From assembly GCF_026241755.1 (NCBI RefSeq), contig NZ_JAPJDA010000001.1:1-64000 (forward strand): a DNA stretch of 64,000 bases, read 5' to 3'. This DNA is from Salinimicrobium profundisediminis. Its GTDB lineage: Bacteria; Bacteroidota; Bacteroidia; Flavobacteriales; Flavobacteriaceae. Numbering within the stretch: the first letter of the stretch is position 1; each line of letters begins with the position of its first letter. Both the position numbers and the translations under genes were made by a program. Positions 1 through 64,000 of the stretch are shown here, in pieces. The notes under the pieces were generated by a model that was not told where the DNA came from, made no database searches, and saw nothing but the letters and a program-made list of their open reading frames with translations.

Positions 1-771
1 TACGCCGGGGCCGATGGGCATACCACTTTTGCAGGTATTTTCAGGAGTCAGTGGAGTGGTGTGAAAAATGCCCCCGAAGCCCAGGCTTTTTCCTTTGGCA
101 CCTATGCCGGGAAAAATGTGGGAGTGGGACTTTCGGTAGAAAATGACCGCACTTTTGTGGAGCAGCAAACCTTTGTGACTGCCGATTTTTCCTATAGGCT
201 TCCCATGAACGAGCAACTTGACCTTTTTCTTGGGTTAAAAGCGGGTGGAAATTTTTACAATGTAAATACCTCCGAGCTTGAGACCTGGAATTACGACCTG
301 GATCCGTCGCTGGTGGGCCTTAGCCGGTTCAACCCTAACGTGGGGGTGGGTGCTTATTTAAAGCATGAGAAATACTATATTTCTCTATCGGCCCCAAAGA
401 TCCTCGAGACCAAGCGGGCACGAGAAGAGGAAGGCATAGTAACTACGGCGGCAGACAGGGTGCACATGTATTTAAGTGGAGGATATGACTTCAGGCTGAA
501 CAGCACGTTGGAATTAAAACCTTCTGTCATGCTGCGATATGTGCATGGCGCCCCGGTTTCGGTAGATTTTACAGCCCTTATGAATATTCATAACAACTTT
601 GAGATTGGAGCAGCTTACAGGACCGATGAGGCCATTAGCGGCCTTGCTTTGATCAAGGTGATCGACTGGTTTGATTTTGGTTACGCCTATGAATCTTCCC
701 TGCGTTCGGAATTACAAAATGCAAGCAACGGCACCCATGAGCTGTTTGTGAGGTTTACACTGAAGGATTAG
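1..771 (+). CDS. PorP/SprF family type IX secretion-associated outer membrane protein (5' truncated by window)
   Basis: The reading frame is open from base 1 and ends at TAG 769-771, so 256 residues of a longer protein are visible. Near the start it reads RSQWSGVKNAPEAQ, the family hallmark that normally follows the signal peptide and first strands. The rest alternates short hydrophobic and polar stretches, as expected of a beta-barrel, and ends in FVRFTLKD with a near-terminal aromatic. PorP/SprF proteins sit in the outer membrane and support gliding or type IX secretion; many paralogs accompany adhesin genes upstream. Perhaps 40-80 N-terminal residues are missing. The paralog's exact partner cannot be told from this window. 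Confidence 0.85.
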   Translation, partial: YAGADGHTTFAGIFRSQWSGVKNAPEAQAFSFGTYAGKNVGVGLSVENDRTFVEQQTFVTADFSYRLPMNEQLDLFLGLKAGGNFYNVNTSELETWNYDLDPSLVGLSRFNPNVGVGAYLKHEKYYISLSAPKILETKRAREEEGIVTTAADRVHMYLSGGYDFRLNSTLELKPSVMLRYVHGAPVSVDFTALMNIHNNFEIGAAYRTDEAISGLALIKVIDWFDFGYAYESSLRSELQNASNGTHELFVRFTLKD

Positions 772-828
772 TAGATAGTTTCTGATCTTGATTAAGCTTC
801 AGGATTTATTTCAGAAATAATAAATAAG

Positions 829-864
829 AATCTGCTGTGGTAGAAATACCCGGCAGATTTTTGT
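829..864 (+). terminator. Intrinsic terminator after the PorP/SprF gene
   Basis: AATCTGC pairs with GCAGATT around a second short stem (GGTA/TACC) with a GAAA loop, followed by TTTTTG. It lies about 60 bases after the stop codon and immediately before the recombinase remnant. Confidence 0.7.
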
Positions 865-872
865 TCTTTAAG

Positions 873-953
873 GCTGAAGCAAAAAACTTCCAGATCACTC
901 AGCACTATGCAAAAATTTTAGATAGAAAAATCAGTGATGATATTGCTCTATGA
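873..953 (+). pseudogene. C-terminal remnant of a tyrosine recombinase (site-specific integrase)
   Basis: The frame ending at TGA 951-953 encodes ITQHYAKILDRKISDD followed by a few residues. This is the ending typical of Bacteroidota tyrosine recombinases, where the catalytic Tyr lies in the (T)TQHYA motif. Nothing upstream resembles the rest of the catalytic domain (no Arg or His-x-x-Arg motifs), and the frame runs directly out of the PorP terminator. So only about 27 codons of a former integrase remain. It marks the left edge of the accessory block at 1.2-9.3 kb. The family call rests on recognition of the motif and was not tested by a search. Confidence 0.7.
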
Positions 954-1242
954 GAAAGGTTAAATTCCTCTTTGGACGCGTTAAGTTTGAAATAGGGATT
1001 TCACTAATATTAAGCATCGAAAAAAAGTTTAGCTAAGACAATACATTTTCCCTAAATGAAAATAACGTAAAAAACAGATGCTAATTTTCAGATATAAGAA
1101 TTAATATTTTAGGAAGTTCTTCATCTGTATTTTAATTGTGAGAGTCAAATCCACTAAAATTTTAAGATAATAAACAACCAAAAAAATTAATTATCATCCA
1201 TTACCAGCGCCATTCAAATTTTATGACGGCAGTAAACAACAG
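954..1242. other. Gene-free AT-rich stretch
   Basis: About 290 bases between the integrase scrap and the amidohydrolase stop codon. A 28-codon ORF (950-1036, +) overlaps the integrase stop but resembles nothing known to me. I see no clear terminator, tRNA or attachment-site repeat. Confidence 0.4.
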
Positions 1243-2676
1243 CTAATATTTTTTTAATAGGAATTCAGCATAGCGTAAGCCTGAAACAATCTTATTATTA
1301 CGGTTTTTCGCTTTGTCTTCAAAATTATCCAGTGTTCTTTTCTCAATTTTTCTTCCTTTGATAAAAAGCATGCGTATATTTTGCAATGAATTAAGGTTAA
1401 CAAAGGGATTATCATCTAACAGGATTAGATTAGCTTCTTTTCCTATTTCTATACTCCCTGTATTTTTCAAGAATGCATGTGTTTTAGAAGGATTTACTGT
1501 AGCAGTCCTTAAAACATCATAATTGCTTAGGCCAGCCAATTTGTACAATTCCAATTCTTGATGAATAGAAAAACCAGGTAAGGTAATTCCAATACCTGCA
1601 TCTGTTCCGCAGACAATGGTCACCCCTACTTCAGCTAACTTCCTAATTGCCAAAAGATGGAAATTATGCTGAGCTTCAATTGCTTCAGATATTCCTGGAT
1701 TCTTGAGTTTTTCAGCACTCCACCTGTCATATTGGGCTTTACTATCTACCATTCTTATCAAAGGATTCATATAATCCAGTTCATTACTGGACATAATATC
1801 CTTTTCCCCGAGCAAATGATAAATATTACGATATACAGCCAATGTAGGACATAATGCTGAATTTGAATTTGAGGCGTACAAATTTACTACCTCTTGAAGT
1901 TTCACGGTATCTAATTTATATTTTAAGGGTTGTTGCACAATATCTTCAGCATGTTCAATGGTCTTAACAGGGTTTGTAAAATGGGATGCATAAGGTAATT
2001 TTTCGCTGGGATGAGCCACTATATCGATGTTTTGTCTCCTGCTCTCGTCAATAATTGCATCAAATATTTCTGGTGTTAGTCCATTGTATATTTTAATAAA
2101 ATCATATCCTTTAGCTTTACAAGCAACTACCATTTCCCGACCTTCTTCCGGAGTAAAAATTTGGAGGTTGTCATCGCCTACATATTCAGGGCCTGTCAAT
2201 TTGGGGCCAGAAGTGTAGAAATTTGGAGCAAGAATTTTATTTTCTAAAATGTCCTTTTTCAATCGAAGGTGCATGGGCTGCCCCCAGAGATTTCGGACAG
2301 TTGTAACGCCTTTTGAAAGATAAAGTCCCAGCTCATATCTGTCCCACACATGCACATGCATGTCGGTTAGCCCGGGCATTAGAAATTTATCCTTTCCGTC
2401 AATATAGTCAAGGCTGGGATCTTTTAAATTCACCCCGATTTTTGCAATCTTCCCGTCGATTATTTTTACGTCCTTATTAGTTAGTATAGTATCGGCCGTC
2501 ATAGGAATAACGTTAACATTTTTAATGAGGTAACTATTAAATTCAGTACCTGGATTATTGTTAATTTTCAGGTATGAAATATTCCTGTTATCTATTATAA
2601 TGGCCGATAAAAGGATAACAACACAAAGGGCAATAATCGTGAGAAGCGAAACCAAAGTTTTTTTAAAGAATTTCAT
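1243..2676 (-). CDS. Membrane-anchored metal-dependent amidohydrolase (imidazolonepropionase-like)
   Basis: The 477-residue protein starts with one hydrophobic segment (about residues 8-28), so it is probably anchored facing the periplasm. The amidohydrolase fold is clear. The N-terminal beta-sandwich ends at FLMPGLTDMHVHVWD (metal ligands H107 and H109). Next come the candidate metal-bridging Lys in FIKIYN (K195), His in IVAHPSE (H222), His in IEHAED (H242), and Asp in CGTDAGIG (D359). The C-terminal sandwich ends in EIGKEANLILLDDNP. Relatives hydrolyse dipeptides, lactones or other cyclic amides; the substrate cannot be inferred. It is the last gene of the leftward cluster that begins at the ankyrin gene, 103 bases after the MDR gene. 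Confidence 0.85.
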   Translation of the reverse strand: MKFFKKTLVSLLTIIALCVVILLSAIIIDNRNISYLKINNNPGTEFNSYLIKNVNVIPMTADTILTNKDVKIIDGKIAKIGVNLKDPSLDYIDGKDKFLMPGLTDMHVHVWDRYELGLYLSKGVTTVRNLWGQPMHLRLKKDILENKILAPNFYTSGPKLTGPEYVGDDNLQIFTPEEGREMVVACKAKGYDFIKIYNGLTPEIFDAIIDESRRQNIDIVAHPSEKLPYASHFTNPVKTIEHAEDIVQQPLKYKLDTVKLQEVVNLYASNSNSALCPTLAVYRNIYHLLGEKDIMSSNELDYMNPLIRMVDSKAQYDRWSAEKLKNPGISEAIEAQHNFHLLAIRKLAEVGVTIVCGTDAGIGITLPGFSIHQELELYKLAGLSNYDVLRTATVNPSKTHAFLKNTGSIEIGKEANLILLDDNPFVNLNSLQNIRMLFIKGRKIEKRTLDNFEDKAKNRNNKIVSGLRYAEFLLKKY

Positions 2677-2779
2677 TCTTAAATAATTACGTCAGAAAAT
2701 ACTTTATTACAATTTAAGCCATAATAAATTTGGCTGTAGATCTATGGGTTATTTTACGATATTTTTCACTCTAATTTTA

Positions 2780-3766
2780 TTAGGTGTTTGAAATAACAAC
2801 ATTGCCTGTTTTATGCCCTTTTTCAATAAAGCGATGGGCTTCTGATAATTCTTCTAAAGGAAACTGTTTGTCAATTATTGTTTGAAGTTTTCCAGCATTG
2901 TAAACTTTTAGAATTTCACTTAATAAATCCCGAAGTTTATCATTGCTTTTGGTTCCTGTTGCCTGAAAGATAGCCTTCTTAGAAGATAAAGTTGTCCTCA
3001 TCATGTTGAGTAAAAGAAATATTCTCAACACCGGCGAGATGTAAACTCCTTTTTCAGAAAGGATCTTTCTGCACTTTCTAAAAGAAGACTTCCCTACTGT
3101 ATCAAATATTATATCATATGTTTTATTACTGTTAGTGAAATCTTCATGGTTGTAATCGATCAGTTTTTCTGCTCCTAGAGACTTGACCAAAGTGAAATTT
3201 TTAGCACTGCAAACGGCTGTAACATGACAATTTTTCTGGTATGCAAATTGAACTGCTGAAGTGCCGAGTGCTCCTGAAGCTCCGTTTATTAAAACTTTTT
3301 GGCCAGGTTTCAGCTTTGCAAGCTCTACTAGGAAATTAAAGGAGGTTAAATGACCGTCACAAAAACACGCTGCTTCAGTAAAATCTAATGAAACAGGCAT
3401 TTTTAATATCACAGCATTTTCAGAAATTGTAAGATATTCTGCATTAGCCCCAAACCCCAAAGTAGTTTCCCCAAACACGCGGTCTCCCTGACAAAACTTT
3501 GTTACTTTTAAACCGACCTGCTCCACTGTTCCACTAAAGCCTGTACCAGGAATGGAGTTTTTTGGCTTTCTTAATCCCAAAAACAACCTGGCGAAACTGG
3601 GTTTCCCCTGGCGCATCAAAGTGTCAGCAGTTGTAGCTGATGAATTTATAATTTTAATCAGCACTTCATCCTTTTTAGGCTTCGGGGTTTTGACTTCCTG
3701 AAATTGAAAGACATCGGGGGAGCCATATCCTGTTGCTACTATTGCTTTCATTTTTTTATCACTCAT
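2780..3766 (-). CDS. NAD(P)-dependent medium-chain alcohol dehydrogenase / quinone oxidoreductase family protein
   Basis: A 328-residue MDR-superfamily oxidoreductase. The N-terminal GroES-like domain includes PGTGFSGTVEQVG (about 73-85). The nucleotide-binding loop is NGASGALGTSAVQFA (161-175), and the typical IIFDTVGKSSF segment follows. The cysteines and histidines that would bind a catalytic zinc in classical ADHs are not in their expected places, so it is probably a zinc-free quinone reductase-type enzyme using NADPH. The start could be MSDKK or, five residues later, MKAIVATGYG. It lies 70 bases after the serine hydrolase gene on the same strand, consistent with one transcript. The substrate is unknown. 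Confidence 0.85.
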   Translation of the reverse strand: MSDKKMKAIVATGYGSPDVFQFQEVKTPKPKKDEVLIKIINSSATTADTLMRQGKPSFARLFLGLRKPKNSIPGTGFSGTVEQVGLKVTKFCQGDRVFGETTLGFGANAEYLTISENAVILKMPVSLDFTEAACFCDGHLTSFNFLVELAKLKPGQKVLINGASGALGTSAVQFAYQKNCHVTAVCSAKNFTLVKSLGAEKLIDYNHEDFTNSNKTYDIIFDTVGKSSFRKCRKILSEKGVYISPVLRIFLLLNMMRTTLSSKKAIFQATGTKSNDKLRDLLSEILKVYNAGKLQTIIDKQFPLEELSEAHRFIEKGHKTGNVVISNT

Positions 3767-3836
3767 GAGTTGCTGTTTAAGATCAAAGAAAACAAAGGAT
3801 CAAGAATTCAAAATTGATTCTCTTTATTGGGTTGTT

Positions 3837-4886
3837 TTATTTTGGATGTTTTACCTTCTTTCTTAGAATTTTTACAATTCGGCTATAAAAAATCTCTGAT
3901 AAATTCCAGTTATATCCGTCAAAATTGGTGGTATTCGTAAATTGAATAACAACTGTGTCTATGTCTTTATGATATTTAGCAATTGTTTGATATCCAGGGA
4001 TAAGGCCTGTATGTTCATATTCATAGATTGAAGAATAAATTTCCTGCTCTCTTTTATTCTTAAATACAGAGCTATCATTTAAAGCTCTAATAAACTTTCC
4101 CAAATCCTCTGCTGTAGCAAGCATTGCATCATTATTGTCTGCTTTTAAATCATATTCGTAGCCCACATAGTACCCACTCATGACATCATCCAAATTTACA
4201 TCTTCGATAGATCCATAAGTATTTTTGAGGTCAAGAGGATCTAAAATCACCTCGTGGATATACTGAAACTGGTTCTCACCTGTTACTTTTTCTATAAGTT
4301 TACTCAGGAGTAAATAATTTGTATTACTGTATTTATAATTTTTCCCCGGCTCAAAGTCTGCGGGTTGATCAAGAACTAAAGCCAACTGTTCATTTTCACT
4401 TTTTTTTGGATGAACCCAGTAATTCTTGGTGTCGGTATAATTGGGAATACCACTTCGATGCTGCACCATCATTCGCACGGTAATTTTATCGGCATTCTCT
4501 ACCCTTCCCACAAGTTCAGGAAAATAATCAGCAAGAGTATTGTCCAAAGCCAGACTTCCATTGTTAGCTAATTTTGCAATAGCCACAGCAGTATATAATT
4601 TACTTACACTGGCAATTTTGAACAGTGACTGAGGATCGGCAGGAATTTTGTTTTCCCTGTTTTTGTAGCCTGCAGCATAATAGGCAGGTTTTTCTCCATT
4701 TTGATCTACATAGACGATCATGCCGTCAAACCCGTATCCAATTGCATCATCAACCTGTTCCTGAACTGTATCGGGCAATGGCATAATCCAAGCCTTAATT
4801 ACTATCCATGGGACAAAGTATAATGAGGAGATACTTGCAATAATTAATAATATTCTAAACATGTTTTTTAATTTTTGTGATTTCAT
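3837..4886 (-). CDS. Beta-lactamase-family (class C-like) serine hydrolase, membrane-anchored
   Basis: 349 residues with an N-terminal hydrophobic segment (about 9-33), so exported or anchored. The class C/DD-peptidase active-site motifs are all visible: S93-x-x-K96 in IASVSKLYTA, Y186-S-N188 in YKYSNTNYLLL, and H292-T-G in YEYEHTGLIPG, which replaces KTG as in esterase-like members. Such proteins act as D-amino peptidases, esterases or peptide hydrolases far more often than as true beta-lactamases. It sits in the accessory block between an MDR oxidoreductase and a broken small membrane protein gene, with an acyltransferase two genes upstream. Confidence 0.85.
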   Translation of the reverse strand: MKSQKLKNMFRILLIIASISSLYFVPWIVIKAWIMPLPDTVQEQVDDAIGYGFDGMIVYVDQNGEKPAYYAAGYKNRENKIPADPQSLFKIASVSKLYTAVAIAKLANNGSLALDNTLADYFPELVGRVENADKITVRMMVQHRSGIPNYTDTKNYWVHPKKSENEQLALVLDQPADFEPGKNYKYSNTNYLLLSKLIEKVTGENQFQYIHEVILDPLDLKNTYGSIEDVNLDDVMSGYYVGYEYDLKADNNDAMLATAEDLGKFIRALNDSSVFKNKREQEIYSSIYEYEHTGLIPGYQTIAKYHKDIDTVVIQFTNTTNFDGYNWNLSEIFYSRIVKILRKKVKHPK

Positions 4887-4996
4887 AATATCCTGTTTAA
4901 CGGTAAATCATTTTTTTTTGATTGATTAGAAACAGGGTTTCCGCACACTGAATCTTCAATGATTTTTTGTTTCTCAATGCTTAATTCTTCTTTCTA

Positions 4997-5199
4997 TTAA
5001 CAGCCTATAAATTTAAGTAATATGGTCGCCGTAACTATCATTCCTACTCCCAATCCAATTAGTGTCCCAGACCAGGTTTTTTTTCAAATAATTTCCCAAG
5101 ACCAAGCAACGTAGAGCCGGTCGTAACAATGAGCAGCATTACATAAAATATGACATTATAACCCCATTTTTTTGTTATTTCACTTTGTTGATATTCCAT
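4997..5199 (-). pseudogene. Small two-helix membrane protein gene interrupted at an A8 run
   Basis: On the minus strand an ATG (5199-5197) opens MEYQQSEITKKWGYNVIF and a hydrophobic helix, then stops (GLGH*) just after a run of eight A (T8 on the plus strand at 5077-5084). Adding one A would continue the frame as KKTWSGTLIGLGVGM into a second hydrophobic helix ending ILLKFIGC* at 4999-4997. That gives a 67-residue protein with two membrane spans. The 203-base span is one short of a multiple of three, as a single lost base predicts. It lies 14 bases upstream (5' side in window) of the acyltransferase stop, inside the cluster. It may be a true frameshift, a slippage-tolerated gene or an assembly error. 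Confidence 0.6.
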
Positions 5200-5212
5200 T
5201 ACTTAGTCTTCT

Positions 5213-6340
5213 TTATGAGTTCCTTACCGGGATTTCTAAAATTTCTTTCTTTTTAATTTTTTTATCAATTCCTAAATTCCTGCCCGCTTTAGATTTCCAT
5301 TTAAGTCCAAAAAACGGACTAAGAAAATAAATCCTTCTAATCCCAAATTCGTAAATAACAAAGCAGCCTATTCCTGTAAATGCGACTATGGTGACAAATT
5401 TCAGGAAGACCGGGATATCAAACGGCAGGATGATCATTGAAGCCGCATACAACACGAACATGTGAATGATATAAACGGGATAAGCTGCCCGGCTAAGGTA
5501 TGTTAATGTGTGACCGGGCTTGTTGAGATATTTAAATCCAAGCCCAAAAATGGCAAAGATCCAGCAATTAGATTCCAGGGTCAATAAATAGGCTGGGGGC
5601 ACTAAATTGAATAGAGTAAAACGGCCTAAGCAAAGAGTGAGGGCAAGACCCAGATATAGCCATTTCCACTTAAGCACGGTTTGCCAGAAGGTTTCTCCAA
5701 TGAATACGAAAAAGAAACCAAAAAAGAAGGCAATCATTCCAAGAAAGAAGCCGTGCCAGGTCTCCGCGTACATTTCAAATACCTGTGGCTTTACTAAAAG
5801 AACTTCCAGCGCAAAAAATATGGTTACGGAAAGTGGCCCTGCCGGATACCTCATCCAGGAAGAAATTTTTCTTACAAACCTGCTGTCCCTTATTTTCTTC
5901 AGATAAAAAAACAACGGAAAAAAAATGAGTATATAAACGAAAATATTGGCAAGAAACCATAAATGACCCTGATGGGCATAGTATCCCAGAGGAAGATGAT
6001 AGTACTTCTGAAAAATGAGAAAATGCAATGGAACAATAGCAATAACTCCAAAAATATAGGGTAAAAGAATTCGTTTACTCCGCTCCAGTAAAAGTTCTTT
6101 CCAGTTGCGTTTCTGCACTGCAAAATACACTCCCATACCAGAAACATAAAACAATAACGGAATACGCCATATGTTAAGCATACTCATGGGCTTCCATAAG
6201 CTTTCCATCAATTCATCACTTCTTATAAAACCAATGAACATTGCCCAGGGCTGAAAAACAATCGCAATATGATAGATTAAAAGCAGTCCTATCGCAATCA
6301 CCCGCAACCAGTCTATATCGTACCTTCTTTGTGTTTTCAT
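5213..6340 (-). CDS. Acyltransferase family 3 (OpgC/OafA-like) integral membrane protein
   Basis: 375 residues with about ten hydrophobic segments. It starts RRYDIDWLRVIAIGLLLIYH, the signature of acyltransferase-3 proteins in which the His after the first membrane helix (H24 here) is thought to be catalytic. PLLFYVSGMGVYFA is the second conserved stretch. Family members O-acylate periplasmic glycans, lipids or peptides. A basic tail follows the last helix. It lies 22 bases after the ankyrin lipoprotein gene and 13 before the frameshifted small gene, so the three are probably co-transcribed. The acceptor is unknown. Confidence 0.85.
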   Translation of the reverse strand: MKTQRRYDIDWLRVIAIGLLLIYHIAIVFQPWAMFIGFIRSDELMESLWKPMSMLNIWRIPLLFYVSGMGVYFAVQKRNWKELLLERSKRILLPYIFGVIAIVPLHFLIFQKYYHLPLGYYAHQGHLWFLANIFVYILIFFPLFFYLKKIRDSRFVRKISSWMRYPAGPLSVTIFFALEVLLVKPQVFEMYAETWHGFFLGMIAFFFGFFFVFIGETFWQTVLKWKWLYLGLALTLCLGRFTLFNLVPPAYLLTLESNCWIFAIFGLGFKYLNKPGHTLTYLSRAAYPVYIIHMFVLYAASMIILPFDIPVFLKFVTIVAFTGIGCFVIYEFGIRRIYFLSPFFGLKWKSKAGRNLGIDKKIKKKEILEIPVRNS

Positions 6341-6362
6341 TTTTCTTTAGATTAAAGCGTAA

Positions 6363-6935
6363 TTACTGTAACATCATGGCAATAACAGGGCGATTTTTTT
6401 GAATTTGTTCCATGTTCAATTGCAGGCCTAAAGGGGCCATCTGTTGTTGTATCATTTCATAAACAGGTTCAATTTCTGAAAATGGTCCCGACACGGTTTC
6501 TCTGGGAGTGGCTCCAAAATTATTCAGCAACGTCTTATCTGCGTGGGCATCTATTAACAGTTGTACAATTTCCACACGGCCAAAGAAGGCAGCGGTGTGC
6601 AGGGGAGTAGAACCGTCGTTGTTCTTTAATGAAAGATCGGCACCAGCATCGATAAGCTCCCTGGCAATTCTGGTTTTCCCAAATGCCGCCGCAGTGTTTA
6701 ATGGAGTGGAACCGCTAAACTTATCTTTTGTATTGATATCGGTTCCACTTTCAATATGTTGCCTAACCACTTCAATGCTATTAGACATAACTGCGGCATG
6801 AATATCCATTTGCGGTTTCTCAACTACAAATTGTTGAGTATCCTTCTTCTTGTTTTGGCTACAGGCAGGGAATAGAACCATTATCATTACCAGACTCAAT
6901 AAACTTCTTACCACATTTACTTTAATTGCTTTCAT
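6363..6935 (-). CDS. Ankyrin-repeat lipoprotein
   Basis: 190 residues. The lipoprotein signal ends LFPACSQNKKK, with lipid-bearing Cys about position 25, so the mature protein is in the periplasm or outer membrane. Three ankyrin repeats follow: around 44-74 (IHAAVMSNSIEVVRQHIESG), 77-108 (STPLNTAAAFGKTRIARELI) and 110-141 (STPLHTAAFFGRVEIVQLLI). The C-terminal 45 residues are unrelated. Ankyrin repeats bind proteins, so a scaffold or inhibitor role is plausible but not shown. It is the first gene of the leftward cluster and shares a 239-base divergent intergenic region with the AraC/TPR regulator. Confidence 0.85.
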   Translation of the reverse strand: MKAIKVNVVRSLLSLVMIMVLFPACSQNKKKDTQQFVVEKPQMDIHAAVMSNSIEVVRQHIESGTDINTKDKFSGSTPLNTAAAFGKTRIARELIDAGADLSLKNNDGSTPLHTAAFFGRVEIVQLLIDAHADKTLLNNFGATPRETVSGPFSEIEPVYEMIQQQMAPLGLQLNMEQIQKNRPVIAMMLQ

Positions 6936-7049
6936 AATTTAAAATTTTAGATTTTGATTATTAAATTTTGTTTGGCACAAAGATGCTTACATACCTCTTG
7001 GAAGATATACCAGTGATGAGGCTAAATGCATAAAGTTTTAAAAGAGAGA

Positions 7050-7085
7050 TATAAATTATGAGGCAGAAGTATAAATTATGAGGCA
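7050..7085. promoter_or_regulatory. Pair of 16-bp direct repeats in the divergent promoter region (candidate operator)
   Basis: TATAAATTATGAGGCA occurs twice, at 7050-7065 and 7070-7085. The 20-bp repeat spacing would put both copies on about the same DNA face. They lie 90 bases before the regulator start (7175) and 115 bases before the ankyrin gene (6935). Direct repeats at two helical turns are usual for AraC-type activators, so this is a candidate binding site for the adjacent regulator. No other copy was noticed in the window. Confidence 0.5.
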
Positions 7086-7174
7086 ATTCGGGTTTAAGGT
7101 GTACCCTTGTGAAGAAATAAAGCGAAAAGAAGGTTAGATATTTTTTCATTAATTTAACCCTGTTATTTAATGCA

Positions 7175-9265
7175 ATGTCAGCTAATAAAACAGACAGAGT
7201 AGATTTTCTTGACAAGGCAACCGAAATAATCGTAAAGAATGTTTCTAACGAGCGTTTTGGAGTCTCTGAACTGGCGGAAGAATTACATATAAGCCGCTCT
7301 AATTTGCTAAGAAAAATAAAGTCGGCTACAAATTTATCTGCAAGTCAGTTCATTCGTAAGGTACGGCTAGAAATGGCTATGGATATGCTGAAGGACACCT
7401 CCCTGACGGTTTCGGAGATTTCGTATAAAGTTGGTTTTGGCAGTTCCTCATATTTTATCAAGTGTTTTAGGGAACAATATGGCTATCCACCCGGAGAAGC
7501 AGGAAAACAAGAAGCGGGAACACCGAAACCCGAAGAACAAGTGGAGGAAGCTTTCGAAACTTCAGCCAGAAAGTCCCGGTTATTTTCCAACCCCATTCTG
7601 ATACTTGCAATTTCAGCTTTAGTTGTTGCAGCTATTTCCTTCCTGATTTTTTATGACCGGCCCCTGGAGCAAGAGCTGAACTTGCAGCCAGAAAAATCTA
7701 TTGCAGTTTTGCCATTCAAGAATGAGAGCAGTGATTCTTCAAACCTGTACTTTGTTAACGGGCTGATGGAATCTACATTGAACAATCTGCAAAAGATCAA
7801 AAACCTGCGGGTACTTAGTAGATCTTCTGTTGAAAAATACAGGAACAGTGTCAAGACAATTCCCGAAATAGCCCAGGAACTTAATGTGAGCTATCTGGTT
7901 GAAGGAAGCGGGCAAAAAGTTGGCGATCAGGTTTTACTAAATATTCAGCTCATTGATGCTTCCGGGGACAAACATCTTTGGGCAGAGCAATATAACCGTG
8001 AAGTTGTAGATATATTTGCCATTCAAAACGAAGTAGCGACCAAAATTGCCAAATCTGTTAAAGCAATTGTTACCCCGGCCGAACTCAGGCAGATCCAAAA
8101 GCAGCCTACAGAAAACATGCTGGCATATGATTATTACCTTCAGGGGCTGGATCCTTTTTTATCCAGGACGAGGGAAGGTCTTGAAGAAGCAATTGATCTT
8201 TTTAAAAAGGCTATAGATGAAGATCAGGAGTTTGCCCTTGCTTATGCTAATGTTGCAATATCTTACTACCTGCTCGAAATGTTTCAAACCGAGAAACAGT
8301 ATACCGAAGAAATCAATAGTTACTCCGACAAAGCTTTGCTGTATGATTCTAAATCGGCTGAGAGTCTAACGGCAAAAGCCTTTTATTACATTCAAACCGG
8401 GGAATATACCCTAGCACTTCCATATCTTGAAAAAGCATTGGAGTATAACCCAAATTCCTCCCTTGCCATCCAGATGCTTGCTGACTTCTATTTTCGGTTA
8501 ACTCCAAATACTGAGAAATACCTGCAATATGCCTTAAGGGGCACTCAGATAGACGCGATGGGTAATGATTCCGTCACTAAAAGCTATGCGTATGTGCAGC
8601 TTAGTAATGCTCTTGTTTCAAGCGGATTCATAGATGAAGCCTTAAAATATACAAATATGTCCCTTGATTACAACCCAACAAATTATTATGCACCTCACTT
8701 AAAGGCATTTATACTTTTTGCTAAAGACGGAAATGTGAACCGCACTCAAAAACTCTTGAACAGGGAATGGAAAAAAGATACCACCCGTCTGGATATTTTA
8801 CAGGATCTAGCCAAAATGTTTTATTTGAAAGAAGATTATGATAGTGCTTATTATTATTTTCAAAAATTTGTTGAGGGTAGAGAAAAGAGAGGACTGGATA
8901 TTTATAAGCAGGAAGATGCTAAAATCGCAATGGTATATGAGAAGGTGGGGCAAAAAGAAGAAGCAAAAAAATATTTTAAATCCTTTTCAGAATATTGTGA
9001 AAAGGATCAGTCGGTTTACAGAAATGCAAATCTTGCTGTGAAATTTGCTTATGAAGGGAAAAAGGAAGAGGCAATAGAGCAGCTTAAAATATTTTCGGGT
9101 ACTGACAATTATCCCTATTGGTTTCTCATGATCGAACAGGATCCCTTATTTAAGAACTTAAAAAATAATCCGGAGTTTAAAATAACCGTGGCAAAGATCA
9201 AAAGGAGGTTTTGGAGGGAACATGAAAGAATGAGTTTAGCTCTTGAAAGTGGGGGGTTATTATAA
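7175..9265 (+). CDS. Membrane-spanning AraC-type regulator with TolB/FlgO-like and TPR sensor domains
   Basis: 696 residues. Residues about 15-108 form an AraC DNA-binding domain with two helix-turn-helix units (VSELAEELHISRSNLLRKIK; VSEISYKVGFGSSSYFIKCF). A charged linker precedes one transmembrane helix (about 139-160). The exported side begins with an adenylate-cyclase/FlgO-like domain (EKSIAVLPFKNES to about 300), followed by roughly ten TPR-like helical repeats to the C-terminus. This is a one-component architecture: sensing outside, DNA binding inside, with no kinase. It is divergent from the ankyrin-to-amidohydrolase cluster, which is its most likely target. The extracytoplasmic ligand is unknown. 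Confidence 0.85.
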   Translation: MSANKTDRVDFLDKATEIIVKNVSNERFGVSELAEELHISRSNLLRKIKSATNLSASQFIRKVRLEMAMDMLKDTSLTVSEISYKVGFGSSSYFIKCFREQYGYPPGEAGKQEAGTPKPEEQVEEAFETSARKSRLFSNPILILAISALVVAAISFLIFYDRPLEQELNLQPEKSIAVLPFKNESSDSSNLYFVNGLMESTLNNLQKIKNLRVLSRSSVEKYRNSVKTIPEIAQELNVSYLVEGSGQKVGDQVLLNIQLIDASGDKHLWAEQYNREVVDIFAIQNEVATKIAKSVKAIVTPAELRQIQKQPTENMLAYDYYLQGLDPFLSRTREGLEEAIDLFKKAIDEDQEFALAYANVAISYYLLEMFQTEKQYTEEINSYSDKALLYDSKSAESLTAKAFYYIQTGEYTLALPYLEKALEYNPNSSLAIQMLADFYFRLTPNTEKYLQYALRGTQIDAMGNDSVTKSYAYVQLSNALVSSGFIDEALKYTNMSLDYNPTNYYAPHLKAFILFAKDGNVNRTQKLLNREWKKDTTRLDILQDLAKMFYLKEDYDSAYYYFQKFVEGREKRGLDIYKQEDAKIAMVYEKVGQKEEAKKYFKSFSEYCEKDQSVYRNANLAVKFAYEGKKEEAIEQLKIFSGTDNYPYWFLMIEQDPLFKNLKNNPEFKITVAKIKRRFWREHERMSLALESGGLL

Positions 9266-9388
9266 TTCCCAGTATAGAAAATATAATGAAATTCATCCTG
9301 AAATCTCTACAGCAGTGAACGGAGTAAATTTATTCTATTATAACTCAAGGGTATGACCATCTGGAGCCGTCAAAAATTTACTACACAG

Positions 9389-9417
9389 AAAAAGCCGGAA
9401 ATGATCCGGCTTTTTTA
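9389..9417. terminator. Bidirectional intrinsic terminator
   Basis: AAAAGCCGG and CCGGCTTTT form a 9-bp stem around AAATGAT, with A and T runs on both sides. It is 124 bases after the regulator gene on the plus strand. On the minus strand it is only about 12 bases after the stop of the RadC-like remnant, to which it probably once belonged. Confidence 0.75.
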
Positions 9418-9428
9418 ATATTCGGTTC

Positions 9429-9510
9429 TTATAAGAGTCCTTCATCAGCAAATGAAAAGTACTTGCCTTCCGGAGTAATAATCAAGTGGCCAGGAGCTTT
9501 ATATCGAGGT
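9429..9510 (-). pseudogene. radC: C-terminal remnant of a RadC-like (JAB/MPN domain) protein
   Basis: Minus-strand codons ending at TAA (9431-9429) encode HLIITPEGKYFSFADEGLL, the usual C-terminus of RadC-family proteins (LLDHLIIT...YSFADEGLL). Upstream, codons for DIKLL (about 9505-9491) are recognisable but one base out of frame. The expected Asp-His junction has five bases instead of six. No JAMM metal-binding motif or other RadC part is visible further upstream. This is therefore a decayed fragment. RadC genes in Bacteroidota are frequent passengers of mobile regions, and this scrap marks the right edge of the accessory block. Confidence 0.65.
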
Positions 9511-9738
9511 CACTAAATAAAATCCCAATAAGCTCATTATAAAGCTGTTGTGGTTTTTTGTTTTCACACTATCTCCAGATCTACAATTACAATCCGGAAT
9601 AACTTATATTCTTCTTTCCTTCTGAACAGGTCATTTCACCCTCTCTTTACAGAAATATGAAATCCTCTTCATCTGTCGTTATATTTTATTTATCTGATGT
9701 TTTTTTAACAGAACTAAATAGTACATTTGATCGTGAAA
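9511..9738. other. Gene-free stretch
   Basis: AT-rich sequence between the RadC scrap and the next small gene. The frames that would continue RadC upstream are not convincing. No hairpin with a T run and no promoter of the TTG-19-TAnnTTTG type was found. Confidence 0.3.
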
Positions 9739-10095
9739 ATGATCAAAACCCTGTTTATCGTCAACCATAGGATTTTCCTGCTCCTGCTGCTTTTAAGTAG
9801 TAGTAACAGCCTTTTTTCTGCCAATTGGGAAGATCTTATTCCGGAGGAAAAAAACATTCCGCAGGAAGTTTTAGAAGACTCTTTTGAAGAACAGGTAGAC
9901 GATCTTTTTGAGTCAATCCTGCCAAACCATAAGAACCCGGTTTTTGTAATTGTAGGGTTTGGAGTTGCTGAAGATTTTGATGCCCGCATTCACAATCACA
10001 CTGTAACCTCCCTAAGTTATATTAAACGCTCCCGCTATATTTTTCCGGGACTGGGTCTCAAAAAGGTCATTTTTCCTTTCCATGTTTTTCTTTAA
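9739..10095 (+). CDS. Small exported hypothetical protein
   Basis: 118 residues from ATG 9739; an in-frame TTG lies 12 bases earlier. Residues 8-28 are a strong signal peptide (FLLLLLLSSSNSLFSA), followed by an acidic stretch (WEDLIPEEKNIPQEVLEDSFEEQVDDLFESILP). A moderately hydrophobic C-terminal half follows, containing FVIVGFGVAEDFDARIHNHT. The acidic patch and the ending FPFHVFL give it the look of a conserved flavobacterial family, but I do not recognise it. It stands alone, about 100 bases before the next gene. Confidence 0.55.
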   Translation: MIKTLFIVNHRIFLLLLLLSSSNSLFSANWEDLIPEEKNIPQEVLEDSFEEQVDDLFESILPNHKNPVFVIVGFGVAEDFDARIHNHTVTSLSYIKRSRYIFPGLGLKKVIFPFHVFL

Positions 10096-10196
10096 AATTT
10101 AAGCTTCAGTTTTACGGAAGGAAACCTTCCACCTTTACAGTGTTACCAACCGGCAGACACTCTAAATCAATACCTGAATTTTAAAAAATAAAGAAA

Positions 10197-10700
10197 ATGA
10201 AACTAGATATCATCATTGTAGATCTTGCCCTTGTGGCAGCAATTTTTGTCCCTTACCTCCTATTTATATTGATTGGAAGAAAGGAAGTAAAAAAACTAAA
10301 GGATAAATTTTCCGAAGAGGCGAAAAGACATCAGTTAAGCTTCGACGAAAAAACTCTATGGAATAACAACATCATGGGGCTGGATAGAAAAAGTGCTAAA
10401 ATCCTGTTCGTTCAAAAAAGGAAATCAGGAATATTGGCAGAAATTATAAATCTCAGGGAAGTCACAAAATCTGAAGTTCTTAAACATGTGCAGACCGTAA
10501 AAGTCGACCAACGGACAGAAGATATCCTACAAAAGCTTGAACTGAGATTACAATTTCATAATGGCTGTGAACAGATTTTAGGCCTCTACGACTGTGAAGA
10601 AAGTTACGCGCAGGACTATGAACTAAAAAATGCGGAGAAATGGAATGCAATCATTAATTCGATCGTCGTCTTTCGTCCAACAATTAATTCTGCTGCATAA
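10197..10700 (+). CDS. Hypothetical membrane-anchored protein
   Basis: 167 residues. One N-terminal transmembrane helix (about 5-27, IVDLALVAAIFVPYLLFILIG) is followed by a basic, soluble domain facing the cytoplasm. This has alternating strands and ends in a predicted helix (NAEKWNAIINSIVVF). The pattern of short strands with a closing helix is compatible with a PH-like fold, but that is only an impression. A strong terminator follows the stop, so it is probably a single-gene unit. Confidence 0.6.
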   Translation: MKLDIIIVDLALVAAIFVPYLLFILIGRKEVKKLKDKFSEEAKRHQLSFDEKTLWNNNIMGLDRKSAKILFVQKRKSGILAEIINLREVTKSEVLKHVQTVKVDQRTEDILQKLELRLQFHNGCEQILGLYDCEESYAQDYELKNAEKWNAIINSIVVFRPTINSAA

Positions 10701-10708
10701 CGCATTCA

Positions 10709-10746
10709 GGAGAAGAGAACTTTTGAGAAGGTTCTCTTCTCTTTTT
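10709..10746 (+). terminator. Intrinsic terminator
   Basis: AGAAGAGAAC pairs with GTTCTCTTCT (10 bp) around TTTTGAGAAG, followed by CTTTTT. It sits just after the hypothetical membrane protein gene and 37 bases before the exchanger gene. Confidence 0.85.
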
Positions 10747-10782
10747 GCTAACTTTTAGGAGCTAACTTAATTTTAAATATTA

Positions 10783-11739
10783 ATGATACTACAGTTTTTA
10801 TTATTGATTGCCGGACTTCTGTTACTGATCAAAGGCGCCGACTGGCTTGTGGAAAACTCTTCTGCCTTTGCCCGCAAAAAAAATGTTTCTGATCTTGCCG
10901 TAGGCCTCACCATTGTTGCTTTTGGCACCTCGGCACCCGAACTTGTGGTGAACGTGGTTGCAGCGTATCAGGGTCATGATGATATTGTGTTTGGCAATGT
11001 GATAGGAAGCAACAACTTCAACCTCTTTTTTATACTTGGGGTAGCAGGACTCATTTCCCCATTGCTGGTACAACAGACCACAGTTTGGAAAGAGATCCCA
11101 ATTTCGCTTTTGGCTGCAGTCGTCCTTTATTTCCTGGTCAATAACTTCTTTTTGGATACTGAAGGAATTTTAGGAAGAGGCGATGCTTTTATCCTCATCC
11201 TGTTCTTTCTGGCCTTCCTTTACTATGTATATACCCAGTTAAAGGATGTACCTTCAACTTCACCTGCAGCGGTAAAAGAGATCTCCAATACCAGGATCTT
11301 TGGTTTTATTGCTCTTGGACTTGCGGGGCTTATTATTGGAGGAAGACTTGTAGTAGAAAATGCCATGGATATCGCCTCAAGCCTGGGAGTGAGTGAAAAG
11401 ATAATCGGGATCACCATAGTTGCTGCCGGAACTTCTTTACCCGAACTCGCCACTTCAGTAATTGCAGCCTTTAAAAAGAATAATGATATAGCTGTAGGGA
11501 ACATCGTGGGTTCAAACATCTTTAATATTTTCTTCATTTTAGGCTTAAGTGCCCTGGTTAAACCTATTGGGTACGATATAGTTTTCAACACAGATCTTTA
11601 CCTGCTGTTTGGCGGTACTATTCTGCTGTTCCTGTTCATGTTCCTGGGCGGTAAAAGAAAACTCGAAAGATGGGAAGCCGGGGTTTTGCTGCTGTTGTAC
11701 CTCGCCTACACTACTTACCTGGTACTTAACGAGCTGTAG
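10783..11739 (+). CDS. Calcium/sodium antiporter (CaCA family, YrbG-like)
   Basis: 318 residues with about ten membrane helices. The two inverted alpha-repeats of the Ca2+/cation antiporter superfamily are clear. Repeat 1 has GLTIVAFGTSAPELVV (41-56) and GNVIGSNNFN (71-80). Repeat 2 has GITIVAAGTSLPELAT and GNIVGSNIFN. The GTSxPE glutamates bind the cations. Length matches E. coli YrbG and archaeal NCX proteins, and no regulatory cytoplasmic loop is present. It exchanges cytoplasmic Ca2+ for Na+ or H+ at the inner membrane. It lies 30 bases before the dicarboxylate symporter start, so the pair may share a transcript. Confidence 0.92.
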   Translation: MILQFLLLIAGLLLLIKGADWLVENSSAFARKKNVSDLAVGLTIVAFGTSAPELVVNVVAAYQGHDDIVFGNVIGSNNFNLFFILGVAGLISPLLVQQTTVWKEIPISLLAAVVLYFLVNNFFLDTEGILGRGDAFILILFFLAFLYYVYTQLKDVPSTSPAAVKEISNTRIFGFIALGLAGLIIGGRLVVENAMDIASSLGVSEKIIGITIVAAGTSLPELATSVIAAFKKNNDIAVGNIVGSNIFNIFFILGLSALVKPIGYDIVFNTDLYLLFGGTILLFLFMFLGGKRKLERWEAGVLLLLYLAYTTYLVLNEL

Positions 11740-11769
11740 ATCTTTAGCACTAAAAATTAATTATTGAAT

Positions 11770-13071
11770 ATGAAGAAAAAGAAAATGCCAATGCACTGGA
11801 AGATCCTTATTGGGATGAGCCTGGGCGTTATTGCCGGCCTGGTTTTATCACAGTTCAACTGGGGGCCTTCTTTTGTGCGGGATTGGATAAAACCTTTTGG
11901 AAACATCTTCATTAACGCACTTAAACTTATTGCCGTACCGCTTATCCTCGCCTCTTTGATCAAGGGAGTATCTGATCTTAAAGATCTCACTAACCTCTCA
12001 AAAATGGGCTTTCGCACGGTCTTTACTTTTATTCTAACCACTGTCACCGCAGTAAGTATTGGCCTGTTACTGGTCAATCTTATCAAACCTGGGGCTTCAA
12101 TTTCTTCGGAAACAAGAACAGATCTTTTGTCCAGCTATGAAACTGAAGCCACCTCAAACATTAATAAGGCTTTTGCACAGCAGGAAACAGGGCCTTTGCA
12201 GGGATTGGTAGATATAGTTCCTGAAAATTTTATGGCTGCCGCCGCCGATAACCGAAACATGCTGCAGGTGATCTTTTTTGCACTTTTTATTGGTGTTGGC
12301 CTTATCCTTATTCCCACAGAAGCGGCAAAACCTGTCAAGGATTTTTTCGATGGATTTAATGAGGTCATTTTAAAGATGATCGATATTATCATGCTCGCGG
12401 CACCATACGGAGTATTTGCACTGCTGGCAGCATTGATTATAGATTCTCCCAGTACCGACCTTTTTGCCGCACTGGGAATGTACGCTCTAACGGTAGTTTT
12501 GGGCCTCATACTTATGGTGGGCGTGTATGGACTCATAGTCTACCTGTTTACCAAAAGATCTCCTTTAGCTTTTTACAGGGGAATTGCCCCTGCTCAGCTT
12601 CTGGCATTTTCTACCAGTTCAAGCGCAGCCACACTTCCGGTTACTATGGAAAGGGTGATAGATTATCTGGGAGTGCCAAAGGAAGTAGCAAGTTTTGTGC
12701 TTCCTGTAGGCGCCACAATAAATATGGATGGTACCAGCCTTTACCAGGCGGTGGCGGCAGTTTTTATCGCCCAGGCCTTTGGTCTTGACCTTTCCCTGGC
12801 TACACAGCTGGGAATAATTGCAACTGCCACCCTCGCCTCCATAGGATCGGCTGCTGTTCCGGGTGCCGGAATGGTGATGTTGGTGATAGTACTCGCACAG
12901 GCGGGAATCCCCGAAGCCGGACTTGCCCTCATCTTTGGAGTAGACCGCCCACTCGATATGTGCAGAACAGTGGTGAACGTTTCGGGAGATGCGGCTGTTT
13001 CCTGTGTCGTCGCACAATCTATTACTAAACCCGTTGAGTCTATCAAAGTTGTACCAAAATTTAACCCTTAG
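11770..13071 (+). CDS. Dicarboxylate/amino acid:cation symporter (DAACS family)
   Basis: 433 residues from ATG 11770; an in-frame TTG six bases earlier is less likely. The hallmarks of the glutamate transporter family are present: the Ser-rich re-entrant loop FSTSSSAATLPVTM, the substrate and Na+-binding GATINMDGTSLYQA in TM7, and GVDRPLDMCRTVVNVSGDA in TM8. It imports C4-dicarboxylates or acidic amino acids with Na+ or H+. The arginine in TM8 (DMCRTVVN) fits acidic substrates. Its partner gene upstream is a Na+-linked exchanger. It converges with the AI-2E-family gene 16 bases downstream. Confidence 0.92.
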   Translation: MKKKKMPMHWKILIGMSLGVIAGLVLSQFNWGPSFVRDWIKPFGNIFINALKLIAVPLILASLIKGVSDLKDLTNLSKMGFRTVFTFILTTVTAVSIGLLLVNLIKPGASISSETRTDLLSSYETEATSNINKAFAQQETGPLQGLVDIVPENFMAAAADNRNMLQVIFFALFIGVGLILIPTEAAKPVKDFFDGFNEVILKMIDIIMLAAPYGVFALLAALIIDSPSTDLFAALGMYALTVVLGLILMVGVYGLIVYLFTKRSPLAFYRGIAPAQLLAFSTSSSAATLPVTMERVIDYLGVPKEVASFVLPVGATINMDGTSLYQAVAAVFIAQAFGLDLSLATQLGIIATATLASIGSAAVPGAGMVMLVIVLAQAGIPEAGLALIFGVDRPLDMCRTVVNVSGDAAVSCVVAQSITKPVESIKVVPKFNP

Positions 13072-13087
13072 ATTATTTGCCGGGGAT

Positions 13088-14149
13088 TCAGTCTTGCTGC
13101 TGCTTACTGAACAAAAAGCCCAGGGGTTTTAAGATGCCTACATGATTAAAAATGACTGTGACCATAGCCATTACGGGAATAGCCAGCACCATTCCTACCA
13201 GGCCCCAGATTGCTCCTCCAAGAATAACAAACACAATAACAAAGAATGGGTGCAGCCCAACTTTATCCCCAACCACATAAGGCTGGAGCACGTAACTTTC
13301 CAGGAATTGAGAAACCGTAAAGGTAACCACGATTCCCCAGAGTACGTCAATATTTCCCGAAGTAAGATATCCAAAAACCATAGCCATGGCAAAACCTATT
13401 ATATTGCCAACCCACGGAATGAGAGTGAGCACTGAAGCAATAACACCTACCAGCAGGTAGTTATGCACACCCGACAATCCGAGGCCCACAGAGTACAACA
13501 CCGCCAGGATAGCCATCAATATCAACCTGCCTATAAGGTAATCCTGGACCCTTCTTGCAGAAGACTCCAATATCTTTCTGGCCTTTATTCTCTTTTGCCC
13601 TTCAAAGTATAAAAGTATAAACTCAATAAAATGCCTCCGGTAATAAAGAAGAAAGAACATATAAATAAAGGTAATGAGGTAAGTTCCCATAAAGTTGAGG
13701 GAAGACCTTAAAAAAGACAGCGCTTTAGCCGCTTCTACCATCTGGTCTTCAAAAAATGGTAAAGAGCCGGCTGAATAATAATCCTGAAGAGAAGTCTTAT
13801 TAAGGGGAGTATGCTCAAACAGGAAGCTCTTAAAACTTTCAATCTCGGGCGCCATTGCCTGCTTTATTACGGGCCACTCATTAAAAAAACCCTGTACCTG
13901 CATAGAACAGAGAACTAAAAAACCCAGCGAAAAAATGAAGATAAGCAGGGTACCAAGCATAGAAGAAACTCCTCTATGGTGAATTATTTGTTCCAATTTC
14001 CGGGTGGCAGGAAGTACCACTAATGCCAGCACCAAAGCAAGAATAAGAGGAGCCAGAAAACCCTTCGCAGCTGCCAGTCCCAAAAAAAAGAAGTAGAGCC
14101 CTAACACGAGCATAAATACTTTCATCCCAATCCTAAACCCTCTACTCAT
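13088..14149 (-). CDS. AI-2E family transporter (PerM/YdiK-like)
   Basis: 353 residues with about eight hydrophobic segments and the C-terminal family signature: LTLIPWVGNIIGFAMAM, then SYVLQPYVVGDKVGLHPFFV and GLVGMVLAIPVMAM. A soluble central stretch (about 85-140) separates the first membrane pair from the rest, as is usual. Members include AI-2 exporter TqsA and Na+/H+ antiporter-like proteins. Quorum-sensing transport cannot be assumed here. It is transcribed toward the symporter gene and has no obvious partner. Confidence 0.88.
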   Translation of the reverse strand: MSRGFRIGMKVFMLVLGLYFFFLGLAAAKGFLAPLILALVLALVVLPATRKLEQIIHHRGVSSMLGTLLIFIFSLGFLVLCSMQVQGFFNEWPVIKQAMAPEIESFKSFLFEHTPLNKTSLQDYYSAGSLPFFEDQMVEAAKALSFLRSSLNFMGTYLITFIYMFFLLYYRRHFIEFILLYFEGQKRIKARKILESSARRVQDYLIGRLILMAILAVLYSVGLGLSGVHNYLLVGVIASVLTLIPWVGNIIGFAMAMVFGYLTSGNIDVLWGIVVTFTVSQFLESYVLQPYVVGDKVGLHPFFVIVFVILGGAIWGLVGMVLAIPVMAMVTVIFNHVGILKPLGFLFSKQQQD

Positions 14150-14321
14150 AAAATCTAATTTTTAGTCTGCTCCTTTTCGTTTTTCTTGAAAATCTATCCC
14201 TCTTTTAGCATCCGCTCCCAACCGTACTATAATTTAAAAAACTGTTACTAGTGAAGCTAAGCTAGAAAAGGATTTGCGTTATAATCATGATTTTACATTT
14301 TATTAACTACTTAAATATCAT

Positions 14322-14414
14322 TTAATTAAAGAACAAATCATCGCCCCCGCCTCTGCCTGTTAATTGAATATTATTTTCCCCTAATTCTTTCTTAAACTTC
14401 TTGCAATCGGCCAT
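14322..14414 (-). CDS. Candidate 30-residue small protein (uncertain)
   Basis: The 375-base gap between the AI-2E gene and the next plus-strand gene holds one suggestive short frame. It has ATG (14414-14412), 30 codons and TAA (14324-14322). The peptide starts MADCKKFKKELGENN and ends GRGGGDDLFFN, a charged, non-repetitive composition unlike random AT-rich sequence. No convincing promoter or ribosome-binding site was found. It may be noise; the rest of the gap (14150-14321 and 14415-14524) holds nothing I recognise. Confidence 0.25.
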   Translation of the reverse strand: MADCKKFKKELGENNIQLTGRGGGDDLFFN

Positions 14415-14524
14415 TGTAGCGGGTAAATTTAAACGGAAATGAATTTTTAACCCCCAGGAATTTTATTCAGAAACACCTTTTTTGAATGGTAAAACAGGGA
14501 ATGACCGAATGAGAATTGAACACA

Positions 14525-14821
14525 ATGGAAGTAAAGATTAAAGAGCTTGAACAAGTAAGAACTGAGGTTGAGAAGCTTCAGGCCGGTGATGAGAACTTCA
14601 CCAATAAACTCATGCAGCTTCTCGACAAAACCACCAGCCAATTAAGTGAAGTTGATGACCAGCAGGAGATCAACTGGACAGCTAAAAGTTTCGATATTCT
14701 TATGGACATCAGGAACCAGAAAGTTCAGGAAAATGAGACCGATCAAAAAGATCTTGCCCTTACTTATTTAAAAGAAGCCCTTGATTCGGTGATCATTCGG
14801 GAGAAAAACTACCTGAAATAG
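14525..14821 (+). CDS. Small coiled-coil hypothetical protein
   Basis: 98 residues from ATG 14525 (a TTG start nine bases earlier is possible). The sequence is almost wholly helical and charged (KIKELEQVRTEVEKLQAGDE; LMQLLDKTTSQLSEVDDQQ), with heptad-like leucine spacing and no signal peptide. It is probably a cytoplasmic coiled-coil. It is followed at 84 bases by an exported helical protein on the same strand; the gap contains CAAAATGTCATTTTG, a short form of the dispersed palindrome. Confidence 0.5.
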   Translation: MEVKIKELEQVRTEVEKLQAGDENFTNKLMQLLDKTTSQLSEVDDQQEINWTAKSFDILMDIRNQKVQENETDQKDLALTYLKEALDSVIIREKNYLK

Positions 14822-14904
14822 CCCAGCTTAAAAGTTCCTTGAAAAATGCTGCAAAATGTCATTTTGAAGAAGTATTTCAGTAAAAAAATAAAATCATACA
14901 GATC

Positions 14905-15303
14905 ATGAAACATATAAAAATCCTCCGGCTGGTATTAAGCCTCAGCTTTATTGTAATCTTCAGTAGTTTAGCTACTGCACAGGACCTTACTCAGAATTCA
15001 AATAACCCGCAATTGGAAATGGCGGCAAAGGAGAGAGTGCAAAAATGGGAAAGAGAACTCTCTTTAAGGGCTAAGCAGGCTTTACTCATGGAAAAGAAAT
15101 TTGTGGAATTCGATATTAAACGCAAAAAACTGTGGAAGGACAATATTTCAGAAGAAGAAAGGCTTGACCGACTTAAAAACCTGAAGATACTGGAGACCCG
15201 GGAAGTAAGGGATATACTTACAAAACCACAATTTGATCGCTATTTACTCGTCCTTGAAGAAGAGGCCGAAAGCACCGCTCCACCCCAAGACGACGGAAAA
15301 TAA
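14905..15303 (+). CDS. Periplasmic helical protein, Spy/CpxP-like in style
   Basis: 132 residues with a signal peptide cleaved after ATAQ (about residue 26). The mature part is helical and highly charged: QKWERELSLRAKQALLMEKKF, then LTKPQFDRYLLVLEE near the C-terminus. The repeated length and the L-T-x-x-Q-like motif LTKPQ resemble the LTxxQ proteins that include the periplasmic chaperones Spy and CpxP. The match is by style only. A terminator of the CAAAAATG-core type follows the stop by about 65 bases. Confidence 0.6.
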   Translation: MKHIKILRLVLSLSFIVIFSSLATAQDLTQNSNNPQLEMAAKERVQKWERELSLRAKQALLMEKKFVEFDIKRKKLWKDNISEEERLDRLKNLKILETREVRDILTKPQFDRYLLVLEEEAESTAPPQDDGK

Positions 15304-15367
15304 TTTCTGAAGTTTACTTCGGAAAAAATCAGTTTTCAGTAATAAGACGGAGGAAAACAACAGCAGA

Positions 15368-15404
15368 CGGAGTCTCAAAAATGCCATTTTTGAGCCCTTT
15401 TTCT
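15368..15404 (+). terminator. Terminator containing the palindrome core
   Basis: GGAGTCTCAAAAATG and CATTTTTGAGCCC form a long stem centred on C at 15384, followed by TTTTTCTTTC. The inner 17 bases are CAAAAATGCCATTTTTG (15376-15392), one of several copies of the same core in the window. Confidence 0.8.
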
Positions 15405-15463
15405 TTCAGTAATAAATTTTCCTCTCACAACTTTCATCCTTAATTTTGAAGAAAACCCAGCTC

Positions 15464-16399
15464 ATGCAGAAAAAGAAACTCGGAAACACCAATTTAGAAA
15501 TTTCACCCATAGTCTTTGGCGGAAACGTCTTTGGCTGGACGCTTGATGAAAAAGAATCCTTCAAAATTCTTGACCAGCTCTTTGAAAAAGGCTTCACTAC
15601 TATAGACACTGCCGACTCTTATTCTCACTGGGCACCCGGAAATAAGGGCGGTGAAAGCGAAACCATAATTGGCAACTGGCTTAAAGAAAGAGGTAACCGG
15701 GAAGACCTTATTATTGCAAGTAAGGTAGGCTCAAATCCCGGGAAAGAAGGAAGAGACGTTTCCAGAGATTACATTATCAAAGCAGCCGAAGATTCTCTAC
15801 AACGCCTGCAAACAGACCATATTGATCTCTACTTCACACATTGGGACAATGAAAATACACCCGTAGAAGAAACGCTTCGGGCTTACGAACAGCTTATTGA
15901 ACAGGGCAAAGTGAGACATATAGGTGCTTCAAACCTCTCTCCTCAAAGGATCTCAACTTCCTTAGAAAAAGCCGGGGACAGCGGACTTCCAAAATATGAA
16001 GTCCTGCAGCCCGAATACAGCCTTGTTGAAAAAGCCAAATTTGAAGAAGAATACAAGCCCATTGCAGAAAAGAATGAGCTGGGCGTAATCACTTATTTTT
16101 CGCTCGCCAGCGGCTTCCTCACTGGGAAATACCGTAAAAAAGAGGATCTGCAGGGTGCACGCGAAGAAATGGTGAAAAAATACTTCAATGAAGAAGGCCT
16201 TGGCAAACTAAAGGTTCTTGACGAAATTTCTAACAACCACGGAGTTTCTAATGCAGCGGTGGCCCTTCGATGGCTAATGCAACGCCCGGCAGTAACCGCA
16301 CCCATTGCAAGTGCCACCCGGGAAAGTCACTTAAAGGCTTTTGAGGAAGCAGTAAACCTGCAGCTTTCAGCAGAAGAAATGGAAAAACTGAGTAAGTAA
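15464..16399 (+). CDS. Aldo/keto reductase
   Basis: 311 residues from ATG 15464. The AKR active-site residues are visible: Asp in TTIDTADSYSHW with Tyr four residues later, Lys in LIIASKVGS, and His in LYFTHWDNE. The SNLS and GASNLSPQRI stretch and the C-terminal APIASATRESHL supply the NADPH-binding strands. The enzyme reduces aldehydes or ketones with NADPH in the cytoplasm. Sequence style is that of the YajO/Tas-like subfamily, with unknown physiological substrate. A strong terminator lies 87 bases after the stop. Confidence 0.9.
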   Translation: MQKKKLGNTNLEISPIVFGGNVFGWTLDEKESFKILDQLFEKGFTTIDTADSYSHWAPGNKGGESETIIGNWLKERGNREDLIIASKVGSNPGKEGRDVSRDYIIKAAEDSLQRLQTDHIDLYFTHWDNENTPVEETLRAYEQLIEQGKVRHIGASNLSPQRISTSLEKAGDSGLPKYEVLQPEYSLVEKAKFEEEYKPIAEKNELGVITYFSLASGFLTGKYRKKEDLQGAREEMVKKYFNEEGLGKLKVLDEISNNHGVSNAAVALRWLMQRPAVTAPIASATRESHLKAFEEAVNLQLSAEEMEKLSK

Positions 16400-16485
16400 C
16401 TTTCAAATTTTCCTACATATCATCAGGTTCAAAGATTTCTGAAGCCGGCATCTTACATGATGCTGAATGGGAGCAATTCTTAGAG

Positions 16486-16523
16486 AAAATCTTTTTCTTC
16501 TTCCGAAGAAAAAGATTTTATAA
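16486..16523 (+). terminator. Intrinsic terminator
   Basis: AAAATCTTTTTCTTC and GAAGAAAAAGATTTT form a perfect 15-bp stem with TTCC loop, at the expected place after the aldo/keto reductase gene. The stem is itself AT-rich and the following T run is short. Confidence 0.65.
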
Positions 16524-16643
16524 TCCAGGTTTTCTTAAACAAGATTTACTGCGGGATTTCGTACCTTTAAAAGAAGAATTTGACAGCCGAATCAAATTCT
16601 TTTATTAAAGTTTTTCGGGAGAAAAATTTATCTCTTGAACATT

Positions 16644-17210
16644 ATGAAACCCATTGCTTTACTTTACTCGACAGTAGATGGACAGACCAAAAAGATCTGT
16701 CATTTCCTGGCGGAATATCTACAACAAAAAGATCACCCCATCTACCTTTGTCCTCTCGACTCGTTTGAAGAAGAACTTTCTAATTTTAAGTCCGTCGTTA
16801 TTGGAGCCAGCATCAGGTATGGAAAACACAGGCCTGAAGTAGGAAAATTTATTTCAGAAAACCAGCAAGACCTGGAAAAGCTGAATACTGCTTTTTTTTC
16901 GGTTAACCTCGTGGCCCGCAAGGAAGAAAAAAACACGCCCGAAACCAATCCATACTTTATCAAATTCCGGGAGGAAGTTCCCTGGAAACCTGATCTTGCC
17001 GCAGTATTCGCCGGAAGTCTTGATTACAAAAAATACAGTTTTTTTGACAGGATAATGATCAAAGCCATCATGAAATTCACCGGCGGCCCCACCAAAACAC
17101 CAAAACCTATAGAATATACCAACTGGAAAAGGGTTCAGGAATTTGCAGAACAGCTTAGCGCCCTACAACAGAAAAACCAGGTGCATTCCACGGAAGAAGT
17201 CGAAGGTTAA
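16644..17210 (+). CDS. hemG: Flavodoxin-type menaquinone-dependent protoporphyrinogen IX dehydrogenase
   Basis: 188 residues from ATG 16644. The N-terminus has the flavodoxin FMN loop ALLYSTVDGQTKKI. VVIGASIRYGKHRPEVGKF and FFSVNLVARKEEKNTPETN correspond closely to E. coli HemG, as do FDRIMIKAIMKFTGG and the YTNWKRVQEFA tail. The long insert that distinguishes HemG from plain flavodoxins is present. The enzyme oxidises protoporphyrinogen IX in haem synthesis, passing electrons to menaquinone at the inner membrane. HemG is best known from gammaproteobacteria, so the type is noteworthy. No other haem gene is adjacent. Confidence 0.88.
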   Translation: MKPIALLYSTVDGQTKKICHFLAEYLQQKDHPIYLCPLDSFEEELSNFKSVVIGASIRYGKHRPEVGKFISENQQDLEKLNTAFFSVNLVARKEEKNTPETNPYFIKFREEVPWKPDLAAVFAGSLDYKKYSFFDRIMIKAIMKFTGGPTKTPKPIEYTNWKRVQEFAEQLSALQQKNQVHSTEEVEG

Positions 17211-17225
17211 AGCAAAATACCTTTC

Positions 17226-17260
17226 AAAAAGGGTATTCAAAAATGTCATTTTTGACACCC
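17226..17260 (-). terminator. Terminator of hisS containing the palindrome core
   Basis: Read on the minus strand, GGGTGTCAAAAATG pairs with CATTTTTGAATACCC and is followed by TTTTTG. It lies about 55 bases after the hisS stop and 16 bases after the convergent hemG stop, so it may serve both. The core CAAAAATGTCATTTTTG occupies about 17238-17254. Confidence 0.75.
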
Positions 17261-17313
17261 TATAAATTCAGAATTACACTTTAAGATGGAAAAAGTCAGT
17301 CGATATTTTTTGT

Positions 17314-18687
17314 CTAACTCCCGATTTTCTCTTTTAGCTCCTGCAGGTTCACGGTAGATTGTTCACCGCTCTTCATGTCTTTAAGGGTAAACTGCCCATC
17401 TTCAATTTCTTTGGTTCCCGCCAGCACTACAAAAGGAATTTCCCGTTTGTTGGCATGATTCATCTGCTTCTTCATCTTGGCTTCTTCAGGATAGAGTTCG
17501 GCTGCAATTCCGGCAGCGCGCAATGCTTTTATGGCCTTAAGACAATACAGGCTCTCTTTATTTCCGAAGTTAATGAACAGTACCCTCACATTTCCGGCAA
17601 CGGTTTCAGGAAATAGATCGAGTTCTTCGAGCACAAGGTAAATACGGTCAAGCCCAAAAGAAATTCCAACACCACTCACCCCGCTCATTCCGAAGATCCC
17701 TGTGAGGTCATCGTACCTTCCACCTCCGCCAATGCTACCCATGGCAACACCTTTTGGCGCTGAGACTTCAAAAATGGCACCTGTATAGTAATTTAAGCCG
17801 CGGGCAAGGGTAACGTCAAGATCGAGATTTGCCTCATAAAGCCCAAGTTCGGCAAGGGCATTATTGATGAATTCGAGTTCTTCAATTCCTTTTTTGCCAA
17901 TTTCAGAAGTTGCTAAAATGTCTTTTAGCACCTCAATTTTTTCTGAAAAACTTCCGTGTAAATCGAAAACCCTCTGGATCTTTTCAATTGCTTCCGAAGA
18001 AATTCCTTTCTCCTGCATTTCCTTCTTTACACCATCTTCCCCTATTTTGTCAAGCTTATCTAGAGCAACCGTGAAATCTATAAGTTTATCAGATTCGCCA
18101 ATGACTTCAGCAAAGCCTGAAAGCACCTTGCGGTTGTTCATTTTTATGGTCACTCCTTTTAAGCCCAAAGAAGAAAAAACGGCATCATACAGCTGCACAA
18201 ATTCTACTTCCTGCCACAGGCTGTCACTGCCCACCACATCGGCATCACACTGAAAGAACTCTCTAAAACGCCCTTTTTGAGGCCTGTCTGCCCGCCACAC
18301 CGGCTGAATCTGGTAACGCTTAAAAGGAAATTCGAGCTCATTTCTATGCTGCACCACATAACGGGCGAAAGGTACAGTAAGGTCGTATCGCAGGGCTTTT
18401 TCGCTTATAGAAGAGGTGATCTTAAGGCTGTCTTTTTGGTCAAAAGCCTCCTGATTTGCTTTTTTAAGGAAATCTCCTGAATTAAGGATCTTAAAAATAA
18501 GCCTGTCGCCTTCATCGCCATATTTCCCCATCAAGGTCTCACTGTTTTCAAAGCTGGGGGTTTCTATAGGCTGAAATCCGAATTTCTCGAACTGCTCCCG
18601 AATTGTTTGCATTATAAAATTTCTTTTCGCTACTTCGGAAGGAGAAAAGTCACGGGTTCCTTTGGGTATAGAAGGTTTTTGGGCCAT
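17314..18687 (-). CDS. hisS: Histidine--tRNA ligase
   Basis: 457 residues, the usual length of the bacteroidotal enzyme. Class II motif 1 lies in the N-terminal 50 residues and motif 2 in [32 protein letters not shown]. The histidine-specific peptide is [15 protein letters not shown], followed by [14 protein letters not shown] (motif 3 region). The C-terminal domain from about 365 binds the anticodon. The enzyme charges tRNA-His in the cytoplasm. It converges on hemG and shares with it a core-type terminator. Confidence 0.96.
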
Positions 18688-18811
18688 TTTTGATCTTGTT
18701 CTTTAAGGCACAAATATCTGAAAAATAAAAAGAATCCCGAAGAAGGATTTGCTCTGTGTTTTGTAACAACAGCCAACGAAATGCGTCTAACTCCTAAACT
18801 GAAACTTCTGT

Positions 18812-20050
18812 ATGTTTCCACTTTTTAAAGAAAACTTTCGAATTGCCTTCTTTTCCATTAAAAGTCAGGTATTAAGAACTGTGCTCACCGTGATGATCAT
18901 AGCTATTGGGATCACTGCACTTGTAGGCATTTTAAGTGCGGTTTCGGCACTTGAGAACACCATAACCAGCGATTTTGCTTCTATGGGGACCAATACTTTC
19001 AACCTGCAACGTTACGATTCCCAAATACGGGTGAATGGCGGAGAAAGAGAGAAGATAAACCCGATTATAAGTTATCGGGAAGTGAAGGAATTCAGGGACA
19101 ATTACGAATTCCCACAAACGCAGGTGTCTATTTCATTTACCGGAACCTCGCGGGCAGAGCTTAGGCATGAAAGTGAAAAGACTGATCCGGAAGCCAGTGT
19201 TTTGGGGGTAAATGAGAATTATGTCTCTAATTCGGGGCTTAGCGTAGAAGAGGGGCGGGATTTCAGCATTTTTGACATTGAGAACAATAACAATGTAGCT
19301 ATTATTGGCGCCGACGTTAAAAACGGAATCCTTGAAGGCATGAATCCGCTGGATAAAATCATATCCATCCGCGGGGTGAAATTCAGAGTGATTGGGGTGC
19401 TGGAGTCAAAAGGATCTACCTTTGGAAACAACCAGGATCTTAGGGTACTTATTCCGCTGCAGGTAGCCAGGTCTATGTTTACAAACTCTAATATTAACTA
19501 CAATGTGAGTGTGCGTGTGGAAGACCAGGAGATGCTCGAAGGCGCCCAGGACGAAGCAATTATTACCTTTAGAAATGTTCGCGGACTCAACCCTGTAGAA
19601 GAAAATAATTTTGGTATTGCCAAAAGTGACGATCTGCTTAACCGCATTTTTTCAATCACCCAATACCTAAATATTGCTGCGTGGGTAATCTCTATCATTA
19701 CTATTTTTGGATCTTCTATTGCCCTTATGAACATCATGCTCGTTTCGGTAAGTGAGCGAACCCGGGAAATTGGGGTGCGAAAAGCTTTGGGAGCCAAGAA
19801 GAATACCATTGCTTTTCAATTCTTCATGGAAACCCTTATCATTGGGCAAATGGGGGGAATTATTGGTATTATCCTCGGGATTTTAATTGGCCTGGCAGTA
19901 TCTACTTCGGTTGGCTTTGATTTCACAACGCCGTGGATGGCTATTATTTGGGCTACCGCAATCACTATTATCGTTGCTGTTTTAGCCGGTAGTTACCCTG
20001 CAGCCAAAGCAGCCAAACAAGATCCTATAGAATCGCTTAGGTATGAATAA
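18812..20050 (+). CDS. ABC transporter permease of the MacB/FtsX type
   Basis: 412 residues. One N-terminal transmembrane helix (about 21-44, LTVMIIAIGITALVGILSAV) is followed by a large periplasmic MacB-like core domain (about 50-270). Three C-terminal helices follow, with the FtsX signature SERTREIGVRKALGAKKNTI and the ending GSYPAAKAAKQDPIESLRYE. This is the four-helix MacB topology used for mechanotransmission, such as lipoprotein, peptide or toxin efflux. No ATPase gene is adjacent, so its partner must be encoded elsewhere. It is divergent from hisS. Confidence 0.9.
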   Translation: MFPLFKENFRIAFFSIKSQVLRTVLTVMIIAIGITALVGILSAVSALENTITSDFASMGTNTFNLQRYDSQIRVNGGEREKINPIISYREVKEFRDNYEFPQTQVSISFTGTSRAELRHESEKTDPEASVLGVNENYVSNSGLSVEEGRDFSIFDIENNNNVAIIGADVKNGILEGMNPLDKIISIRGVKFRVIGVLESKGSTFGNNQDLRVLIPLQVARSMFTNSNINYNVSVRVEDQEMLEGAQDEAIITFRNVRGLNPVEENNFGIAKSDDLLNRIFSITQYLNIAAWVISIITIFGSSIALMNIMLVSVSERTREIGVRKALGAKKNTIAFQFFMETLIIGQMGGIIGIILGILIGLAVSTSVGFDFTTPWMAIIWATAITIIVAVLAGSYPAAKAAKQDPIESLRYE

Positions 20051-20055
20051 ATTAA

Positions 20056-20119
20056 GTTTTTGAGTTATGAGTTGTGAATTATGATAAACTGCGAACTCCG
20101 AACTCTTTAACTCTTAACT
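20056..20119. repeat. Imperfect inverted repeat built of GAGTT/AACTC words
   Basis: GAGTTATGAGTTGTGAATT on the left is mirrored by GAACTCCGAACTCTTTAACTC on the right, between two convergent genes. The right arm runs over the stop codon of the DUF6495 gene. It may fold in RNA, but the stem is broken and no T run is obvious. Simple-word hairpins of this style recur at 43.5 kb with different words. Confidence 0.4.
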
Positions 20120-20590
20120 AAGGTTCAGGTGTTTTTCAAAGAAGTTGTACAGGTCTCCTTTTGTGATCACTGCTCCCTGCTGAATAAGCGTAAAAATATC
20201 CCTGTTGCGGTCGTCACTGATATTCTTTGAGGAAGTATATAGGGAAACACGATCATCCATCAGGTTTTGCTGCAACCACGCATATCCATGTCTTGTAGTA
20301 ACATCAACTGCTTCGTTCTTTACCTCTATGGCAATAAGGTTTATGGTGAGTTCGGTAACCTTGAACAAGTAGATCTGGTTAGGCGAGAAATGCTCCAGGT
20401 ATTCAGCTTTATTGAGTACTCCTTCCCACACCAGGTCACTAAACATATCCAGCTCCTGCTCTGCCACTTCAGGTTTATTGGTTTTTATCTCCGTCCACTC
20501 CTCTCCTGTTATGGACTGGCTGGCCAAAAAGTTGATAAATTCCTGCTGCAACTCTTCAAATTGCTCTTTTGTTAATCGGGCGTACTTCAT
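20114..20590 (-). CDS. DUF6495 family protein
   Basis: 158 residues, cytoplasmic, beginning MKYARLTKEQFEELQQEFINFL. This opening and the YAWLQQNLMDDRVSLYTSSKN stretch are what I associate with DUF6495, a family confined to flavobacteria-type Bacteroidota. No catalytic motif is evident. Mixed helices and strands suggest a small globular protein. It sits between an ABC permease and the rpsF operon without obvious functional linkage. Confidence 0.65.
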   Translation of the reverse strand: MKYARLTKEQFEELQQEFINFLASQSITGEEWTEIKTNKPEVAEQELDMFSDLVWEGVLNKAEYLEHFSPNQIYLFKVTELTINLIAIEVKNEAVDVTTRHGYAWLQQNLMDDRVSLYTSSKNISDDRNRDIFTLIQQGAVITKGDLYNFFEKHLNLS

Positions 20591-20666
20591 TCTGAGGGTT
20601 TAATGTGTAAGGTTTAATTTTCTAAGATCTTTTTATTAACTCTGAAATTTTAACCATTAACCAAAT

Positions 20667-20697
20667 AAAAAGCCCACTTCGTTAGAAGCAGGCTTTA
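20667..20697 (-). terminator. Terminator of the rpsF-rpsR-rplI operon
   Basis: On the minus strand, AAAGCCTGCTTC pairs imperfectly with GAAGTGGGCTTT around TAAC and is followed by TTTATTTGG. It begins about 20 bases after the rplI stop. Confidence 0.8.
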
Positions 20698-20716
20698 TAT
20701 AATATTTGTTCAGCAA

Positions 20717-21172
20717 TTAAGCTTGTGCTTCAGCTACAACTTCAAAGCTGTAGTTAGTAACTACTTCACGGTGAAAACGCAAAGTCGCTTCGTACTGACC
20801 TAATCTTTTGATGTTACCACCTGCAATAGAGATGTATTTCTTGTCGATATCAACACCTTCTTTTGAAAGCGCTGCAGCAAGATCGGCATCGGTTACAGAT
20901 CCATAGATCTTATCACCTGCACCAGCTTTTGCTGTTAAAGTGATCTCTATGCCCTGTAGCTTAGCAGCCTGAGCTTTAGCCTCGTCAATTTGTTTTTTCT
21001 CTTTGTATGAACGCTGCTTCAAAGTCTCTTCAAGGACTTTTCTTGCAGAAGGGGTTGCCAATACAGCAGCACCCTGAGGGATCAAAAAGTTTCTGCCGTA
21101 GCCCGGTTTTACCGATACAACATCATCTTTAAATCCTAATTTCTCTACGTCTTTCTTTAATATCAATTCCAT
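20717..21172 (-). CDS. rplI: 50S ribosomal protein L9
   Basis: 151 residues. The N-terminal domain has MELILKKDVEKLGFKDDVVSVKPGYGRNFLIPQGAA, the L9 signature. A long central helix (about 41-75) and a C-terminal domain follow (GAGDKIYGSVTDADLAAAL; FHREVVTNYSFEVV). L9 binds 23S rRNA near the L1 stalk. It is the last gene of the three-gene ribosomal operon, 12 bases after rpsR. Confidence 0.96.
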   Translation of the reverse strand: MELILKKDVEKLGFKDDVVSVKPGYGRNFLIPQGAAVLATPSARKVLEETLKQRSYKEKKQIDEAKAQAAKLQGIEITLTAKAGAGDKIYGSVTDADLAAALSKEGVDIDKKYISIAGGNIKRLGQYEATLRFHREVVTNYSFEVVAEAQA

Positions 21173-21184
21173 AATAGCCCCTTT

Positions 21185-21481
21185 TTATTTTAGTAAATCG
21201 CCAACATAAGGCATTAATGCTAAATGACGCGCACGCTTAACGGCTACAGCCACTTTTCTTTGATACTTCAAAGAGGTTCCGGTTAAACGACGTGGCAACA
21301 ATTTACCCTGCTCGTTTACAAAACTCATTAAGAAATCTGGATCTTTGTAATCAATATACTTAATCCCAGATCTTTTAAAACGACAGTATTTTTTTGTCTT
21401 GCTGGTCTCGATATTAAGAGGAGTAAGATATCTTATCTCTCCGTCTTTCTTTCCTTTAGCTTGTTGTTCAATTGATGACAT
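21185..21481 (-). CDS. rpsR: 30S ribosomal protein S18
   Basis: 98 residues. The conserved core is [47 protein letters not shown] and LALMPYVGD. The N-terminal 20 residues ([20 protein letters not shown]) are a lineage-typical extension. S18 pairs with S6 on the 30S platform. The gene follows rpsF by only three bases, so translation is probably coupled. Confidence 0.96.
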
Positions 21482-21484
21482 ACC

Positions 21485-21823
21485 TTACGCTTTTTCTTTG
21501 TTTCTGTTTCTTCTCTTTTCAGCCCAGGCTACAGCGTGCTTGTCTAACTTTACAGTTAGGTAACGCATCATACGCTCATCTCTGCGAAATTCAACCTCTA
21601 GAGGGTTAATAGCTTCACCAGGAGCGGTGAATTCGAAAAGGTGGTAAAATCCACTTTTCTTGTGCTGAATAGGATAAGCTAGTTTTTTTAGCCCCCAATT
21701 CTCTTTTGATATCATCTCGGCACCGTTAGAAACAAGAAAATCTTCGTATTTCTTAACTGTTTCCTTTATCTGGTCATCAGATAAAACGGGATTCAAGATG
21801 AAAACAGTTTCATAATGATTCAT
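21485..21823 (-). CDS. rpsF: 30S ribosomal protein S6
   Basis: 112 residues: MNHYETVFILNPVLSDDQIKETVKKYEDFL, then ENWGLKKLAYPIQHKKSGFYHLFEF and RDERMMRYLTVKLDKHAVAWAEKRR. This is the full S6 ferredoxin-like fold with a basic tail. It is the first gene of the operon and has a textbook Bacteroidota promoter about 30 bases upstream. Confidence 0.96.
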   Translation of the reverse strand: MNHYETVFILNPVLSDDQIKETVKKYEDFLVSNGAEMISKENWGLKKLAYPIQHKKSGFYHLFEFTAPGEAINPLEVEFRRDERMMRYLTVKLDKHAVAWAEKRRNRNKEKA

Positions 21824-21851
21824 AAAAATTTACTTTAAATTTAATTGGCTG

Positions 21852-21881
21852 CAAAAGTAACACTAATCTTTAATATAACAA
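21852..21881 (-). promoter_or_regulatory. Promoter of the rpsF operon
   Basis: On the minus strand TTG (21881-21879) is followed, after 19 bases, by TACTTTTG (21859-21852), matching the Bacteroidota sigma-ABfr consensus TTG / TAnnTTTG. The start codon of rpsF is about 29 bases downstream. Confidence 0.8.
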
Positions 21882-22003
21882 AAAAGAAACTGCTGGGGTA
21901 AACTGCTTTTTTAATCGATGAAATGAGCTTTTTCTTTTTTTTATAATATTTTTTATTTATTATTGCTAATACTAACCTAATAATAAGTGTTAACCAAAAC
22001 TAA

Positions 22004-22714
22004 GTGGAAGAAGTTATACTCAAATGTGCGGTCGTTGATGATTCCAGCTTGCAAAGACTATCTATTGTAAAGCTAATTAAAGATCATCCCAATCTCAAGC
22101 TTGTGGCCGAATATAACAATGCCATTGAAACTAAGAACGGCCTCCTGGATACCGAAGTTGACCTTATATTTCTTGATATAGAAATGCCCATTCTTTCAGG
22201 ATTTGACCTGTTGGATGACCTTCCTAATAAACCACAGATTATTTTTGTTACCGGAAAAACAAAATACGCATTTAAAGCTTTTGATTATGATGCAGTAGAT
22301 TACCTGCATAAACCCATCTCTAAAGACCGTTTCCTGAATGCTGCCTCAAAAGCAATAAATCTTTACAGGCTTAAACATGATGGCACCCCGCCAGAAGATG
22401 AAAACTACATCTTTGTAAAAAGCAATTTAAAGAACCGAAAAGTTTTTCTCAATAAGCTGAAATATATAGAAGCACTTGGCGATTATGTGAAATTTGTAAC
22501 TGAAAAAGATAATTTCGTGGTACTTGCCACTATGAAGTCTTTTGAGAACCAGTTACCCTCAAATAAATTCCTGAGAATTCACAAATCCTACATTGTAAAT
22601 CTCGACAAAATTGAGCGTTACAACAGCAGGAATATTGAGATTGACAAACAACAGATCCCGCTTAGCAGGCATAAAAAATCAAACCTTATTGAAGCCTTAG
22701 CCGCAAATCAATAA
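22004..22714 (+). CDS. LytTR-family response regulator
   Basis: 236 residues starting at GTG 22004 (no ATG is available near the conserved N-terminus). The receiver domain has acidic residues in CAVVDDSS (D12, D13), the phosphoacceptor D58 in VDLIFLDIEMP, and Lys in YLHKPISKD. The LytTR DNA-binding domain (about 133-236) contains VFLNKLKYIEALGDYVKFVT and FLRIHKSYIVNLDKIERY. No histidine kinase gene lies next to it, so the partner is elsewhere. The gene converges on priA and the two overlap by seven bases. Confidence 0.92.
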   Translation: MEEVILKCAVVDDSSLQRLSIVKLIKDHPNLKLVAEYNNAIETKNGLLDTEVDLIFLDIEMPILSGFDLLDDLPNKPQIIFVTGKTKYAFKAFDYDAVDYLHKPISKDRFLNAASKAINLYRLKHDGTPPEDENYIFVKSNLKNRKVFLNKLKYIEALGDYVKFVTEKDNFVVLATMKSFENQLPSNKFLRIHKSYIVNLDKIERYNSRNIEIDKQQIPLSRHKKSNLIEALAANQ

Positions 22715-25170
22715 GGATCTACATTAATTACTGTTTTCACACCCCTGTAAGCCCCTATAGCTTTAAAGCTCTGCAAGATCCTGCCAATTAATTTCTTTGT
22801 CTTTGATAAAGACTGTCCCTGCGGAATTTTCACAAGAATATTTTTATAGTACTCGTTCCTTATTCTCGCTACCGGCGGAAACTCCGGTCCTAAAACATGC
22901 TCCCTAAAGGTATTTTTCAAGGAAAGTGCAAGCCAGTCTGCCCCCTCGTTTACTCTAGAATAATCCCTGCCTTTAAGCGAAATCTTAATAAGCCTGTAAA
23001 ATGGCGGGTATTTATAATTGCGCCGCTCTTCTAGCTGCTCTTTGTACATTTCGTGGTAACTATTGGTAGAGACCTGCTGAACGATTTGATGATGAGGATT
23101 AAATGTCTGGATAAGAACCAGACCTCGCTTTTGGGTTCTTCCTGCCCTGCCTGCCACCTGCAGCATTAACTGGAAACTGCGCTCATGAGCCCTGAAATCG
23201 GGGAAGTTTAGGAGCGTATCGGCATTCATGATGCCCACCAGCCTCACATTTCTAAAATCGAGCCCTTTGGTCACCATTTGTGTCCCCACCAGGATGTCGA
23301 TCTTTTCTTCTTCAAAAGCCGAAATTATTTTCTCATACCCCTGCTTTCCACGGGTGGTATCAAGATCCATCCTACCTATTTTATGATCGGGAAAAAGTGC
23401 CTTCAGCTCAGTTTCCACCTGCTCTGTCCCCAGGCCTTTGGTAGAAAGTTCAGGGCTGTCACAGGCCATACATTTTTGCTGCATAGCCATGTGGTAACCG
23501 CAATAATGGCAACGCAACTGGTTGCTATGACTGTGATAGGTCAAACTCACATCACAATTAGGACATTGCGGCGAATGGCCACAGGTGTTACATTCTAAAA
23601 TTGGACTAAATCCACGTCGGTTCTGAAAAAGAATTACCTGCTCCTTATTCTTCAGGGTTTCTTTGATCTCCTCCAGCAGCCTGTCCGAAAAATGACCTGT
23701 CATGCGTTTTTTACGGTGCTTCTCCTTAATATCCACGATCTCTATTTCGGGCAGCAGTACATCACCATAACGACGCGCCAGGTTCACCAGTCCGTATTTA
23801 GAGTGATCGGCGTTGTAGTAAGATTCCAGCGAAGGCGTGGCCGATCCCAGCAGCACTTTCGCATCCTGCAGTTTTCCCAGTACCACAGCGGTGTCCCGGG
23901 CATGATATCGTGGCGCAGGGTCATATTGTTTGAAAGTAGATTCATGCTCCTCATCTACGATAACCAAACCTAAATCGTGAAACGGAAGAAAGATACTTGA
24001 GCGCACCCCAATCACTATACGTGCTGTTTCTTTGTTTTGCAGCACACTTTGGTACACCTCTACCCTCTCATTGACCGAATACCTGCTATGAAAAATAAGC
24101 ACCTGCTCACCAAAATAATTCTGAAGCCTGGCAATAAGTTGAGCAGTAAGAGCTATTTCAGGCAGCAAATACAGTACCTGCTTTCCCTGAGAAATGGCTT
24201 TCTCAATAAGCTTTACATAAATTTCGGTTTTGCCGGAGGAAGTGATTCCGTGGAGCAAACATACATCCTGCGATTCAAAAGAAGATTCGATCTCCTGTAA
24301 AGCCTTTTCCTGATATTCATTAAGCTGCAGGTTTTTTCCGTGGTTTTCGAGATCAAAGCTGAAGCGGGAAATTCCTATTTTCAGCTCTTCTAAAACGCCT
24401 TTATCTATAAGCGATTTTATTACTGAAGCTGAAGCACCGCTTTTCTTAGCCAGTTCAGAAACTTTTACTGAAGATTTCCCCTTGGCCGATTTTGCTGAGA
24501 TCCCAAAAAGGGTAAAAATCACCTCCCTTTGTTTTGGAGCCCTGTTTAGCTCATCGAGCAGTTCGTGCATGGATGCATCCTCTAGATACCGGTCATGAAG
24601 TTTTACGAAGCGCTCAACTTTAGGCTTGTACTGCTCATATATTTCCTGGTTCACTACCGCCAGCTTTTTCTCCACCAAAGAATTAATTATAGGGAGCACG
24701 GTCTTTCTATCGAGCAGCTGGATAATTTCGTTGATCTTTAAAGATGATTTGGTTTGCAGGGCTTCCACCAGCAAAAATTCGTCATCACTCAGCGCGTCGT
24801 CATCAATTTCGACATCCTTTGCAAGCTGCACTATAGTTTCACTTTCCAAAAGAAAGGGACCGGGCAAAGCCGCCCGAAGCACCTCCCCTTCTGAACACAT
24901 ATAATAAGACGCCACCCAGCTCCACATTTTCAACTGGCTCGCTGTTACCAAAGGGGTTTTGTCGAGAATTTGCTCTATAGGTTTGGCCTCGTAGACTTCA
25001 GGAGGTCTTTGATGTACTTCAGAAACAATTCCCGTATAAATTTTTGATTTTCCGAAGGGAACGGCCACGCGCATCCCCGGCTTTAGAAATTGCGCCTCGT
25101 CTTTGCTAACGCTGTAAGTAAAATGCTTCTCCAGCGGAAGGGGTAAAATAACATTGATGAAAAAAGGCAT
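22708..25170 (-). CDS. priA: Primosomal replication restart helicase PriA
   Basis: 820 residues from ATG 25170; an in-frame TTG 24 bases upstream would add eight residues. The N-terminal 3'-binding domain (FFINVILPLPLEKHFTYSV) is followed by helicase motifs: Walker A GITSSGKTE, DEEH, GSATPSLES, and VGTQMVTKGLDF. The PriA-specific zinc-binding cysteine cluster is between motifs III and IV (CNTCGHSPQCPNCDVS, CHYCGYH, CMACDS). PriA restarts stalled replication forks. It is a stand-alone gene convergent with the LytTR regulator. Confidence 0.95.
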   Translation of the reverse strand: MPFFINVILPLPLEKHFTYSVSKDEAQFLKPGMRVAVPFGKSKIYTGIVSEVHQRPPEVYEAKPIEQILDKTPLVTASQLKMWSWVASYYMCSEGEVLRAALPGPFLLESETIVQLAKDVEIDDDALSDDEFLLVEALQTKSSLKINEIIQLLDRKTVLPIINSLVEKKLAVVNQEIYEQYKPKVERFVKLHDRYLEDASMHELLDELNRAPKQREVIFTLFGISAKSAKGKSSVKVSELAKKSGASASVIKSLIDKGVLEELKIGISRFSFDLENHGKNLQLNEYQEKALQEIESSFESQDVCLLHGITSSGKTEIYVKLIEKAISQGKQVLYLLPEIALTAQLIARLQNYFGEQVLIFHSRYSVNERVEVYQSVLQNKETARIVIGVRSSIFLPFHDLGLVIVDEEHESTFKQYDPAPRYHARDTAVVLGKLQDAKVLLGSATPSLESYYNADHSKYGLVNLARRYGDVLLPEIEIVDIKEKHRKKRMTGHFSDRLLEEIKETLKNKEQVILFQNRRGFSPILECNTCGHSPQCPNCDVSLTYHSHSNQLRCHYCGYHMAMQQKCMACDSPELSTKGLGTEQVETELKALFPDHKIGRMDLDTTRGKQGYEKIISAFEEEKIDILVGTQMVTKGLDFRNVRLVGIMNADTLLNFPDFRAHERSFQLMLQVAGRAGRTQKRGLVLIQTFNPHHQIVQQVSTNSYHEMYKEQLEERRNYKYPPFYRLIKISLKGRDYSRVNEGADWLALSLKNTFREHVLGPEFPPVARIRNEYYKNILVKIPQGQSLSKTKKLIGRILQSFKAIGAYRGVKTVINVDPY

Positions 25171-25270
25171 TTTTAAGGCTTGTGTTTTAAGCAAAAATAA
25201 GAGGAATTAACTGCAAAAATAAACCATCCTGAAAAGAATGGTTTATTAGGTATTTTTTAATCAGAAAAAA

Positions 25271-25834
25271 TTATTCTGCGGCAAGAAGATCATCTTTAAG
25301 TCCGTCATCGGCTGGCCTGTTAGATAACCAGATGCCAAAAAGGGCTTTTTTAAACTCTTTTCCTGTAACTACACCGCGCTCTTTACCGTTCTTGTAGGCT
25401 ACCATTCCTTTCCCTGGAAGGTAAACCAGGTCAAAAATGTCATTTTTCTGAATGTCTTCCTTGAAGAAGCCAAGCAGTTTGTCAATTTCACTTTTAATAG
25501 GGGCAGTATTGCCGCCGGTAGAATTCTCAAAACCTTCGGTCACTGCATCTACCATTTTATCACTGGTAATCAATTTGGAGACGATGTGAAGCCTTATAGC
25601 CATAGGCTTATCGGCATTTAATATTTCCTGGGCATTGTTGTTCTTTTTGTCGAGATAAAGTGCGGCAGCATAGAGGTCTATCCAAAGTTTCTCCCTCACA
25701 CCGGCCCCGTTAAGGTAGAGTGTGTGGTCCTGGAAATTTTGAGTGGCGGGAAGCACTACTCCTCCAACCTTTTTTTGAGCCACCGCTGTAGAGGATACCA
25801 CTACAGCTACTAATAATAAAAGCAGTTTTTTCAT
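25271..25834 (-). CDS. Periplasmic chalcone isomerase-like domain protein
   Basis: 187 residues with a signal peptide ending at AVAQ (about 19). The mature protein matches the chalcone isomerase-like family of bacterial exported proteins: KVGGVVLPATQNFQDHTLYLNGAGVREK, KLWIDLYAAALYL, and the C-terminal ALFGIWLSNRPADDGLKDDLL. Bacterial members do not act on flavonoids; some bind fatty acids, so a lipid-related envelope role is plausible. CAAAAATGTCATTTTT, almost the full palindrome core, lies inside this gene (25432-25447) and encodes QKNDIFD. Confidence 0.8.
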   Translation of the reverse strand: MKKLLLLLVAVVVSSTAVAQKKVGGVVLPATQNFQDHTLYLNGAGVREKLWIDLYAAALYLDKKNNNAQEILNADKPMAIRLHIVSKLITSDKMVDAVTEGFENSTGGNTAPIKSEIDKLLGFFKEDIQKNDIFDLVYLPGKGMVAYKNGKERGVVTGKEFKKALFGIWLSNRPADDGLKDDLLAAE

Positions 25835-25854
25835 AGATTCTTGTTTGTTAAAGA

Positions 25855-26781
25855 TTACTTTTTGTTCCTTTTCAGCTTCATCAAAGAAGCATTGAGTTCA
25901 AAACCCAGCAACAATATATTAGAATTTATCCATATATAGAACATTAAGATCAATAATGCTCCAATAGAGCCGTATAATTCGTTATAAGCTGAAAAATTTT
26001 CAATATACAACCCAAATAGATAGGTATTCAGTAAAATAAAGATCGTACAAAAGAAAGCTCCTATCGAAAAGAAACGGCTTAGCCTACTTTCTTTGGTTCC
26101 AAAATAATAAAGTATGGCTATGGCCAGATATATCATTGTCGTGAAGATCACATACCTCCCCAAATTCGCCCAAATCACTGCATCGTTTACTACCTGCAGC
26201 ACTTTAAGATCTTCGGTTAGGTAGGTAAGATAAACCCACACTACTACAGTAATAAGCAATAATAACGCCAGAATTAAAGAAACCCCCACTGCAATAAAGT
26301 ACTGTCTTATTATAGAACGGTTCTTTTTGGTGTGGTAAGAGAATTCAAAACCGGTAAATACTGCGTTGACGCCATTTGCCATTAGAAAAATGGACAACAA
26401 AAAAACTATGGAAAGTAACCCTCCTCTTTTCCTGGCCGCGATATCGTAAAAAATATCATTAAAAAATTCACTGGTTTCGGGCGGAAGCAGGGAATCTACA
26501 AACGCCAGGAACTCGAGTTGAAAGTCGTCAATAAAATCTATGAAAGGAATCAGGTTTAGAATAAAGAGCAGGAACGGGAAAAGTGCCATAAAGAAGCTGA
26601 AAGAAATAGCACTCGCCCGCGCCGAAAAAGTTCCCTTTACAATACCTGCATAAAAAATAATGTAGAGATCGTAAAGAGACAGGCCTTCAAGCCCGGGCAG
26701 GACTATCTTTTTCGCATGGCTCGTCCACCAATAGGTAAAGCCTTCCTTTTTTTTAGCACTTGTTTTCTCGCCCTTACTCAT
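25855..26781 (-). CDS. YihY/virulence factor BrkB family membrane protein
   Basis: 308 residues with six membrane helices. FSARASAISFSFFMALFPFLLFILNLIPF, the family hallmark, is in the first third, and LYGSIGALLILMFYIWINSNILLLGFELNA is near the end. Both termini are basic and cytoplasmic. Despite the old RNase BN label the family is not a nuclease; its transport or envelope function remains unclear. It starts three bases before the nadC stop region, so nadC and this gene are probably co-transcribed. Confidence 0.9.
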   Translation of the reverse strand: MSKGEKTSAKKKEGFTYWWTSHAKKIVLPGLEGLSLYDLYIIFYAGIVKGTFSARASAISFSFFMALFPFLLFILNLIPFIDFIDDFQLEFLAFVDSLLPPETSEFFNDIFYDIAARKRGGLLSIVFLLSIFLMANGVNAVFTGFEFSYHTKKNRSIIRQYFIAVGVSLILALLLLITVVVWVYLTYLTEDLKVLQVVNDAVIWANLGRYVIFTTMIYLAIAILYYFGTKESRLSRFFSIGAFFCTIFILLNTYLFGLYIENFSAYNELYGSIGALLILMFYIWINSNILLLGFELNASLMKLKRNKK

Positions 26782-26784
26782 TTA

Positions 26785-27642
26785 CTACACAGCTTTTAAG
26801 CTGAGATCGAGGTTATAGACAGAATGCGTCAGGGCCCCGCTCGAAATAAAATCAACACCGCAATCGGCATATTTCCTGGCGGTTTCAAGGGTGATGCCGC
26901 CGCTAGATTCGGTTTCACAACGTCCTGCAATTAAGGCAACAGCCTCCCGGGTTTCGTTGTAATTAAAGTTGTCAAGTAAAATTCTATCCACTCCCCCTGC
27001 TTTAAGGATCTGCTTTATCTCCTGGATATCCCTGGCCTCCACAATAATCTTCAAATTCAGGTTATTGCTGGCAAGGTAGTCCTGAGTCTTTAGCACCGCA
27101 GTTTCTATACCTCCCGCAAAATCTATGTGATTATCTTTTAACATGATCATATCGTAAAGCGCAAAACGGTGATTTTCTCCCCCGCCAATCTTTACGGCCC
27201 ATTTCTCAAGGGCTCTTATCCCGGGCGTGGTTTTTCTCGTGTCGAGTATTTTGGTATGAGTACCTACAAGTTTATCGGCAAAAGTGCGGGTTTTAGTCGC
27301 TATGGCACTCATGCGCTGCATGGCGTTGAGCACAAGCCGCTCGGCCTTGAGAATAGACTGCGAAGCCCCATCAATGTAAAAAACAACATCCCCGGGCTTG
27401 ATACGGCTGCCATCCTGCATCAATACCTCCATTTTTATTTGAGGGTCTACCTTCTCAAAAACGCGGCGGGCAAAATCAACTCCCGCAAGGATCCCACTGT
27501 CCTTAACAAGTAATTTCGCTCTTCCACGGGCATCTGCCGGGATACAGGCCAGGGAACTGTGATCGCCATCTCCTATATCTTCCCTTAAAGCATTTTCAAT
27601 AATTAATTCAATTTCCTTTTCAAATTGTTCTTTTGAAATCAT
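26785..27642 (-). CDS. nadC: Nicotinate-nucleotide pyrophosphorylase (carboxylating)
   Basis: 285 residues. Quinolinate phosphoribosyltransferase signatures include EDIGDGDHSS near the N-terminus, MQRMSAIATKTRTFADKL and ILDTRKTTPGIRALEKWAVKIGGG for quinolinate and PRPP binding, then LKDNHI and GVDRILLDNFN. The enzyme makes nicotinate mononucleotide from quinolinate for NAD synthesis. It is divergent from rlmH with a 50-base gap, and followed closely by the BrkB-family gene. Confidence 0.95.
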   Translation of the reverse strand: MISKEQFEKEIELIIENALREDIGDGDHSSLACIPADARGRAKLLVKDSGILAGVDFARRVFEKVDPQIKMEVLMQDGSRIKPGDVVFYIDGASQSILKAERLVLNAMQRMSAIATKTRTFADKLVGTHTKILDTRKTTPGIRALEKWAVKIGGGENHRFALYDMIMLKDNHIDFAGGIETAVLKTQDYLASNNLNLKIIVEARDIQEIKQILKAGGVDRILLDNFNYNETREAVALIAGRCETESSGGITLETARKYADCGVDFISSGALTHSVYNLDLSLKAV

Positions 27643-27692
27643 TGGAGTACCTATTTTTGCTAAAGTTACAAAGTAAACACTTAAATTTTACC

Positions 27693-28166
27693 ATGACTAT
27701 AAAATTGCTGACAATAGGAAAAACCGATGATAAGGCTTTGCAAAACCTCATTGATACCTATGTCAACAGGCTGGGGTTTTACAACAAGTTTGAATTTGAG
27801 ATCATCCCCGATCTCAAGAAGACCAAAAACCTTTCTGTAGACCAGCAAAAAACTGCGGAAGGTAGATTGATCCTCGAGAAAGTGACTACTTCAGATGTTG
27901 TGGTATTGCTTGATGAAAACGGAAAACAGTTCTCTTCGGAAGCTTTTTCAGAATATATTCAGAAGCGTTTAAACAGCGGCATGAAGCAACTCATTTTTGT
28001 TATTGGCGGCCCTTATGGTTTTTCCGAAGAAGTCTATTCGCGCGCCGACGGAAAGATCTCCCTCTCAAAAATGACATTTTCACACCAGATGGTAAGGTTG
28101 TTCTTTGTAGAGCAGCTATACCGTGCTTTTACCATTCTTAAAAACGAACCCTATCACCATAAATAA
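27693..28166 (+). CDS. rlmH: 23S rRNA (pseudouridine1915-N3)-methyltransferase RlmH
   Basis: 157 residues from ATG 27693. It is a SPOUT methyltransferase with VVLLDENGKQFSSEAF, LIFVIGGPYGFSEEVY (SAM-binding knot) and the conserved SLSKMTFSHQMVRLFFVEQLYRA. It methylates pseudouridine 1915 in helix 69 of 23S rRNA. rdgB starts six bases downstream. CAAAAATGACATTTT in this gene (28066-28080) falls in the conserved SKMTF codons and need not reflect the dispersed palindrome. Confidence 0.95.
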   Translation: MTIKLLTIGKTDDKALQNLIDTYVNRLGFYNKFEFEIIPDLKKTKNLSVDQQKTAEGRLILEKVTTSDVVVLLDENGKQFSSEAFSEYIQKRLNSGMKQLIFVIGGPYGFSEEVYSRADGKISLSKMTFSHQMVRLFFVEQLYRAFTILKNEPYHHK

Positions 28167-28172
28167 CAGCTT

Positions 28173-28754
28173 ATGAAACTGGTTTTTGCCACTCAGAATA
28201 AAAACAAAGTAAAAGAAATACAGGCCCTGATGCCAAAAGGAATTGAGCTGCTTTCGCTCGAAGAGATTGGCTGCAGCGAAGATATTCCTGAAACTTCTCC
28301 TACTATTGAAGGCAACGCCATTCAAAAAGCCGATTATGTAAAGGAAAAATACGGCTATGACTGCTTTGCCGATGACACGGGGCTTGAAGTTGCAGCTTTG
28401 AACGGCGCGCCGGGGGTTTATTCGGCCAGGTATGCAGGTGAAGAAAAAAGCAGCGATGCAAATATTGAGAAACTACTGAAAGAACTTCAGAACAAAGAAG
28501 ATCGCAGTGCCCGCTTCAAAACTGTCATTGCACTTCATTTTGAGGGGCAGCTTCACACCTTCACCGGAATTTGTTCCGGAAATGTCATTTTTGAAAGGAA
28601 AGGTTCACAGGGTTTTGGCTATGATCCTGTCTTTCAACCCGAAGGAAAAGAGGTGACATTCGCTGAAATGGAGCTTTCAGAAAAATCTAAAATTAGCCAC
28701 CGTGCACGCGCAACCCAACAACTCATTGACTTTCTTGCCTCCACGAAGCTGTAA
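28173..28754 (+). CDS. rdgB: XTP/dITP diphosphatase (RdgB/HAM1)
   Basis: 193 residues. The HAM1 family motifs are complete: ATQNKNKVKEIQALM at the N-terminus, CFADDTGLEVAALNGAPGVYSARYAG in the centre, GSQGFGYDPVFQPEG and the terminal SHRARATQQL. The enzyme hydrolyses XTP, ITP and dITP to monophosphates, cleaning the nucleotide pool. It follows rlmH by six bases in the same operon. Confidence 0.95.
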   Translation: MKLVFATQNKNKVKEIQALMPKGIELLSLEEIGCSEDIPETSPTIEGNAIQKADYVKEKYGYDCFADDTGLEVAALNGAPGVYSARYAGEEKSSDANIEKLLKELQNKEDRSARFKTVIALHFEGQLHTFTGICSGNVIFERKGSQGFGYDPVFQPEGKEVTFAEMELSEKSKISHRARATQQLIDFLASTKL

Positions 28755-28763
28755 ATATAAATG

Positions 28764-28803
28764 TAATAAGCTGCTAACTAATCCTTACCTTTGCAGCTTA
28801 TTA
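28764..28803. promoter_or_regulatory. Dyad symmetry around a -7-like box upstream of the DEAD-box helicase gene
   Basis: TAATAAGCTGC (28764-28774) and GCAGCTTATTA (28793-28803) are perfect 11-bp inverted copies 18 bases apart. The -7-like TACCTTTG (28786-28793) lies between and into the right arm, 18 bases before the start codon. A -33 TTG was not found at the usual distance. If the promoter is real, the dyad is an operator. If transcription reads through from rdgB, it is a hairpin without a T run. Confidence 0.45.
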
Positions 28804-28810
28804 GATATGT

Positions 28811-30649
28811 ATGAATAATTTTGAATTAATAGGATTGAATGATGCCCTGTTACAGGCAATTAAAGACATGGGTTTTGAAAACCCGAGCGAAGTACAGGAA
28901 AAAGCGATCCCAATTTTATTGCAGGAAGACACAGATATGGTGGCTCTTGCACAAACCGGAACCGGAAAAACAGCAGCATTTGGTTTTCCGCTTATCCAAA
29001 AGATCAATGTAGACAGTAGAAAGACACAGGGCCTTATTCTTTCTCCAACCCGAGAGTTGTGTTTACAAATTACCAACGAATTAAAGAATTACTCCAAATA
29101 TTTTAAGGGCCTAAATACCGTAGCTATATACGGGGGCGCCAGCATTACAGATCAGGCTGCGCAAATCAAGAAAGGTGCACAAATCATTGTTGCCACTCCC
29201 GGCCGTATGCAGGATATGGTGAACAGAAGGCTGGTAGACATTTCGAACATCCAGTATTGTATCCTTGATGAAGCCGATGAGATGCTTAACATGGGATTCT
29301 ATGAAGATATCACTGAGATCCTTTCGCACACACCTTCAGAAAAAAGCACCTGGTTATTTTCGGCTACCATGCCTAAAGAGGTTGCTACCATTGCAAAGAA
29401 GTTTATGCGCACTCCGGTAGAGATCACTGTAGGAACCAAGAATATGGGGACTTCAAATGTCTCTCATGAATATTATATTGTTAATGCCCGTGACCGTTAT
29501 GCAGCTCTAAAGAGACTTGCAGACGCTAATCCTGATATTTTTTCGGTAATTTTTTGCCGTACCAAGCGCGATACCCAAAAGGTTGCCGAGCAGTTAATTG
29601 AAGATGGCTACAACGCTGCAGCCCTTCACGGCGATCTTAGCCAGAATCAACGTGACCTGGTGATGAAAAGCTTTAGGGCGAGACAAATCCAGATGCTGGT
29701 AGCTACAGATGTTGCTGCCCGCGGAATTGACGTTGATGATATTACGCACGTGATCAACTATCAACTTCCCGATGAGATTGAAACTTACACCCACAGAAGT
29801 GGGCGTACCGGTAGAGCCGGAAAAAGCGGGGTTTCTATGGTTATTGTTTCCAAAAGCGAAGTTCGTAAGATCAAAGGCATAGAACGCATTATTGGGCAGT
29901 CGTTTGAGAGAAAAGAAATCCCCGACGGAAGGGAGATTTGTGAAGTACAGCTCTTTCACCTTGCCAATGAGATTAGCAAGACCGAGATCAACCACGAGAT
30001 TGATAAGTACCTGCCAAGCATAGCCGAACTTTTTGAAGGCCTTACCAAGGAGGAATTACTGAAAAAATTCTTTTCGGTTGAATTCACCCGATTCTTCAAC
30101 TACTATAACAATGCGCAGGATCTAAATGCAAAAGGTTCTACTGAAGTTTATGAAGATGAAGGCGACAGCACAAGATTCTTTATCAACGTAGGTGCCAAAG
30201 ACGATTTTGACTGGATGAGCCTGAAAGATTTCTTAAAGGCTACTCTTGATCTTGGAAGAGACGATGTAAACCGGGTGGAAGTAAAAGACAGCTTTTCATT
30301 CTTTAATGTAGACAGTTCTAAAGCCGAAGAGGTGCTTCGCATCTTCCAGGACTTTAAGCACCAGGGGCGTCACATCAATGTAGAGATCACTAAAAAAAGT
30401 GCCGGAAAAGAACGCAGCGGTGGCGGCGGTCGTAAAGGCGGTGGTTATAAAGGAAGAGACAAAGGAGAACGCAGCTTTGACAAACCTTCAAGAGGAGGCG
30501 ACAAAGGTCGAAGACGCTCATCTGACGCTCCTTCCGGAGGAAAAAGAAGATCATCTGATGCAGGATCTGGCGGACGCAAGGGAAAGAAAAGCGGTAGCCG
30601 CAGCAGCAGCATTGAAAGTTCAATAAAAAGGAGAAGATCAAAAAAGTAA
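28811..30649 (+). CDS. DEAD-box RNA helicase with DbpA-type RNA-binding domain and basic Gly-rich tail
   Basis: 612 residues. All helicase motifs are present: Q motif GFENPSEVQEKAIP, AQTGTGKTAAF, PTRELCLQI, TPGRMQDM, DEAD, SAT, RGIDVDD and HRSGRTGRAGK. Residues about 455-530 (STRFFINVGAKDDFDWMSLK ... GRHINVEIT) form the DbpA-type RNA-binding domain. The last 80 residues are rich in Gly, Arg, Lys and Ser, an unstructured RNA-binding tail. Likely roles are ribosome assembly and cold-related RNA remodelling (DeaD/CshA-like). An inverted repeat sits over its likely promoter. Confidence 0.93.
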   Translation: MNNFELIGLNDALLQAIKDMGFENPSEVQEKAIPILLQEDTDMVALAQTGTGKTAAFGFPLIQKINVDSRKTQGLILSPTRELCLQITNELKNYSKYFKGLNTVAIYGGASITDQAAQIKKGAQIIVATPGRMQDMVNRRLVDISNIQYCILDEADEMLNMGFYEDITEILSHTPSEKSTWLFSATMPKEVATIAKKFMRTPVEITVGTKNMGTSNVSHEYYIVNARDRYAALKRLADANPDIFSVIFCRTKRDTQKVAEQLIEDGYNAAALHGDLSQNQRDLVMKSFRARQIQMLVATDVAARGIDVDDITHVINYQLPDEIETYTHRSGRTGRAGKSGVSMVIVSKSEVRKIKGIERIIGQSFERKEIPDGREICEVQLFHLANEISKTEINHEIDKYLPSIAELFEGLTKEELLKKFFSVEFTRFFNYYNNAQDLNAKGSTEVYEDEGDSTRFFINVGAKDDFDWMSLKDFLKATLDLGRDDVNRVEVKDSFSFFNVDSSKAEEVLRIFQDFKHQGRHINVEITKKSAGKERSGGGGRKGGGYKGRDKGERSFDKPSRGGDKGRRRSSDAPSGGKRRSSDAGSGGRKGKKSGSRSSSIESSIKRRRSKK

Positions 30650-30709
30650 TCTCGAAATAGCTTTTTTGGTACAGTTTTTTCAAAGTACCAAAAAAGCTTA
30701 ATCCATAGC

Positions 30710-31465
30710 ATGAAAAAGTTTTTAGCCCCTCTCTTCCTGCTTTTCAGTTTCGTGGCCTTAGGCCAGGAAACTACTGTGGTCTCAGGTAAAGTTCTTAATG
30801 CAGCCAACGACGTTCCTATTGAGAATGCACATATTGTAAACCTCAACCAGGTAATTGGCGCCGTCTCTGCTGAAGATGGACATTTTAAAATCCAGGCCGA
30901 AGTAAATGACACCCTGTATTTCTCTTACCTCGGATTTAAATCGATACGGGTAAGGGTTACCAATGACTGGCTTAAGTACGGGGAGGTAAAGGTAAAAATG
31001 ACCGAACTGGGGATCGCTTTAGAAGAAGTGGTTGTAAACCCAATACAGTTAACAGGTTACCTGGAGATTGACGCTAAAAACATTCCAATCTATGAAAATT
31101 ACCGCTACAGCATCTCTGGGTTAAACCAGGGATATGAAGGAGGAGAATACAGCCCTAATGCCATTTCAAGAGCTTTGGGTGCCATCTTTAATCCAGCCGA
31201 TGCGCTGTACAACATCTTTGGACGCCAGCCCAAACAAATGAAAAAGCTACGCGAAATGAAGCAGGATGATAAGATCCGGAATCTTTTGCAAAGCAAGTTT
31301 GACAGGCAAACCCTTATGGCCGTTCTGGGAATAAACCGAATGGACATAGATGAAGTTCTGCGTCGCTGCAACTACTCTACCGACTTTATAAATAACGCAA
31401 ACGACTTGCAGATACTGGATGCGATGAGCGGCTGTTACGAAGAATACAAGGTTTTGAACCGATAG
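30710..31465 (+). CDS. Exported protein with CarboxypepD_reg-like (TonB-receptor-type N-terminal) domain
   Basis: 251 residues with a signal peptide cut after ALGQ (about 19). VVSGKVLNAANDVPIENAHIVNLNQVIGAVSAEDGHFKIQ to about residue 100 is the carboxypeptidase regulatory-like beta-sandwich seen at the N-terminus of SusC-type receptors. EEVVVNPIQLTGYLEID follows. There is no plug or barrel; the C-terminal half is helical and charged. It is therefore a short periplasmic relative of unknown function, common in flavobacteria. A core-type terminator follows the stop. Confidence 0.75.
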   Translation: MKKFLAPLFLLFSFVALGQETTVVSGKVLNAANDVPIENAHIVNLNQVIGAVSAEDGHFKIQAEVNDTLYFSYLGFKSIRVRVTNDWLKYGEVKVKMTELGIALEEVVVNPIQLTGYLEIDAKNIPIYENYRYSISGLNQGYEGGEYSPNAISRALGAIFNPADALYNIFGRQPKQMKKLREMKQDDKIRNLLQSKFDRQTLMAVLGINRMDIDEVLRRCNYSTDFINNANDLQILDAMSGCYEEYKVLNR

Positions 31466-31472
31466 TAAATTC

Positions 31473-31515
31473 AAAAAGAGGTTCCAAAAATGACATTTTT
31501 GGGACTTCTTTTTTT
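31473..31515 (+). terminator. Terminator containing the palindrome core
   Basis: AGAGGTTCCAAAAATG pairs with CATTTTTGGGACTTCT (two G-U pairs) around A at 31493 and is followed by TTTTTTT. The inner core is CAAAAATGACATTTTTG; the outer stem differs from the other copies. Confidence 0.85.
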
Positions 31516-31574
31516 ATACTTGATTTGTAACATGCAGGAAGAAACTTTAAAACACCTCCTGTAAACCTTCAGTT

Positions 31575-32111
31575 TTAATTTAATTTGTTCCTTTCCAGGT
31601 GAGTCTTCAGGTTATACAAACCTGCTTCAAAATGCTTCCCTAAAGCACGTTCCATTCCGTAGAAAAGCATAATCACAGAAGCGGGAAATTTATGAACTCC
31701 TTTTACTCCCCACACCATTTTAGTGCGGTTAGAATCCATTTCTTTAACGGCTACATAAAGAAGGGATAAAGATTTATAGGGTTTAATGAACAGCAGTTGG
31801 GTCTCCAGGACCTTTCCTTCCTTTATCTTCACGATCTTTTGTATGCCTTCAATGTTATTGCGCCCTTTCCAGTAAGAAGTTGCTCCCACTTTACCATCTT
31901 CCCCTTTAAATTTAATTACCACTTTTGGATCATCAAGATACCAGGGAATCCACAGCGGTTGTTTTTTTAACTGGCGTACAAATGCATACACTTCAGCTTT
32001 AGGGCGATTGATCACCACCGTGCGGCTTACGTTGTATTCTTTCTTTGCCCACGCATGTAAAAATGCCACAAAGGTGATAATGCCAATGATGACATAAAAG
32101 AAAAGAGTCAT
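31575..32111 (-). CDS. SRPBCC-family (START/polyketide cyclase-like) protein with N-terminal membrane anchor
   Basis: 178 residues. Residues 1-18 are one hydrophobic helix (FFYVIIGIITFVAFLHAW). The rest follows the SRPBCC pattern: NVSRTVVINRPKAEVYAFVRQLKKQPLWIPWYLDDPKV, a beta-rich centre ending in KMVWGVKGVHKFP, and a long C-terminal helix (YGMERALGKHFEAGLYNLKTHLE). Such domains bind hydrophobic ligands; the ligand here is unknown. It sits 35 bases after the TrmH-type gene on the same strand. Confidence 0.8.
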   Translation of the reverse strand: MTLFFYVIIGIITFVAFLHAWAKKEYNVSRTVVINRPKAEVYAFVRQLKKQPLWIPWYLDDPKVVIKFKGEDGKVGATSYWKGRNNIEGIQKIVKIKEGKVLETQLLFIKPYKSLSLLYVAVKEMDSNRTKMVWGVKGVHKFPASVIMLFYGMERALGKHFEAGLYNLKTHLERNKLN

Positions 32112-32146
32112 ATTCTTTAACTATAGGGACCTAAAAGTAAATAAAT

Positions 32147-32803
32147 TTATTGTGTTGCCTTGAAGCGTGAAAGAATTTCGGCATAATTTTTCAAATTCTT
32201 CCTTGCCCAATCAATCTGTTTTATCACCTGCTCCTCCTGTGTAAGTTGCCAGTTGATATCGCTATTCCTTAATCTGGAACTTAAACTTTGTAAAATGATG
32301 GCTGCGGAAACCGAAATATTCAGGCTCTCGGTAAAGCCAACCATAGGGATTTGTAAAAATTCATCGGCTTCTTCCAGAACTTCCTGCGAAAGGCCTTTAG
32401 TTTCGGTACCAAAGAAAAGTGCAGCGGGCTGTGAAATGTCAAAATCCTGAAGTAGTGTGCCTTCATGAGGAGATGTGGCAATGATCCTGTAACCGTTTTT
32501 CCGCAGGGTTTTAACGCAGCTTTGAGTAGAGGTATAACGATTAATATCCACCCACTTTTGTGCCCCCATAGCAATTTCACGATCAATTTTTTTAACGTTC
32601 ACCTCCTCTACCACATGTACATTTTGCACCCCAAAAACGTCGCAGCTGCGTATCACCGCACTCGTGTTGTGAAGTTGGTAAACATCCTGGGTAGCCACAG
32701 TAAAATGATTGGTGCGCTTTGCAATAACCTTCTTAAAAAGCTCTTTTCTCCTTGTAGTAAGAAAAGACTCCAGATATGACAGCAGTTTAAGATGCTCTTC
32801 CAT
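32147..32803 (-). CDS. TrmH-family (SpoU) tRNA/rRNA 2'-O-methyltransferase
   Basis: 218 residues. The SPOUT knot motifs are present: HNTSAVIRSCDVFGVQNVHVVE (motif 1), AALFFGTETKGLSQEVLEEAD (motif 2) and LQIPMVGFTESLNISVSAAIILQSL (motif 3). The short N- and C-terminal helices match TrmH, which makes 2'-O-methylguanosine 18 in tRNA, rather than RlmB. Assignment to tRNA Gm18 is likely but not certain. Confidence 0.88.
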   Translation of the reverse strand: MEEHLKLLSYLESFLTTRRKELFKKVIAKRTNHFTVATQDVYQLHNTSAVIRSCDVFGVQNVHVVEEVNVKKIDREIAMGAQKWVDINRYTSTQSCVKTLRKNGYRIIATSPHEGTLLQDFDISQPAALFFGTETKGLSQEVLEEADEFLQIPMVGFTESLNISVSAAIILQSLSSRLRNSDINWQLTQEEQVIKQIDWARKNLKNYAEILSRFKATQ

Positions 32804-32922
32804 GCCGGCGAAAGTAGCAAATACTTCGCGATTTTACCCTTTTTGAGAGGTAAGGAAATAGACTTTTACGTTATGATTTCTCAATAAAACTGCTTACATT
32901 TTAGAAATCAAATCTTTCAGAA

Positions 32923-33609
32923 ATGAAAAAAATCGTAGTGCTTACAGGTGCCGGGATAAGTGCAGAAAGCGGAATCAACACATTTAGAGATGCAGACGGG
33001 CTGTGGGAAGGCCATGATGTAATGGAAGTTGCCTCTCCCATGGGCTGGGAACGCAACCAGGAGCTTGTGCTCGATTTTTATAATAAACGCAGGCGGCAAC
33101 TACAAACGGTAGATCCTAATCCTGCTCACAAAGCGCTTAAAGAACTCGAAAAGAATTACGAGGTGCATATTATCACCCAGAATGTAGACGACCTGCATGA
33201 GCGGGCGGGCAGCAAAAATGTGATCCACCTTCACGGAGAGCTAAAAAAGGTACGCAGCACTTTTGATGAAGACCTGGTGCTGGATTGGGAGGGGGATTTG
33301 GTGGCTGGAGATTTTTGTGAACATCAACGCCAGCTGCGGCCACACGTTGTTTGGTTTGGTGAAGCTGTACCCATGATGGAACCGGCTATACAAATCACTA
33401 TGGAAGCTGATATTCTTCTTATTATTGGCACCTCCATGCAGGTGTACCCTGCTGCCGGACTTTTACATTACGCTCCCGAAGGAATTCCGGTGTATTTTAT
33501 AGATCCCAAACCCGCTGTAAAAGAAACCAGGCACCTGAAGATCTTTTCAGAAAAAGCCTCGACAGGAGTTCCAAAACTGGTGAAAGAACTGTTGCAGGAT
33601 TCGGAGTGA
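32923..33609 (+). CDS. cobB: Sir2-family NAD-dependent protein deacylase (class III, zinc-cysteines absent)
   Basis: 228 residues. NAD-binding loop LTGAGISAESGINTFRDADGLW (7-28), TQNVDDLHERAG (85-96), catalytic H104 in LHGE, and the terminal NAD-site residues IIGTSMQVYPAAGL. Y53-x-x-R56 (DFYNKRRRQL) is the class III signature linked to desuccinylase and demalonylase activity in E. coli CobB and SIRT5. The zinc-ribbon region (about 108-140) has only one Cys (C132) where four are usual. The enzyme removes acyl groups from lysines in the cytoplasm. It is 74 bases before purB. Confidence 0.9.
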   Translation: MKKIVVLTGAGISAESGINTFRDADGLWEGHDVMEVASPMGWERNQELVLDFYNKRRRQLQTVDPNPAHKALKELEKNYEVHIITQNVDDLHERAGSKNVIHLHGELKKVRSTFDEDLVLDWEGDLVAGDFCEHQRQLRPHVVWFGEAVPMMEPAIQITMEADILLIIGTSMQVYPAAGLLHYAPEGIPVYFIDPKPAVKETRHLKIFSEKASTGVPKLVKELLQDSE

Positions 33610-33683
33610 ACTTAAAGAATAAATACTTTTTACGGTTGCACCTTAAAATGTATCTTTAGCCTTTAAATTTTTAACCAACACTC

Positions 33684-35021
33684 ATGACTTCTCTTCAGGC
33701 AATATCTCCTATAGATGGCAGATATTCTTCCAAAACTCAGCAACTTGCAAACTATTTTAGCGAACAGGCACTGATCAAATACCGGGTACGGGTAGAAATC
33801 GAATATTTTATTGCCCTAGCCGAACACGGGCTACCACAATTACAGGGAGTTGATCAATCAGTTTTTCTGGCGTTGCGTAAAATTTATTCTGAATTTTCTA
33901 CTGAAGATGCCCTGGAAATAAAAAAGATAGAGAACACGACCAATCACGATGTTAAGGCAGTAGAATATTTTATTAAAAATAAATTCGATAGCCTGGACCT
34001 TTCGGCTTATAAGGAATTTATCCACTTTGGCTTAACTTCCCAGGACATTAACAATACGGCCGTGCCTCTTAGCATTAAAGAAGCACTCGAGAAAGTTTAC
34101 AATCCGGCGCTTACGGGGCTTGTCGAAAAACTGGAACAACTGGCTACCGACTGGAAGGAAGTGCCCATGCTGGCGAGAACCCATGGCCAACCGGCCTCTC
34201 CCACCCGCCTTGGCAAAGAAATAAAGGTCTTTGTAGTGAGGCTCAAAGAACAGATCAGGTTTTTGCAGGATATTCCCAATGCAGCAAAATTTGGAGGAGC
34301 TACCGGCAACTTCAATGCCCATAAAGTGGCTTTTCCACATATCAACTGGAAAAACTTCGGAAAAGATTTTGTTGAAGGCTCCCTTGGCCTGTACTATTCT
34401 TTTCCCACTACCCAAATTGAGCATTACGACCATATGGCCTCTCTTTTTGATGCCTTGAAGCGCATCAATACCATAATTCTCGATTTAGACAAAGACGTTT
34501 GGTCTTACGTTTCGATGGATTATTTTAAACAGAAGATAAAAGAAGGAGAAGTAGGTTCTTCGGCAATGCCGCATAAAGTAAATCCTATTGATTTTGAAAA
34601 CAGTGAAGGAAATTTAGGTATCGCAAATGCCCTTTTTGAGCACCTATCGGCTAAATTGCCTGTGAGCCGTTTACAGCGCGATCTTACCGACAGTACTGTG
34701 CTGCGCAATATAGGAGTGCCATTTGGCCATACCTTGATTGGTTTCGCCTCTACCCTAAAAGGACTGAATAAACTGCTGCTGAATGAGGCTAAGCTAGATG
34801 AGGATCTTGAAAAGAACTGGGCTGTGGTTGCCGAAGCCATCCAGACGATCTTGAGAAGGGAAGGTTATCCCAATCCTTACGAAGCGTTGAAAGGACTTAC
34901 CAGAACCAATGAAAAGATCGATAAAGACAGTATTTCAGCATTTATTGGGCAACTGGATGTCTCTGAAGAAATTAAACAGGAGCTGCGACAAATTAGTCCG
35001 CAGAACTACACGGGAATTTAG
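33684..35021 (+). CDS. purB: Adenylosuccinate lyase
   Basis: 445 residues. The fumarase/aspartase-superfamily signature is GEVGSSAMPHKVNPIDFENSEG; HGQPASPTRLGKEI and LTDSTVLRNIGVPFGHT are further PurB-type motifs, as is the N-terminal ISPIDGRY. It catalyses two steps of purine synthesis: SAICAR to AICAR, and adenylosuccinate to AMP. The gene ends TAG and is followed directly by an 11-copy heptamer repeat that supplies a second in-frame TAG. Confidence 0.96.
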   Translation: MTSLQAISPIDGRYSSKTQQLANYFSEQALIKYRVRVEIEYFIALAEHGLPQLQGVDQSVFLALRKIYSEFSTEDALEIKKIENTTNHDVKAVEYFIKNKFDSLDLSAYKEFIHFGLTSQDINNTAVPLSIKEALEKVYNPALTGLVEKLEQLATDWKEVPMLARTHGQPASPTRLGKEIKVFVVRLKEQIRFLQDIPNAAKFGGATGNFNAHKVAFPHINWKNFGKDFVEGSLGLYYSFPTTQIEHYDHMASLFDALKRINTIILDLDKDVWSYVSMDYFKQKIKEGEVGSSAMPHKVNPIDFENSEGNLGIANALFEHLSAKLPVSRLQRDLTDSTVLRNIGVPFGHTLIGFASTLKGLNKLLLNEAKLDEDLEKNWAVVAEAIQTILRREGYPNPYEALKGLTRTNEKIDKDSISAFIGQLDVSEEIKQELRQISPQNYTGI

Positions 35022-35098
35022 TAGTCGGTAGTCGGTAGTCGATAGTCGGTAGTCGGTAGTCGGTAGTCGGTAGTCGGTAGTCGGTAGTCGGTAGTCGG
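35022..35098. repeat. Tandem heptamer array (TAGTCGG)11 abutting the purB stop codon
   Basis: Eleven uninterrupted 7-base units run from 35022 to 35098. All are TAGTCGG except unit 3 (35036-35042), which is TAGTCGA. The array begins at the base after the purB stop. The period of seven and the lack of spacers exclude a CRISPR. Copy number is likely to vary by slippage. Confidence 0.95.
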
Positions 35099-35141
35099 TA
35101 AAAACTGAAAAATTCTACTGAAACTAAAATACACTTTAAAA

Positions 35142-35178
35142 AAAGAGGTCTCAAAAATGACATTTTTGAGACCTCTTT
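35142..35178. terminator. Perfect 37-bp palindromic terminator containing the core
   Basis: AAAGAGGTCTCAAAAATG and its exact complement flank a single central A (35160). It lies between the convergent purB and DUF4252 genes and has A and T runs at its two ends, so it can serve both directions. The inner 17 bases are CAAAAATGACATTTTTG. Confidence 0.9.
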
Positions 35179-35197
35179 CCCTTTGCAGGATAAGTTT

Positions 35198-35731
35198 TTA
35201 ATCGAGGAAGCCTTCTAATTTTGGTAATCCGGCAACATTGAGTTCTCCTTTTTCGAAAGACTTCAGGAGACGTATAAGGGCTTCAGGATTCATGTCATTT
35301 CCGGTAAGGCGTGCTATTCCGAAGCCTTTTTCATCATCGCTTCCAAATACAATCAGTTCGTCAATGGCATCTTCTTCGCCCAGGTAGTAAAGTTCAGCTT
35401 TTCGTGTGCCCCCGCCGTACCGCATAAGCTGCTGGTATTTATCAGCCTTCAGAATAGACGTTAATCGCTCTTTTTCTGCTTCATATTCTCCCTTGTTCTC
35501 TCCTTTTAATGGAAACCCAAGAATGTTCACTTTCTTAATAGTTTCCATAGTAGCCTTTTGTTCGGCGGTAAGGGCAGAATTATCACCTGTTAGTAAACTT
35601 ACAGGAATGTCGAATGCCAGGTACTGGTTATCATTTTGATGCTCTACATAAAACTCCTGAAGACTGGTTTCATTGTTACAGGAAACAAACCCAAGGCATA
35701 GTAGTACCAGTATAAAAACTGAATTTTTCAT
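35198..35731 (-). CDS. DUF4252 lipoprotein
   Basis: 177 residues with lipobox GFVSC (C18). The rest fits DUF4252: a strand-helix pattern with VNILGFPLKGENKGEYEAEKERLTSIL, YQQLMRYGG and the terminal NPEALIRLLKSFEKGELN. The function of the family is unknown; two copies in a row downstream of an ECF sigma factor are typical of flavobacteria. It starts one base after the stop of the paralog upstream, so they are co-translated, and ends at the core-type terminator. Confidence 0.8.
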   Translation of the reverse strand: MKNSVFILVLLCLGFVSCNNETSLQEFYVEHQNDNQYLAFDIPVSLLTGDNSALTAEQKATMETIKKVNILGFPLKGENKGEYEAEKERLTSILKADKYQQLMRYGGGTRKAELYYLGEEDAIDELIVFGSDDEKGFGIARLTGNDMNPEALIRLLKSFEKGELNVAGLPKLEGFLD

Positions 35732-35732
35732 C

Positions 35733-36257
35733 TTATTTTGTTTCTACTTTTTCGAGTTCTTCTCCTCCCGGAATCTTGAAGTCGTTGGCAAGTTTTGACA
35801 CCTGCGCAAGGTTGATTTCTCCGGTAATGTTAAGGATTACCGACATGGGTTTATTCTTGTCTTCACCTTCCATGAACATAAACAACTGGCTCACGTAATC
35901 GTCATTTTTGCCGGGTTTGTAATAAAAACGCACTGTTTTGCCGTCTTCGGAAACTCTCATAAGCTCCTCCATACTGCCTTTTTTGATGTATGATGCCACA
36001 TCAAGAGCCATTTGCTGCCGAATGTTCTCTTTGGTTGTTGAAAGCACTTTCATCTCCTTAAGGTTCTCAATAAGATCAATGTAAGCCTGGGTTTCAGGAT
36101 CATCGGCATTAAGGTCAATTTTAGTGAGTAACTTGAACATTTTACTTGTTACCACTACCGCGTCTACTTCTTTCATGCCCTCATATTTATCAAAGGTTTG
36201 AGCTCCCGAAAGAAAGGGTAATATAAGTGCCAGTAAGGCTAAGCTGAACTTTTTCAT
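35733..36257 (-). CDS. DUF4252 exported protein
   Basis: 174 residues with a type I signal peptide (cleavage after LSGAQ, about 20) and no lipobox Cys. DUF4252 features include YIDLIENLKEMKVLSTTKENIRQQM, YIKKGSMEELMRV and the terminal INLAQVSKLANDFKIPGGEEL. It is a paralog of the lipoprotein encoded next. The gene is third in the sigma operon, 16 bases after the anti-sigma-like gene. A role as an envelope sensor or effector of the sigma factor is an inference from position. Confidence 0.8.
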   Translation of the reverse strand: MKKFSLALLALILPFLSGAQTFDKYEGMKEVDAVVVTSKMFKLLTKIDLNADDPETQAYIDLIENLKEMKVLSTTKENIRQQMALDVASYIKKGSMEELMRVSEDGKTVRFYYKPGKNDDYVSQLFMFMEGEDKNKPMSVILNITGEINLAQVSKLANDFKIPGGEELEKVETK

Positions 36258-36273
36258 GATTTTGATTTTTGGG

Positions 36274-36726
36274 TTATTTTACAATTTTATCTTTAGTATT
36301 ATTAAATTCTTCTATGTAGCTAAGATCTTCGGTGCCGGCGTTCATATACAGGGACATCATCTCAAGGGCTTCCCTGGTTTTTTGCATAGCCAGTTCGGGA
36401 TCTTCGTAAGTACCAAACTCGCTCACCTGGTTTTCCTGCTGTATTACAACTCCCAGGAAGATCACAATAGAAGCGGCGATTGCTACCCACGAATACACTT
36501 TTTTCCTGCCCGGCTCCAGCTTGTTTTTATGAGGTGTGTAAGCAACTTCCCTGTCAAGCTTTTCGGTCTTTGCCTGGTCAAAGTAACAGAACATGGGAAT
36601 GTACTGTTGCAGGTGTGGCGCGACCTCTCCCGAACTAAAGTAGTTCTTTAGGCGGGCTTCTTCTTCTCCCGTGGTTTCGGCTTCGAAGTAGCGATCTAGC
36701 AGTTTCTCAATTATTTGCGATTCCAT
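36274..36726 (-). CDS. Single-pass membrane protein, probable anti-sigma factor
   Basis: 150 residues. The N-terminal cytoplasmic part (about 1-72) is acidic and helical (IIEKLLDRYFEAETTGEEEARLKNYF), a pattern seen in short anti-sigma N-termini. One transmembrane helix follows (about 77-97, VYSWVAIAASIVIFLGVVIQQ), then a 50-residue periplasmic tail. The start codon lies inside the sigma gene (20-base overlap), so synthesis of the two is coupled. No zinc-binding anti-sigma motif (HxxxCxxC) is present. The function is inferred from overlap and topology. Confidence 0.6.
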   Translation of the reverse strand: MESQIIEKLLDRYFEAETTGEEEARLKNYFSSGEVAPHLQQYIPMFCYFDQAKTEKLDREVAYTPHKNKLEPGRKKVYSWVAIAASIVIFLGVVIQQENQVSEFGTYEDPELAMQKTREALEMMSLYMNAGTEDLSYIEEFNNTKDKIVK

Positions 36727-37222
36727 AGCGGTGTCTTTTAATCATTTCTTCTTTTATTTTTTTTCGGGCCCTGCTTAAAGCTACCCGTATAGCTGTCTGG
36801 TTCATTTGGGTCATTTTAGCTATCTCTTCATATTCATACTGCTCCACCTCCCTTAACTGGATGAGGATCTTTTGCTGTTCAGGTAGCTCGGCAATGATCT
36901 TCTCCACCCAGTTCAGGTCATCCTGTATCTCTACTTTGTGCTGCAGTGAAGTTTCACCACACTCGTAATTGCTGTGAACAATGCGCAGGTTATTGTTCTG
37001 TTTCAGCTTAAGTTGATCGAGACAATGGTTCCGGGTAACGGTCATGGCAAAGGCCTCTACATTGTTATAAGAACTCAATTTCTCTTTACGGCTCCAAAGC
37101 TTCAACATCACTTCCTGTGTCGCATCTTCTGCAGCCTCTTTTGAAACAAGTAGCCTTAAGGCAAGCCTGTACATCTTGTCCTGCACCGGTTTCATGAGAC
37201 TTATAAAAGTATGCTGTTTCAT
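36707..37222 (-). CDS. ECF-type RNA polymerase sigma factor
   Basis: 171 residues from ATG 37222; the frame extends 24 codons further upstream but without sigma-like sequence. Region 2 includes DKMYRLALRLLVSKEAAEDATQEVMLKLW. Region 4 is LPEQQKILIQLREVEQYEYEEIAKMTQMNQTAIRVALSRARKKI, with a clear helix-turn-helix. It is the first gene of a four-gene leftward operon: sigma, anti-sigma-like protein and two DUF4252 proteins. It is divergent from the two S41 protease genes 120 bases away, which are plausible regulon members. Confidence 0.9.
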   Translation of the reverse strand: MKQHTFISLMKPVQDKMYRLALRLLVSKEAAEDATQEVMLKLWSRKEKLSSYNNVEAFAMTVTRNHCLDQLKLKQNNNLRIVHSNYECGETSLQHKVEIQDDLNWVEKIIAELPEQQKILIQLREVEQYEYEEIAKMTQMNQTAIRVALSRARKKIKEEMIKRHRYGIANN

Positions 37223-37342
37223 TTTTGGTTTGGTTGGCAGGGCTTTTTTAGGGCCCTTTCCTTTACGACGACGTTGAAGGTACTTTGTTACCAATAAATA
37301 TTAAAAAGTATATTTATTCGTATTACATTTAAAGTGATAAAT

Positions 37343-38803
37343 ATGGATAAAACTATGAAATCTACCCCGAAATTACTCCTCTCTTTTTTCATGTTGCTGT
37401 TTATCTATGGTTGCCATGACGACCGTGATGACGTACTTGTAGCTTCGGGCGAGCTGGAAATTAAAAATTTTATTTGGCGGGCTATGAACGATATGTATCT
37501 CTACAAGGCCGATGTTCCCAATCTTGCCGATGATCGTTTTGCCAACCAGGAAGAACTCAACGAATTCCTTAGAAGTTATTCATCTCCCGAAGAACTTTTT
37601 TATGAAGGCCTGGTAGCCGATTTTGATGATTTCAGTTTTTTGGTGCAGGATTACAGGGCTTTGGAAAAGTTGCTTGACGGCATCAATACTTCAAACGGAA
37701 TGCAGTATGGCGTGGTGGCCTATCCTCCAGGCTCCCAAAACGTAGTGGGTTATGTGCGGTATGTTTTGCCCAATACTTCAGCTGAAGAGCAGGGAGTAAA
37801 GAGAGGAGATTTGTTCAACAGCATAGATGGCGTAGAACTCAACCGGGAAAATTATTCAAGACTGCTGCAACAGCAAAGTTACACTATAGGTATGGCAGAG
37901 TTCACTGAAGGTGAGATCATCGCTACAGGAGAGACCATAAACCTGCAAAAAGAAGAGTATACCACCAATCCTGTTTATATCGCCACAACCTTTGAAACAA
38001 CAAATGCTACGGTAGGCTATCTCATGTACAACGGATTTACAGGCACTTTTGATGATGTTTTAAACAATACTTTTGCATACTTCAAAGCCGAAGGAGTTCA
38101 GGAATTGATTGTAGACCTGCGATATAATGGCGGGGGTTCGGTTGAGACTGCCAGCGATTTGGCCAGTATGATCACGGGACAGTTCACCGGGGAGATCTTC
38201 AGCAAAGAACAGTGGAATGAAGAATACCAGAACCTATTAGAATCTACCGCCCCCGAAAGTCTGGTCAATCTTTTTGACGACAAAATAAGAACAGGAGCAG
38301 CCATAAACAGCCTCGGACTGGGAAAGGTATATTTCATTACTACTTTACGGACTGCCTCGGCCAGCGAGCTGGTAATCAACGGACTTAAGCCCTACATCGA
38401 TGTGATTCAGGTAGGGGAAAACACTACCGGAAAATTTCAGGCTTCCACTACGCTATACGATTCGCCAAACTTCCGTAGAAACGGAGCAAATACTGGGCAT
38501 TCTTACGCGGTACAGCCCCTTATTTATAAGAGCCTGAACGTCAATAATGTCACCGATTATTCCGAAGGGCTTTCTCCCGATGTAGAAATAAAAGAAGATT
38601 TTACAGATCTCGGAGTATTGGGAGATCCTAACGAGCCCTTACTGGCGGCGGTGTTAAGCCTCATAGAAGGACGCACTTCCGAAATGAGTGTCAAAAATGG
38701 CATTTTTGAGGTGTTAGGAGAAAGCAGTAATTACGACCTACTTCACCAAATGATGTATACCGAAGATCCTGATTTGCCAGGCACCTCGAAAGTGGAATTT
38801 TAA
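37343..38803 (+). CDS. S41-family peptidase lipoprotein (C-terminal processing protease type), copy 1
   Basis: 486 residues from ATG 37343; ATG 37355 gives an equally good signal (MKSTPKLLLSFFMLLFIYGC). Lipobox Cys about 24, then an acidic linker. The N-terminal S41 helical region has NFIWRAMNDMYLYKADVPNL, and a PDZ-like domain lies about 125-205 (VKRGDLFNSIDGVELN). The protease core has VDLRYNGGGSVETASDLASM, Ser in TASASELVINGL and Lys in GENTTGKFQAS, the expected Ser-Lys dyad. The palindrome core is embedded in the coding sequence at 38692-38708 and encodes VKNGIFEV. It is divergent from the sigma operon. Confidence 0.88.
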   Translation: MDKTMKSTPKLLLSFFMLLFIYGCHDDRDDVLVASGELEIKNFIWRAMNDMYLYKADVPNLADDRFANQEELNEFLRSYSSPEELFYEGLVADFDDFSFLVQDYRALEKLLDGINTSNGMQYGVVAYPPGSQNVVGYVRYVLPNTSAEEQGVKRGDLFNSIDGVELNRENYSRLLQQQSYTIGMAEFTEGEIIATGETINLQKEEYTTNPVYIATTFETTNATVGYLMYNGFTGTFDDVLNNTFAYFKAEGVQELIVDLRYNGGGSVETASDLASMITGQFTGEIFSKEQWNEEYQNLLESTAPESLVNLFDDKIRTGAAINSLGLGKVYFITTLRTASASELVINGLKPYIDVIQVGENTTGKFQASTTLYDSPNFRRNGANTGHSYAVQPLIYKSLNVNNVTDYSEGLSPDVEIKEDFTDLGVLGDPNEPLLAAVLSLIEGRTSEMSVKNGIFEVLGESSNYDLLHQMMYTEDPDLPGTSKVEF

Positions 38804-38875
38804 CATATATTTTGCATTTTTCTTTGGTACTAATCGCGATTATCTTAGTTTTAGCCACCACTAAATGTATTTTAC

Positions 38876-40330
38876 ATGAAGAGATTATTTATGCCGCTAT
38901 TCCTGCTGGGAATATTTTTCACCTCCTGCTCCAAAGATGACGATGTACAGGAAAAGGAACCCGAAATAACTCCCGATGCACGGGATTACACTGTTGACCT
39001 ATTCATACATCGCGCAATGGCCGATTGGTACCTTTATGAAGCCGAAGTGCCCGAATTACAGGAAGGTTATTTCAAAAACCTTCAGGAGAAAAAAGACTTT
39101 TTTGCAGATTTTGACGAACCTGAAGAAACCTATGAAAATTTAAAAGCCTCACATGACAGGTTCAGTTTTATGTGGGATGATTATACCGAGCTGGAAAAAT
39201 TGCTTTACAGCGGGATAGAAAAAACTACAGGGATGGTTTTTGCCTACGGAACTATTGGAGGTGGAAGCGATGCTTTTATAATTACAAGATATGTAGTGCC
39301 CGGTTCTCCTGCAGACCAGGCAGGGATCAAACGCGGGGATATTTTTCTTGAAGTTAACGGACAGCAACTGACTGTTGGTAATTTAGGCCAGCTTTTGTCT
39401 CAGGACAGCTTTAGCGTTTCTTATGCCGAAATTAATAACAATACGATTGGTTTAAGCGGAAAAACAGCACAGCTTACAAGTGTAGAACTGGCTGAAAATC
39501 CGGTGCACGTAGCCAAGGTTATAAAACATAACGACCTAAATGTTGGGTACCTTATGTACAACGGATTTACTTCAGATTTTGATCCGAAACTCAACGAGGC
39601 TTTTGGTTTCTTTAAAGCTGAAGGCGTTGATGAACTTGTAATTGACCTTAGGTACAACGGAGGAGGATCGGTTGAAACGGCCTCCGACCTTTCATCAATG
39701 ATCACCGGTGGATTTAAAGGCGAGTTACTTGCCGAATTGATTATGAATGAGAAATGGAAAGCGATCTATGAAGCAGAAGCTCCCGAATATGTTAAATTCA
39801 GGTTCAATGACAAGATACATACCGAGGAAGACATTAACAGCCTGAACCTGGCGAGGGTTTATATAATTGCCACCCGTGGCTCTGCTTCTGCCAGTGAACT
39901 TTTGATCAATGGATTGGATCCTTACATCGAGGTGGTTCATATTGGAGATAATACTGCAGGAAAATACCAGAGTTCAAGAACCCTGTACGACTCAAGTCAT
40001 ATCATGTTCGCCAAAGAGAACGTTAACCCTTCACATAAATATGCCATCCAACCGCTCATTTCAAAAGTTGCAAACTCAGTAGGAAAAAGCGATTACGACA
40101 ACGGTTTAACTCCCGACATCAAAGCATCAGAAGGCCTTAATTATCTTCCCCTTGGAGACCCAGAGGAACCCTTATTAAAGGTTGCTTTAAATGCCATTTC
40201 AGGAGAGACTGGCGGAGAGGCGGCAACTGCTGCACAAAAAAGAATGCTCAATGACAGGTTTAAGATTGAAGGAGAGAGCGATATGTTTCAGCCTACCTAC
40301 CAAAGAATGTACACCAATGAGTTGCCTTAA
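38876..40330 (+). CDS. S41-family peptidase lipoprotein, copy 2
   Basis: 484 residues, a tandem paralog of the preceding gene with the same layout. Lipobox FFTSCSKDD (C18), then FIHRAMADWYLYEAEVPEL. A PDZ-like stretch follows (IKRGDIFLEVNGQQL), then the core IDLRYNGGGSVETASDLSSM, catalytic Ser in GSASASELLING and Lys in GDNTAGKYQSS. Near the C-terminus it has MLNDRFKIEGESD where copy 1 has the palindrome-encoded stretch. The gene pair probably arose by duplication and works on envelope or surface proteins. A strong terminator follows at 30 bases. Confidence 0.88.
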   Translation: MKRLFMPLFLLGIFFTSCSKDDDVQEKEPEITPDARDYTVDLFIHRAMADWYLYEAEVPELQEGYFKNLQEKKDFFADFDEPEETYENLKASHDRFSFMWDDYTELEKLLYSGIEKTTGMVFAYGTIGGGSDAFIITRYVVPGSPADQAGIKRGDIFLEVNGQQLTVGNLGQLLSQDSFSVSYAEINNNTIGLSGKTAQLTSVELAENPVHVAKVIKHNDLNVGYLMYNGFTSDFDPKLNEAFGFFKAEGVDELVIDLRYNGGGSVETASDLSSMITGGFKGELLAELIMNEKWKAIYEAEAPEYVKFRFNDKIHTEEDINSLNLARVYIIATRGSASASELLINGLDPYIEVVHIGDNTAGKYQSSRTLYDSSHIMFAKENVNPSHKYAIQPLISKVANSVGKSDYDNGLTPDIKASEGLNYLPLGDPEEPLLKVALNAISGETGGEAATAAQKRMLNDRFKIEGESDMFQPTYQRMYTNELP

Positions 40331-40360
40331 AAACGCAACTAGATCTATATACATACCATA

Positions 40361-40390
40361 AAAAAATCCCGCAAAAGCGGGATTTTTTTA
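40361..40390. terminator. Bidirectional terminator between convergent genes
   Basis: AAAAAATCCCGC and GCGGGATTTTTT form a 12-bp stem with AAAA loop and A/T runs on both sides. It serves the S41 gene (+) and the BtuG-like gene (-). Confidence 0.9.
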
Positions 40391-40408
40391 TTTAAAACAT
40401 ATTCTGTT

Positions 40409-41458
40409 TTAGTCATTGAAATAAAATCCGTTAGGCCCCACTCCAACATTAATTTTCTTTACAAACTCACCGGCAGTGGTATACACCTCAATAAACCCGT
40501 TTGAAGCAAAATCACCTGCATCACCAATGTAAATCCTGCCGTCTTCTACTTCAAAACCATACATTTTTCCCCATTGAGACTCACTGGTGTACTCAATAAT
40601 AGGAGCAGAAGGACTGGTTGTAGCCCCAACTTCCATAGCATAAACTGCGTTGTCTAAAGTAAAATAAACTGTACCGTCTTCAACCTCTAAATTAGACGCT
40701 CCCTGTAGATCATCAGTTAAAACAACTTCCGATACTTTTTGCCCTGTTGTAAGATCAATAGTTTCAATGCTTCCTGTGCCCAGCACGTAGAGATAATCAT
40801 TCTCGATCTCCATATCTGTAAGTCCGTCATTTACCTGGATGGTCTTTACTACGTCTTTGGTAGCTGAATTTATTACAGTTATAGTATTACCCACCCCATA
40901 AGAAGAATTCTGAACATAAACGAAATCATCTTCAGCTATAATTTTTGAAGCAGGACCGTCAATTTCTATGGTACCGGTAACCTCTAAAGTTTTAAGGTCT
41001 ACCAATGCAATATAATCATCATTAGGTGTATCTATTACTTCAGCCAAATTTGTTACGTAAGCTGTTTCACCAACTACTGCTGCATAATAAGGAACTTTAA
41101 GACCACTGTCTACCTTTCCAACAACTTCAAAGGTGTTACGGTCTACCGCGGTGATAAGATTTGAACCATTAGAAATTATGTAAGCATTGTCTTCGTGGAA
41201 AAACATTGATTGTAGAAACATTCCCAGGTCGTCATTATTGTTTGCCTGGTAAATTTCGTTCTCTACAGTTTCCATATCATCACTAATATATGTTACTGTA
41301 CCCGCAGCCTGTGCGCCTTCATTAAGCACAAAAAGACCTTCGGAATAAACTCCGACTTCTGGTTCGGGTTGTGGATCTACATTGTCATCATCGCTGCTAC
41401 ACGAGTTGAAAAATAATCCTCCAAGGAGTCCAAATAAAAATAGTTTGCTAAGCTTCAT
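40409..41458 (-). CDS. Surface lipoprotein beta-propeller, DUF5074/YncE-like, probable BtuG-type cobalamin-binding protein
   Basis: 349 residues. Signal ends FFNSCSSDDDN (C20); an acidic stretch after the Cys resembles the lipoprotein export signal of Bacteroidota. The mature part is a series of about 40-residue beta repeats (GLFVLNEGAQAAGTVTYI, AVDRNTFEVVGKVDSG, ALVDLKTLEVTGTIEIDG, VINSATKDVVKTIQVNDG, IDLTTGQKVSEVVL), a YncE-like seven-bladed propeller. It lies four bases after btuB behind a B12 riboswitch. In Bacteroides, propeller lipoprotein BtuG caps BtuB and captures cobalamin with very high affinity; that role is inferred here from fold and position. Confidence 0.75.
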   Translation of the reverse strand: MKLSKLFLFGLLGGLFFNSCSSDDDNVDPQPEPEVGVYSEGLFVLNEGAQAAGTVTYISDDMETVENEIYQANNNDDLGMFLQSMFFHEDNAYIISNGSNLITAVDRNTFEVVGKVDSGLKVPYYAAVVGETAYVTNLAEVIDTPNDDYIALVDLKTLEVTGTIEIDGPASKIIAEDDFVYVQNSSYGVGNTITVINSATKDVVKTIQVNDGLTDMEIENDYLYVLGTGSIETIDLTTGQKVSEVVLTDDLQGASNLEVEDGTVYFTLDNAVYAMEVGATTSPSAPIIEYTSESQWGKMYGFEVEDGRIYIGDAGDFASNGFIEVYTTAGEFVKKINVGVGPNGFYFND

Positions 41459-41461
41459 AAA

Positions 41462-43300
41462 TTAAAAATTAAGATTTAAATAAATATTGAAATTGACGCC
41501 AGGCATCCAGCGGTCTTCTACGTTTTGATAAGCCTCATCAAAAATATTTCTCACCCGAGCTCCCAACCTGTAGGACTTTTCCTGGCCAAAAGCATAAGAA
41601 GTAGAAATATTTGAAATTGTGTAGGCGTCAAGATTGTAATTTGGATCATTGTCCGATCGTGTAAATACCTCTCCATTAAAGAGCAACTGGTAATCAAAAT
41701 TCCACCTGCCATAAGCATAGCCGGCGCTGCCCGTTACTTTGTGATAAGGGACATAGATCAATTGCTTGCTGGTCTTTTGATTTTCAGATACCGTGTAAGA
41801 GTATATTCCTTTAAGCCTTAAAAATCCGTTACCAATATGCTTCTCCCAACCTAAAAGACCTTCCAATCCGTAAGAGCGTACTTCATCTTCGTTCTGCGGC
41901 CGCCAAATTCCGCCACTTGCCGGGAGCCACCTTATCATATCTTTTATATCTATATAGTAAGCAGTAAGATCCAGATCAAAATTTTGCCATCTAAAACTGT
42001 TACCTATTTCTCCCTGGAGCGAAGTTTCTGGTTTTAAATCGGGATTTCCCCCGGGATTCCAGTAAAGGTCGTTGTAAGTAGGGATCTTAAAATTTTTGGA
42101 GGCATTCAGCTTCAGTGCGTAGAAGGATGAAAACTCGTATTTTGCTCCTGCGGAAAAGAGCACGGGGCTCTCATAATTATTTGTCAGTTCCTTCCGAAGC
42201 CCTGCCTCATACGAGAATCTTTGAGTTGCGTGATGCTTCAGAAGTAATGCTGCGGAAAAAATATTCCTGCTGTTGTCATCAATTCCGGAGCCCTCGCCAC
42301 TGGTGTGGGTATTTGAAAGCACCGAAGCTAACTTAACATCTTTAAAACCAGTGTATTCAAGGTCATTGCGGGCTATAAAAGTCTCTGCCTGCCCAAACGA
42401 ATACTTGTCGGAAGACAGATTCTCATAATACCTGAAGCTTTCATCTAAAAATGCCAGTTTGGTAGTAGATTTAAAATGCGAGATCCCTGTCTCCCACTCC
42501 AGTAAATTCCTGCTGTTAATGTCCCTGTATTTTGTTGGAGTTTCTGAAGGTCTTATGAGTGAAAAGTGCCTGCCTGCATGAGAAAAACTACTAAAAGCCC
42601 GTAAATAATTTTTAGGAGCGATCTTATATGCCAGCCCCACATCAAGCGTATTATTGAAAAATTGCCCATTCAGGTTTTCACCATTGTCGGGATATTCATA
42701 ATCATTGTCTGAACTGTTTCTTGCTCCCGCTATAGATAAACTCCACAGCTCGCCCGAAGCTTCCGTTTTATATCTCGCATCTACAGTGTTATAGCTGCCA
42801 TACTGAAGAAAAAGTTCATTTTTAAAGCCCTGGTTAAAGTGAAGCCGATTATTGAGGTGAACAGTACCGCCAATGGCGCCCGTACCATAAACCACACTTC
42901 CGCCACCGCCGCGTACAGTAATCTCGTCTATGCCTACTGTACTAATTATATTGAAGTTGACCTGCCCGTTAAATTGAGAATTAATATTGATCCCGTTCCA
43001 CAAAACTGCGGTTTGCGACGCTGTGGTGCCGCGGAAAGAAGGCGAAGAAACCATCCCCAGTCCATTCTCCTTAAAATAAATGGGAGAGTTGAACTCCAAG
43101 ACCTCTCCTAGCGCAGAACGGCTGAGTTTACTAACAGAATCATCAATTTTGATAAGGGTTTGGCCGGTTGAAAACTCTCGAAGTTTAACATCGCTTACAA
43201 ATACCTCTTCGAGATAATTGATAGAGTCCAGTTGGGCAAAAGAGGCTGTCCAATTTAGCAGGGCCAGGAATAGAAGGTAGAAAGTGCTTTTTTTCATCAT
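41462..43300 (-). CDS. btuB: TonB-dependent outer membrane vitamin B12 receptor (BtuB-type)
   Basis: 612 residues, as short as E. coli BtuB. Signal peptide to about 22 (NWTASFAQ), then the TonB-box region and the plug: LGEVLEFNSPIYFKENGLGMVSSPSFRGTTASQTAVLWNGININ and GIDEITVRGGGGSVVYGTGAIGGTVHL. A 22-strand-type barrel follows and ends FNIYLNLNF with terminal Phe. The specificity call rests on the cobalamin riboswitch in its leader and the btuF/btuC/btuD genes alongside. MM at the start allows either ATG. Confidence 0.88.
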   Translation of the reverse strand: MMKKSTFYLLFLALLNWTASFAQLDSINYLEEVFVSDVKLREFSTGQTLIKIDDSVSKLSRSALGEVLEFNSPIYFKENGLGMVSSPSFRGTTASQTAVLWNGININSQFNGQVNFNIISTVGIDEITVRGGGGSVVYGTGAIGGTVHLNNRLHFNQGFKNELFLQYGSYNTVDARYKTEASGELWSLSIAGARNSSDNDYEYPDNGENLNGQFFNNTLDVGLAYKIAPKNYLRAFSSFSHAGRHFSLIRPSETPTKYRDINSRNLLEWETGISHFKSTTKLAFLDESFRYYENLSSDKYSFGQAETFIARNDLEYTGFKDVKLASVLSNTHTSGEGSGIDDNSRNIFSAALLLKHHATQRFSYEAGLRKELTNNYESPVLFSAGAKYEFSSFYALKLNASKNFKIPTYNDLYWNPGGNPDLKPETSLQGEIGNSFRWQNFDLDLTAYYIDIKDMIRWLPASGGIWRPQNEDEVRSYGLEGLLGWEKHIGNGFLRLKGIYSYTVSENQKTSKQLIYVPYHKVTGSAGYAYGRWNFDYQLLFNGEVFTRSDNDPNYNLDAYTISNISTSYAFGQEKSYRLGARVRNIFDEAYQNVEDRWMPGVNFNIYLNLNF

Positions 43301-43345
43301 CCGCAGGCTTTTTTCCCGAAAGCCAAAGGTTTTTAATTAATGAAA

Positions 43346-43595
43346 AATGGCAGGTCTCCTGGCTCGCGTCCTTTTTGTTAACCTTCCCATCCTAAAATCA
43401 GGACAGTGGTATGAAGTGTACAAAAGGCATTCCGACGCATCGGAACTAAGCTTACAGTTGCGGGAACAGCTCAGGCTTGTTTGAAGTTAGAGTTTAGAAG
43501 TTAGAAATACGAAGTAATTCTTGCTTCAACTCTCTTCGGAAGTTAGTGTCAAATTTCGTACTTCGTACTTCTAACTTCCCCTGATTCCCTTTTAA
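43346..43595 (-). ncRNA. Cobalamin riboswitch, apparently interrupted in loop L4
   Basis: Read on the minus strand, the 5' half is AAAAGGGAATCAGG (about 43593-43580). The 3' half resumes at CCTGAGCTGTTCCCGCAACTG (43475-43455), followed by the B12-box-like ACCACTGTCC, GGGAAGG, and GCCAGGAGACCTGCC (ending 43349). GGGAA/TTCCC and TCAGG/CCTGA are the P3 and P4 stems. Between them, where about 7-10 loop bases with GGTGAAA-like sequence are usual, there are 104 bases of palindromic sequence. The btuB start is about 45 bases after the 3' end. The element should repress btuB and the BtuG-like gene when B12 is plentiful, if it still folds. Confidence 0.85.
43476..43579. repeat. Inverted-repeat insertion inside the cobalamin riboswitch
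   Basis: Arms GAAGTTAGAAATACGAAGTA (43497-43516) and its complement with one mismatch (43559-43578) enclose about 42 bases that themselves contain GAAGTTAG and CTTCAACTC words. The left side carries 21 further bases of GAAGTTAGAGTTTAG style. No open reading frame and no clear target-site duplication is present. The composition resembles the simple-word hairpin at 20.1 kb. Confidence 0.75.
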
Positions 43596-43716
43596 TCGAT
43601 GTCTTTACTTTCTGAATTTTTTTCAGAAAACAATCGAACCAAAATTCAAAGCGAAAGTAAACATTTTAGGGCTTTTTACTTCAAAAATTTTAAATAATCT
43701 TACTTTTGAAGTGCCA

Positions 43717-44862
43717 ATGAAAAATACCCTCTACACATACAGCCTGTTACTTCTTATCATCTGCTTTGGATGTAAATCTGACAAAAAGGAAAAAGCCCCG
43801 CTCTTATCAAAGCAGGGAAAAGAAGTCGAAATACAATATGCCTCGGGTCTCAAAATCACCGATTTTGGAGATCATAAGATCATTACTGTAGAAAACCCGT
43901 GGCCCAATGCCGACAGGACCTATAGATACCTGCTGGCAGAAGAAGGAGCGACCGTACCACAGGATGTAGAATTTGATCAACGGATTCAAATTCCGGTAAA
44001 AAACATAGTGGTTACTTCCACAACCCATATTCCGGCGCTTGAGGTACTAAATTCCGAAGAACTGCTCGTGGGCTTTCCCGGTCTGGATTATATTTCTTCT
44101 GAAAAAACCCGCAAGCGCATTGATGCTGGCAAAATCAAGGAAATAGGTAAGAACGAAGCCCTTAATACCGAAAGCCTGCTTAACCTCCAGCCCGATGTAG
44201 TCATTGGTTTTTCGGTAGATGGCAGCAACAAGAGCCTTGACCTGCTCCAAAAAACCGGAATCCCGGTGGTGTTCAACGCCGACTGGACAGAGCATACCCC
44301 TTTAGGAAAAGCCGAATGGATCAAGTTCTTTGGCGCCTTTCTGGGAAAAATGAATGAAGCAAATGCCTTTTTTGAAGAGGTAGAAGAAGAGTATCTCAGC
44401 GCCAAAGAACTGGCCAAAAAGGCCAAAAACAAACCCGATGTGGTTGCCGGTGCCATGTACCAGGACCAGTGGTACCTGCCCGCGGGTAACTCCTGGCAGG
44501 CAATTTTTATAGAAGATGCCCATGCCAATTACCTTTTTAAAGAGACAGAAGGCACAGGCAGCCTTTCCCTTTCTTTTGAAAATGTACTAACACAGGCCGC
44601 ACATGCCGATTTTTGGATGGGGCCCGGCCAGTTCACAGCTTATACCCAAATGCTACAGGCGTCTCCCCACTATGCAAGGTTTGAAGCTTTTGAGAACAGG
44701 AATATCTATACTTTTGCCAGTGAAAAAGGGAGTACCGGCGGGGTGATTTTCTATGAACTCGCTCCTTTGCGGCCCGATTTGGTTTTGAAAGACATGATCT
44801 CTGTTTTTCACCCCCAGCTGCTCCCCAACTATACCTCCACTTTTTATAAACCCCTGGAATAG
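43717..44862 (+). CDS. btuF: Cobalamin ABC transporter substrate-binding lipoprotein (BtuF-type)
   Basis: 381 residues from ATG 43717. Lipobox LLIICFGC (C19). The TroA/BtuF-like two-lobe fold includes VVTSTTHIPALEVLNSEELLVGF, LLNLQPDVVIGFSVDGSN, TGIPVVFNADWTEHTPLGKAEWIKFFGAFLG and a central long helix. It would shuttle B12 from the outer membrane to BtuCD; siderophores are an alternative substrate, but the riboswitch-bearing btuB next door argues for B12. TACTTTTG (43701-43708) just before the start resembles a -7 box without a matching -33 TTG. Confidence 0.82.
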   Translation: MKNTLYTYSLLLLIICFGCKSDKKEKAPLLSKQGKEVEIQYASGLKITDFGDHKIITVENPWPNADRTYRYLLAEEGATVPQDVEFDQRIQIPVKNIVVTSTTHIPALEVLNSEELLVGFPGLDYISSEKTRKRIDAGKIKEIGKNEALNTESLLNLQPDVVIGFSVDGSNKSLDLLQKTGIPVVFNADWTEHTPLGKAEWIKFFGAFLGKMNEANAFFEEVEEEYLSAKELAKKAKNKPDVVAGAMYQDQWYLPAGNSWQAIFIEDAHANYLFKETEGTGSLSLSFENVLTQAAHADFWMGPGQFTAYTQMLQASPHYARFEAFENRNIYTFASEKGSTGGVIFYELAPLRPDLVLKDMISVFHPQLLPNYTSTFYKPLE

Positions 44863-45894
44863 TTGCAAAATACACGTGCCTATACTATCGTTTTATTTCT
44901 CTTGTTGGGAGCAACAGTAGCGGCATGGCTTTTAAATATTAGCCTTGGATCGGTAAATATTCCTTTTGAAGAAGTGCTGGCAGTACTTTTTTCTTCGGAA
45001 GCAGACAGTACCAACTGGCATTACATTATCATGGAATACCGCCTGCCAAAAGCTTTTACCTCCATTTTAGTAGGTTCAGGCCTTGCGGTGAGCGGGATGC
45101 TGATGCAAACGCTTTTCAGGAACCCTTTAGCCGGGCCGTATGTGCTGGGATTGAGCAGCGGCGCCAGCCTGGGCGTAGCTCTTGTACTCATGGGCGCTAC
45201 TATCTTTGGAGGTGTGGCAGGAGGCATTGTTTTCTCCCAATGGGGCGTGGTAATTGCGTCCAGCCTGGGGAGTTTACTCGTGCTTATGGCGGTAATGCTG
45301 GCATCGGTCAAGCTAAAAGATACCATGGCCATTCTCATTATTGGGCTCATGTTTGCGAGCCTAACCTCGGCGGTGGTAAGCGTACTGGCATATTTTAGTC
45401 CGGCAGCACAGCTGCAGCAGTATGTTTTTTGGTCCTACGGAAGTGTGGGTGATCTCAGTTGGAACGAACTGGGTATTCTTAGCCTTTTCTGGTTATTTGG
45501 GGTGATGATTGCCCTCTTCAGCATAAAAAATCTCAACTCCCTGCTTTTAGGAGAGCAATACGCCCGAAGTCTGGGAATGAACATTGGCCGAAACCGTACC
45601 GTGCTCATTATTTCCACCAGTATTCTGGCAGGTAGCATCACAGCCTTTGCCGGGCCGGTAGCCTTTGTGGGCATGGCAGTTCCCCACCTTATTAGACAGG
45701 TAATACCGGTGAACGATCACCGTATTTTATTGCCGGCAGTGATCTTTGGCGGTGCCATTCTCATGTTGCTTTGCGACACCGTGGCGCAAATGCCCGGCAG
45801 CGACTATACTTTACCCATAAATGCAGTAACTTCACTGGTAGGTGCCCCCGTGGTGATTTGGCTCCTGGTAAGAAAAAGAAAATTCCTCTTCTAA
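44863..45894 (+). CDS. btuC: FecCD/BtuC-type ABC transporter permease
   Basis: 343 residues beginning with TTG 44863, directly after the btuF stop TAG; the next in-frame ATG is some 50 codons in and would remove the first helix. Conserved motifs: YRLPKAFTSILVGSGLAVSGMLMQTLFRNPLAGPYVLGLSSGAS, GSITAFAGPVAFVGMAVPHLIRQ and the C-terminal LPINAVTSLVGAPVVIWLLVRKR. About ten membrane helices. It forms the inner-membrane channel of the B12 importer with the ATPase encoded next. Confidence 0.88.
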   Translation: MQNTRAYTIVLFLLLGATVAAWLLNISLGSVNIPFEEVLAVLFSSEADSTNWHYIIMEYRLPKAFTSILVGSGLAVSGMLMQTLFRNPLAGPYVLGLSSGASLGVALVLMGATIFGGVAGGIVFSQWGVVIASSLGSLLVLMAVMLASVKLKDTMAILIIGLMFASLTSAVVSVLAYFSPAAQLQQYVFWSYGSVGDLSWNELGILSLFWLFGVMIALFSIKNLNSLLLGEQYARSLGMNIGRNRTVLIISTSILAGSITAFAGPVAFVGMAVPHLIRQVIPVNDHRILLPAVIFGGAILMLLCDTVAQMPGSDYTLPINAVTSLVGAPVVIWLLVRKRKFLF

Positions 45895-46700
45895 AGATTC
45901 GGAACATAGAAGCAGAAAAGAAACATATCATCCTTAAAACTGAAAACCTTAGCATAGGTTACAGGAAGAAACAACTGGAAAAAGTAGTTGCTTCAGGAAT
46001 TAATATTGAAGTTACCGAAGGTGAACTGGTGGCTGTGATAGGTATAAATGGCGTAGGGAAATCGACATTTTTGAGAACCGTAAGCGGTATTCAGCCAGAG
46101 CTCTCAGGACACATCGAGATCAACGGAGTGAACAGGAAGAATATTTCTTCGGAAAGACTGGCAACCATGATTAGCCTGGTGCTCACCGAGCAGCCCCTGT
46201 CAAAAAACCTTGGCGTAGCCGAACTGGTGGCGCTTGGAAGACAACCTTACACCAACTGGATAGGAAGACTTAGCCCGGGCGACCTAAAAATAGTAAAAAA
46301 CGCACTGGCCCTGGTTAAGATTGAAGAAATACAGGAAAAGAAATGTCATGAGCTAAGTGACGGACAGTTACAAAAAGTGCTTATTTCTCGTGCCCTTGCA
46401 CAGAATACGCCGCTGATGATCCTCGATGAGCCCACTTCCCATCTCGACATGTACCACAAGGCACAGGTACTCAAACTCCTGAAAGACCTAAGCCTGCGCA
46501 CAAGAAAAGCGGTGATCTTTGCAACTCATGAGATTAACCTAGCGCTGCAATTGTGCGATAAGATCATTTTGATGAAGCCCAATGAGGTGGTACAGGGGAA
46601 GCCACAACAGCTTATCCAAAAAGGGCATTTTGAGAGCATCTTTCCATCAGACCTCATTGTTTTTGATACCGCTACCGAATCTTTCAGAATAAAAACCTGA
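45771..46700 (+). CDS. btuD: Cobalamin/iron-type ABC transporter ATP-binding protein (BtuD-type); start uncertain
   Basis: The conserved ATPase begins near HIILKTENLSIGYRKK (about 45927). Walker A is GINGVGKST, the signature LSDGQLQKVLISRALAQ, Walker B LMILDEPTSHLD, and the switch His is in FATHEINLA. The only in-frame ATG is at 45771, inside btuC, which would add about 50 residues of btuC antisense-frame-like sequence and a 124-base overlap. No ATG, GTG or TTG lies between the btuC stop (45894) and the ABC domain. ATT 45897 or ATA 45906 would be needed for a short start. The coordinate given is therefore an upper bound. Confidence 0.75.
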   Translation: MRHRGANARQRLYFTHKCSNFTGRCPRGDLAPGKKKKIPLLKIRNIEAEKKHIILKTENLSIGYRKKQLEKVVASGINIEVTEGELVAVIGINGVGKSTFLRTVSGIQPELSGHIEINGVNRKNISSERLATMISLVLTEQPLSKNLGVAELVALGRQPYTNWIGRLSPGDLKIVKNALALVKIEEIQEKKCHELSDGQLQKVLISRALAQNTPLMILDEPTSHLDMYHKAQVLKLLKDLSLRTRKAVIFATHEINLALQLCDKIILMKPNEVVQGKPQQLIQKGHFESIFPSDLIVFDTATESFRIKT

Positions 46701-46730
46701 AAATAGTATCTTTGAGCAAACCTGCAGCTC

Positions 46731-48131
46731 ATGACAGATCCTATTATACTGGCAACCTCTCTTATTATCCTTATTTTTGGAGGGCTTTTGGGTTATTTGC
46801 TGGCCAATTTTAAGGGCAAAAGTGTTCAAAATGTGCTTAAAGAGCGAAATGAACAACTTAATAACCAGTATCAGGAGTATAAGGTTCAAAGTCAGGAGCA
46901 GCTACTTCAGCTCAAGGAGCAGGCGCGGGAGGAAAAAGAAGGCGTCAACAATCAATTAATTGAAGCCTGCCGGGAACGTGAAGAAATAAGGGGCAAAAAA
47001 GACATTTTAAGCACCCAATTGACCGAAAGAACTTCAGAATTAAAAAACCTTCAGGAAAAACTGGAAGAGCAAAAAGGGGAACTGGAAAAACTTCAGGAAA
47101 AATTCAGCAAAGAATTTGAGAACCTTGCTAACAAGATCCTCGAACAAAAATCGGAGAAATTCACCAGCATCAACAAAGAAAACATCAACCAGATCCTCTC
47201 CCCGCTTCAGGAAAAGATCAAACTTTTTGAGGAAAAGGTGGAGAAAAATTCTAATGATTTTATTGAGCGGCACGCACAGCTGGGCAAGCAGCTTGAATAC
47301 CTGCACGAGCAGAATGTGAAGATCAGCGAAGAAGCCAATAACCTTACCAGGGCACTAAAAGGCGAAAATAAGACCCAGGGCAACTGGGGCGAATTGATTT
47401 TGGAGCGCGTACTTGAGAAGTCGGGGCTGGTAAGGGACCGGGAATATTTTCTGCAGAAATCCCACGAGACCGAAGAAGGCAAAAAACTACTGCCAGATGT
47501 GGTTCTACATTTACCCGGAGACAAGCGCATGGTCATTGACTCAAAAGTTTCGCTTGTAGCTTATGAAAAATACGTAAACGAAGAAGACCAGGAAAAAAGG
47601 GCGCGTCATCTCAAAGACCACTTGCGATCTCTTAACAGCCATATTCAGGATCTTAGCTCGAAAAAATACGAGGATCTCTACAAAATGGAATCGCCAGATT
47701 TTGTGCTGATGTTCATCCCTGTAGAACCTGCCCTGTACCTGGCACAAAACCTTGACAGTTCTTTCTTTTACACGGCTTTTCAAAAGAATATTTTACTGGT
47801 AAGCCCCACCACCCTGCTTTCTGTACTGCGAACTATCGACACCTTGTGGAGCAACGAAAAACAACAGCAAAATGCCCTTGAAATCGCCAATCATGCAGCA
47901 TCTTTGTACCACAAATTCAAGTTGCTGTTAGACGAACTGGAAACTGTGGGGAAAAGGCTTAAATCTACCAACACGGCCTATGACGATGCCATGAAAAAAC
48001 TTACAGGCCAGCAAAACCTCATTAAAGACATAGATCAACTGGAAACCCTGGGGATTTCCCCCAAACAAAAATTGTCTCAAAAATGGCTTTCCCGGGCAAA
48101 CGGGGAAGAAAATCAGAACCAGTTGAACTAA
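46731..48131 (+). CDS. rmuC: DNA recombination protein RmuC
   Basis: 466 residues. An N-terminal membrane helix (about 7-24, ATSLIILIFGGLLGYLLA) is followed by a long coiled coil (about 30-140, rich in E, K, Q) and the RmuC nuclease-like domain. This has LTRALKGENKTQGNWGELILERVLEKSGLV, then LPDVVLHLPGDKRMVIDSKVSLVAYEKYVN and MFIPVEPALYLA. RmuC limits inversions between short inverted repeats in E. coli. TATCTTTG at 46707 may be its -7 box. Confidence 0.94.
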   Translation: MTDPIILATSLIILIFGGLLGYLLANFKGKSVQNVLKERNEQLNNQYQEYKVQSQEQLLQLKEQAREEKEGVNNQLIEACREREEIRGKKDILSTQLTERTSELKNLQEKLEEQKGELEKLQEKFSKEFENLANKILEQKSEKFTSINKENINQILSPLQEKIKLFEEKVEKNSNDFIERHAQLGKQLEYLHEQNVKISEEANNLTRALKGENKTQGNWGELILERVLEKSGLVRDREYFLQKSHETEEGKKLLPDVVLHLPGDKRMVIDSKVSLVAYEKYVNEEDQEKRARHLKDHLRSLNSHIQDLSSKKYEDLYKMESPDFVLMFIPVEPALYLAQNLDSSFFYTAFQKNILLVSPTTLLSVLRTIDTLWSNEKQQQNALEIANHAASLYHKFKLLLDELETVGKRLKSTNTAYDDAMKKLTGQQNLIKDIDQLETLGISPKQKLSQKWLSRANGEENQNQLN

Positions 48132-48198
48132 AATTATGAAAATTTCTCCGGGTCTTTTCCAGGAGATTTTATAAACCTACTTTACCAAAACTTTTAGA

Positions 48199-48744
48199 AT
48201 GACCAAAGATTTTAAAACTGTTGCCGAATCTCAAGTAACCATTTCAGAACTTATGTTGCCCTCACATTCCAATTTCAACGGAAAAATACATGGAGGTTAC
48301 GTATTGTCCCTGCTCGATCAAATTGCTTTTGCCTGTGCTTCGAAACATTCGGGGGCCTATTGCGTTACAGCCAGCGTAGACACCGTAGATTTTCTTAAAC
48401 CTATAGAAATCGGGGAACTGGTAACCATGAAAGCTTCGGTTAATTTTGTGGGCAGCAGCTCCATGCAGATCGGGATTCGGGTGGAAGCCGAAAATATCCA
48501 GACAGGTGCAGTAAAACATTGTAATTCCTCGTATTTTACCATGGTTGCAAAAGATGAGAAAGGACAATCGGTCAAAGTACCGGGACTCGTTTTAAAATCC
48601 AGGGATGACATCAGAAGGTTTGCGAAAAGTATTAAGCGGTACGACAATAAGAGGGTGCGCCTCAAAGAATTTACCGAAACTGATTTTGTTTCTGAAGAGC
48701 ATCTTCACATCGTGGAAACCTATAACGTGAAAATTGAGGCGTAG
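48199..48744 (+). CDS. Acyl-CoA thioesterase (hotdog fold)
   Basis: 181 residues. Hotdog thioesterase motifs: LPSHSNFNGKIHGGYVLSLLDQIAFACASKH with the Asp in the central helix, YCVTASVDTVDFLKPIEIGE, and VKHCNSSYFTMVA. The length suits a single hotdog domain with a C-terminal helix, as in YciA and the BFIT/ACOT-like family. It hydrolyses acyl-CoA esters in the cytoplasm; chain length is unknown. Its stop overlaps by one base the GTG start of the next gene. Confidence 0.9.
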   Translation: MTKDFKTVAESQVTISELMLPSHSNFNGKIHGGYVLSLLDQIAFACASKHSGAYCVTASVDTVDFLKPIEIGELVTMKASVNFVGSSSMQIGIRVEAENIQTGAVKHCNSSYFTMVAKDEKGQSVKVPGLVLKSRDDIRRFAKSIKRYDNKRVRLKEFTETDFVSEEHLHIVETYNVKIEA

Positions 48745-49712
48745 TGAAGTTTAACGGATTCATTGCGGCGCTGCTTTTTGCTATCCTCATTTCCTGGTTC
48801 TTCCCGCAAGGCCCCGAAGTGCTGCCCCTCAAGCTCATTACTGATGTGGGAATAGGATTCATTTTCTTTTTCTACGGATTAAAATTGTCTCCTGCCGAGT
48901 TTAAAGCCGGGCTGTACAATTACAAGGTCCACATTTTGGTGCAGCTTACCACATTTGTGTTTTTTCCGTTACTCGCACTTGCGTTTGCGCCATTTTTTGA
49001 AGGCGGTACGGGTTCATCGCTTTGGCTTGCGCTGTTCTTTCTGGGAGCGCTGCCCTCTACGGTAAGTTCTTCAATTGTCATGGTTTCTCTGGCCCGCGGG
49101 AACATTCCCACAGCAATCTTTAACGCCAGCCTTTCGGGACTTCTGGGAATCATTGCCACTCCGCTCTGGCTCAGCTTTTTTATGGCTTCATCTTCTCAAT
49201 TTGAATTTGCGACAGTAGTACAGAAACTGGTACTCCAGATTATTTTGCCGTTGATAATTGGTCTATTCCTTCAAAAGTTTTTGGGGGATCTCGCCCGGAA
49301 AAATTCTAAAAAGATCGCCCTTTTTGACAAGTCGATCATCGTTCTTATTGTGTACTCGAGTTTTAGTACAGCATTTTCTTCAGAATTATTCAGCAGTGTA
49401 GGCCTTTATGATCTTCTTAAGCTGTTGGCAATGGTGAGCGTATTATTTTTCGCAGTTTATTTTGGACTGGGAGCAATTTCCCGCTGGTTGAATTTTTCTA
49501 CGGAAGACGAGATTACCGCGAAATTTTGTGGTACTAAAAAATCTTTAGTACACGGCTCGGTAATGGTTAAGGTGATCTTCGGAAGCTCTGCCTCAAACGC
49601 TTTGTACCTACTGCCCATCATGCTTTACCACATCCTACAGCTATTGGTAATTGCCGTTTTTGCTGAAGGGTATCGCAAGCGACAAGAGAGAGAAGATCTA
49701 CCGGTTAGCTAG
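48744..49712 (+). CDS. Bile acid:sodium symporter family protein (YfeH-like)
   Basis: 322 residues from GTG 48744, whose G is the last base of the upstream TAG. About ten membrane helices, with GIGFIFFFYGLKLSPAEFKAGLYNYKVH, LGALPSTVSSSIVMVSLARGNIPTAIFNASLSGLLGI and the late GTKKSLVHGSVM motif. This matches the SBF-like (YfeH) branch of the bile acid:Na+ symporter superfamily. The true substrate is unknown and probably not bile acid. Translation appears coupled to the thioesterase gene. Confidence 0.88.
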   Translation: MKFNGFIAALLFAILISWFFPQGPEVLPLKLITDVGIGFIFFFYGLKLSPAEFKAGLYNYKVHILVQLTTFVFFPLLALAFAPFFEGGTGSSLWLALFFLGALPSTVSSSIVMVSLARGNIPTAIFNASLSGLLGIIATPLWLSFFMASSSQFEFATVVQKLVLQIILPLIIGLFLQKFLGDLARKNSKKIALFDKSIIVLIVYSSFSTAFSSELFSSVGLYDLLKLLAMVSVLFFAVYFGLGAISRWLNFSTEDEITAKFCGTKKSLVHGSVMVKVIFGSSASNALYLLPIMLYHILQLLVIAVFAEGYRKRQEREDLPVS

Positions 49713-49740
49713 AATAAGAAGGGTTTGGTATGAAGATCTA

Positions 49741-49840
49741 AATGGCTAAAGCCATTATTTTTCACTAATTTCCCTATAGCCACGGGTTTAAACCCGTGGC
49801 TATAATAGCACATAAAAATAAAAACCGTTTTAATGGTTTA
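49741..49840. repeat. Left three-palindrome cassette flanking the Y1 transposase
   Basis: Three palindromes in a row: AATGGCTAAAGCCATT (49741-49756); a perfect 30-bp palindrome whose left half is TATAGCCACGGGTTT (49775-49804); and AAACCGTTTTAATGGTTT (about 49822-49839). The same three, in the same order, follow the transposase gene. Confidence 0.9.
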
Positions 49841-49856
49841 ATTTTCATTCTTTTAA

Positions 49857-50291
49857 ATGGGGCATTCATATAATAAAATATGGGTTCATGCCATTTGGTC
49901 AACCAAAGATCGGCGTCCTTTAATTGAGCTTTCAGTTGAGGATAAAATTCATCAGCACATCAATCAGCAATTGCGTGAAGCAGGTTGCCCAGTAAGAATT
50001 ATAAACGGCATGCCAGATCACATTCATTGCCTGTTTTTACTCAATCCACAGAGATCAATTTCAGAAGTGATCAAGCAAATCAAAGGAAGTAGTTCTCATT
50101 ATGTTAATCAGACAAATCTAATATCTCAAAAATTTGCATGGCAAACGGGATATGCTGCTTATTCTGTTTCCGAATCTGTTTTAGAAAAGACATTTTCCTA
50201 TATCCAAAACCAAAAATCACACCATCAGAAAAAGTCATTTCAACAGGAATATGAGGATTTTCTGAAACTTTACGGATTGAACAATTCATAA
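49857..50291 (+). CDS. tnpA: IS200/IS605-type Y1 (REP-associated) transposase
   Basis: 144 residues. The HUH motif is PDHIHCLF (H55, H57) and the likely nucleophile is Y115 in FSYIQNQKSHH; KIWVHAIWSTKDRRPLI and FAWQTGYAAYSVSES are family hallmarks. Length and motifs are intact, so the enzyme may be active. HUH transposases cut single-stranded DNA at hairpins; the flanking palindromes are the expected substrates. No tnpB is present. Because the palindromes repeat on both sides in direct order, the REP-associated (RAYT) type is favoured. Confidence 0.9.
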   Translation: MGHSYNKIWVHAIWSTKDRRPLIELSVEDKIHQHINQQLREAGCPVRIINGMPDHIHCLFLLNPQRSISEVIKQIKGSSSHYVNQTNLISQKFAWQTGYAAYSVSESVLEKTFSYIQNQKSHHQKKSFQQEYEDFLKLYGLNNS

Positions 50292-50315
50292 TCTCTCCAG
50301 TTGACACCAGTTTAT

Positions 50316-50416
50316 AATGGCTTTAGCCATTATACTCTCCCGGAGATCCAATATAGCCACGGGTTTAAACCCGTGGCTATAGAACCAATTGTTCATCAAA
50401 CCGTTTTAACGGTTTA
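50316..50416. repeat. Right three-palindrome cassette flanking the Y1 transposase
   Basis: AATGGCTTTAGCCATT (50316-50331); the same perfect 30-bp palindrome with left half TATAGCCACGGGTTT (50352-50381); and AAACCGTTTTAACGGTTT (50398-50415). Order and orientation match the left cassette while the spacer sequences differ. GGAG (50342-50345) precedes the large palindrome, as in some REP hairpins. The cassette ends at the DUF423 stop codon. Confidence 0.9.
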
Positions 50417-50420
50417 TGGA

Positions 50421-50813
50421 TTAAAACGAGTCCACAACACCCGCAACATTAATAGTAAACAGGATCCATCCCATTACAAGCAGCAGTCCGCCTAACGGAG
50501 TAACAGGTCCCAAAAATGCTATTTTTCGCCCCTTTGCCGAAGACAACACTAGCCCGTAGATACTGAAGGAAAATAATATGATACCTACAACAAGAAACCA
50601 GCCCATGAGGTTTTGAGATAATCCTTGAAAGGGAAAGATCACTCCAACAAGGATGAGCAGCAAAGCGTGGTACATCTGATATTTGACGCCGGTCTCAAAA
50701 CTTTTGAGTTGGTCGTTATCAAGGTAGTTCTTTAGACCGTGAGCTCCAAAAGCCCCAAAGATCACTGCCAGCGTACCAAAAACTCCACCGCATATTAAAA
50801 TAAATTCTTTCAT
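50421..50813 (-). CDS. DUF423 family small membrane protein (YgdD-like)
   Basis: 130 residues from ATG 50813; the frame runs on upstream but without conserved sequence. Four membrane helices with the DUF423 hallmarks GVFGTLAVIFGAFGAHGLKNYL, FETGVKYQMYHALLLILVGV and the C-terminal GPVTPLGGLLLVMGWI. Function unknown; E. coli YgdD is a homologue. The transposase unit abuts its 3' end, only five bases after the stop codon, so the coding region is intact. Confidence 0.88.
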   Translation of the reverse strand: MKEFILICGGVFGTLAVIFGAFGAHGLKNYLDNDQLKSFETGVKYQMYHALLLILVGVIFPFQGLSQNLMGWFLVVGIILFSFSIYGLVLSSAKGRKIAFLGPVTPLGGLLLVMGWILFTINVAGVVDSF

Positions 50814-50844
50814 AAACTCACATTTTTGAAACCTCTGTAAATAA

Positions 50845-50888
50845 GAATGCCATCTTAAAAAGATGGCATTCAAAAATAGCATTTTTGA
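50845..50888 (-). terminator. Double hairpin between carB and DUF423
   Basis: GAATGCCATCTT and AAGATGGCATTC (50845-50871) form a perfect 12-bp stem with a three-base loop. The core-like CAAAAATAGCATTTTTG (50871-50887) adjoins it and shares one base. On the minus strand both follow the carB stop, and the second ends in TTATTT, so this is probably the carB terminator. Confidence 0.65.
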
Positions 50889-50891
50889 GAC

Positions 50892-53744
50892 TTATTTTGT
50901 CAAATACATTTTTCTTCTGGAGTACAATTCATAGAAAGTATCGTCTCGCAGGCTGTCTATAAAGAGGATGCTTTCGCCGGTACTCTTCATCTCTGGCCCC
51001 AATTGTTTATTAACGTGAGGGAACTTATTGAAAGAGAATACAGGTTGTTTAATAGCGTATCCTTCCAGTTTTGGTTCAAATTTAAAGTCGGTCACCTTAT
51101 TTTCTCCCAGCATCACTTTGGTAGCGTAGTTTACATAAGGCTGCCCGTAAGCTTTAGCTATAAAAGGCACGGTACGGGAGGCTCTTGGGTTTGCTTCTAT
51201 GATGTAAACTTTGTCATCTTTAATCGCAAACTGAATGTTGATAAGACCCACAGTATTTAAAGCCAGCGCAATTTTTTTGGTGTGGTCTTTTATTTGCTGA
51301 AGCACAAGATCTCCCAGGTTGAAAGGAGGAAGCAGGGCATTTGAATCTCCCGAGTGGATTCCGCAGGGTTCAATATGTTCCATGATCCCGATGATCTGGA
51401 CAGTTTCGCCATCACAAATCGCATCGGCTTCAGCCTCAATGGCCCCGTCTAGATAATGATCGAGAAGCAGCTTGTTATTTGGGATCTTTCTTAGCAGGTC
51501 TACTACTGTGGCCTCAAGTTCTTTTTTATTGATCACGATCTTCATTCCCTGACCTCCAAGTACGTACGAAGGCCGAACAAGAATTGGAAAATCGAGTTCA
51601 TCGGCAAGGGCCAGCGCTTCTTCAGCAGTTTCGGCTACCCCAAATTCAGGATAAGGAATATCATTTTCCTGAAGTAGTTTAGAAAAAGATCCTCTGTCTT
51701 CAGCTAAATCAAGAGACTGGAAGCTGGTACCAATTATTTTGATTCCGTAGCGATCCAGTTTTTCAGCAAGTTTTAGAGCTGTTTGGCCTCCCAGCTGTAC
51801 AATGACACCTTCGGGCTTTTCATGCTGGATGATGTCGTAGATATGTTCCCAGAAAACAGGTTCAAAATAAAGTTTATCGGCCACATCAAAGTCGGTCGAA
51901 ACGGTTTCAGGGTTACAGTTGATCATGATGGTTTCATAGCCGCATTCTTTTGCTGCAAGCACCCCGTGTACACAACAATAATCGAATTCTATTCCCTGCC
52001 CAATCCTGTTTGGACCTGATCCCAGTACTACAATTTTCTTTTTATCTGATACCTTACTGTCGTTCTCTACATATTTCAGGCCTTCTTTAGTCTCGATTTC
52101 GGCTTCAAAAGTGGAGTAATAATAAGGAGTTTCCGCTTTAAATTCGGCTGCACAGGTATCAACGAGTTTATAAACCCGGTTAATGCCCATTTCCTCCCTT
52201 TTATTGTAAACCTCGCTTTCGAGACAGTCTACCATATAAGCGATCTGCCTGTCGGCAAAACCTTTTTGTTTTGCTTCGAGAAGAAGGTCTTTAGGAAGAG
52301 AATCTATAGTGTATTTTGAAATTTCAACTTCAAGGGTGTACAGCTCCTCATATTGCTTAAGGAACCACATATCAATTTTTGTGATCTCGTGAATCCTGGT
52401 TAGCGGGATGCCAAGTTGTATAGCATCATAGATCACAAAAACACGATCCCAACTGGCAAACTTCAGTTTCTCAAGAATAACATCGTAGTTGGAGTAACCT
52501 TTACCATCGGCACCCAATCCATTCCTTTTAATTTCGAGGGACTGAGTGGCCTTATGAAGTGCTTCCTGGAAAGATCTTCCTATTCCCATCACTTCCCCAA
52601 CAGATTTCATTTGGAGACCAAGGGTGCGGTCACTACCTTCAAATTTATCAAAGTTCCAACGCGGAATTTTTACGATCACATAATCTAGCGTTGGCTCAAA
52701 AAGTGCCGAAGTTGATTTTGTAATTTGATTCTGAAGTTCATCAAGCGTATAACCTATTGCAAGTTTAGCTGCAATCTTGGCGATTGGATATCCTGTAGCT
52801 TTTGAAGCAAGAGCCGAAGACCTTGAAGTTCTAGGGTTGATCTCAATGGCCATGATCTCTTCCTTTTCGTCGGGGCTTACTGCAAACTGCACGTTACAAC
52901 CTCCGGCGAAATCTCCAATATTCCGCATCATTTTGATGGCCAGGTCTCTCATTCTTTGAAAGCAGGAATCACTAAGGGTCATAGCCGGGGCAACCGTAAT
53001 AGAGTCTCCCGTATGGATTCCCATAGGATCCATGTTCTCAATAGAACAAATAATCACCACGTTGTCGTTCTTATCACGCAACAGTTCCAGCTCGTATTCC
53101 TTCCAGCCTAAAAGGGCTTTATCAATAAGCACTTCATGAATAGGAGAAGCTTCGAGACCTGCTGTTAACAGTTCATCAAAATCTTCTTCTTTATGCACAA
53201 AAGAGGCACCGCTACCACCAAGGGTAAACGAAGCGCGTATAACCAGTGGAAAACCAAATTCCTGCGCCACTTCCTTTCCTTTTAAGAAAGAAGTTACGGT
53301 TTGTGCAGGAGCCACACCTACGCCCAGGCGCACCATTAATTGCTTGAATTTTTCCCTGTCTTCAGTAATATTGATTGCATCAATATCTACACCTATTAAC
53401 TTTACATTGAAATCGTTCCAGATTCCTTTTTCTTCGGCCTCTATACATAAATTCAATGCTGTTTGCCCTCCCATAGTAGGCAGCACTGCATCAATATCGG
53501 GATGATCTTTAAGGATATCAATGATAGATTTTGTGGTAAGAGGTTTTAGATAAACATGATCTGCCATTGAAGGATCTGTCATGATGGTGGCAGGGTTGGA
53601 ATTGATAAGGACTGTTTTAATCCCTTCTTCCCGTAATGATTTGAGTGCCTGTGCGCCGGCATAATCAAATTCACAGGCCTGGCCAATTACAATAGGTCCA
53701 GAACCTATAATTAGTATTTTCTTGAGGTTTTCGTTCTTTGGCAT
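50892..53744 (-). CDS. carB: Carbamoyl-phosphate synthase large chain, form without the C-terminal allosteric domain
   Basis: 950 residues. Two homologous ATP-grasp halves are visible. The first starts KKILIIGSGPIVIGQACEFDYAGAQALKSLREEG; the second starts KKIVVLGSGPNRIGQGIEFDYCCVHG near 560. Both carry EINPR/EANPR metal-binding motifs. The protein stops soon after KSTGESI..., about 120 residues short of E. coli CarB (1073), lacking the MGS-type regulatory domain where UMP, IMP and ornithine act. It makes carbamoyl phosphate for pyrimidine and arginine synthesis; carA is not in the window. Confidence 0.95.
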   Translation of the reverse strand: MPKNENLKKILIIGSGPIVIGQACEFDYAGAQALKSLREEGIKTVLINSNPATIMTDPSMADHVYLKPLTTKSIIDILKDHPDIDAVLPTMGGQTALNLCIEAEEKGIWNDFNVKLIGVDIDAINITEDREKFKQLMVRLGVGVAPAQTVTSFLKGKEVAQEFGFPLVIRASFTLGGSGASFVHKEEDFDELLTAGLEASPIHEVLIDKALLGWKEYELELLRDKNDNVVIICSIENMDPMGIHTGDSITVAPAMTLSDSCFQRMRDLAIKMMRNIGDFAGGCNVQFAVSPDEKEEIMAIEINPRTSRSSALASKATGYPIAKIAAKLAIGYTLDELQNQITKSTSALFEPTLDYVIVKIPRWNFDKFEGSDRTLGLQMKSVGEVMGIGRSFQEALHKATQSLEIKRNGLGADGKGYSNYDVILEKLKFASWDRVFVIYDAIQLGIPLTRIHEITKIDMWFLKQYEELYTLEVEISKYTIDSLPKDLLLEAKQKGFADRQIAYMVDCLESEVYNKREEMGINRVYKLVDTCAAEFKAETPYYYSTFEAEIETKEGLKYVENDSKVSDKKKIVVLGSGPNRIGQGIEFDYCCVHGVLAAKECGYETIMINCNPETVSTDFDVADKLYFEPVFWEHIYDIIQHEKPEGVIVQLGGQTALKLAEKLDRYGIKIIGTSFQSLDLAEDRGSFSKLLQENDIPYPEFGVAETAEEALALADELDFPILVRPSYVLGGQGMKIVINKKELEATVVDLLRKIPNNKLLLDHYLDGAIEAEADAICDGETVQIIGIMEHIEPCGIHSGDSNALLPPFNLGDLVLQQIKDHTKKIALALNTVGLINIQFAIKDDKVYIIEANPRASRTVPFIAKAYGQPYVNYATKVMLGENKVTDFKFEPKLEGYAIKQPVFSFNKFPHVNKQLGPEMKSTGESILFIDSLRDDTFYELYSRRKMYLTK

Positions 53745-53792
53745 AAGAAAGTCTTTGTATGGAGTTTGTAAAAATAGGAACCTACAGGGTAT

Positions 53793-53825
53793 AAAAAAAG
53801 GCGTTACTTAAAAAGTAACACCTTT
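53793..53825 (-). terminator. Terminator of rpmH
   Basis: On the minus strand AGGTGTTACTT pairs with AAGTAACGCCT around TTT, followed by TTTTTTTATAC. It starts about 25 bases after the rpmH stop. Confidence 0.85.
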
Positions 53826-53846
53826 ATTATTTTGAGGAATTATCAT

Positions 53847-54005
53847 CTAGTGTTTATGCCTTTGCTCAGAGGAAACAGATAATTTCTTTCTACCTTTTGC
53901 TCTTCTACGAGCAAGCACCTTTCTTCCGTTAACACTTGCCATACGCTCTCTGAAACCGTGCTTATTTTTTCTTTTCCTCTTAGATGGTTGAAACGTTCTT
54001 TTCAT
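53847..54005 (-). CDS. rpmH: 50S ribosomal protein L34
   Basis: 52 residues from ATG 54005-54003 to TAG 53849-53847. The sequence starts [20 protein letters not shown] and continues [23 protein letters not shown], the nearly invariant L34. The tail [10 protein letters not shown] is lineage-specific. The gene has its own promoter about 70 bases upstream and a strong terminator, so it is a single-gene unit here. Confidence 0.97.
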
Positions 54006-54076
54006 GATAATTATCTTTAATCTTCTTTGAAATCGCTTTGTAAAATAGCTTTAAGACCTCCTCTTAAAACTGCGGG

Positions 54077-54106
54077 CAAATATACAAAGAGTTTTTACTT
54101 AGGCAA
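54077..54106 (-). promoter_or_regulatory. Promoter of rpmH
   Basis: Minus-strand TTG (54106-54104), 19-base spacer, TATATTTG (54084-54077), matching the Bacteroidota consensus. The implied leader is about 65 bases. Confidence 0.75.
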
Positions 54107-54170
54107 ACCCTAAATTAAAATAATTACCAATTGTTTTTCTTACCTTTGCAGTTTTCAAAATTTACTGCAA

Positions 54171-54686
54171 ATGTTCAATAAAATCTATAAACTAATTCTT
54201 ACAGCCATTCTTGTTATTGTCGCAATCTGGCAATTTTTTGAAGGCAATATAGGGAATGGACTTTTCCTTTTACTTCTGGCAGGTATCTTTGTTTTTCTTT
54301 ACTACAAAAATGAAATGATACTTATGGCCTTTTTGAGGCTTCGGAAGCAGGACTTTGCAGGAGCTAAAAAATGGCTGGATAAAATTAAAGATCCCGAGAA
54401 AGCCCTCACCACAAAACAACAGGGATATTACTGGTACCTACACGGTTTAATGGTTTCGCAGACCAATATTACCCAGGCCGAAAAATTCTTTAAACGCGCC
54501 ATAAAACTGGGCCTCTCCATGAAGCAGGACCTGGCCATGGCAAAGCTGAACCTTGCAGGTATTGCTATGACCAAGAGAAGAAAAAGAGAGGCGCAAATGT
54601 TACTCCAGGAAGCCAAAAAACTGGACAAACACAACATGCTTGACGAGCAAATCAAGATGATGAAGCAGCAGATGAAAAAGATCTAA
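54171..54686 (+). CDS. Small membrane protein with TPR-like helices
   Basis: 171 residues. Two membrane helices at the N-terminus (about 5-20 and 28-44, ILTAILVIVAIWQFFEG and GLFLLLLAGIFVFLYY) form a hairpin. A cytoplasmic helical domain of about 120 residues follows, with TPR-like pairs (FAGAKKWLDKIKDPEKALTTKQQGYYWYLHGLM; AEKFFKRAIKLGLSMKQDLAMAKLNLAGIA) and a Lys-rich end. It is a conserved-looking family with no function I can name. TACCTTTG 23 bases before the start may be its -7 box. Confidence 0.65.
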   Translation: MFNKIYKLILTAILVIVAIWQFFEGNIGNGLFLLLLAGIFVFLYYKNEMILMAFLRLRKQDFAGAKKWLDKIKDPEKALTTKQQGYYWYLHGLMVSQTNITQAEKFFKRAIKLGLSMKQDLAMAKLNLAGIAMTKRRKREAQMLLQEAKKLDKHNMLDEQIKMMKQQMKKI

Positions 54687-54833
54687 AACTGCCTTTTTTG
54701 GCACCTCGTTTTAGAGATGTTTTCCCTTTTCTTTACTTGCTGTATTTCAACTATTTTACCCGCAGTTAAACGAGTTTATTTGAGCCGGGACGCTACATTC
54801 TGTAACTTAGTGCAGAATTTGGATTTCCGGCAC

Positions 54834-55535
54834 ATGCAGCGAGCTTTACTACTTCTTTTTACTTTATCTTTTTTCTTCCTGTCACATGCACAGGAGGACA
54901 AGATAAGTTTTTCTGAAGCTCTTGCCATCCACCTTCCCAAGTACAACAAACACGCCGATAAAGCTTACCGCGATAAAAATATAGCACGTGCAGACGAGCT
55001 GTTCGATTCTCTTGTAAATTACGGACTTAAAGGAGCGGTGCTCGATAATTTTAAAGTAACAAACCTTAAAAAGAAGAAGGTTTATCTCAACGAGTTTATA
55101 AAACCCGTCTATCTTACCACCTATGCCTCCTGGATCATTCCCACTGAAGGAGAAGTGCCGGCACTGAATAAATTAGCTGAAAAATACGGAGAGCAGGTTG
55201 ATTTTGTTATCCTGTTCTGGGATAACTATGAGACCACTAAGAAACTGGCAAAAAAATACCACAGCAACATCCGCATACTTTATGTGGATGAACTACAAAA
55301 CAATAGCCCTTACGTGGTGAAAATGATGAAGCATTCGCTGGGCCTTCCAACTTCCTTCCTACTCAACAACAACAAAAAAATCCTGGATATTAGAAGGAAA
55401 CCTTCACATCCATATGGAATAGAATTCGAAAAATCTTTCGCCCTCAATTATGATTCGTTGTCGAGCGCTATTTCCCTTTTGTTAGTAAATAACAGCAGCC
55501 GCTATCTTACTGCGGAAAAGAACGTTTCCCCTTAG
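54834..55535 (+). CDS. Exported thioredoxin-fold (TlpA/redoxin-like) protein lacking the CXXC pair
   Basis: 233 residues from ATG 54834 (the frame extends upstream, but MQRALLLLFTLSFFFLSHAQ is a clean signal peptide). After a helical linker the TlpA-like fold begins at LKGAVLDNFKVTNLKKKKVYLNEF. VYLTTYASWIIPTEGEVPALNKLAEKYGEQVDFVILFWD corresponds to the active-site strand and helix. The usual W-C-x-P-C is W100-I-I-P-T104, so both cysteines are gone. It ends with the cis-Pro loop GLPTSFLLNN. It cannot act as a disulfide oxidoreductase; a binding role is more likely. Confidence 0.75.
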   Translation: MQRALLLLFTLSFFFLSHAQEDKISFSEALAIHLPKYNKHADKAYRDKNIARADELFDSLVNYGLKGAVLDNFKVTNLKKKKVYLNEFIKPVYLTTYASWIIPTEGEVPALNKLAEKYGEQVDFVILFWDNYETTKKLAKKYHSNIRILYVDELQNNSPYVVKMMKHSLGLPTSFLLNNNKKILDIRRKPSHPYGIEFEKSFALNYDSLSSAISLLLVNNSSRYLTAEKNVSP

Positions 55536-55605
55536 TAAAAACAGCCTAAATGAATTGTTTTTTTGAATTTGCCTTAGTCCAGACAATTCCAACTTCATAC
55601 CGACT

Positions 55606-56532
55606 TTAAGGAGCGGGCGAATAATAACCTTCTTCCGGAAGTTCAATAAGATATTCTTTACGGGACCTGTTATTGAGGTGCGCCTCCCTTAACCACGGAT
55701 TGTGAATTTTGAGGATCTTATAATTGATTCCAAAATTTTGAGCAAAGCGGGCAAAATCGCTCACTGCCGTATCTACTTTTACCTTATAAGAAGGTATATG
55801 CGGGTAAAGATCTTTTTGCCTGAAGTTGAAACCATACTGCGCCGGATTTTCCATAATCTCTTTTAATGCCAGGATCCTGAAAATATATCTCCCGGTCTCC
55901 TCCCCAAGCAGCAGGTCGTAGTAATTCTGCACATCCTGCCGTTCCCTTTGCCGGTCTACACCATAATTTCCTGCATTATAGGCAGCCGCCGCAAGCGTCC
56001 AGTTTCCAAATCGCTCTTTGGACTTTTTAAAGTATTCGGCAGCAACATGGGTAGATTTCTCAATATTGTAACGCTCATCAACATTGTCATTGATCTCAAG
56101 GCCATACTCTTTCCCTGTGCTTTCCATGATTTGCCAAAAACCCCTTGCTCCTGCCGGAGAAACTGCATTGGTAAGGCTGCTCTCAATCACGGCTAAATAC
56201 TTAAAATCGTCCGGCACCCCGTGTTCAGCAAGAATTGGCTCTATTACGGGAAAATATTTATTTGCCCTCTTAAGCAACAAAAGCGTGTTAGATTGCCAGT
56301 AGGTATTTACTAACAGCTCCCGGTCCATCCTTTCATGAACATCGGGAATTTCAACAGGCACCTCTTCTCCTGCAAACTCGAGGTCCTCGGGCATGGGCAA
56401 AGCATATACATTGTAGCCGTTTGCAATCTTCTTCTCCTGGTTTTCATCACTGGGTGCCTCCTGGACAGCATTGATACCCAAACCACAAACCACCAGCAAG
56501 CTTCCTCCTATTAATATGTTCTTCAGTTTCAT
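55606..56532 (-). CDS. Membrane-bound lytic murein transglycosylase (MltD/SLT-type)
   Basis: 308 residues from ATG 56532. One N-terminal hydrophobic segment (about 6-22). The SLT domain has catalytic Glu (about E117) in YLAVIESSLTNAVSPAGARGFWQIM, then GLEINDNVDERYNIEKSTHVAAEYFKKS and WTLAAAAYNAGNYGVDRQRERQ. No LysM repeats follow; instead there is a short C-terminal segment. The enzyme cleaves peptidoglycan glycan strands, forming 1,6-anhydro ends. Its start is one base after the stop of the alpha/beta hydrolase gene, so the two are translationally linked. Confidence 0.9.
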   Translation of the reverse strand: MKLKNILIGGSLLVVCGLGINAVQEAPSDENQEKKIANGYNVYALPMPEDLEFAGEEVPVEIPDVHERMDRELLVNTYWQSNTLLLLKRANKYFPVIEPILAEHGVPDDFKYLAVIESSLTNAVSPAGARGFWQIMESTGKEYGLEINDNVDERYNIEKSTHVAAEYFKKSKERFGNWTLAAAAYNAGNYGVDRQRERQDVQNYYDLLLGEETGRYIFRILALKEIMENPAQYGFNFRQKDLYPHIPSYKVKVDTAVSDFARFAQNFGINYKILKIHNPWLREAHLNNRSRKEYLIELPEEGYYSPAP

Positions 56533-56533
56533 C

Positions 56534-57238
56534 TCAAGTAAGTATTTCTTTTTCTTTATTTTTTTCCAGTTTCCCTGTATCGATGATTTCTTCAAGATGA
56601 TCATTGAACCACCTGAACCTGTTAATAATCATCACATGCGTTCCTCCCTGCACGGTTATACAACCCTGTATGTACCTGTACGGAAAGATCTCATCTTTAT
56701 CTCCATGTATATGGACAACATTGGGATAAGGCTCTTCCCTCTCCCAGCACACCATTTGCTTTATCGCCCAATCCAGATATCGCGTATCGGTAACAGAAAG
56801 GTATTTTTTGTAAAGCTTTGCTCTTTTTTTGGTAAAATCTCCTACCGCAATTTTTTCCAGGGCATCTACGTAACGCACAAGGGAAGTGGGCAAAATTCTA
56901 AAAGCCCCGGTACATCGTGCAAACCTCATTCGCCTGGGCAGCTCCTTTTGGCTTTTTACGCTCGAGATGATAATCACCCTTCGCACCTCTATGAGCTGTG
57001 CCATTTCCTGAACAATAATCCCGCCAAAAGACACTCCTATCAGCACCGGGTTTTCGTGTTTCACTTTCTTGCACAGGCGCTTGCTGTATTCCCTTAAACT
57101 TTCTTTTGGCTTTGGGAGCACCCAGTCAAGCCAGTGAATCTCAAACCTGTCTTCAGGCAAGGCGATCATTTCAAAAATAGTAGGGTTGGCTGCCAGGCCG
57201 GGCATACAATAAACGTGAATAAGTGAGTCTTTCACCAT
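56534..57238 (-). CDS. Alpha/beta hydrolase
   Basis: 234 residues, no signal peptide. YCMPGLAANPTIFEMI contains the oxyanion-type loop, the nucleophile elbow is LIGVSFGGIIVQEM (S70), Asp lies in IHGDKDEIFP and the final His in GGTHVMIINR. The order Ser, Asp, His is the standard triad. The small, lid-poor fold suggests an esterase. It is translated just before the lytic transglycosylase gene, so a cell-envelope task is possible but unproven. Confidence 0.85.
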   Translation of the reverse strand: MVKDSLIHVYCMPGLAANPTIFEMIALPEDRFEIHWLDWVLPKPKESLREYSKRLCKKVKHENPVLIGVSFGGIIVQEMAQLIEVRRVIIISSVKSQKELPRRMRFARCTGAFRILPTSLVRYVDALEKIAVGDFTKKRAKLYKKYLSVTDTRYLDWAIKQMVCWEREEPYPNVVHIHGDKDEIFPYRYIQGCITVQGGTHVMIINRFRWFNDHLEEIIDTGKLEKNKEKEILT

Positions 57239-57291
57239 ACTTTAGCAGGTTCTAGAGCCGTAATGTGCTCAAAAATCGTTAACTTTACGTT

Positions 57292-57324
57292 CAAATTTAA
57301 GGGAAATTACGCGCTTCAGATCAA
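57292..57324 (-). promoter_or_regulatory. Probable promoter of the hydrolase-transglycosylase operon
   Basis: Minus-strand TTG (57324-57322), 22-base spacer, TAAATTTG (57299-57292). The spacer is at the long end of the accepted range, so the -33 assignment is less sure than the -7 box. Confidence 0.5.
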
Positions 57325-57432
57325 CATTTAATTATAAAATTTCCCTCAAAGGCTTCGGCCCTCTCAGCCAGTATAAGCTCTATAACTTTTAAAAGTGGCT
57401 GATATTTTGATACTCTAACTAAAAACATACAT

Positions 57433-57732
57433 ATGGACCCTCAGCTATCTGTTAATGACAATGAATTTCTTCGTCAATTTGAACTTCAGGTCGAAGGAGA
57501 TTTAGCCAAAATTGAATATGCGAACCAGGATCGCAAGATTTTTTTGACCAAACTCGAAATGAGCGAAGAGCTCAAAGAAAAAGGATATTTAGAACCTTTT
57601 ATAGAAAAAGTTCTTGACCTCATAAAGGAACGGGAAATAAGGGTAATGCCCACCAGCCCCACTATTGCTCGATTTATGCGTAAAAACCGCCGAAAGTACA
57701 AAGGTATGCTGCCCGTGGGCATTAATATTTAA
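57433..57732 (+). CDS. Small GNAT-like N-acetyltransferase (NATD1/YjdJ type)
   Basis: 99 residues. The layout fits the short GNAT family: FELQVEGDLAKIEYANQDRKIFLTKLEMSEELKEKGYLEPFIEKVLDLIKEREIRVMPTSPTIARFMRKNRRKY. This corresponds to a beta sheet, the acetyl-CoA-binding turn (here GYLEP rather than GxGxG), and the V-x-P-x-C/S-P-x-x-x-x-F region. Substrate unknown. The stop overlaps the mtaB stop region by four bases (convergent). Confidence 0.7.
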   Translation: MDPQLSVNDNEFLRQFELQVEGDLAKIEYANQDRKIFLTKLEMSEELKEKGYLEPFIEKVLDLIKEREIRVMPTSPTIARFMRKNRRKYKGMLPVGINI

Positions 57733-59063
57733 ACTACTGCCTTTTCTTCGACATAAGAGAAACGAACAATTCCATCTTCTCCTATTTCCTGCAGCTCTAC
57801 CTGGTGAAGCGTATTTACCAGTGCAGGATCCCAGGGAGTTTTTACCTTTACATAATTCTCGGTAAAGCCATGGATATACCCCTCTTTATTCTCTCCCTCA
57901 AAAAGTACGGTTTTTGTCTTGCCTAATTGGGTCTCATAAAAGGCGCGCCTTTTTTTAGCAGAAAGTCCGCGCAACATTTTACTCCTCTTTTTGCGCACCT
58001 TTAAAGGCACCACTGCATCCATTTCGGCCGCCGGAGTATTTTCTCTTTCTGAATAAGTAAACACGTGGAGATAAGAAATATCCAGCTCATTCAGGAAATT
58101 ATAGGTGTCAATAAAATATTCATCGGTTTCTCCGGGAAATCCAACGATCACATCAACCCCAATACAGGCATCGGGCATTACTTCTTTGATCTTTGTTACC
58201 CGGTCTACATAAAGCTCTTTCATGTACCTGCGGCGCATTGCCTTAAGCACTTCATTGCTCCCGCTTTGAAGCGGAATATGAAAATGAGGCACAAATGCTT
58301 TGCTCTGCGCAACAAAATCTATAGTTTCGTTCTTCAGTAGATTGGGTTCTATTGAAGAAATTCTAAGTCTTTCTATTCCTTCTACAGTATCCAGACCTTT
58401 TACCAGATCAAGAAAAGTATGTTCATGTTTCTTGTTCCCGAATTCCCCTTTTCCGTAGTCTCCAATGTTAACGCCGGTGAGTACAATCTCTTTAATACCT
58501 TTCTCACTTATCTTCTTTGCATTTTCCAGCACGTTCTCTAAAGAGTCACTTCGGGAAATACCCCGTGCCAGTGGAATTGTACAGTAAGTACATTTGTAAT
58601 CGCAGCCATCCTGCACCTTCAAAAATGCCCTTGTGCGATCTCCAAAAGAATAAGAACCCACATAGAAATCTGCTTCCTCTATTTCACAGGAATGCACCTC
58701 TCCCATGTCATTTTTGGTAAGGTCATTAAGGTAATTGGTAATCTTGAATTTTTCGGTAGCACCCAGAACCATGTCTACTCCATCTACAGCCGCAAGTTCT
58801 TCGGGCTTTAACTGGGCATAACACCCCACAGCAATCACAAAAGCGTTTTCATTCGCTTTTTGCGCCTGCTTCACAATGGTTTTGAATCTTTTATCGGCAT
58901 TATCGGTTACCGAACAGGTATTAATCACATATATATCGGCCGCTTCACTAAAATCTACCCGTGCAAAACCTTCATCTTTAAAAGATCGGGCAATGGTAGA
59001 GGTTTCAGAAAAATTCAGCTTGCAACCCAGGGTGTAAAAAGCAACTTTTTTGGGATCTTCCAT
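57729..59063 (-). CDS. mtaB: tRNA (N6-L-threonylcarbamoyladenosine(37)-C2)-methylthiotransferase MtaB
   Basis: 444 residues. The UPF0004 domain carries three Fe-S cysteines: YTLGCKLNFSET, INTCSVTDNADK and AVGCYAQLKPEE. The radical SAM motif is DGCDYKCTYCTIPLARG, and the C-terminal TRAM domain covers about 380-440. TGCKLN-type opening and NTCSVT favour MtaB over MiaB and RimO. It adds a methylthio group to t6A37 of ANN-decoding tRNAs. The leader contains a promoter directly followed by a terminator-like palindrome, so attenuation is possible. Confidence 0.93.
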   Translation of the reverse strand: MEDPKKVAFYTLGCKLNFSETSTIARSFKDEGFARVDFSEAADIYVINTCSVTDNADKRFKTIVKQAQKANENAFVIAVGCYAQLKPEELAAVDGVDMVLGATEKFKITNYLNDLTKNDMGEVHSCEIEEADFYVGSYSFGDRTRAFLKVQDGCDYKCTYCTIPLARGISRSDSLENVLENAKKISEKGIKEIVLTGVNIGDYGKGEFGNKKHEHTFLDLVKGLDTVEGIERLRISSIEPNLLKNETIDFVAQSKAFVPHFHIPLQSGSNEVLKAMRRRYMKELYVDRVTKIKEVMPDACIGVDVIVGFPGETDEYFIDTYNFLNELDISYLHVFTYSERENTPAAEMDAVVPLKVRKKRSKMLRGLSAKKRRAFYETQLGKTKTVLFEGENKEGYIHGFTENYVKVKTPWDPALVNTLHQVELQEIGEDGIVRFSYVEEKAVV

Positions 59064-59118
59064 TTCTTCTCATTCATCATTCCGAAGTACAACCTTCAGA
59101 ATTTCAGTTAAATATAAA

Positions 59119-59146
59119 AGCCTCTAAAAATGACATTTTAGAGGCT
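59119..59146 (-). terminator. Terminator-like palindrome at the mtaB transcription start
   Basis: AGCCTCTAAAA and TTTTAGAGGCT (11 bp) enclose ATGACA, a shortened version of the dispersed core. On the minus strand TTTTATATTT follows. It begins two bases after the mtaB -7 box, so the expected transcription start lies inside it. It could end transcripts arriving from the GlmU-like gene or control mtaB itself. Confidence 0.6.
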
Positions 59147-59147
59147 G

Positions 59148-59177
59148 CAAAGATACCAACTTTAATTCAATGAACAA
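59148..59177 (-). promoter_or_regulatory. Promoter of mtaB
   Basis: Minus-strand TTG (59177-59175), 19-base spacer, TATCTTTG (59155-59148), an exact match to the Bacteroidota consensus. The start codon is about 85 bases downstream. Confidence 0.75.
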
Positions 59178-59257
59178 TTCCCTGAATCAATGATCAATTA
59201 ACAGGAATATACAATTACAAGTACTGATTATGAACACTAAATACTGATCATTAAAAA

Positions 59258-60430
59258 TTAATCCCGCCTGTATTGTTTCGTGTCTTCAAAGACCTGTTCT
59301 AAAATAGCCTTATCCTCTTCTGAGAATTCCACCTCTTTTCTTTCCATTACTTTTTCGGCTACTTCAAAGGCTTTTGAGGTTTGGTAAGTAGTTGTGCCCC
59401 CGCTTCCACCCCAACTAAAGCTGGGTACAAAATTCCGCGAAAAACCGGCACCAAAGATATTGGCACTTACACCCACCACGGTGCCTGTGTTGAACATGGT
59501 ATTGATACTGCACTTACTGTGATCTCCCATCATGAGTCCGCAAAACTGAAGTCCTGTATGCGCAAATCTACCGGTGGCATAATCCCACAGGCGCACTTCA
59601 GCATAATTGTTCTTTAGGTTAGAAGTATTGGTGTCGGCCCCAAGGTTGCACCACTCCCCCAGCACCGAATTGCCCAGGTAGCCGTCGTGCCCTTTATTTG
59701 AGTATCCAAAAATGACAGAATTATTCACTTCTCCCCCAACTTTAGAATGTGGCCCCACTGTAGTTGACCCGTAGATCTTTGCACCCATCTTCAGCACAGC
59801 ATGATCTCCTAACGCAAATGGCCCCCGCACAATACTGCCTTCCATAATCTGGGCATCAGCTCCAATATAGATAGGACCTTCAGAAGCATTTAAAATAGCA
59901 CATTCTACCTTTGCCCCCTCCTCTAAAAAGACATTTTCGGGCGCTATTACCTGGTTTGTAGAAGATAACTTCTGACTGCTACGATCCTGTACCAGCAGTT
60001 CAAAATCGGCAGTAATAGCTTCCCCGTTCAGTCTAAAGATGTCCCATGTATGCTCCACAACCACCGGCTTTCCTTCAAGCTCAATATGTTTGCAGTCGTT
60101 AAAATCTACTTCCTGTTCTTCGTAGGCATGAAATGCCACAATATCTTCTTCGTGAAAAATCCCTTCGCCGGGTTGCAGGTTCTTTAACTGCTCCACAAGC
60201 TCGGGTGTGGGTATAAAGGAAGCGTTTATCATAACGTTCTCTTCCATCTCTACCATTGGCCACTTTTCTGAAAGATAATCTTCGGTAATTGTAGAAGTAG
60301 TGGTATTTAAATATCTCTCCCATTTTTCCCGAATGGTCAAGATGCCCACTCTTATTTCGGCTACGGGGCGGGTAAAAGTAAATGGCAGCAAATGGGAACG
60401 GGCAGAACCGTCAAAGAGAATATAGTTCAT
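59258..60430 (-). CDS. GlmU-like protein (putative sugar nucleotidyltransferase with left-handed beta-helix)
   Basis: 390 residues from ATG 60430. The N-terminal part begins MNYILFDGSARSHLLPFTFTRPVAEIRVG. It has only a degenerate version of the nucleotidyltransferase loop (no GxGTRxxP). From about 180 to 345 there are hexapeptide repeats of a left-handed beta-helix (IYIGADAQIMEGSIVRGPFALGDHAVLKMGAKIYGSTTVGPHSKVGGEVNNSVIFG). The C-terminal tail is helical. Bacteroidota carry this GlmU-family protein besides true GlmU; its reaction is not established to my knowledge. Confidence 0.85.
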   Translation of the reverse strand: MNYILFDGSARSHLLPFTFTRPVAEIRVGILTIREKWERYLNTTTSTITEDYLSEKWPMVEMEENVMINASFIPTPELVEQLKNLQPGEGIFHEEDIVAFHAYEEQEVDFNDCKHIELEGKPVVVEHTWDIFRLNGEAITADFELLVQDRSSQKLSSTNQVIAPENVFLEEGAKVECAILNASEGPIYIGADAQIMEGSIVRGPFALGDHAVLKMGAKIYGSTTVGPHSKVGGEVNNSVIFGYSNKGHDGYLGNSVLGEWCNLGADTNTSNLKNNYAEVRLWDYATGRFAHTGLQFCGLMMGDHSKCSINTMFNTGTVVGVSANIFGAGFSRNFVPSFSWGGSGGTTTYQTSKAFEVAEKVMERKEVEFSEEDKAILEQVFEDTKQYRRD

Positions 60431-60498
60431 TTGTTTTCTTTTTGAGCCAAAAGTACAGTTTTTTAAAAAAACACATGAAATTTTAAAAAAGTATAACA

Positions 60499-60527
60499 AA
60501 AAAAAGCCTCCCTGTAAGGAGGCTTGT
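60499..60527 (-). terminator. Terminator of rpmE2
   Basis: On the minus strand AGCCTCC pairs with GGAGGCT around TTACAG and is followed by TTTTTTTTG. It lies about 20 bases after the L31 stop and before the GlmU-like gene. Confidence 0.9.
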
Positions 60528-60547
60528 AAATTATAATGACGCTAAAA

Positions 60548-60799
60548 TTATTTTTTGAATTTCGCGTATTTGTTCTTGAACTTGTCAATACGACCGGCAG
60601 TATCCAACAATTTGGCTTTCCCGGTGTAGAAAGGGTGAGAAGTTCTGGAGATCTCCAACTTCACCAAAGGATAATTCTCACCATCAACTTCAATAGTTTC
60701 TTTTGTGTTCGCGGTAGATTTGGTGATAAAAACCTCGTCATTTGACATGTCTTTAAAAGCTACCAATCTATAATTTTCCGGATGGATTCCCTGCTTCAT
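60548..60799 (-). CDS. rpmE2: 50S ribosomal protein L31 type B
   Basis: 83 residues: [32 protein letters not shown], then [40 protein letters not shown]. The CxxC zinc site of type A L31 is absent, which defines type B. It has its own promoter and terminator. In many bacteria type B replaces type A under zinc limitation; in Bacteroidota it is usually the only form. Confidence 0.95.
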
Positions 60800-60837
60800 C
60801 TCTTTATTCTTTAAAATCTTGTAATTTTTTCGAGCTG

Positions 60838-60867
60838 CAAATTTAAATAATTTTTCTAAATCAACAA
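60838..60867 (-). promoter_or_regulatory. Promoter of rpmE2
   Basis: Minus-strand TTG (60867-60865), 19-base spacer, TAAATTTG (60845-60838). The start codon is about 40 bases downstream. Confidence 0.75.
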
Positions 60868-60971
60868 GTATTTCTTCTCTAATTTTCAGCCTTAAAGAAA
60901 ACCAAGTGCACGAGTGTAACGTTTTGTTATCTTTGCTTACTAACCGTAATTAACCAACAAATCTAACAATA

Positions 60972-61502
60972 ATGGAAACACAACAAGCAAAAGCGGGTAA
61001 ATTTGTTCTTAATTACGGTCTTCTTCTAGGGATTGCCCTGGTAGTTGTAGGCGTTATTATGTACGTCACCAACAACCACCTCGCTCCCCACTGGTCTTTC
61101 ACCGTTATTACCCTGGCACTTCTTATAGCATTTATGGTGTATGGAATTAAAGCATTTAAAACTGAAAATGGCGGCTTCCTTAGCCTGGGTGAAGCTATTA
61201 AAGTTGCAGTAGGTATAGGACTTATTGCCGCTATTATTGGCGGTATTTGGTCTATTGTTCTTTCTACAGTAATTGAGCCCGACTACATGTCACAGATGAT
61301 GGAAATGCAAAGAGAGCAAATTGTAGAACAATATCCTGGCATGAGCGAAGCTCAAGTTGATAATGCCTTAGAAATGGGTGCTGCTTTTCAATCTCCATGG
61401 ATTATCTTTGCCAGCGGCCTTGTACTGTATATGCTGGGAGGATTAATTATAGGGTTGATCGCCGGTCTCATCATGAAGGAGAACAGGCCTTACGAAATAT
61501 AA
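60972..61502 (+). CDS. DUF4199 domain-containing membrane protein
   Basis: 176 residues with four membrane helices (about 12-32, 38-58, 75-98 and 145-168). GKFVLNYGLLLGIALVVVGVIMYV at the start, GFLSLGEAIKVAVGIGLIAAIIGGIWSIVL in the middle and the MSEAQ region between helices 3 and 4 fit DUF4199. The family is almost restricted to Bacteroidota and often precedes a dolichol-phosphate-mannose-type glycosyltransferase, as here (10 bases). TATCTTTG (60928-60935) may be its -7 box. Confidence 0.85.
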   Translation: METQQAKAGKFVLNYGLLLGIALVVVGVIMYVTNNHLAPHWSFTVITLALLIAFMVYGIKAFKTENGGFLSLGEAIKVAVGIGLIAAIIGGIWSIVLSTVIEPDYMSQMMEMQREQIVEQYPGMSEAQVDNALEMGAAFQSPWIIFASGLVLYMLGGLIIGLIAGLIMKENRPYEI

Positions 61503-61512
61503 ACACAGCTTA

Positions 61513-62472
61513 ATGCAATTATCTATTGTCATCCCTCTTCTTAACGAAGAAGAATCTTTAAATGAATTATATAATTGGATCGCATCGGTGATGCGGTCCA
61601 ATTCTTTTTCTTACGAGATCATCTTTATCGATGACGGTAGTACAGATAATTCCTGGAAAGTCATTAGAAAAATTGCTGCGGAAGATGCAGGAGTTAAAGG
61701 AATAAGGTTTAATCGCAACTACGGAAAGTCTCAGGCGCTCCATGTGGGATTTGAAAGAGCCGAAGGAGATGTGGTGATCACCATGGATGCCGACTTGCAG
61801 GACAATCCTGAAGAAATCCCTGAATTATATCATCTTATCACCAAAGAGAATTTTGATCTTATCTCGGGCTGGAAAAAGAAGCGTTACGATGCCGTGCTTA
61901 CTAAAAACCTCCCGTCAAAATTGTTCAATGCAGCAGCCAGAAAAACCTCTGGCCTTAAGCTGCACGATTTTAACTGCGGACTAAAAGCTTACCGCAAACC
62001 TGTAGTAAAGAATATTGATGTGTATGGCGAGATGCACCGTTACATTCCGGTACTGGCTAAGAACGCCGGCTACTCGCGTATAGACGAAAAAGTAGTACAG
62101 CACCAGGCAAGGAAATACGGAAAAACAAAATTTGGAGCCGAGCGTTTTATTAACGGCTTTCTTGATCTCATCACCATTTGGTTCCTGTCAAGTTTTGCCC
62201 GCAGGCCCATGCACCTTTTTGGCGCCCTGGGCGTGCTCATGTTTTTCTTCGGCTTCCTTTCTGCTGTGGTAATTGGCGCCTCCAAATTATACAAGCTTTA
62301 CCAGGGCTTACCCAGTATCCTGGTGACCGATAATCCGTGGTTTTATATCTCCCTTACCACCATGATCCTGGGTACATTGCTCTTCATTGCAGGCTTTTTG
62401 GGCGAATTGATCTTAAGAAGCAGTAGAGATAAAGAACGCTACCGCATTAGCGAAACTACAGGAGAGATTTAA
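61513..62472 (+). CDS. Family 2 glycosyltransferase, DPM/GtrB type, with two C-terminal membrane helices
   Basis: 319 residues. GT-A fold: LSIVIPLLNEEESLNELYNWI, IIFIDDGSTDNSW, and the DxD region ITMDADLQDNPEEIPEL, with the acceptor-site stretch LHDFNCGLKAYRKPVV. Two transmembrane helices at about 238-262 and 275-300. This is the layout of GtrB and YfdH enzymes, which load a sugar onto undecaprenyl phosphate. It probably works with the DUF4199 protein encoded 10 bases upstream; the sugar is unknown. Confidence 0.9.
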   Translation: MQLSIVIPLLNEEESLNELYNWIASVMRSNSFSYEIIFIDDGSTDNSWKVIRKIAAEDAGVKGIRFNRNYGKSQALHVGFERAEGDVVITMDADLQDNPEEIPELYHLITKENFDLISGWKKKRYDAVLTKNLPSKLFNAAARKTSGLKLHDFNCGLKAYRKPVVKNIDVYGEMHRYIPVLAKNAGYSRIDEKVVQHQARKYGKTKFGAERFINGFLDLITIWFLSSFARRPMHLFGALGVLMFFFGFLSAVVIGASKLYKLYQGLPSILVTDNPWFYISLTTMILGTLLFIAGFLGELILRSSRDKERYRISETTGEI

Positions 62473-62524
62473 CGGGCTTTACCACATAAATCCTTATTTT
62501 TGTTACTGAAAAAAAACTTTTAGC

Positions 62525-64000
62525 ATGAGCTATTACGATATAAAAACACGAGCAGAATCATGGTTAAATCCTGAATTTGATAACGAAACCCAACTTCGAA
62601 TTAAAGAACTCCTTGAAAAAGATCCCGATGAACTAAAGGAAAGCTTTTATAAAGACCTTGAGTTTGGAACAGGAGGAATGCGTGGTATTATGGGTGTTGG
62701 CACCAACAGGATCAATAAATACACCCTCGGTAAAAACACCCAGGGACTTTCAAATTACCTTAAAGCACAATTTCCCGAAGAAGATATTAAAGTGGTAATT
62801 GCATACGATTGCCGCCAAAACAGTAGGGAACTTGCACAGGTGGTAGCCAATGTCTTTTCGGCAAACGGAATTAAGGTTTTTCTTTTTTCTGAATTACGCC
62901 CTACGCCCGAACTTTCTTTTTCTGTAAAATATCTCGATTGCCACTGCGGAATTGTTCTTACCGCATCACACAATCCGCCCGAATATAACGGATATAAAGT
63001 TTACTGGCAGGACGGCGGCCAACTGGTGCCACCACAAGACAAAGAGATCGTGGAAGAGATTGCCAGCCTCCAGTATTCCGAAATAAAATTTGAAGCCAAT
63101 AAAGATCTTATTGAACTTATAGATACCAAAATTGACAAGGCTTTTGTGGAAGCATCTGTCAAAAATGGCAGTTTTGACACCTCACAGGAAGCCAAGGACA
63201 ATCTCAACATCGTCTTTACTTCTCTTCACGGTACCGCCATAAAGCTCAATCCAAAAGTTTTGGAAGCTGCAGGTTACAAAAATGTTCACATTGTGCAGGA
63301 ACAGGCCGAGCCAGACGGGACTTTCCCCACTGTTGCATCTCCAAACCCCGAAGAACCTGCAGCCCTAAAAATGGCTTTAGAAAAAGCTAAAGAAATTAAT
63401 GCCGATATTGTTATAGGTACCGATCCCGATGGCGATCGCCTTGGAGTTGCCGTAAGAAACCTTGATGGTGAAATGGAACTCTTAAACGGAAACCAGACCA
63501 TGCTGGTCATGACCTGGTTCCTGCTTGAGCAATGGAAGAAGCAGGACAAAATTAAAGGCCGTGAATTTGTAGGTTCAACTATTGTGTCTACGCCTATGAT
63601 GAGAGTGGTTACCGAAAGTTATGGCGTGCAGTACAAAGAAGGGCTTACCGGCTTTAAATGGATTGCAAAAATGATCAAAGACAACCCCGGTCTCAACTAT
63701 ATAGGAGGCGGCGAAGAGAGCTTTGGGTTTATGGTGGGAGATTTTGTACGCGACAAAGATGCCGCTACCTCTACCCTTCTGGCTTGTGAAATAGCAGCTC
63801 AAATGAAAGCTGAGGGAATTTCGTTCTACGAAAAACTACTCGAACTTTACACAGAGTTTGGTTTTTATAAAGAAGAATTGATCTCCCTTGTCAAAAAAGG
63901 TATAGACGGCGCCGAGCAAATCAAGAACATGATGGTGAGCCTGCGCGACAATCCGCTGTCTGAGATCAATGGCGAGAAAGTTGTGTTGGTTGAAGATTAT
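62525..64000 (+). CDS. Phosphohexomutase (phosphoglucomutase/phosphomannomutase family), 3' end outside window
   Basis: 492 codons are visible from ATG 62525; the frame is open to the last base and the family is about 570 residues long. Motifs: EFGTGGMRGIMGVG at the N-terminus, active-site phosphoserine loop TASHNPPEYNGYKVYW, Mg2+ loop GTDPDGDRLGV, and sugar-binding GGGEESFGFMVGDFVRDKD. It interconverts hexose 1- and 6-phosphates for glycan precursors. A palindrome-core variant (TGTCAAAA / TTTTGACA, 63157-63179) lies in the coding sequence and encodes VKNGSFDT. Confidence 0.92.
   Translation, partial: MSYYDIKTRAESWLNPEFDNETQLRIKELLEKDPDELKESFYKDLEFGTGGMRGIMGVGTNRINKYTLGKNTQGLSNYLKAQFPEEDIKVVIAYDCRQNSRELAQVVANVFSANGIKVFLFSELRPTPELSFSVKYLDCHCGIVLTASHNPPEYNGYKVYWQDGGQLVPPQDKEIVEEIASLQYSEIKFEANKDLIELIDTKIDKAFVEASVKNGSFDTSQEAKDNLNIVFTSLHGTAIKLNPKVLEAAGYKNVHIVQEQAEPDGTFPTVASPNPEEPAALKMALEKAKEINADIVIGTDPDGDRLGVAVRNLDGEMELLNGNQTMLVMTWFLLEQWKKQDKIKGREFVGSTIVSTPMMRVVTESYGVQYKEGLTGFKWIAKMIKDNPGLNYIGGGEESFGFMVGDFVRDKDAATSTLLACEIAAQMKAEGISFYEKLLELYTEFGFYKEELISLVKKGIDGAEQIKNMMVSLRDNPLSEINGEKVVLVEDY

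Follow-up and report, generated by a model that had tools for sequence, protein, structure and literature searches.

In the env8 cobalamin riboswitch, an example of a translational expression platform, the loop L13 carries the ribosome-binding site, and a T-loop contact of L4 organises the junction, according to the part of the source consulted (PMC10907184). A riboswitch has been placed upstream of a TonB-dependent transporter in the consulted section of another study (PMC9723704). Outside riboswitches, the text consulted on the cyanobacterial tRNA-Leu(UAA) intron describes degenerate heptanucleotide repeats that pair into a hairpin in P6b (PMC3488679). Heptanucleotide repeats are also dispersed in bacterial genomes, where they are mostly intergenic and vary between strains (PMC4679880 and PMC4692102, in the portions consulted). 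The locus analysed here can be compared with each of these. With the family RF00174 it shares the P3-P6 core, the B12 box, L5/L13 complementarity, and the btuB gene context, but its L4 is 104 nt long, probably forms a fork, and lacks the T-loop U. Like P6b in the excerpted account of the intron, it places a hairpin of degenerate 7-nt repeats in a peripheral part of a structured RNA, with a repeat number that varies among relatives; what sets it apart are a riboswitch as host, a different clade, and a forked arm. The likeness is one of kind only (PMC3488679). Its heptads resemble the dispersed repeats in their 7-nt unit, mostly intergenic position, and variation between strains, but the parts of the two papers at hand treat intergenic repeats, unlike heptads inside a riboswitch (PMC4679880, PMC4692102), and the word “riboswitch” occurs 0 times in PMC4679880. 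We judge the heptad-built L4 arm to be a variant of a known riboswitch, apparently unreported as far as the literature search reached. We know of no report of a heptad-repeat hairpin arm in a riboswitch, and there was none among the literature matches listed, most subscription journals lying outside the scope of the search.

The window, by which we mean the whole stretch of 64,000 nt from Salinimicrobium profundisediminis, matches the Cobalamin family RF00174 over positions 43658-43332 of the minus strand. The Rfam search, with the insert present, gave 81.7 bits against a cut-off of 31.5, over model positions 1-189 (full length). This is the one place in the window, and the only one in the 4.04-Mb genome, to score above the cut-off; a second place in the genome reached 26.6 bits. 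In the model alignment, GGGAA and the 5' strand of P4 (TCAGG) form GGGAATCAGG at 43580-43589; the 3' strand of P4, P5, and L5 form CCTGAGCTGTTCCCGCAACTG at 43455-43475, with L5 (TTCCCG) at 43466-43461; and the B12 box with its closing strand, AGCCAGGAGACCTGCC, occupies 43349-43364, all on the minus strand. The P4 stem is TCAGG/CCTGA, and the loop between its strands (43579-43476) has 104 nt where 7 are usual. An earlier sequence-only reading had proposed a minus-strand cobalamin riboswitch with extra, repeat-like sequence in L4, an RNA that stays foldable around it, and a 20-bp inverted repeat with one mismatch (43578-43559 with 43516-43497); these points were borne out, and a 7-nt period that it had not described was added. 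Another 24 extra bases, in the P2 loop (43607-43630), contain a CTGAA...TTCAG hairpin, of which varying versions occur in genus members. Several genus genomes contain shorter cobalamin-like matches of 120-132 nt and 27-55 bits (L054-L057, L059, L060, and L003 at G000:C90:128753-128872), the window genome's own short copy falling below the cut-off. Possibly, these are a compact riboswitch class.

Downstream of the aptamer lies the presumed regulated gene, encoding a btuB-like TonB-dependent receptor (41462-43300, minus strand; Pfam PF00593, PF07715). It is adjoined by a gene for a DUF5074 protein (40409-41458, minus strand; PF16819), which we take to be BtuG-like. On the plus strand, divergent genes for a btuF-btuC-btuD-like ABC importer (43711-46700; PF01497, PF01032, PF00005) encode a periplasmic binding protein, a FecCD permease, and an ABC ATPase. 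Beyond the DUF5074 gene, at 37334-40330, are two adjacent similar reading frames, the second an S41 peptidase with a PDZ domain and the first, by eye, resembling a paralogue of it. Ten named btuB relatives at 52-55% identity come from Christiangramia/Gramella (55%), Flavobacterium, Zunongwangia (53%), Xanthomarina, and unclassified Flavobacteriaceae. Just upstream of the btuB start, a P13-like hairpin (43306-43324, minus strand) presents the loop CGGGAA, complementary to the UUCCCG of L5. The CGGG motif of L13 was present in 12/12 genus leaders, with the enclosing hairpin in 10/12 folds. This L5/L13 complementarity resembles the translational platform in the consulted part of PMC10907184; the difference from env8 is that no ribosome-binding site was identified in the window's L13. 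We think it likely, from comparative sequence and folding evidence, that a working cobalamin riboswitch governs translation of btuB here, with a repeat-built, forked peripheral arm in place of the usual L4 loop. The retention of the L5/L13 complementarity and of the B12 box makes it probable that B12 continues to repress btuB.

Each of the 12 genus genomes has a cobalamin riboswitch in the region separating btuB from the divergent btuF. At this locus L4 measures 104-154 nt in 11/12, the exception being G008, with 17 nt of T-loop type; G002 carries two further riboswitches whose L4 is a 7-nt T-loop. A transposon or a recent strain-specific insertion is ruled out by the presence of the long L4 in 11/12 genomes. 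At the genus loci (L002, L043-L052, L058), btuB forms two sets, one 59-86% and the other 46-48% identical to the window's gene, whereas btuF, G008 excepted, is at 64-90%, a pattern that suggests a possible replacement of btuB alleles beside a conserved riboswitch.

How the insert folds is best judged across the genus. In the window, P4 with the insert is more stable than all 200 dinucleotide shuffles (z -4.75), and this, together with the 7-nt period (0/300), rules out a chance palindrome. Two folds are nearly equal in energy: a long hairpin (the minimum, -36.2 kcal/mol) and a fork (-35.4 kcal/mol), 0.8 kcal/mol apart. This gap is too small to decide, and we therefore compared native with swapped partners over the 11 long-L4 genus members. 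In the fork, P4a pairs GGAAGTTAG (43571-43579) with CTAACTTCC (43538-43546), an assignment based on the way in which the 5' end and the middle segment co-vary in these members. P4b pairs GAAGAGAGTTGAAG (43524-43537) with CTTCTAAACTCTAACTTC (43483-43500), and an A-rich linker, AAACAAG (43476-43482), follows before P4, its last three bases being AAG in 11/11 aligned members; all of these are on the minus strand. Using segments that were picked after the folds had been seen, P4a (first 14 nt with the middle) gave -11.0 native and -6.3 swapped, with 0/20000 permutations as good, and P4b (50-75% with the last 40) gave -10.4 and -8.5, with 16/20000. A narrower P4b test (48-64% with the last 25 nt) was not significant (1614/20000; 3457 without near-duplicates). 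The outer eight P4a pairs were standard in 85/88 cells, with both-sided changes at 7/8 pairs; the strands for this count were placed by eye from folds, a placement on which the swap test does not depend. P4a sits flush on P4 in 10/11 members and one base off the P4 end in L048. The fork co-varies in the window's genus, strongly for P4a and more weakly for P4b. The fork is not the free-energy minimum in 5/11 species, and RNAalifold on a MAFFT alignment returned a long-range helix instead of it, with 2/21 pairs changed on both sides, a missing fork that may reflect misaligned repeat registers.

The insert might instead be a single long extension of P4, its 5' arm (43555-43579, containing the inverted repeat) pairing with its 3' arm (43497-43517, minus strand) as a neutral spacer hairpin. 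This is the minimum-energy fold of the window, and one long hairpin is also the fold of two Christiangramia/Gramella inserts, L061 (-22.7, with -12.8 for the fork) and L063 (-24.4, with -15.1 for the fork). In 15 inserts of at least 60 nt from other genera (one near-duplicate of 16 omitted), the long pairing co-evolves (4 and 23/20000 in two versions of the test), as it does in 31 other-genus inserts of 17-59 nt (0/20000); the fork test in those 15 gave 7518/20000. Seven GATT-type inserts alone showed no significant long hairpin (3016 and 2314/20000). However, within the window's genus the long arms pair no better natively than swapped (first 40 with last 55: -23.8 native, -25.9 swapped, 19366/20000; shorter version 13317/20000), while the fork co-evolves. 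Dropping three near-duplicates left this contrast in place, with 2 of 20000 for P4a, 81 for P4b, and 18459 for the long hairpin. The long hairpin is thus ruled out as a fold conserved in the genus, which was one option of the earlier reading, and we regard a plain P4 extension as unlikely. As the long hairpin, not the fork, co-evolves in other genera, the fork looks like a structure derived within the window's genus.

The insert (43476-43579, minus strand) consists of degenerate 7-nt repeats, GAAGTTA/GAAGTAC and their complements. Its lag-7 identity is 0.53, compared with 0.28 in shuffles, and 0/300 shuffles reach it; in each of the 11 long inserts of the genus, at most 1/300 does. We extended this test to 33 inserts of at least 40 nt (11 from the genus, 17 from the family survey, and 5 from named records). 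The lag-7 identity was reached by at most 4/300 dinucleotide shuffles in 25 of them, eight failing, and the best lag in the range 3-15 was 7 or 14 in 27/33. Judged by eye, the window's genus uses the unit GAAGTNN, several other genera use GATTNNN, and L074, an insert that failed the lag-7 test (29/300 shuffles as high), has a CAGT-like unit. These observations suggest that L4 has taken up heptad repeats in several related bacteria. Over the 12 genus genomes, GAAGT heptads were matched 300 times and the reversed pattern 9 times; in this count one tandem tract can contribute several overlapping matches, and copies within L4 form part of the total. G002, despite having the longest L4, had one match, and G008 had none. 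G144, whose L4 is 7 nt, had 86 matches and 0 in the control; genomes of this type, GAAGT-rich yet with a 7-nt L4, indicate that the repeats alone are not enough to lengthen L4. The equivalent GATT count is a weak test: GAAGTTA heptads match even its reversed control (TTAG every 7 nt), and the control scores many hits.

The heptad tracts could also have a different function, for example in binding a protein or small RNA, in which case L4 would be no more than a tolerated landing place. They are dispersed in the window's own genome, and 11/12 inspected places, a subset of those found, lie outside reading frames of at least 90 codons. However, unit sequences differ between genera, yet pairing inside the insert is kept, and we consider this role improbable. 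In other structured RNAs of the genus, no heptad tract was seen by eye in an alignment of RNase P RNA from 11/12 genomes, and TPP riboswitch matches were 93-114 nt long. The RNase P RNA genes (L236-L246) do have variable stem tips with palindromes like CCCGATAGCTATCGGG, in several species and in more than one stem; this sequence is absent from the window with up to 2 mismatches allowed.

Among sampled family genomes at least 80% complete, 130/149 had a riboswitch match, 128 of these outside the genus. The survey set comprised 148 riboswitches from 124 genomes outside the genus, leaving out the weak matches of G020, G061, G098, and G155 and some second matches. An L4 length was obtained for 141/148. 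It was 7 nt in 99, 6-8 nt in 102, 9-16 nt in none, and at least 17 nt in 39 (from 39 genomes), including 12 of at least 60 nt. Relatives with a 7-nt L4 provide the comparison without the insert. A T-loop is expected to have U at base 1 and A at base 5, and both were found in 99/99 of the 7-nt loops. Of the 39 extended loops, 38 begin with U (the exception being L107 of G110), and all 39 have A as their third-last base. Because the key U and A are kept, the other genera appear to have a hairpin inserted within a retained T-loop. The window's riboswitch lacks the L4 T-loop of RF00174 (here UGNAANU), whose contact with L6 is conserved, though an Rfam match does not need it. The first base of its L4 is G, and it is G or A among the 11 long L4s of the genus. 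The T-loop U is also missing from L061-L063 of Christiangramia/Gramella and from L064 and L065 of Zunongwangia.

A rival idea is that the insert disrupts the aptamer, abolishing B12 sensing and freeing btuB from control. It draws on the absence of this U from 11/11 long genus L4s and on the statement, in the part of PMC10907184 consulted, that the T-loop contact organises the junction. A dead switch would, however, be expected to decay, and the genus has conserved the core, the B12 box, L5, and L13 although its inserts have diverged to 58% mean identity; we consider this reading highly improbable. Pairwise identity among the 11 long-L4 members averaged 0.76 in the 5' part, 0.85 in the 3' part, and 0.58 in the insert; the following 60 nt averaged 0.73. 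This suggests that the long L4 is not damage but a folded arm that has been conserved in a switch that still works. Consequently, the sequence-only reading holds for the riboswitch, its L4 site, and the repeat-like, foldable character of the insert, and gives way on two points: the long hairpin as the fold of the genus, and an interruption or disabled sensing. Related genomes carry the same long L4 as their normal variant, an outcome that the sequence-only reading had itself named as telling against an interruption, with an aptamer better conserved than the insert and L5/L13 kept.

The history and mechanism that we infer for the repeat-built forked arm would begin with heptad repeats of the genome-dispersed kind entering L4 in an ancestor. 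The units would then have diverged by gain, loss, and mutation, with selection retaining two local hairpins: P4a, presumably stacked flush on P4, and P4b, followed by the A-rich linker. Binding of B12 at the P3-P6 junction would bring L5 (UUCCCG) and L13 (CGGGAA) together beside the btuB start, hindering translation. The fork would extend P4, and the missing T-loop contact would be dispensable or replaced, perhaps by the linker. A more ambitious proposal, to which we give somewhat less than even odds, is that a three-way junction (P4/P4a/P4b) derived from repeats has taken the place of the L4 T-loop in this genus, with the linker AAACAAG contacting P6/L6 in its stead, and that these riboswitches form a separate structural subclass, heptads having moved into L4 recurrently across the family.

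The L4 variants form a natural series, from a 7-nt T-loop, to a T-loop with a short hairpin, to a T-loop with a long heptad hairpin, and finally to a probable fork that lacks the T-loop U. Such a series lets one ask how a riboswitch replaces a tertiary contact. Beyond the cyanobacterial introns described in the consulted part of PMC3488679, the one published case of this among the texts consulted, short repeats may supply the material for a new arm of a structured RNA.
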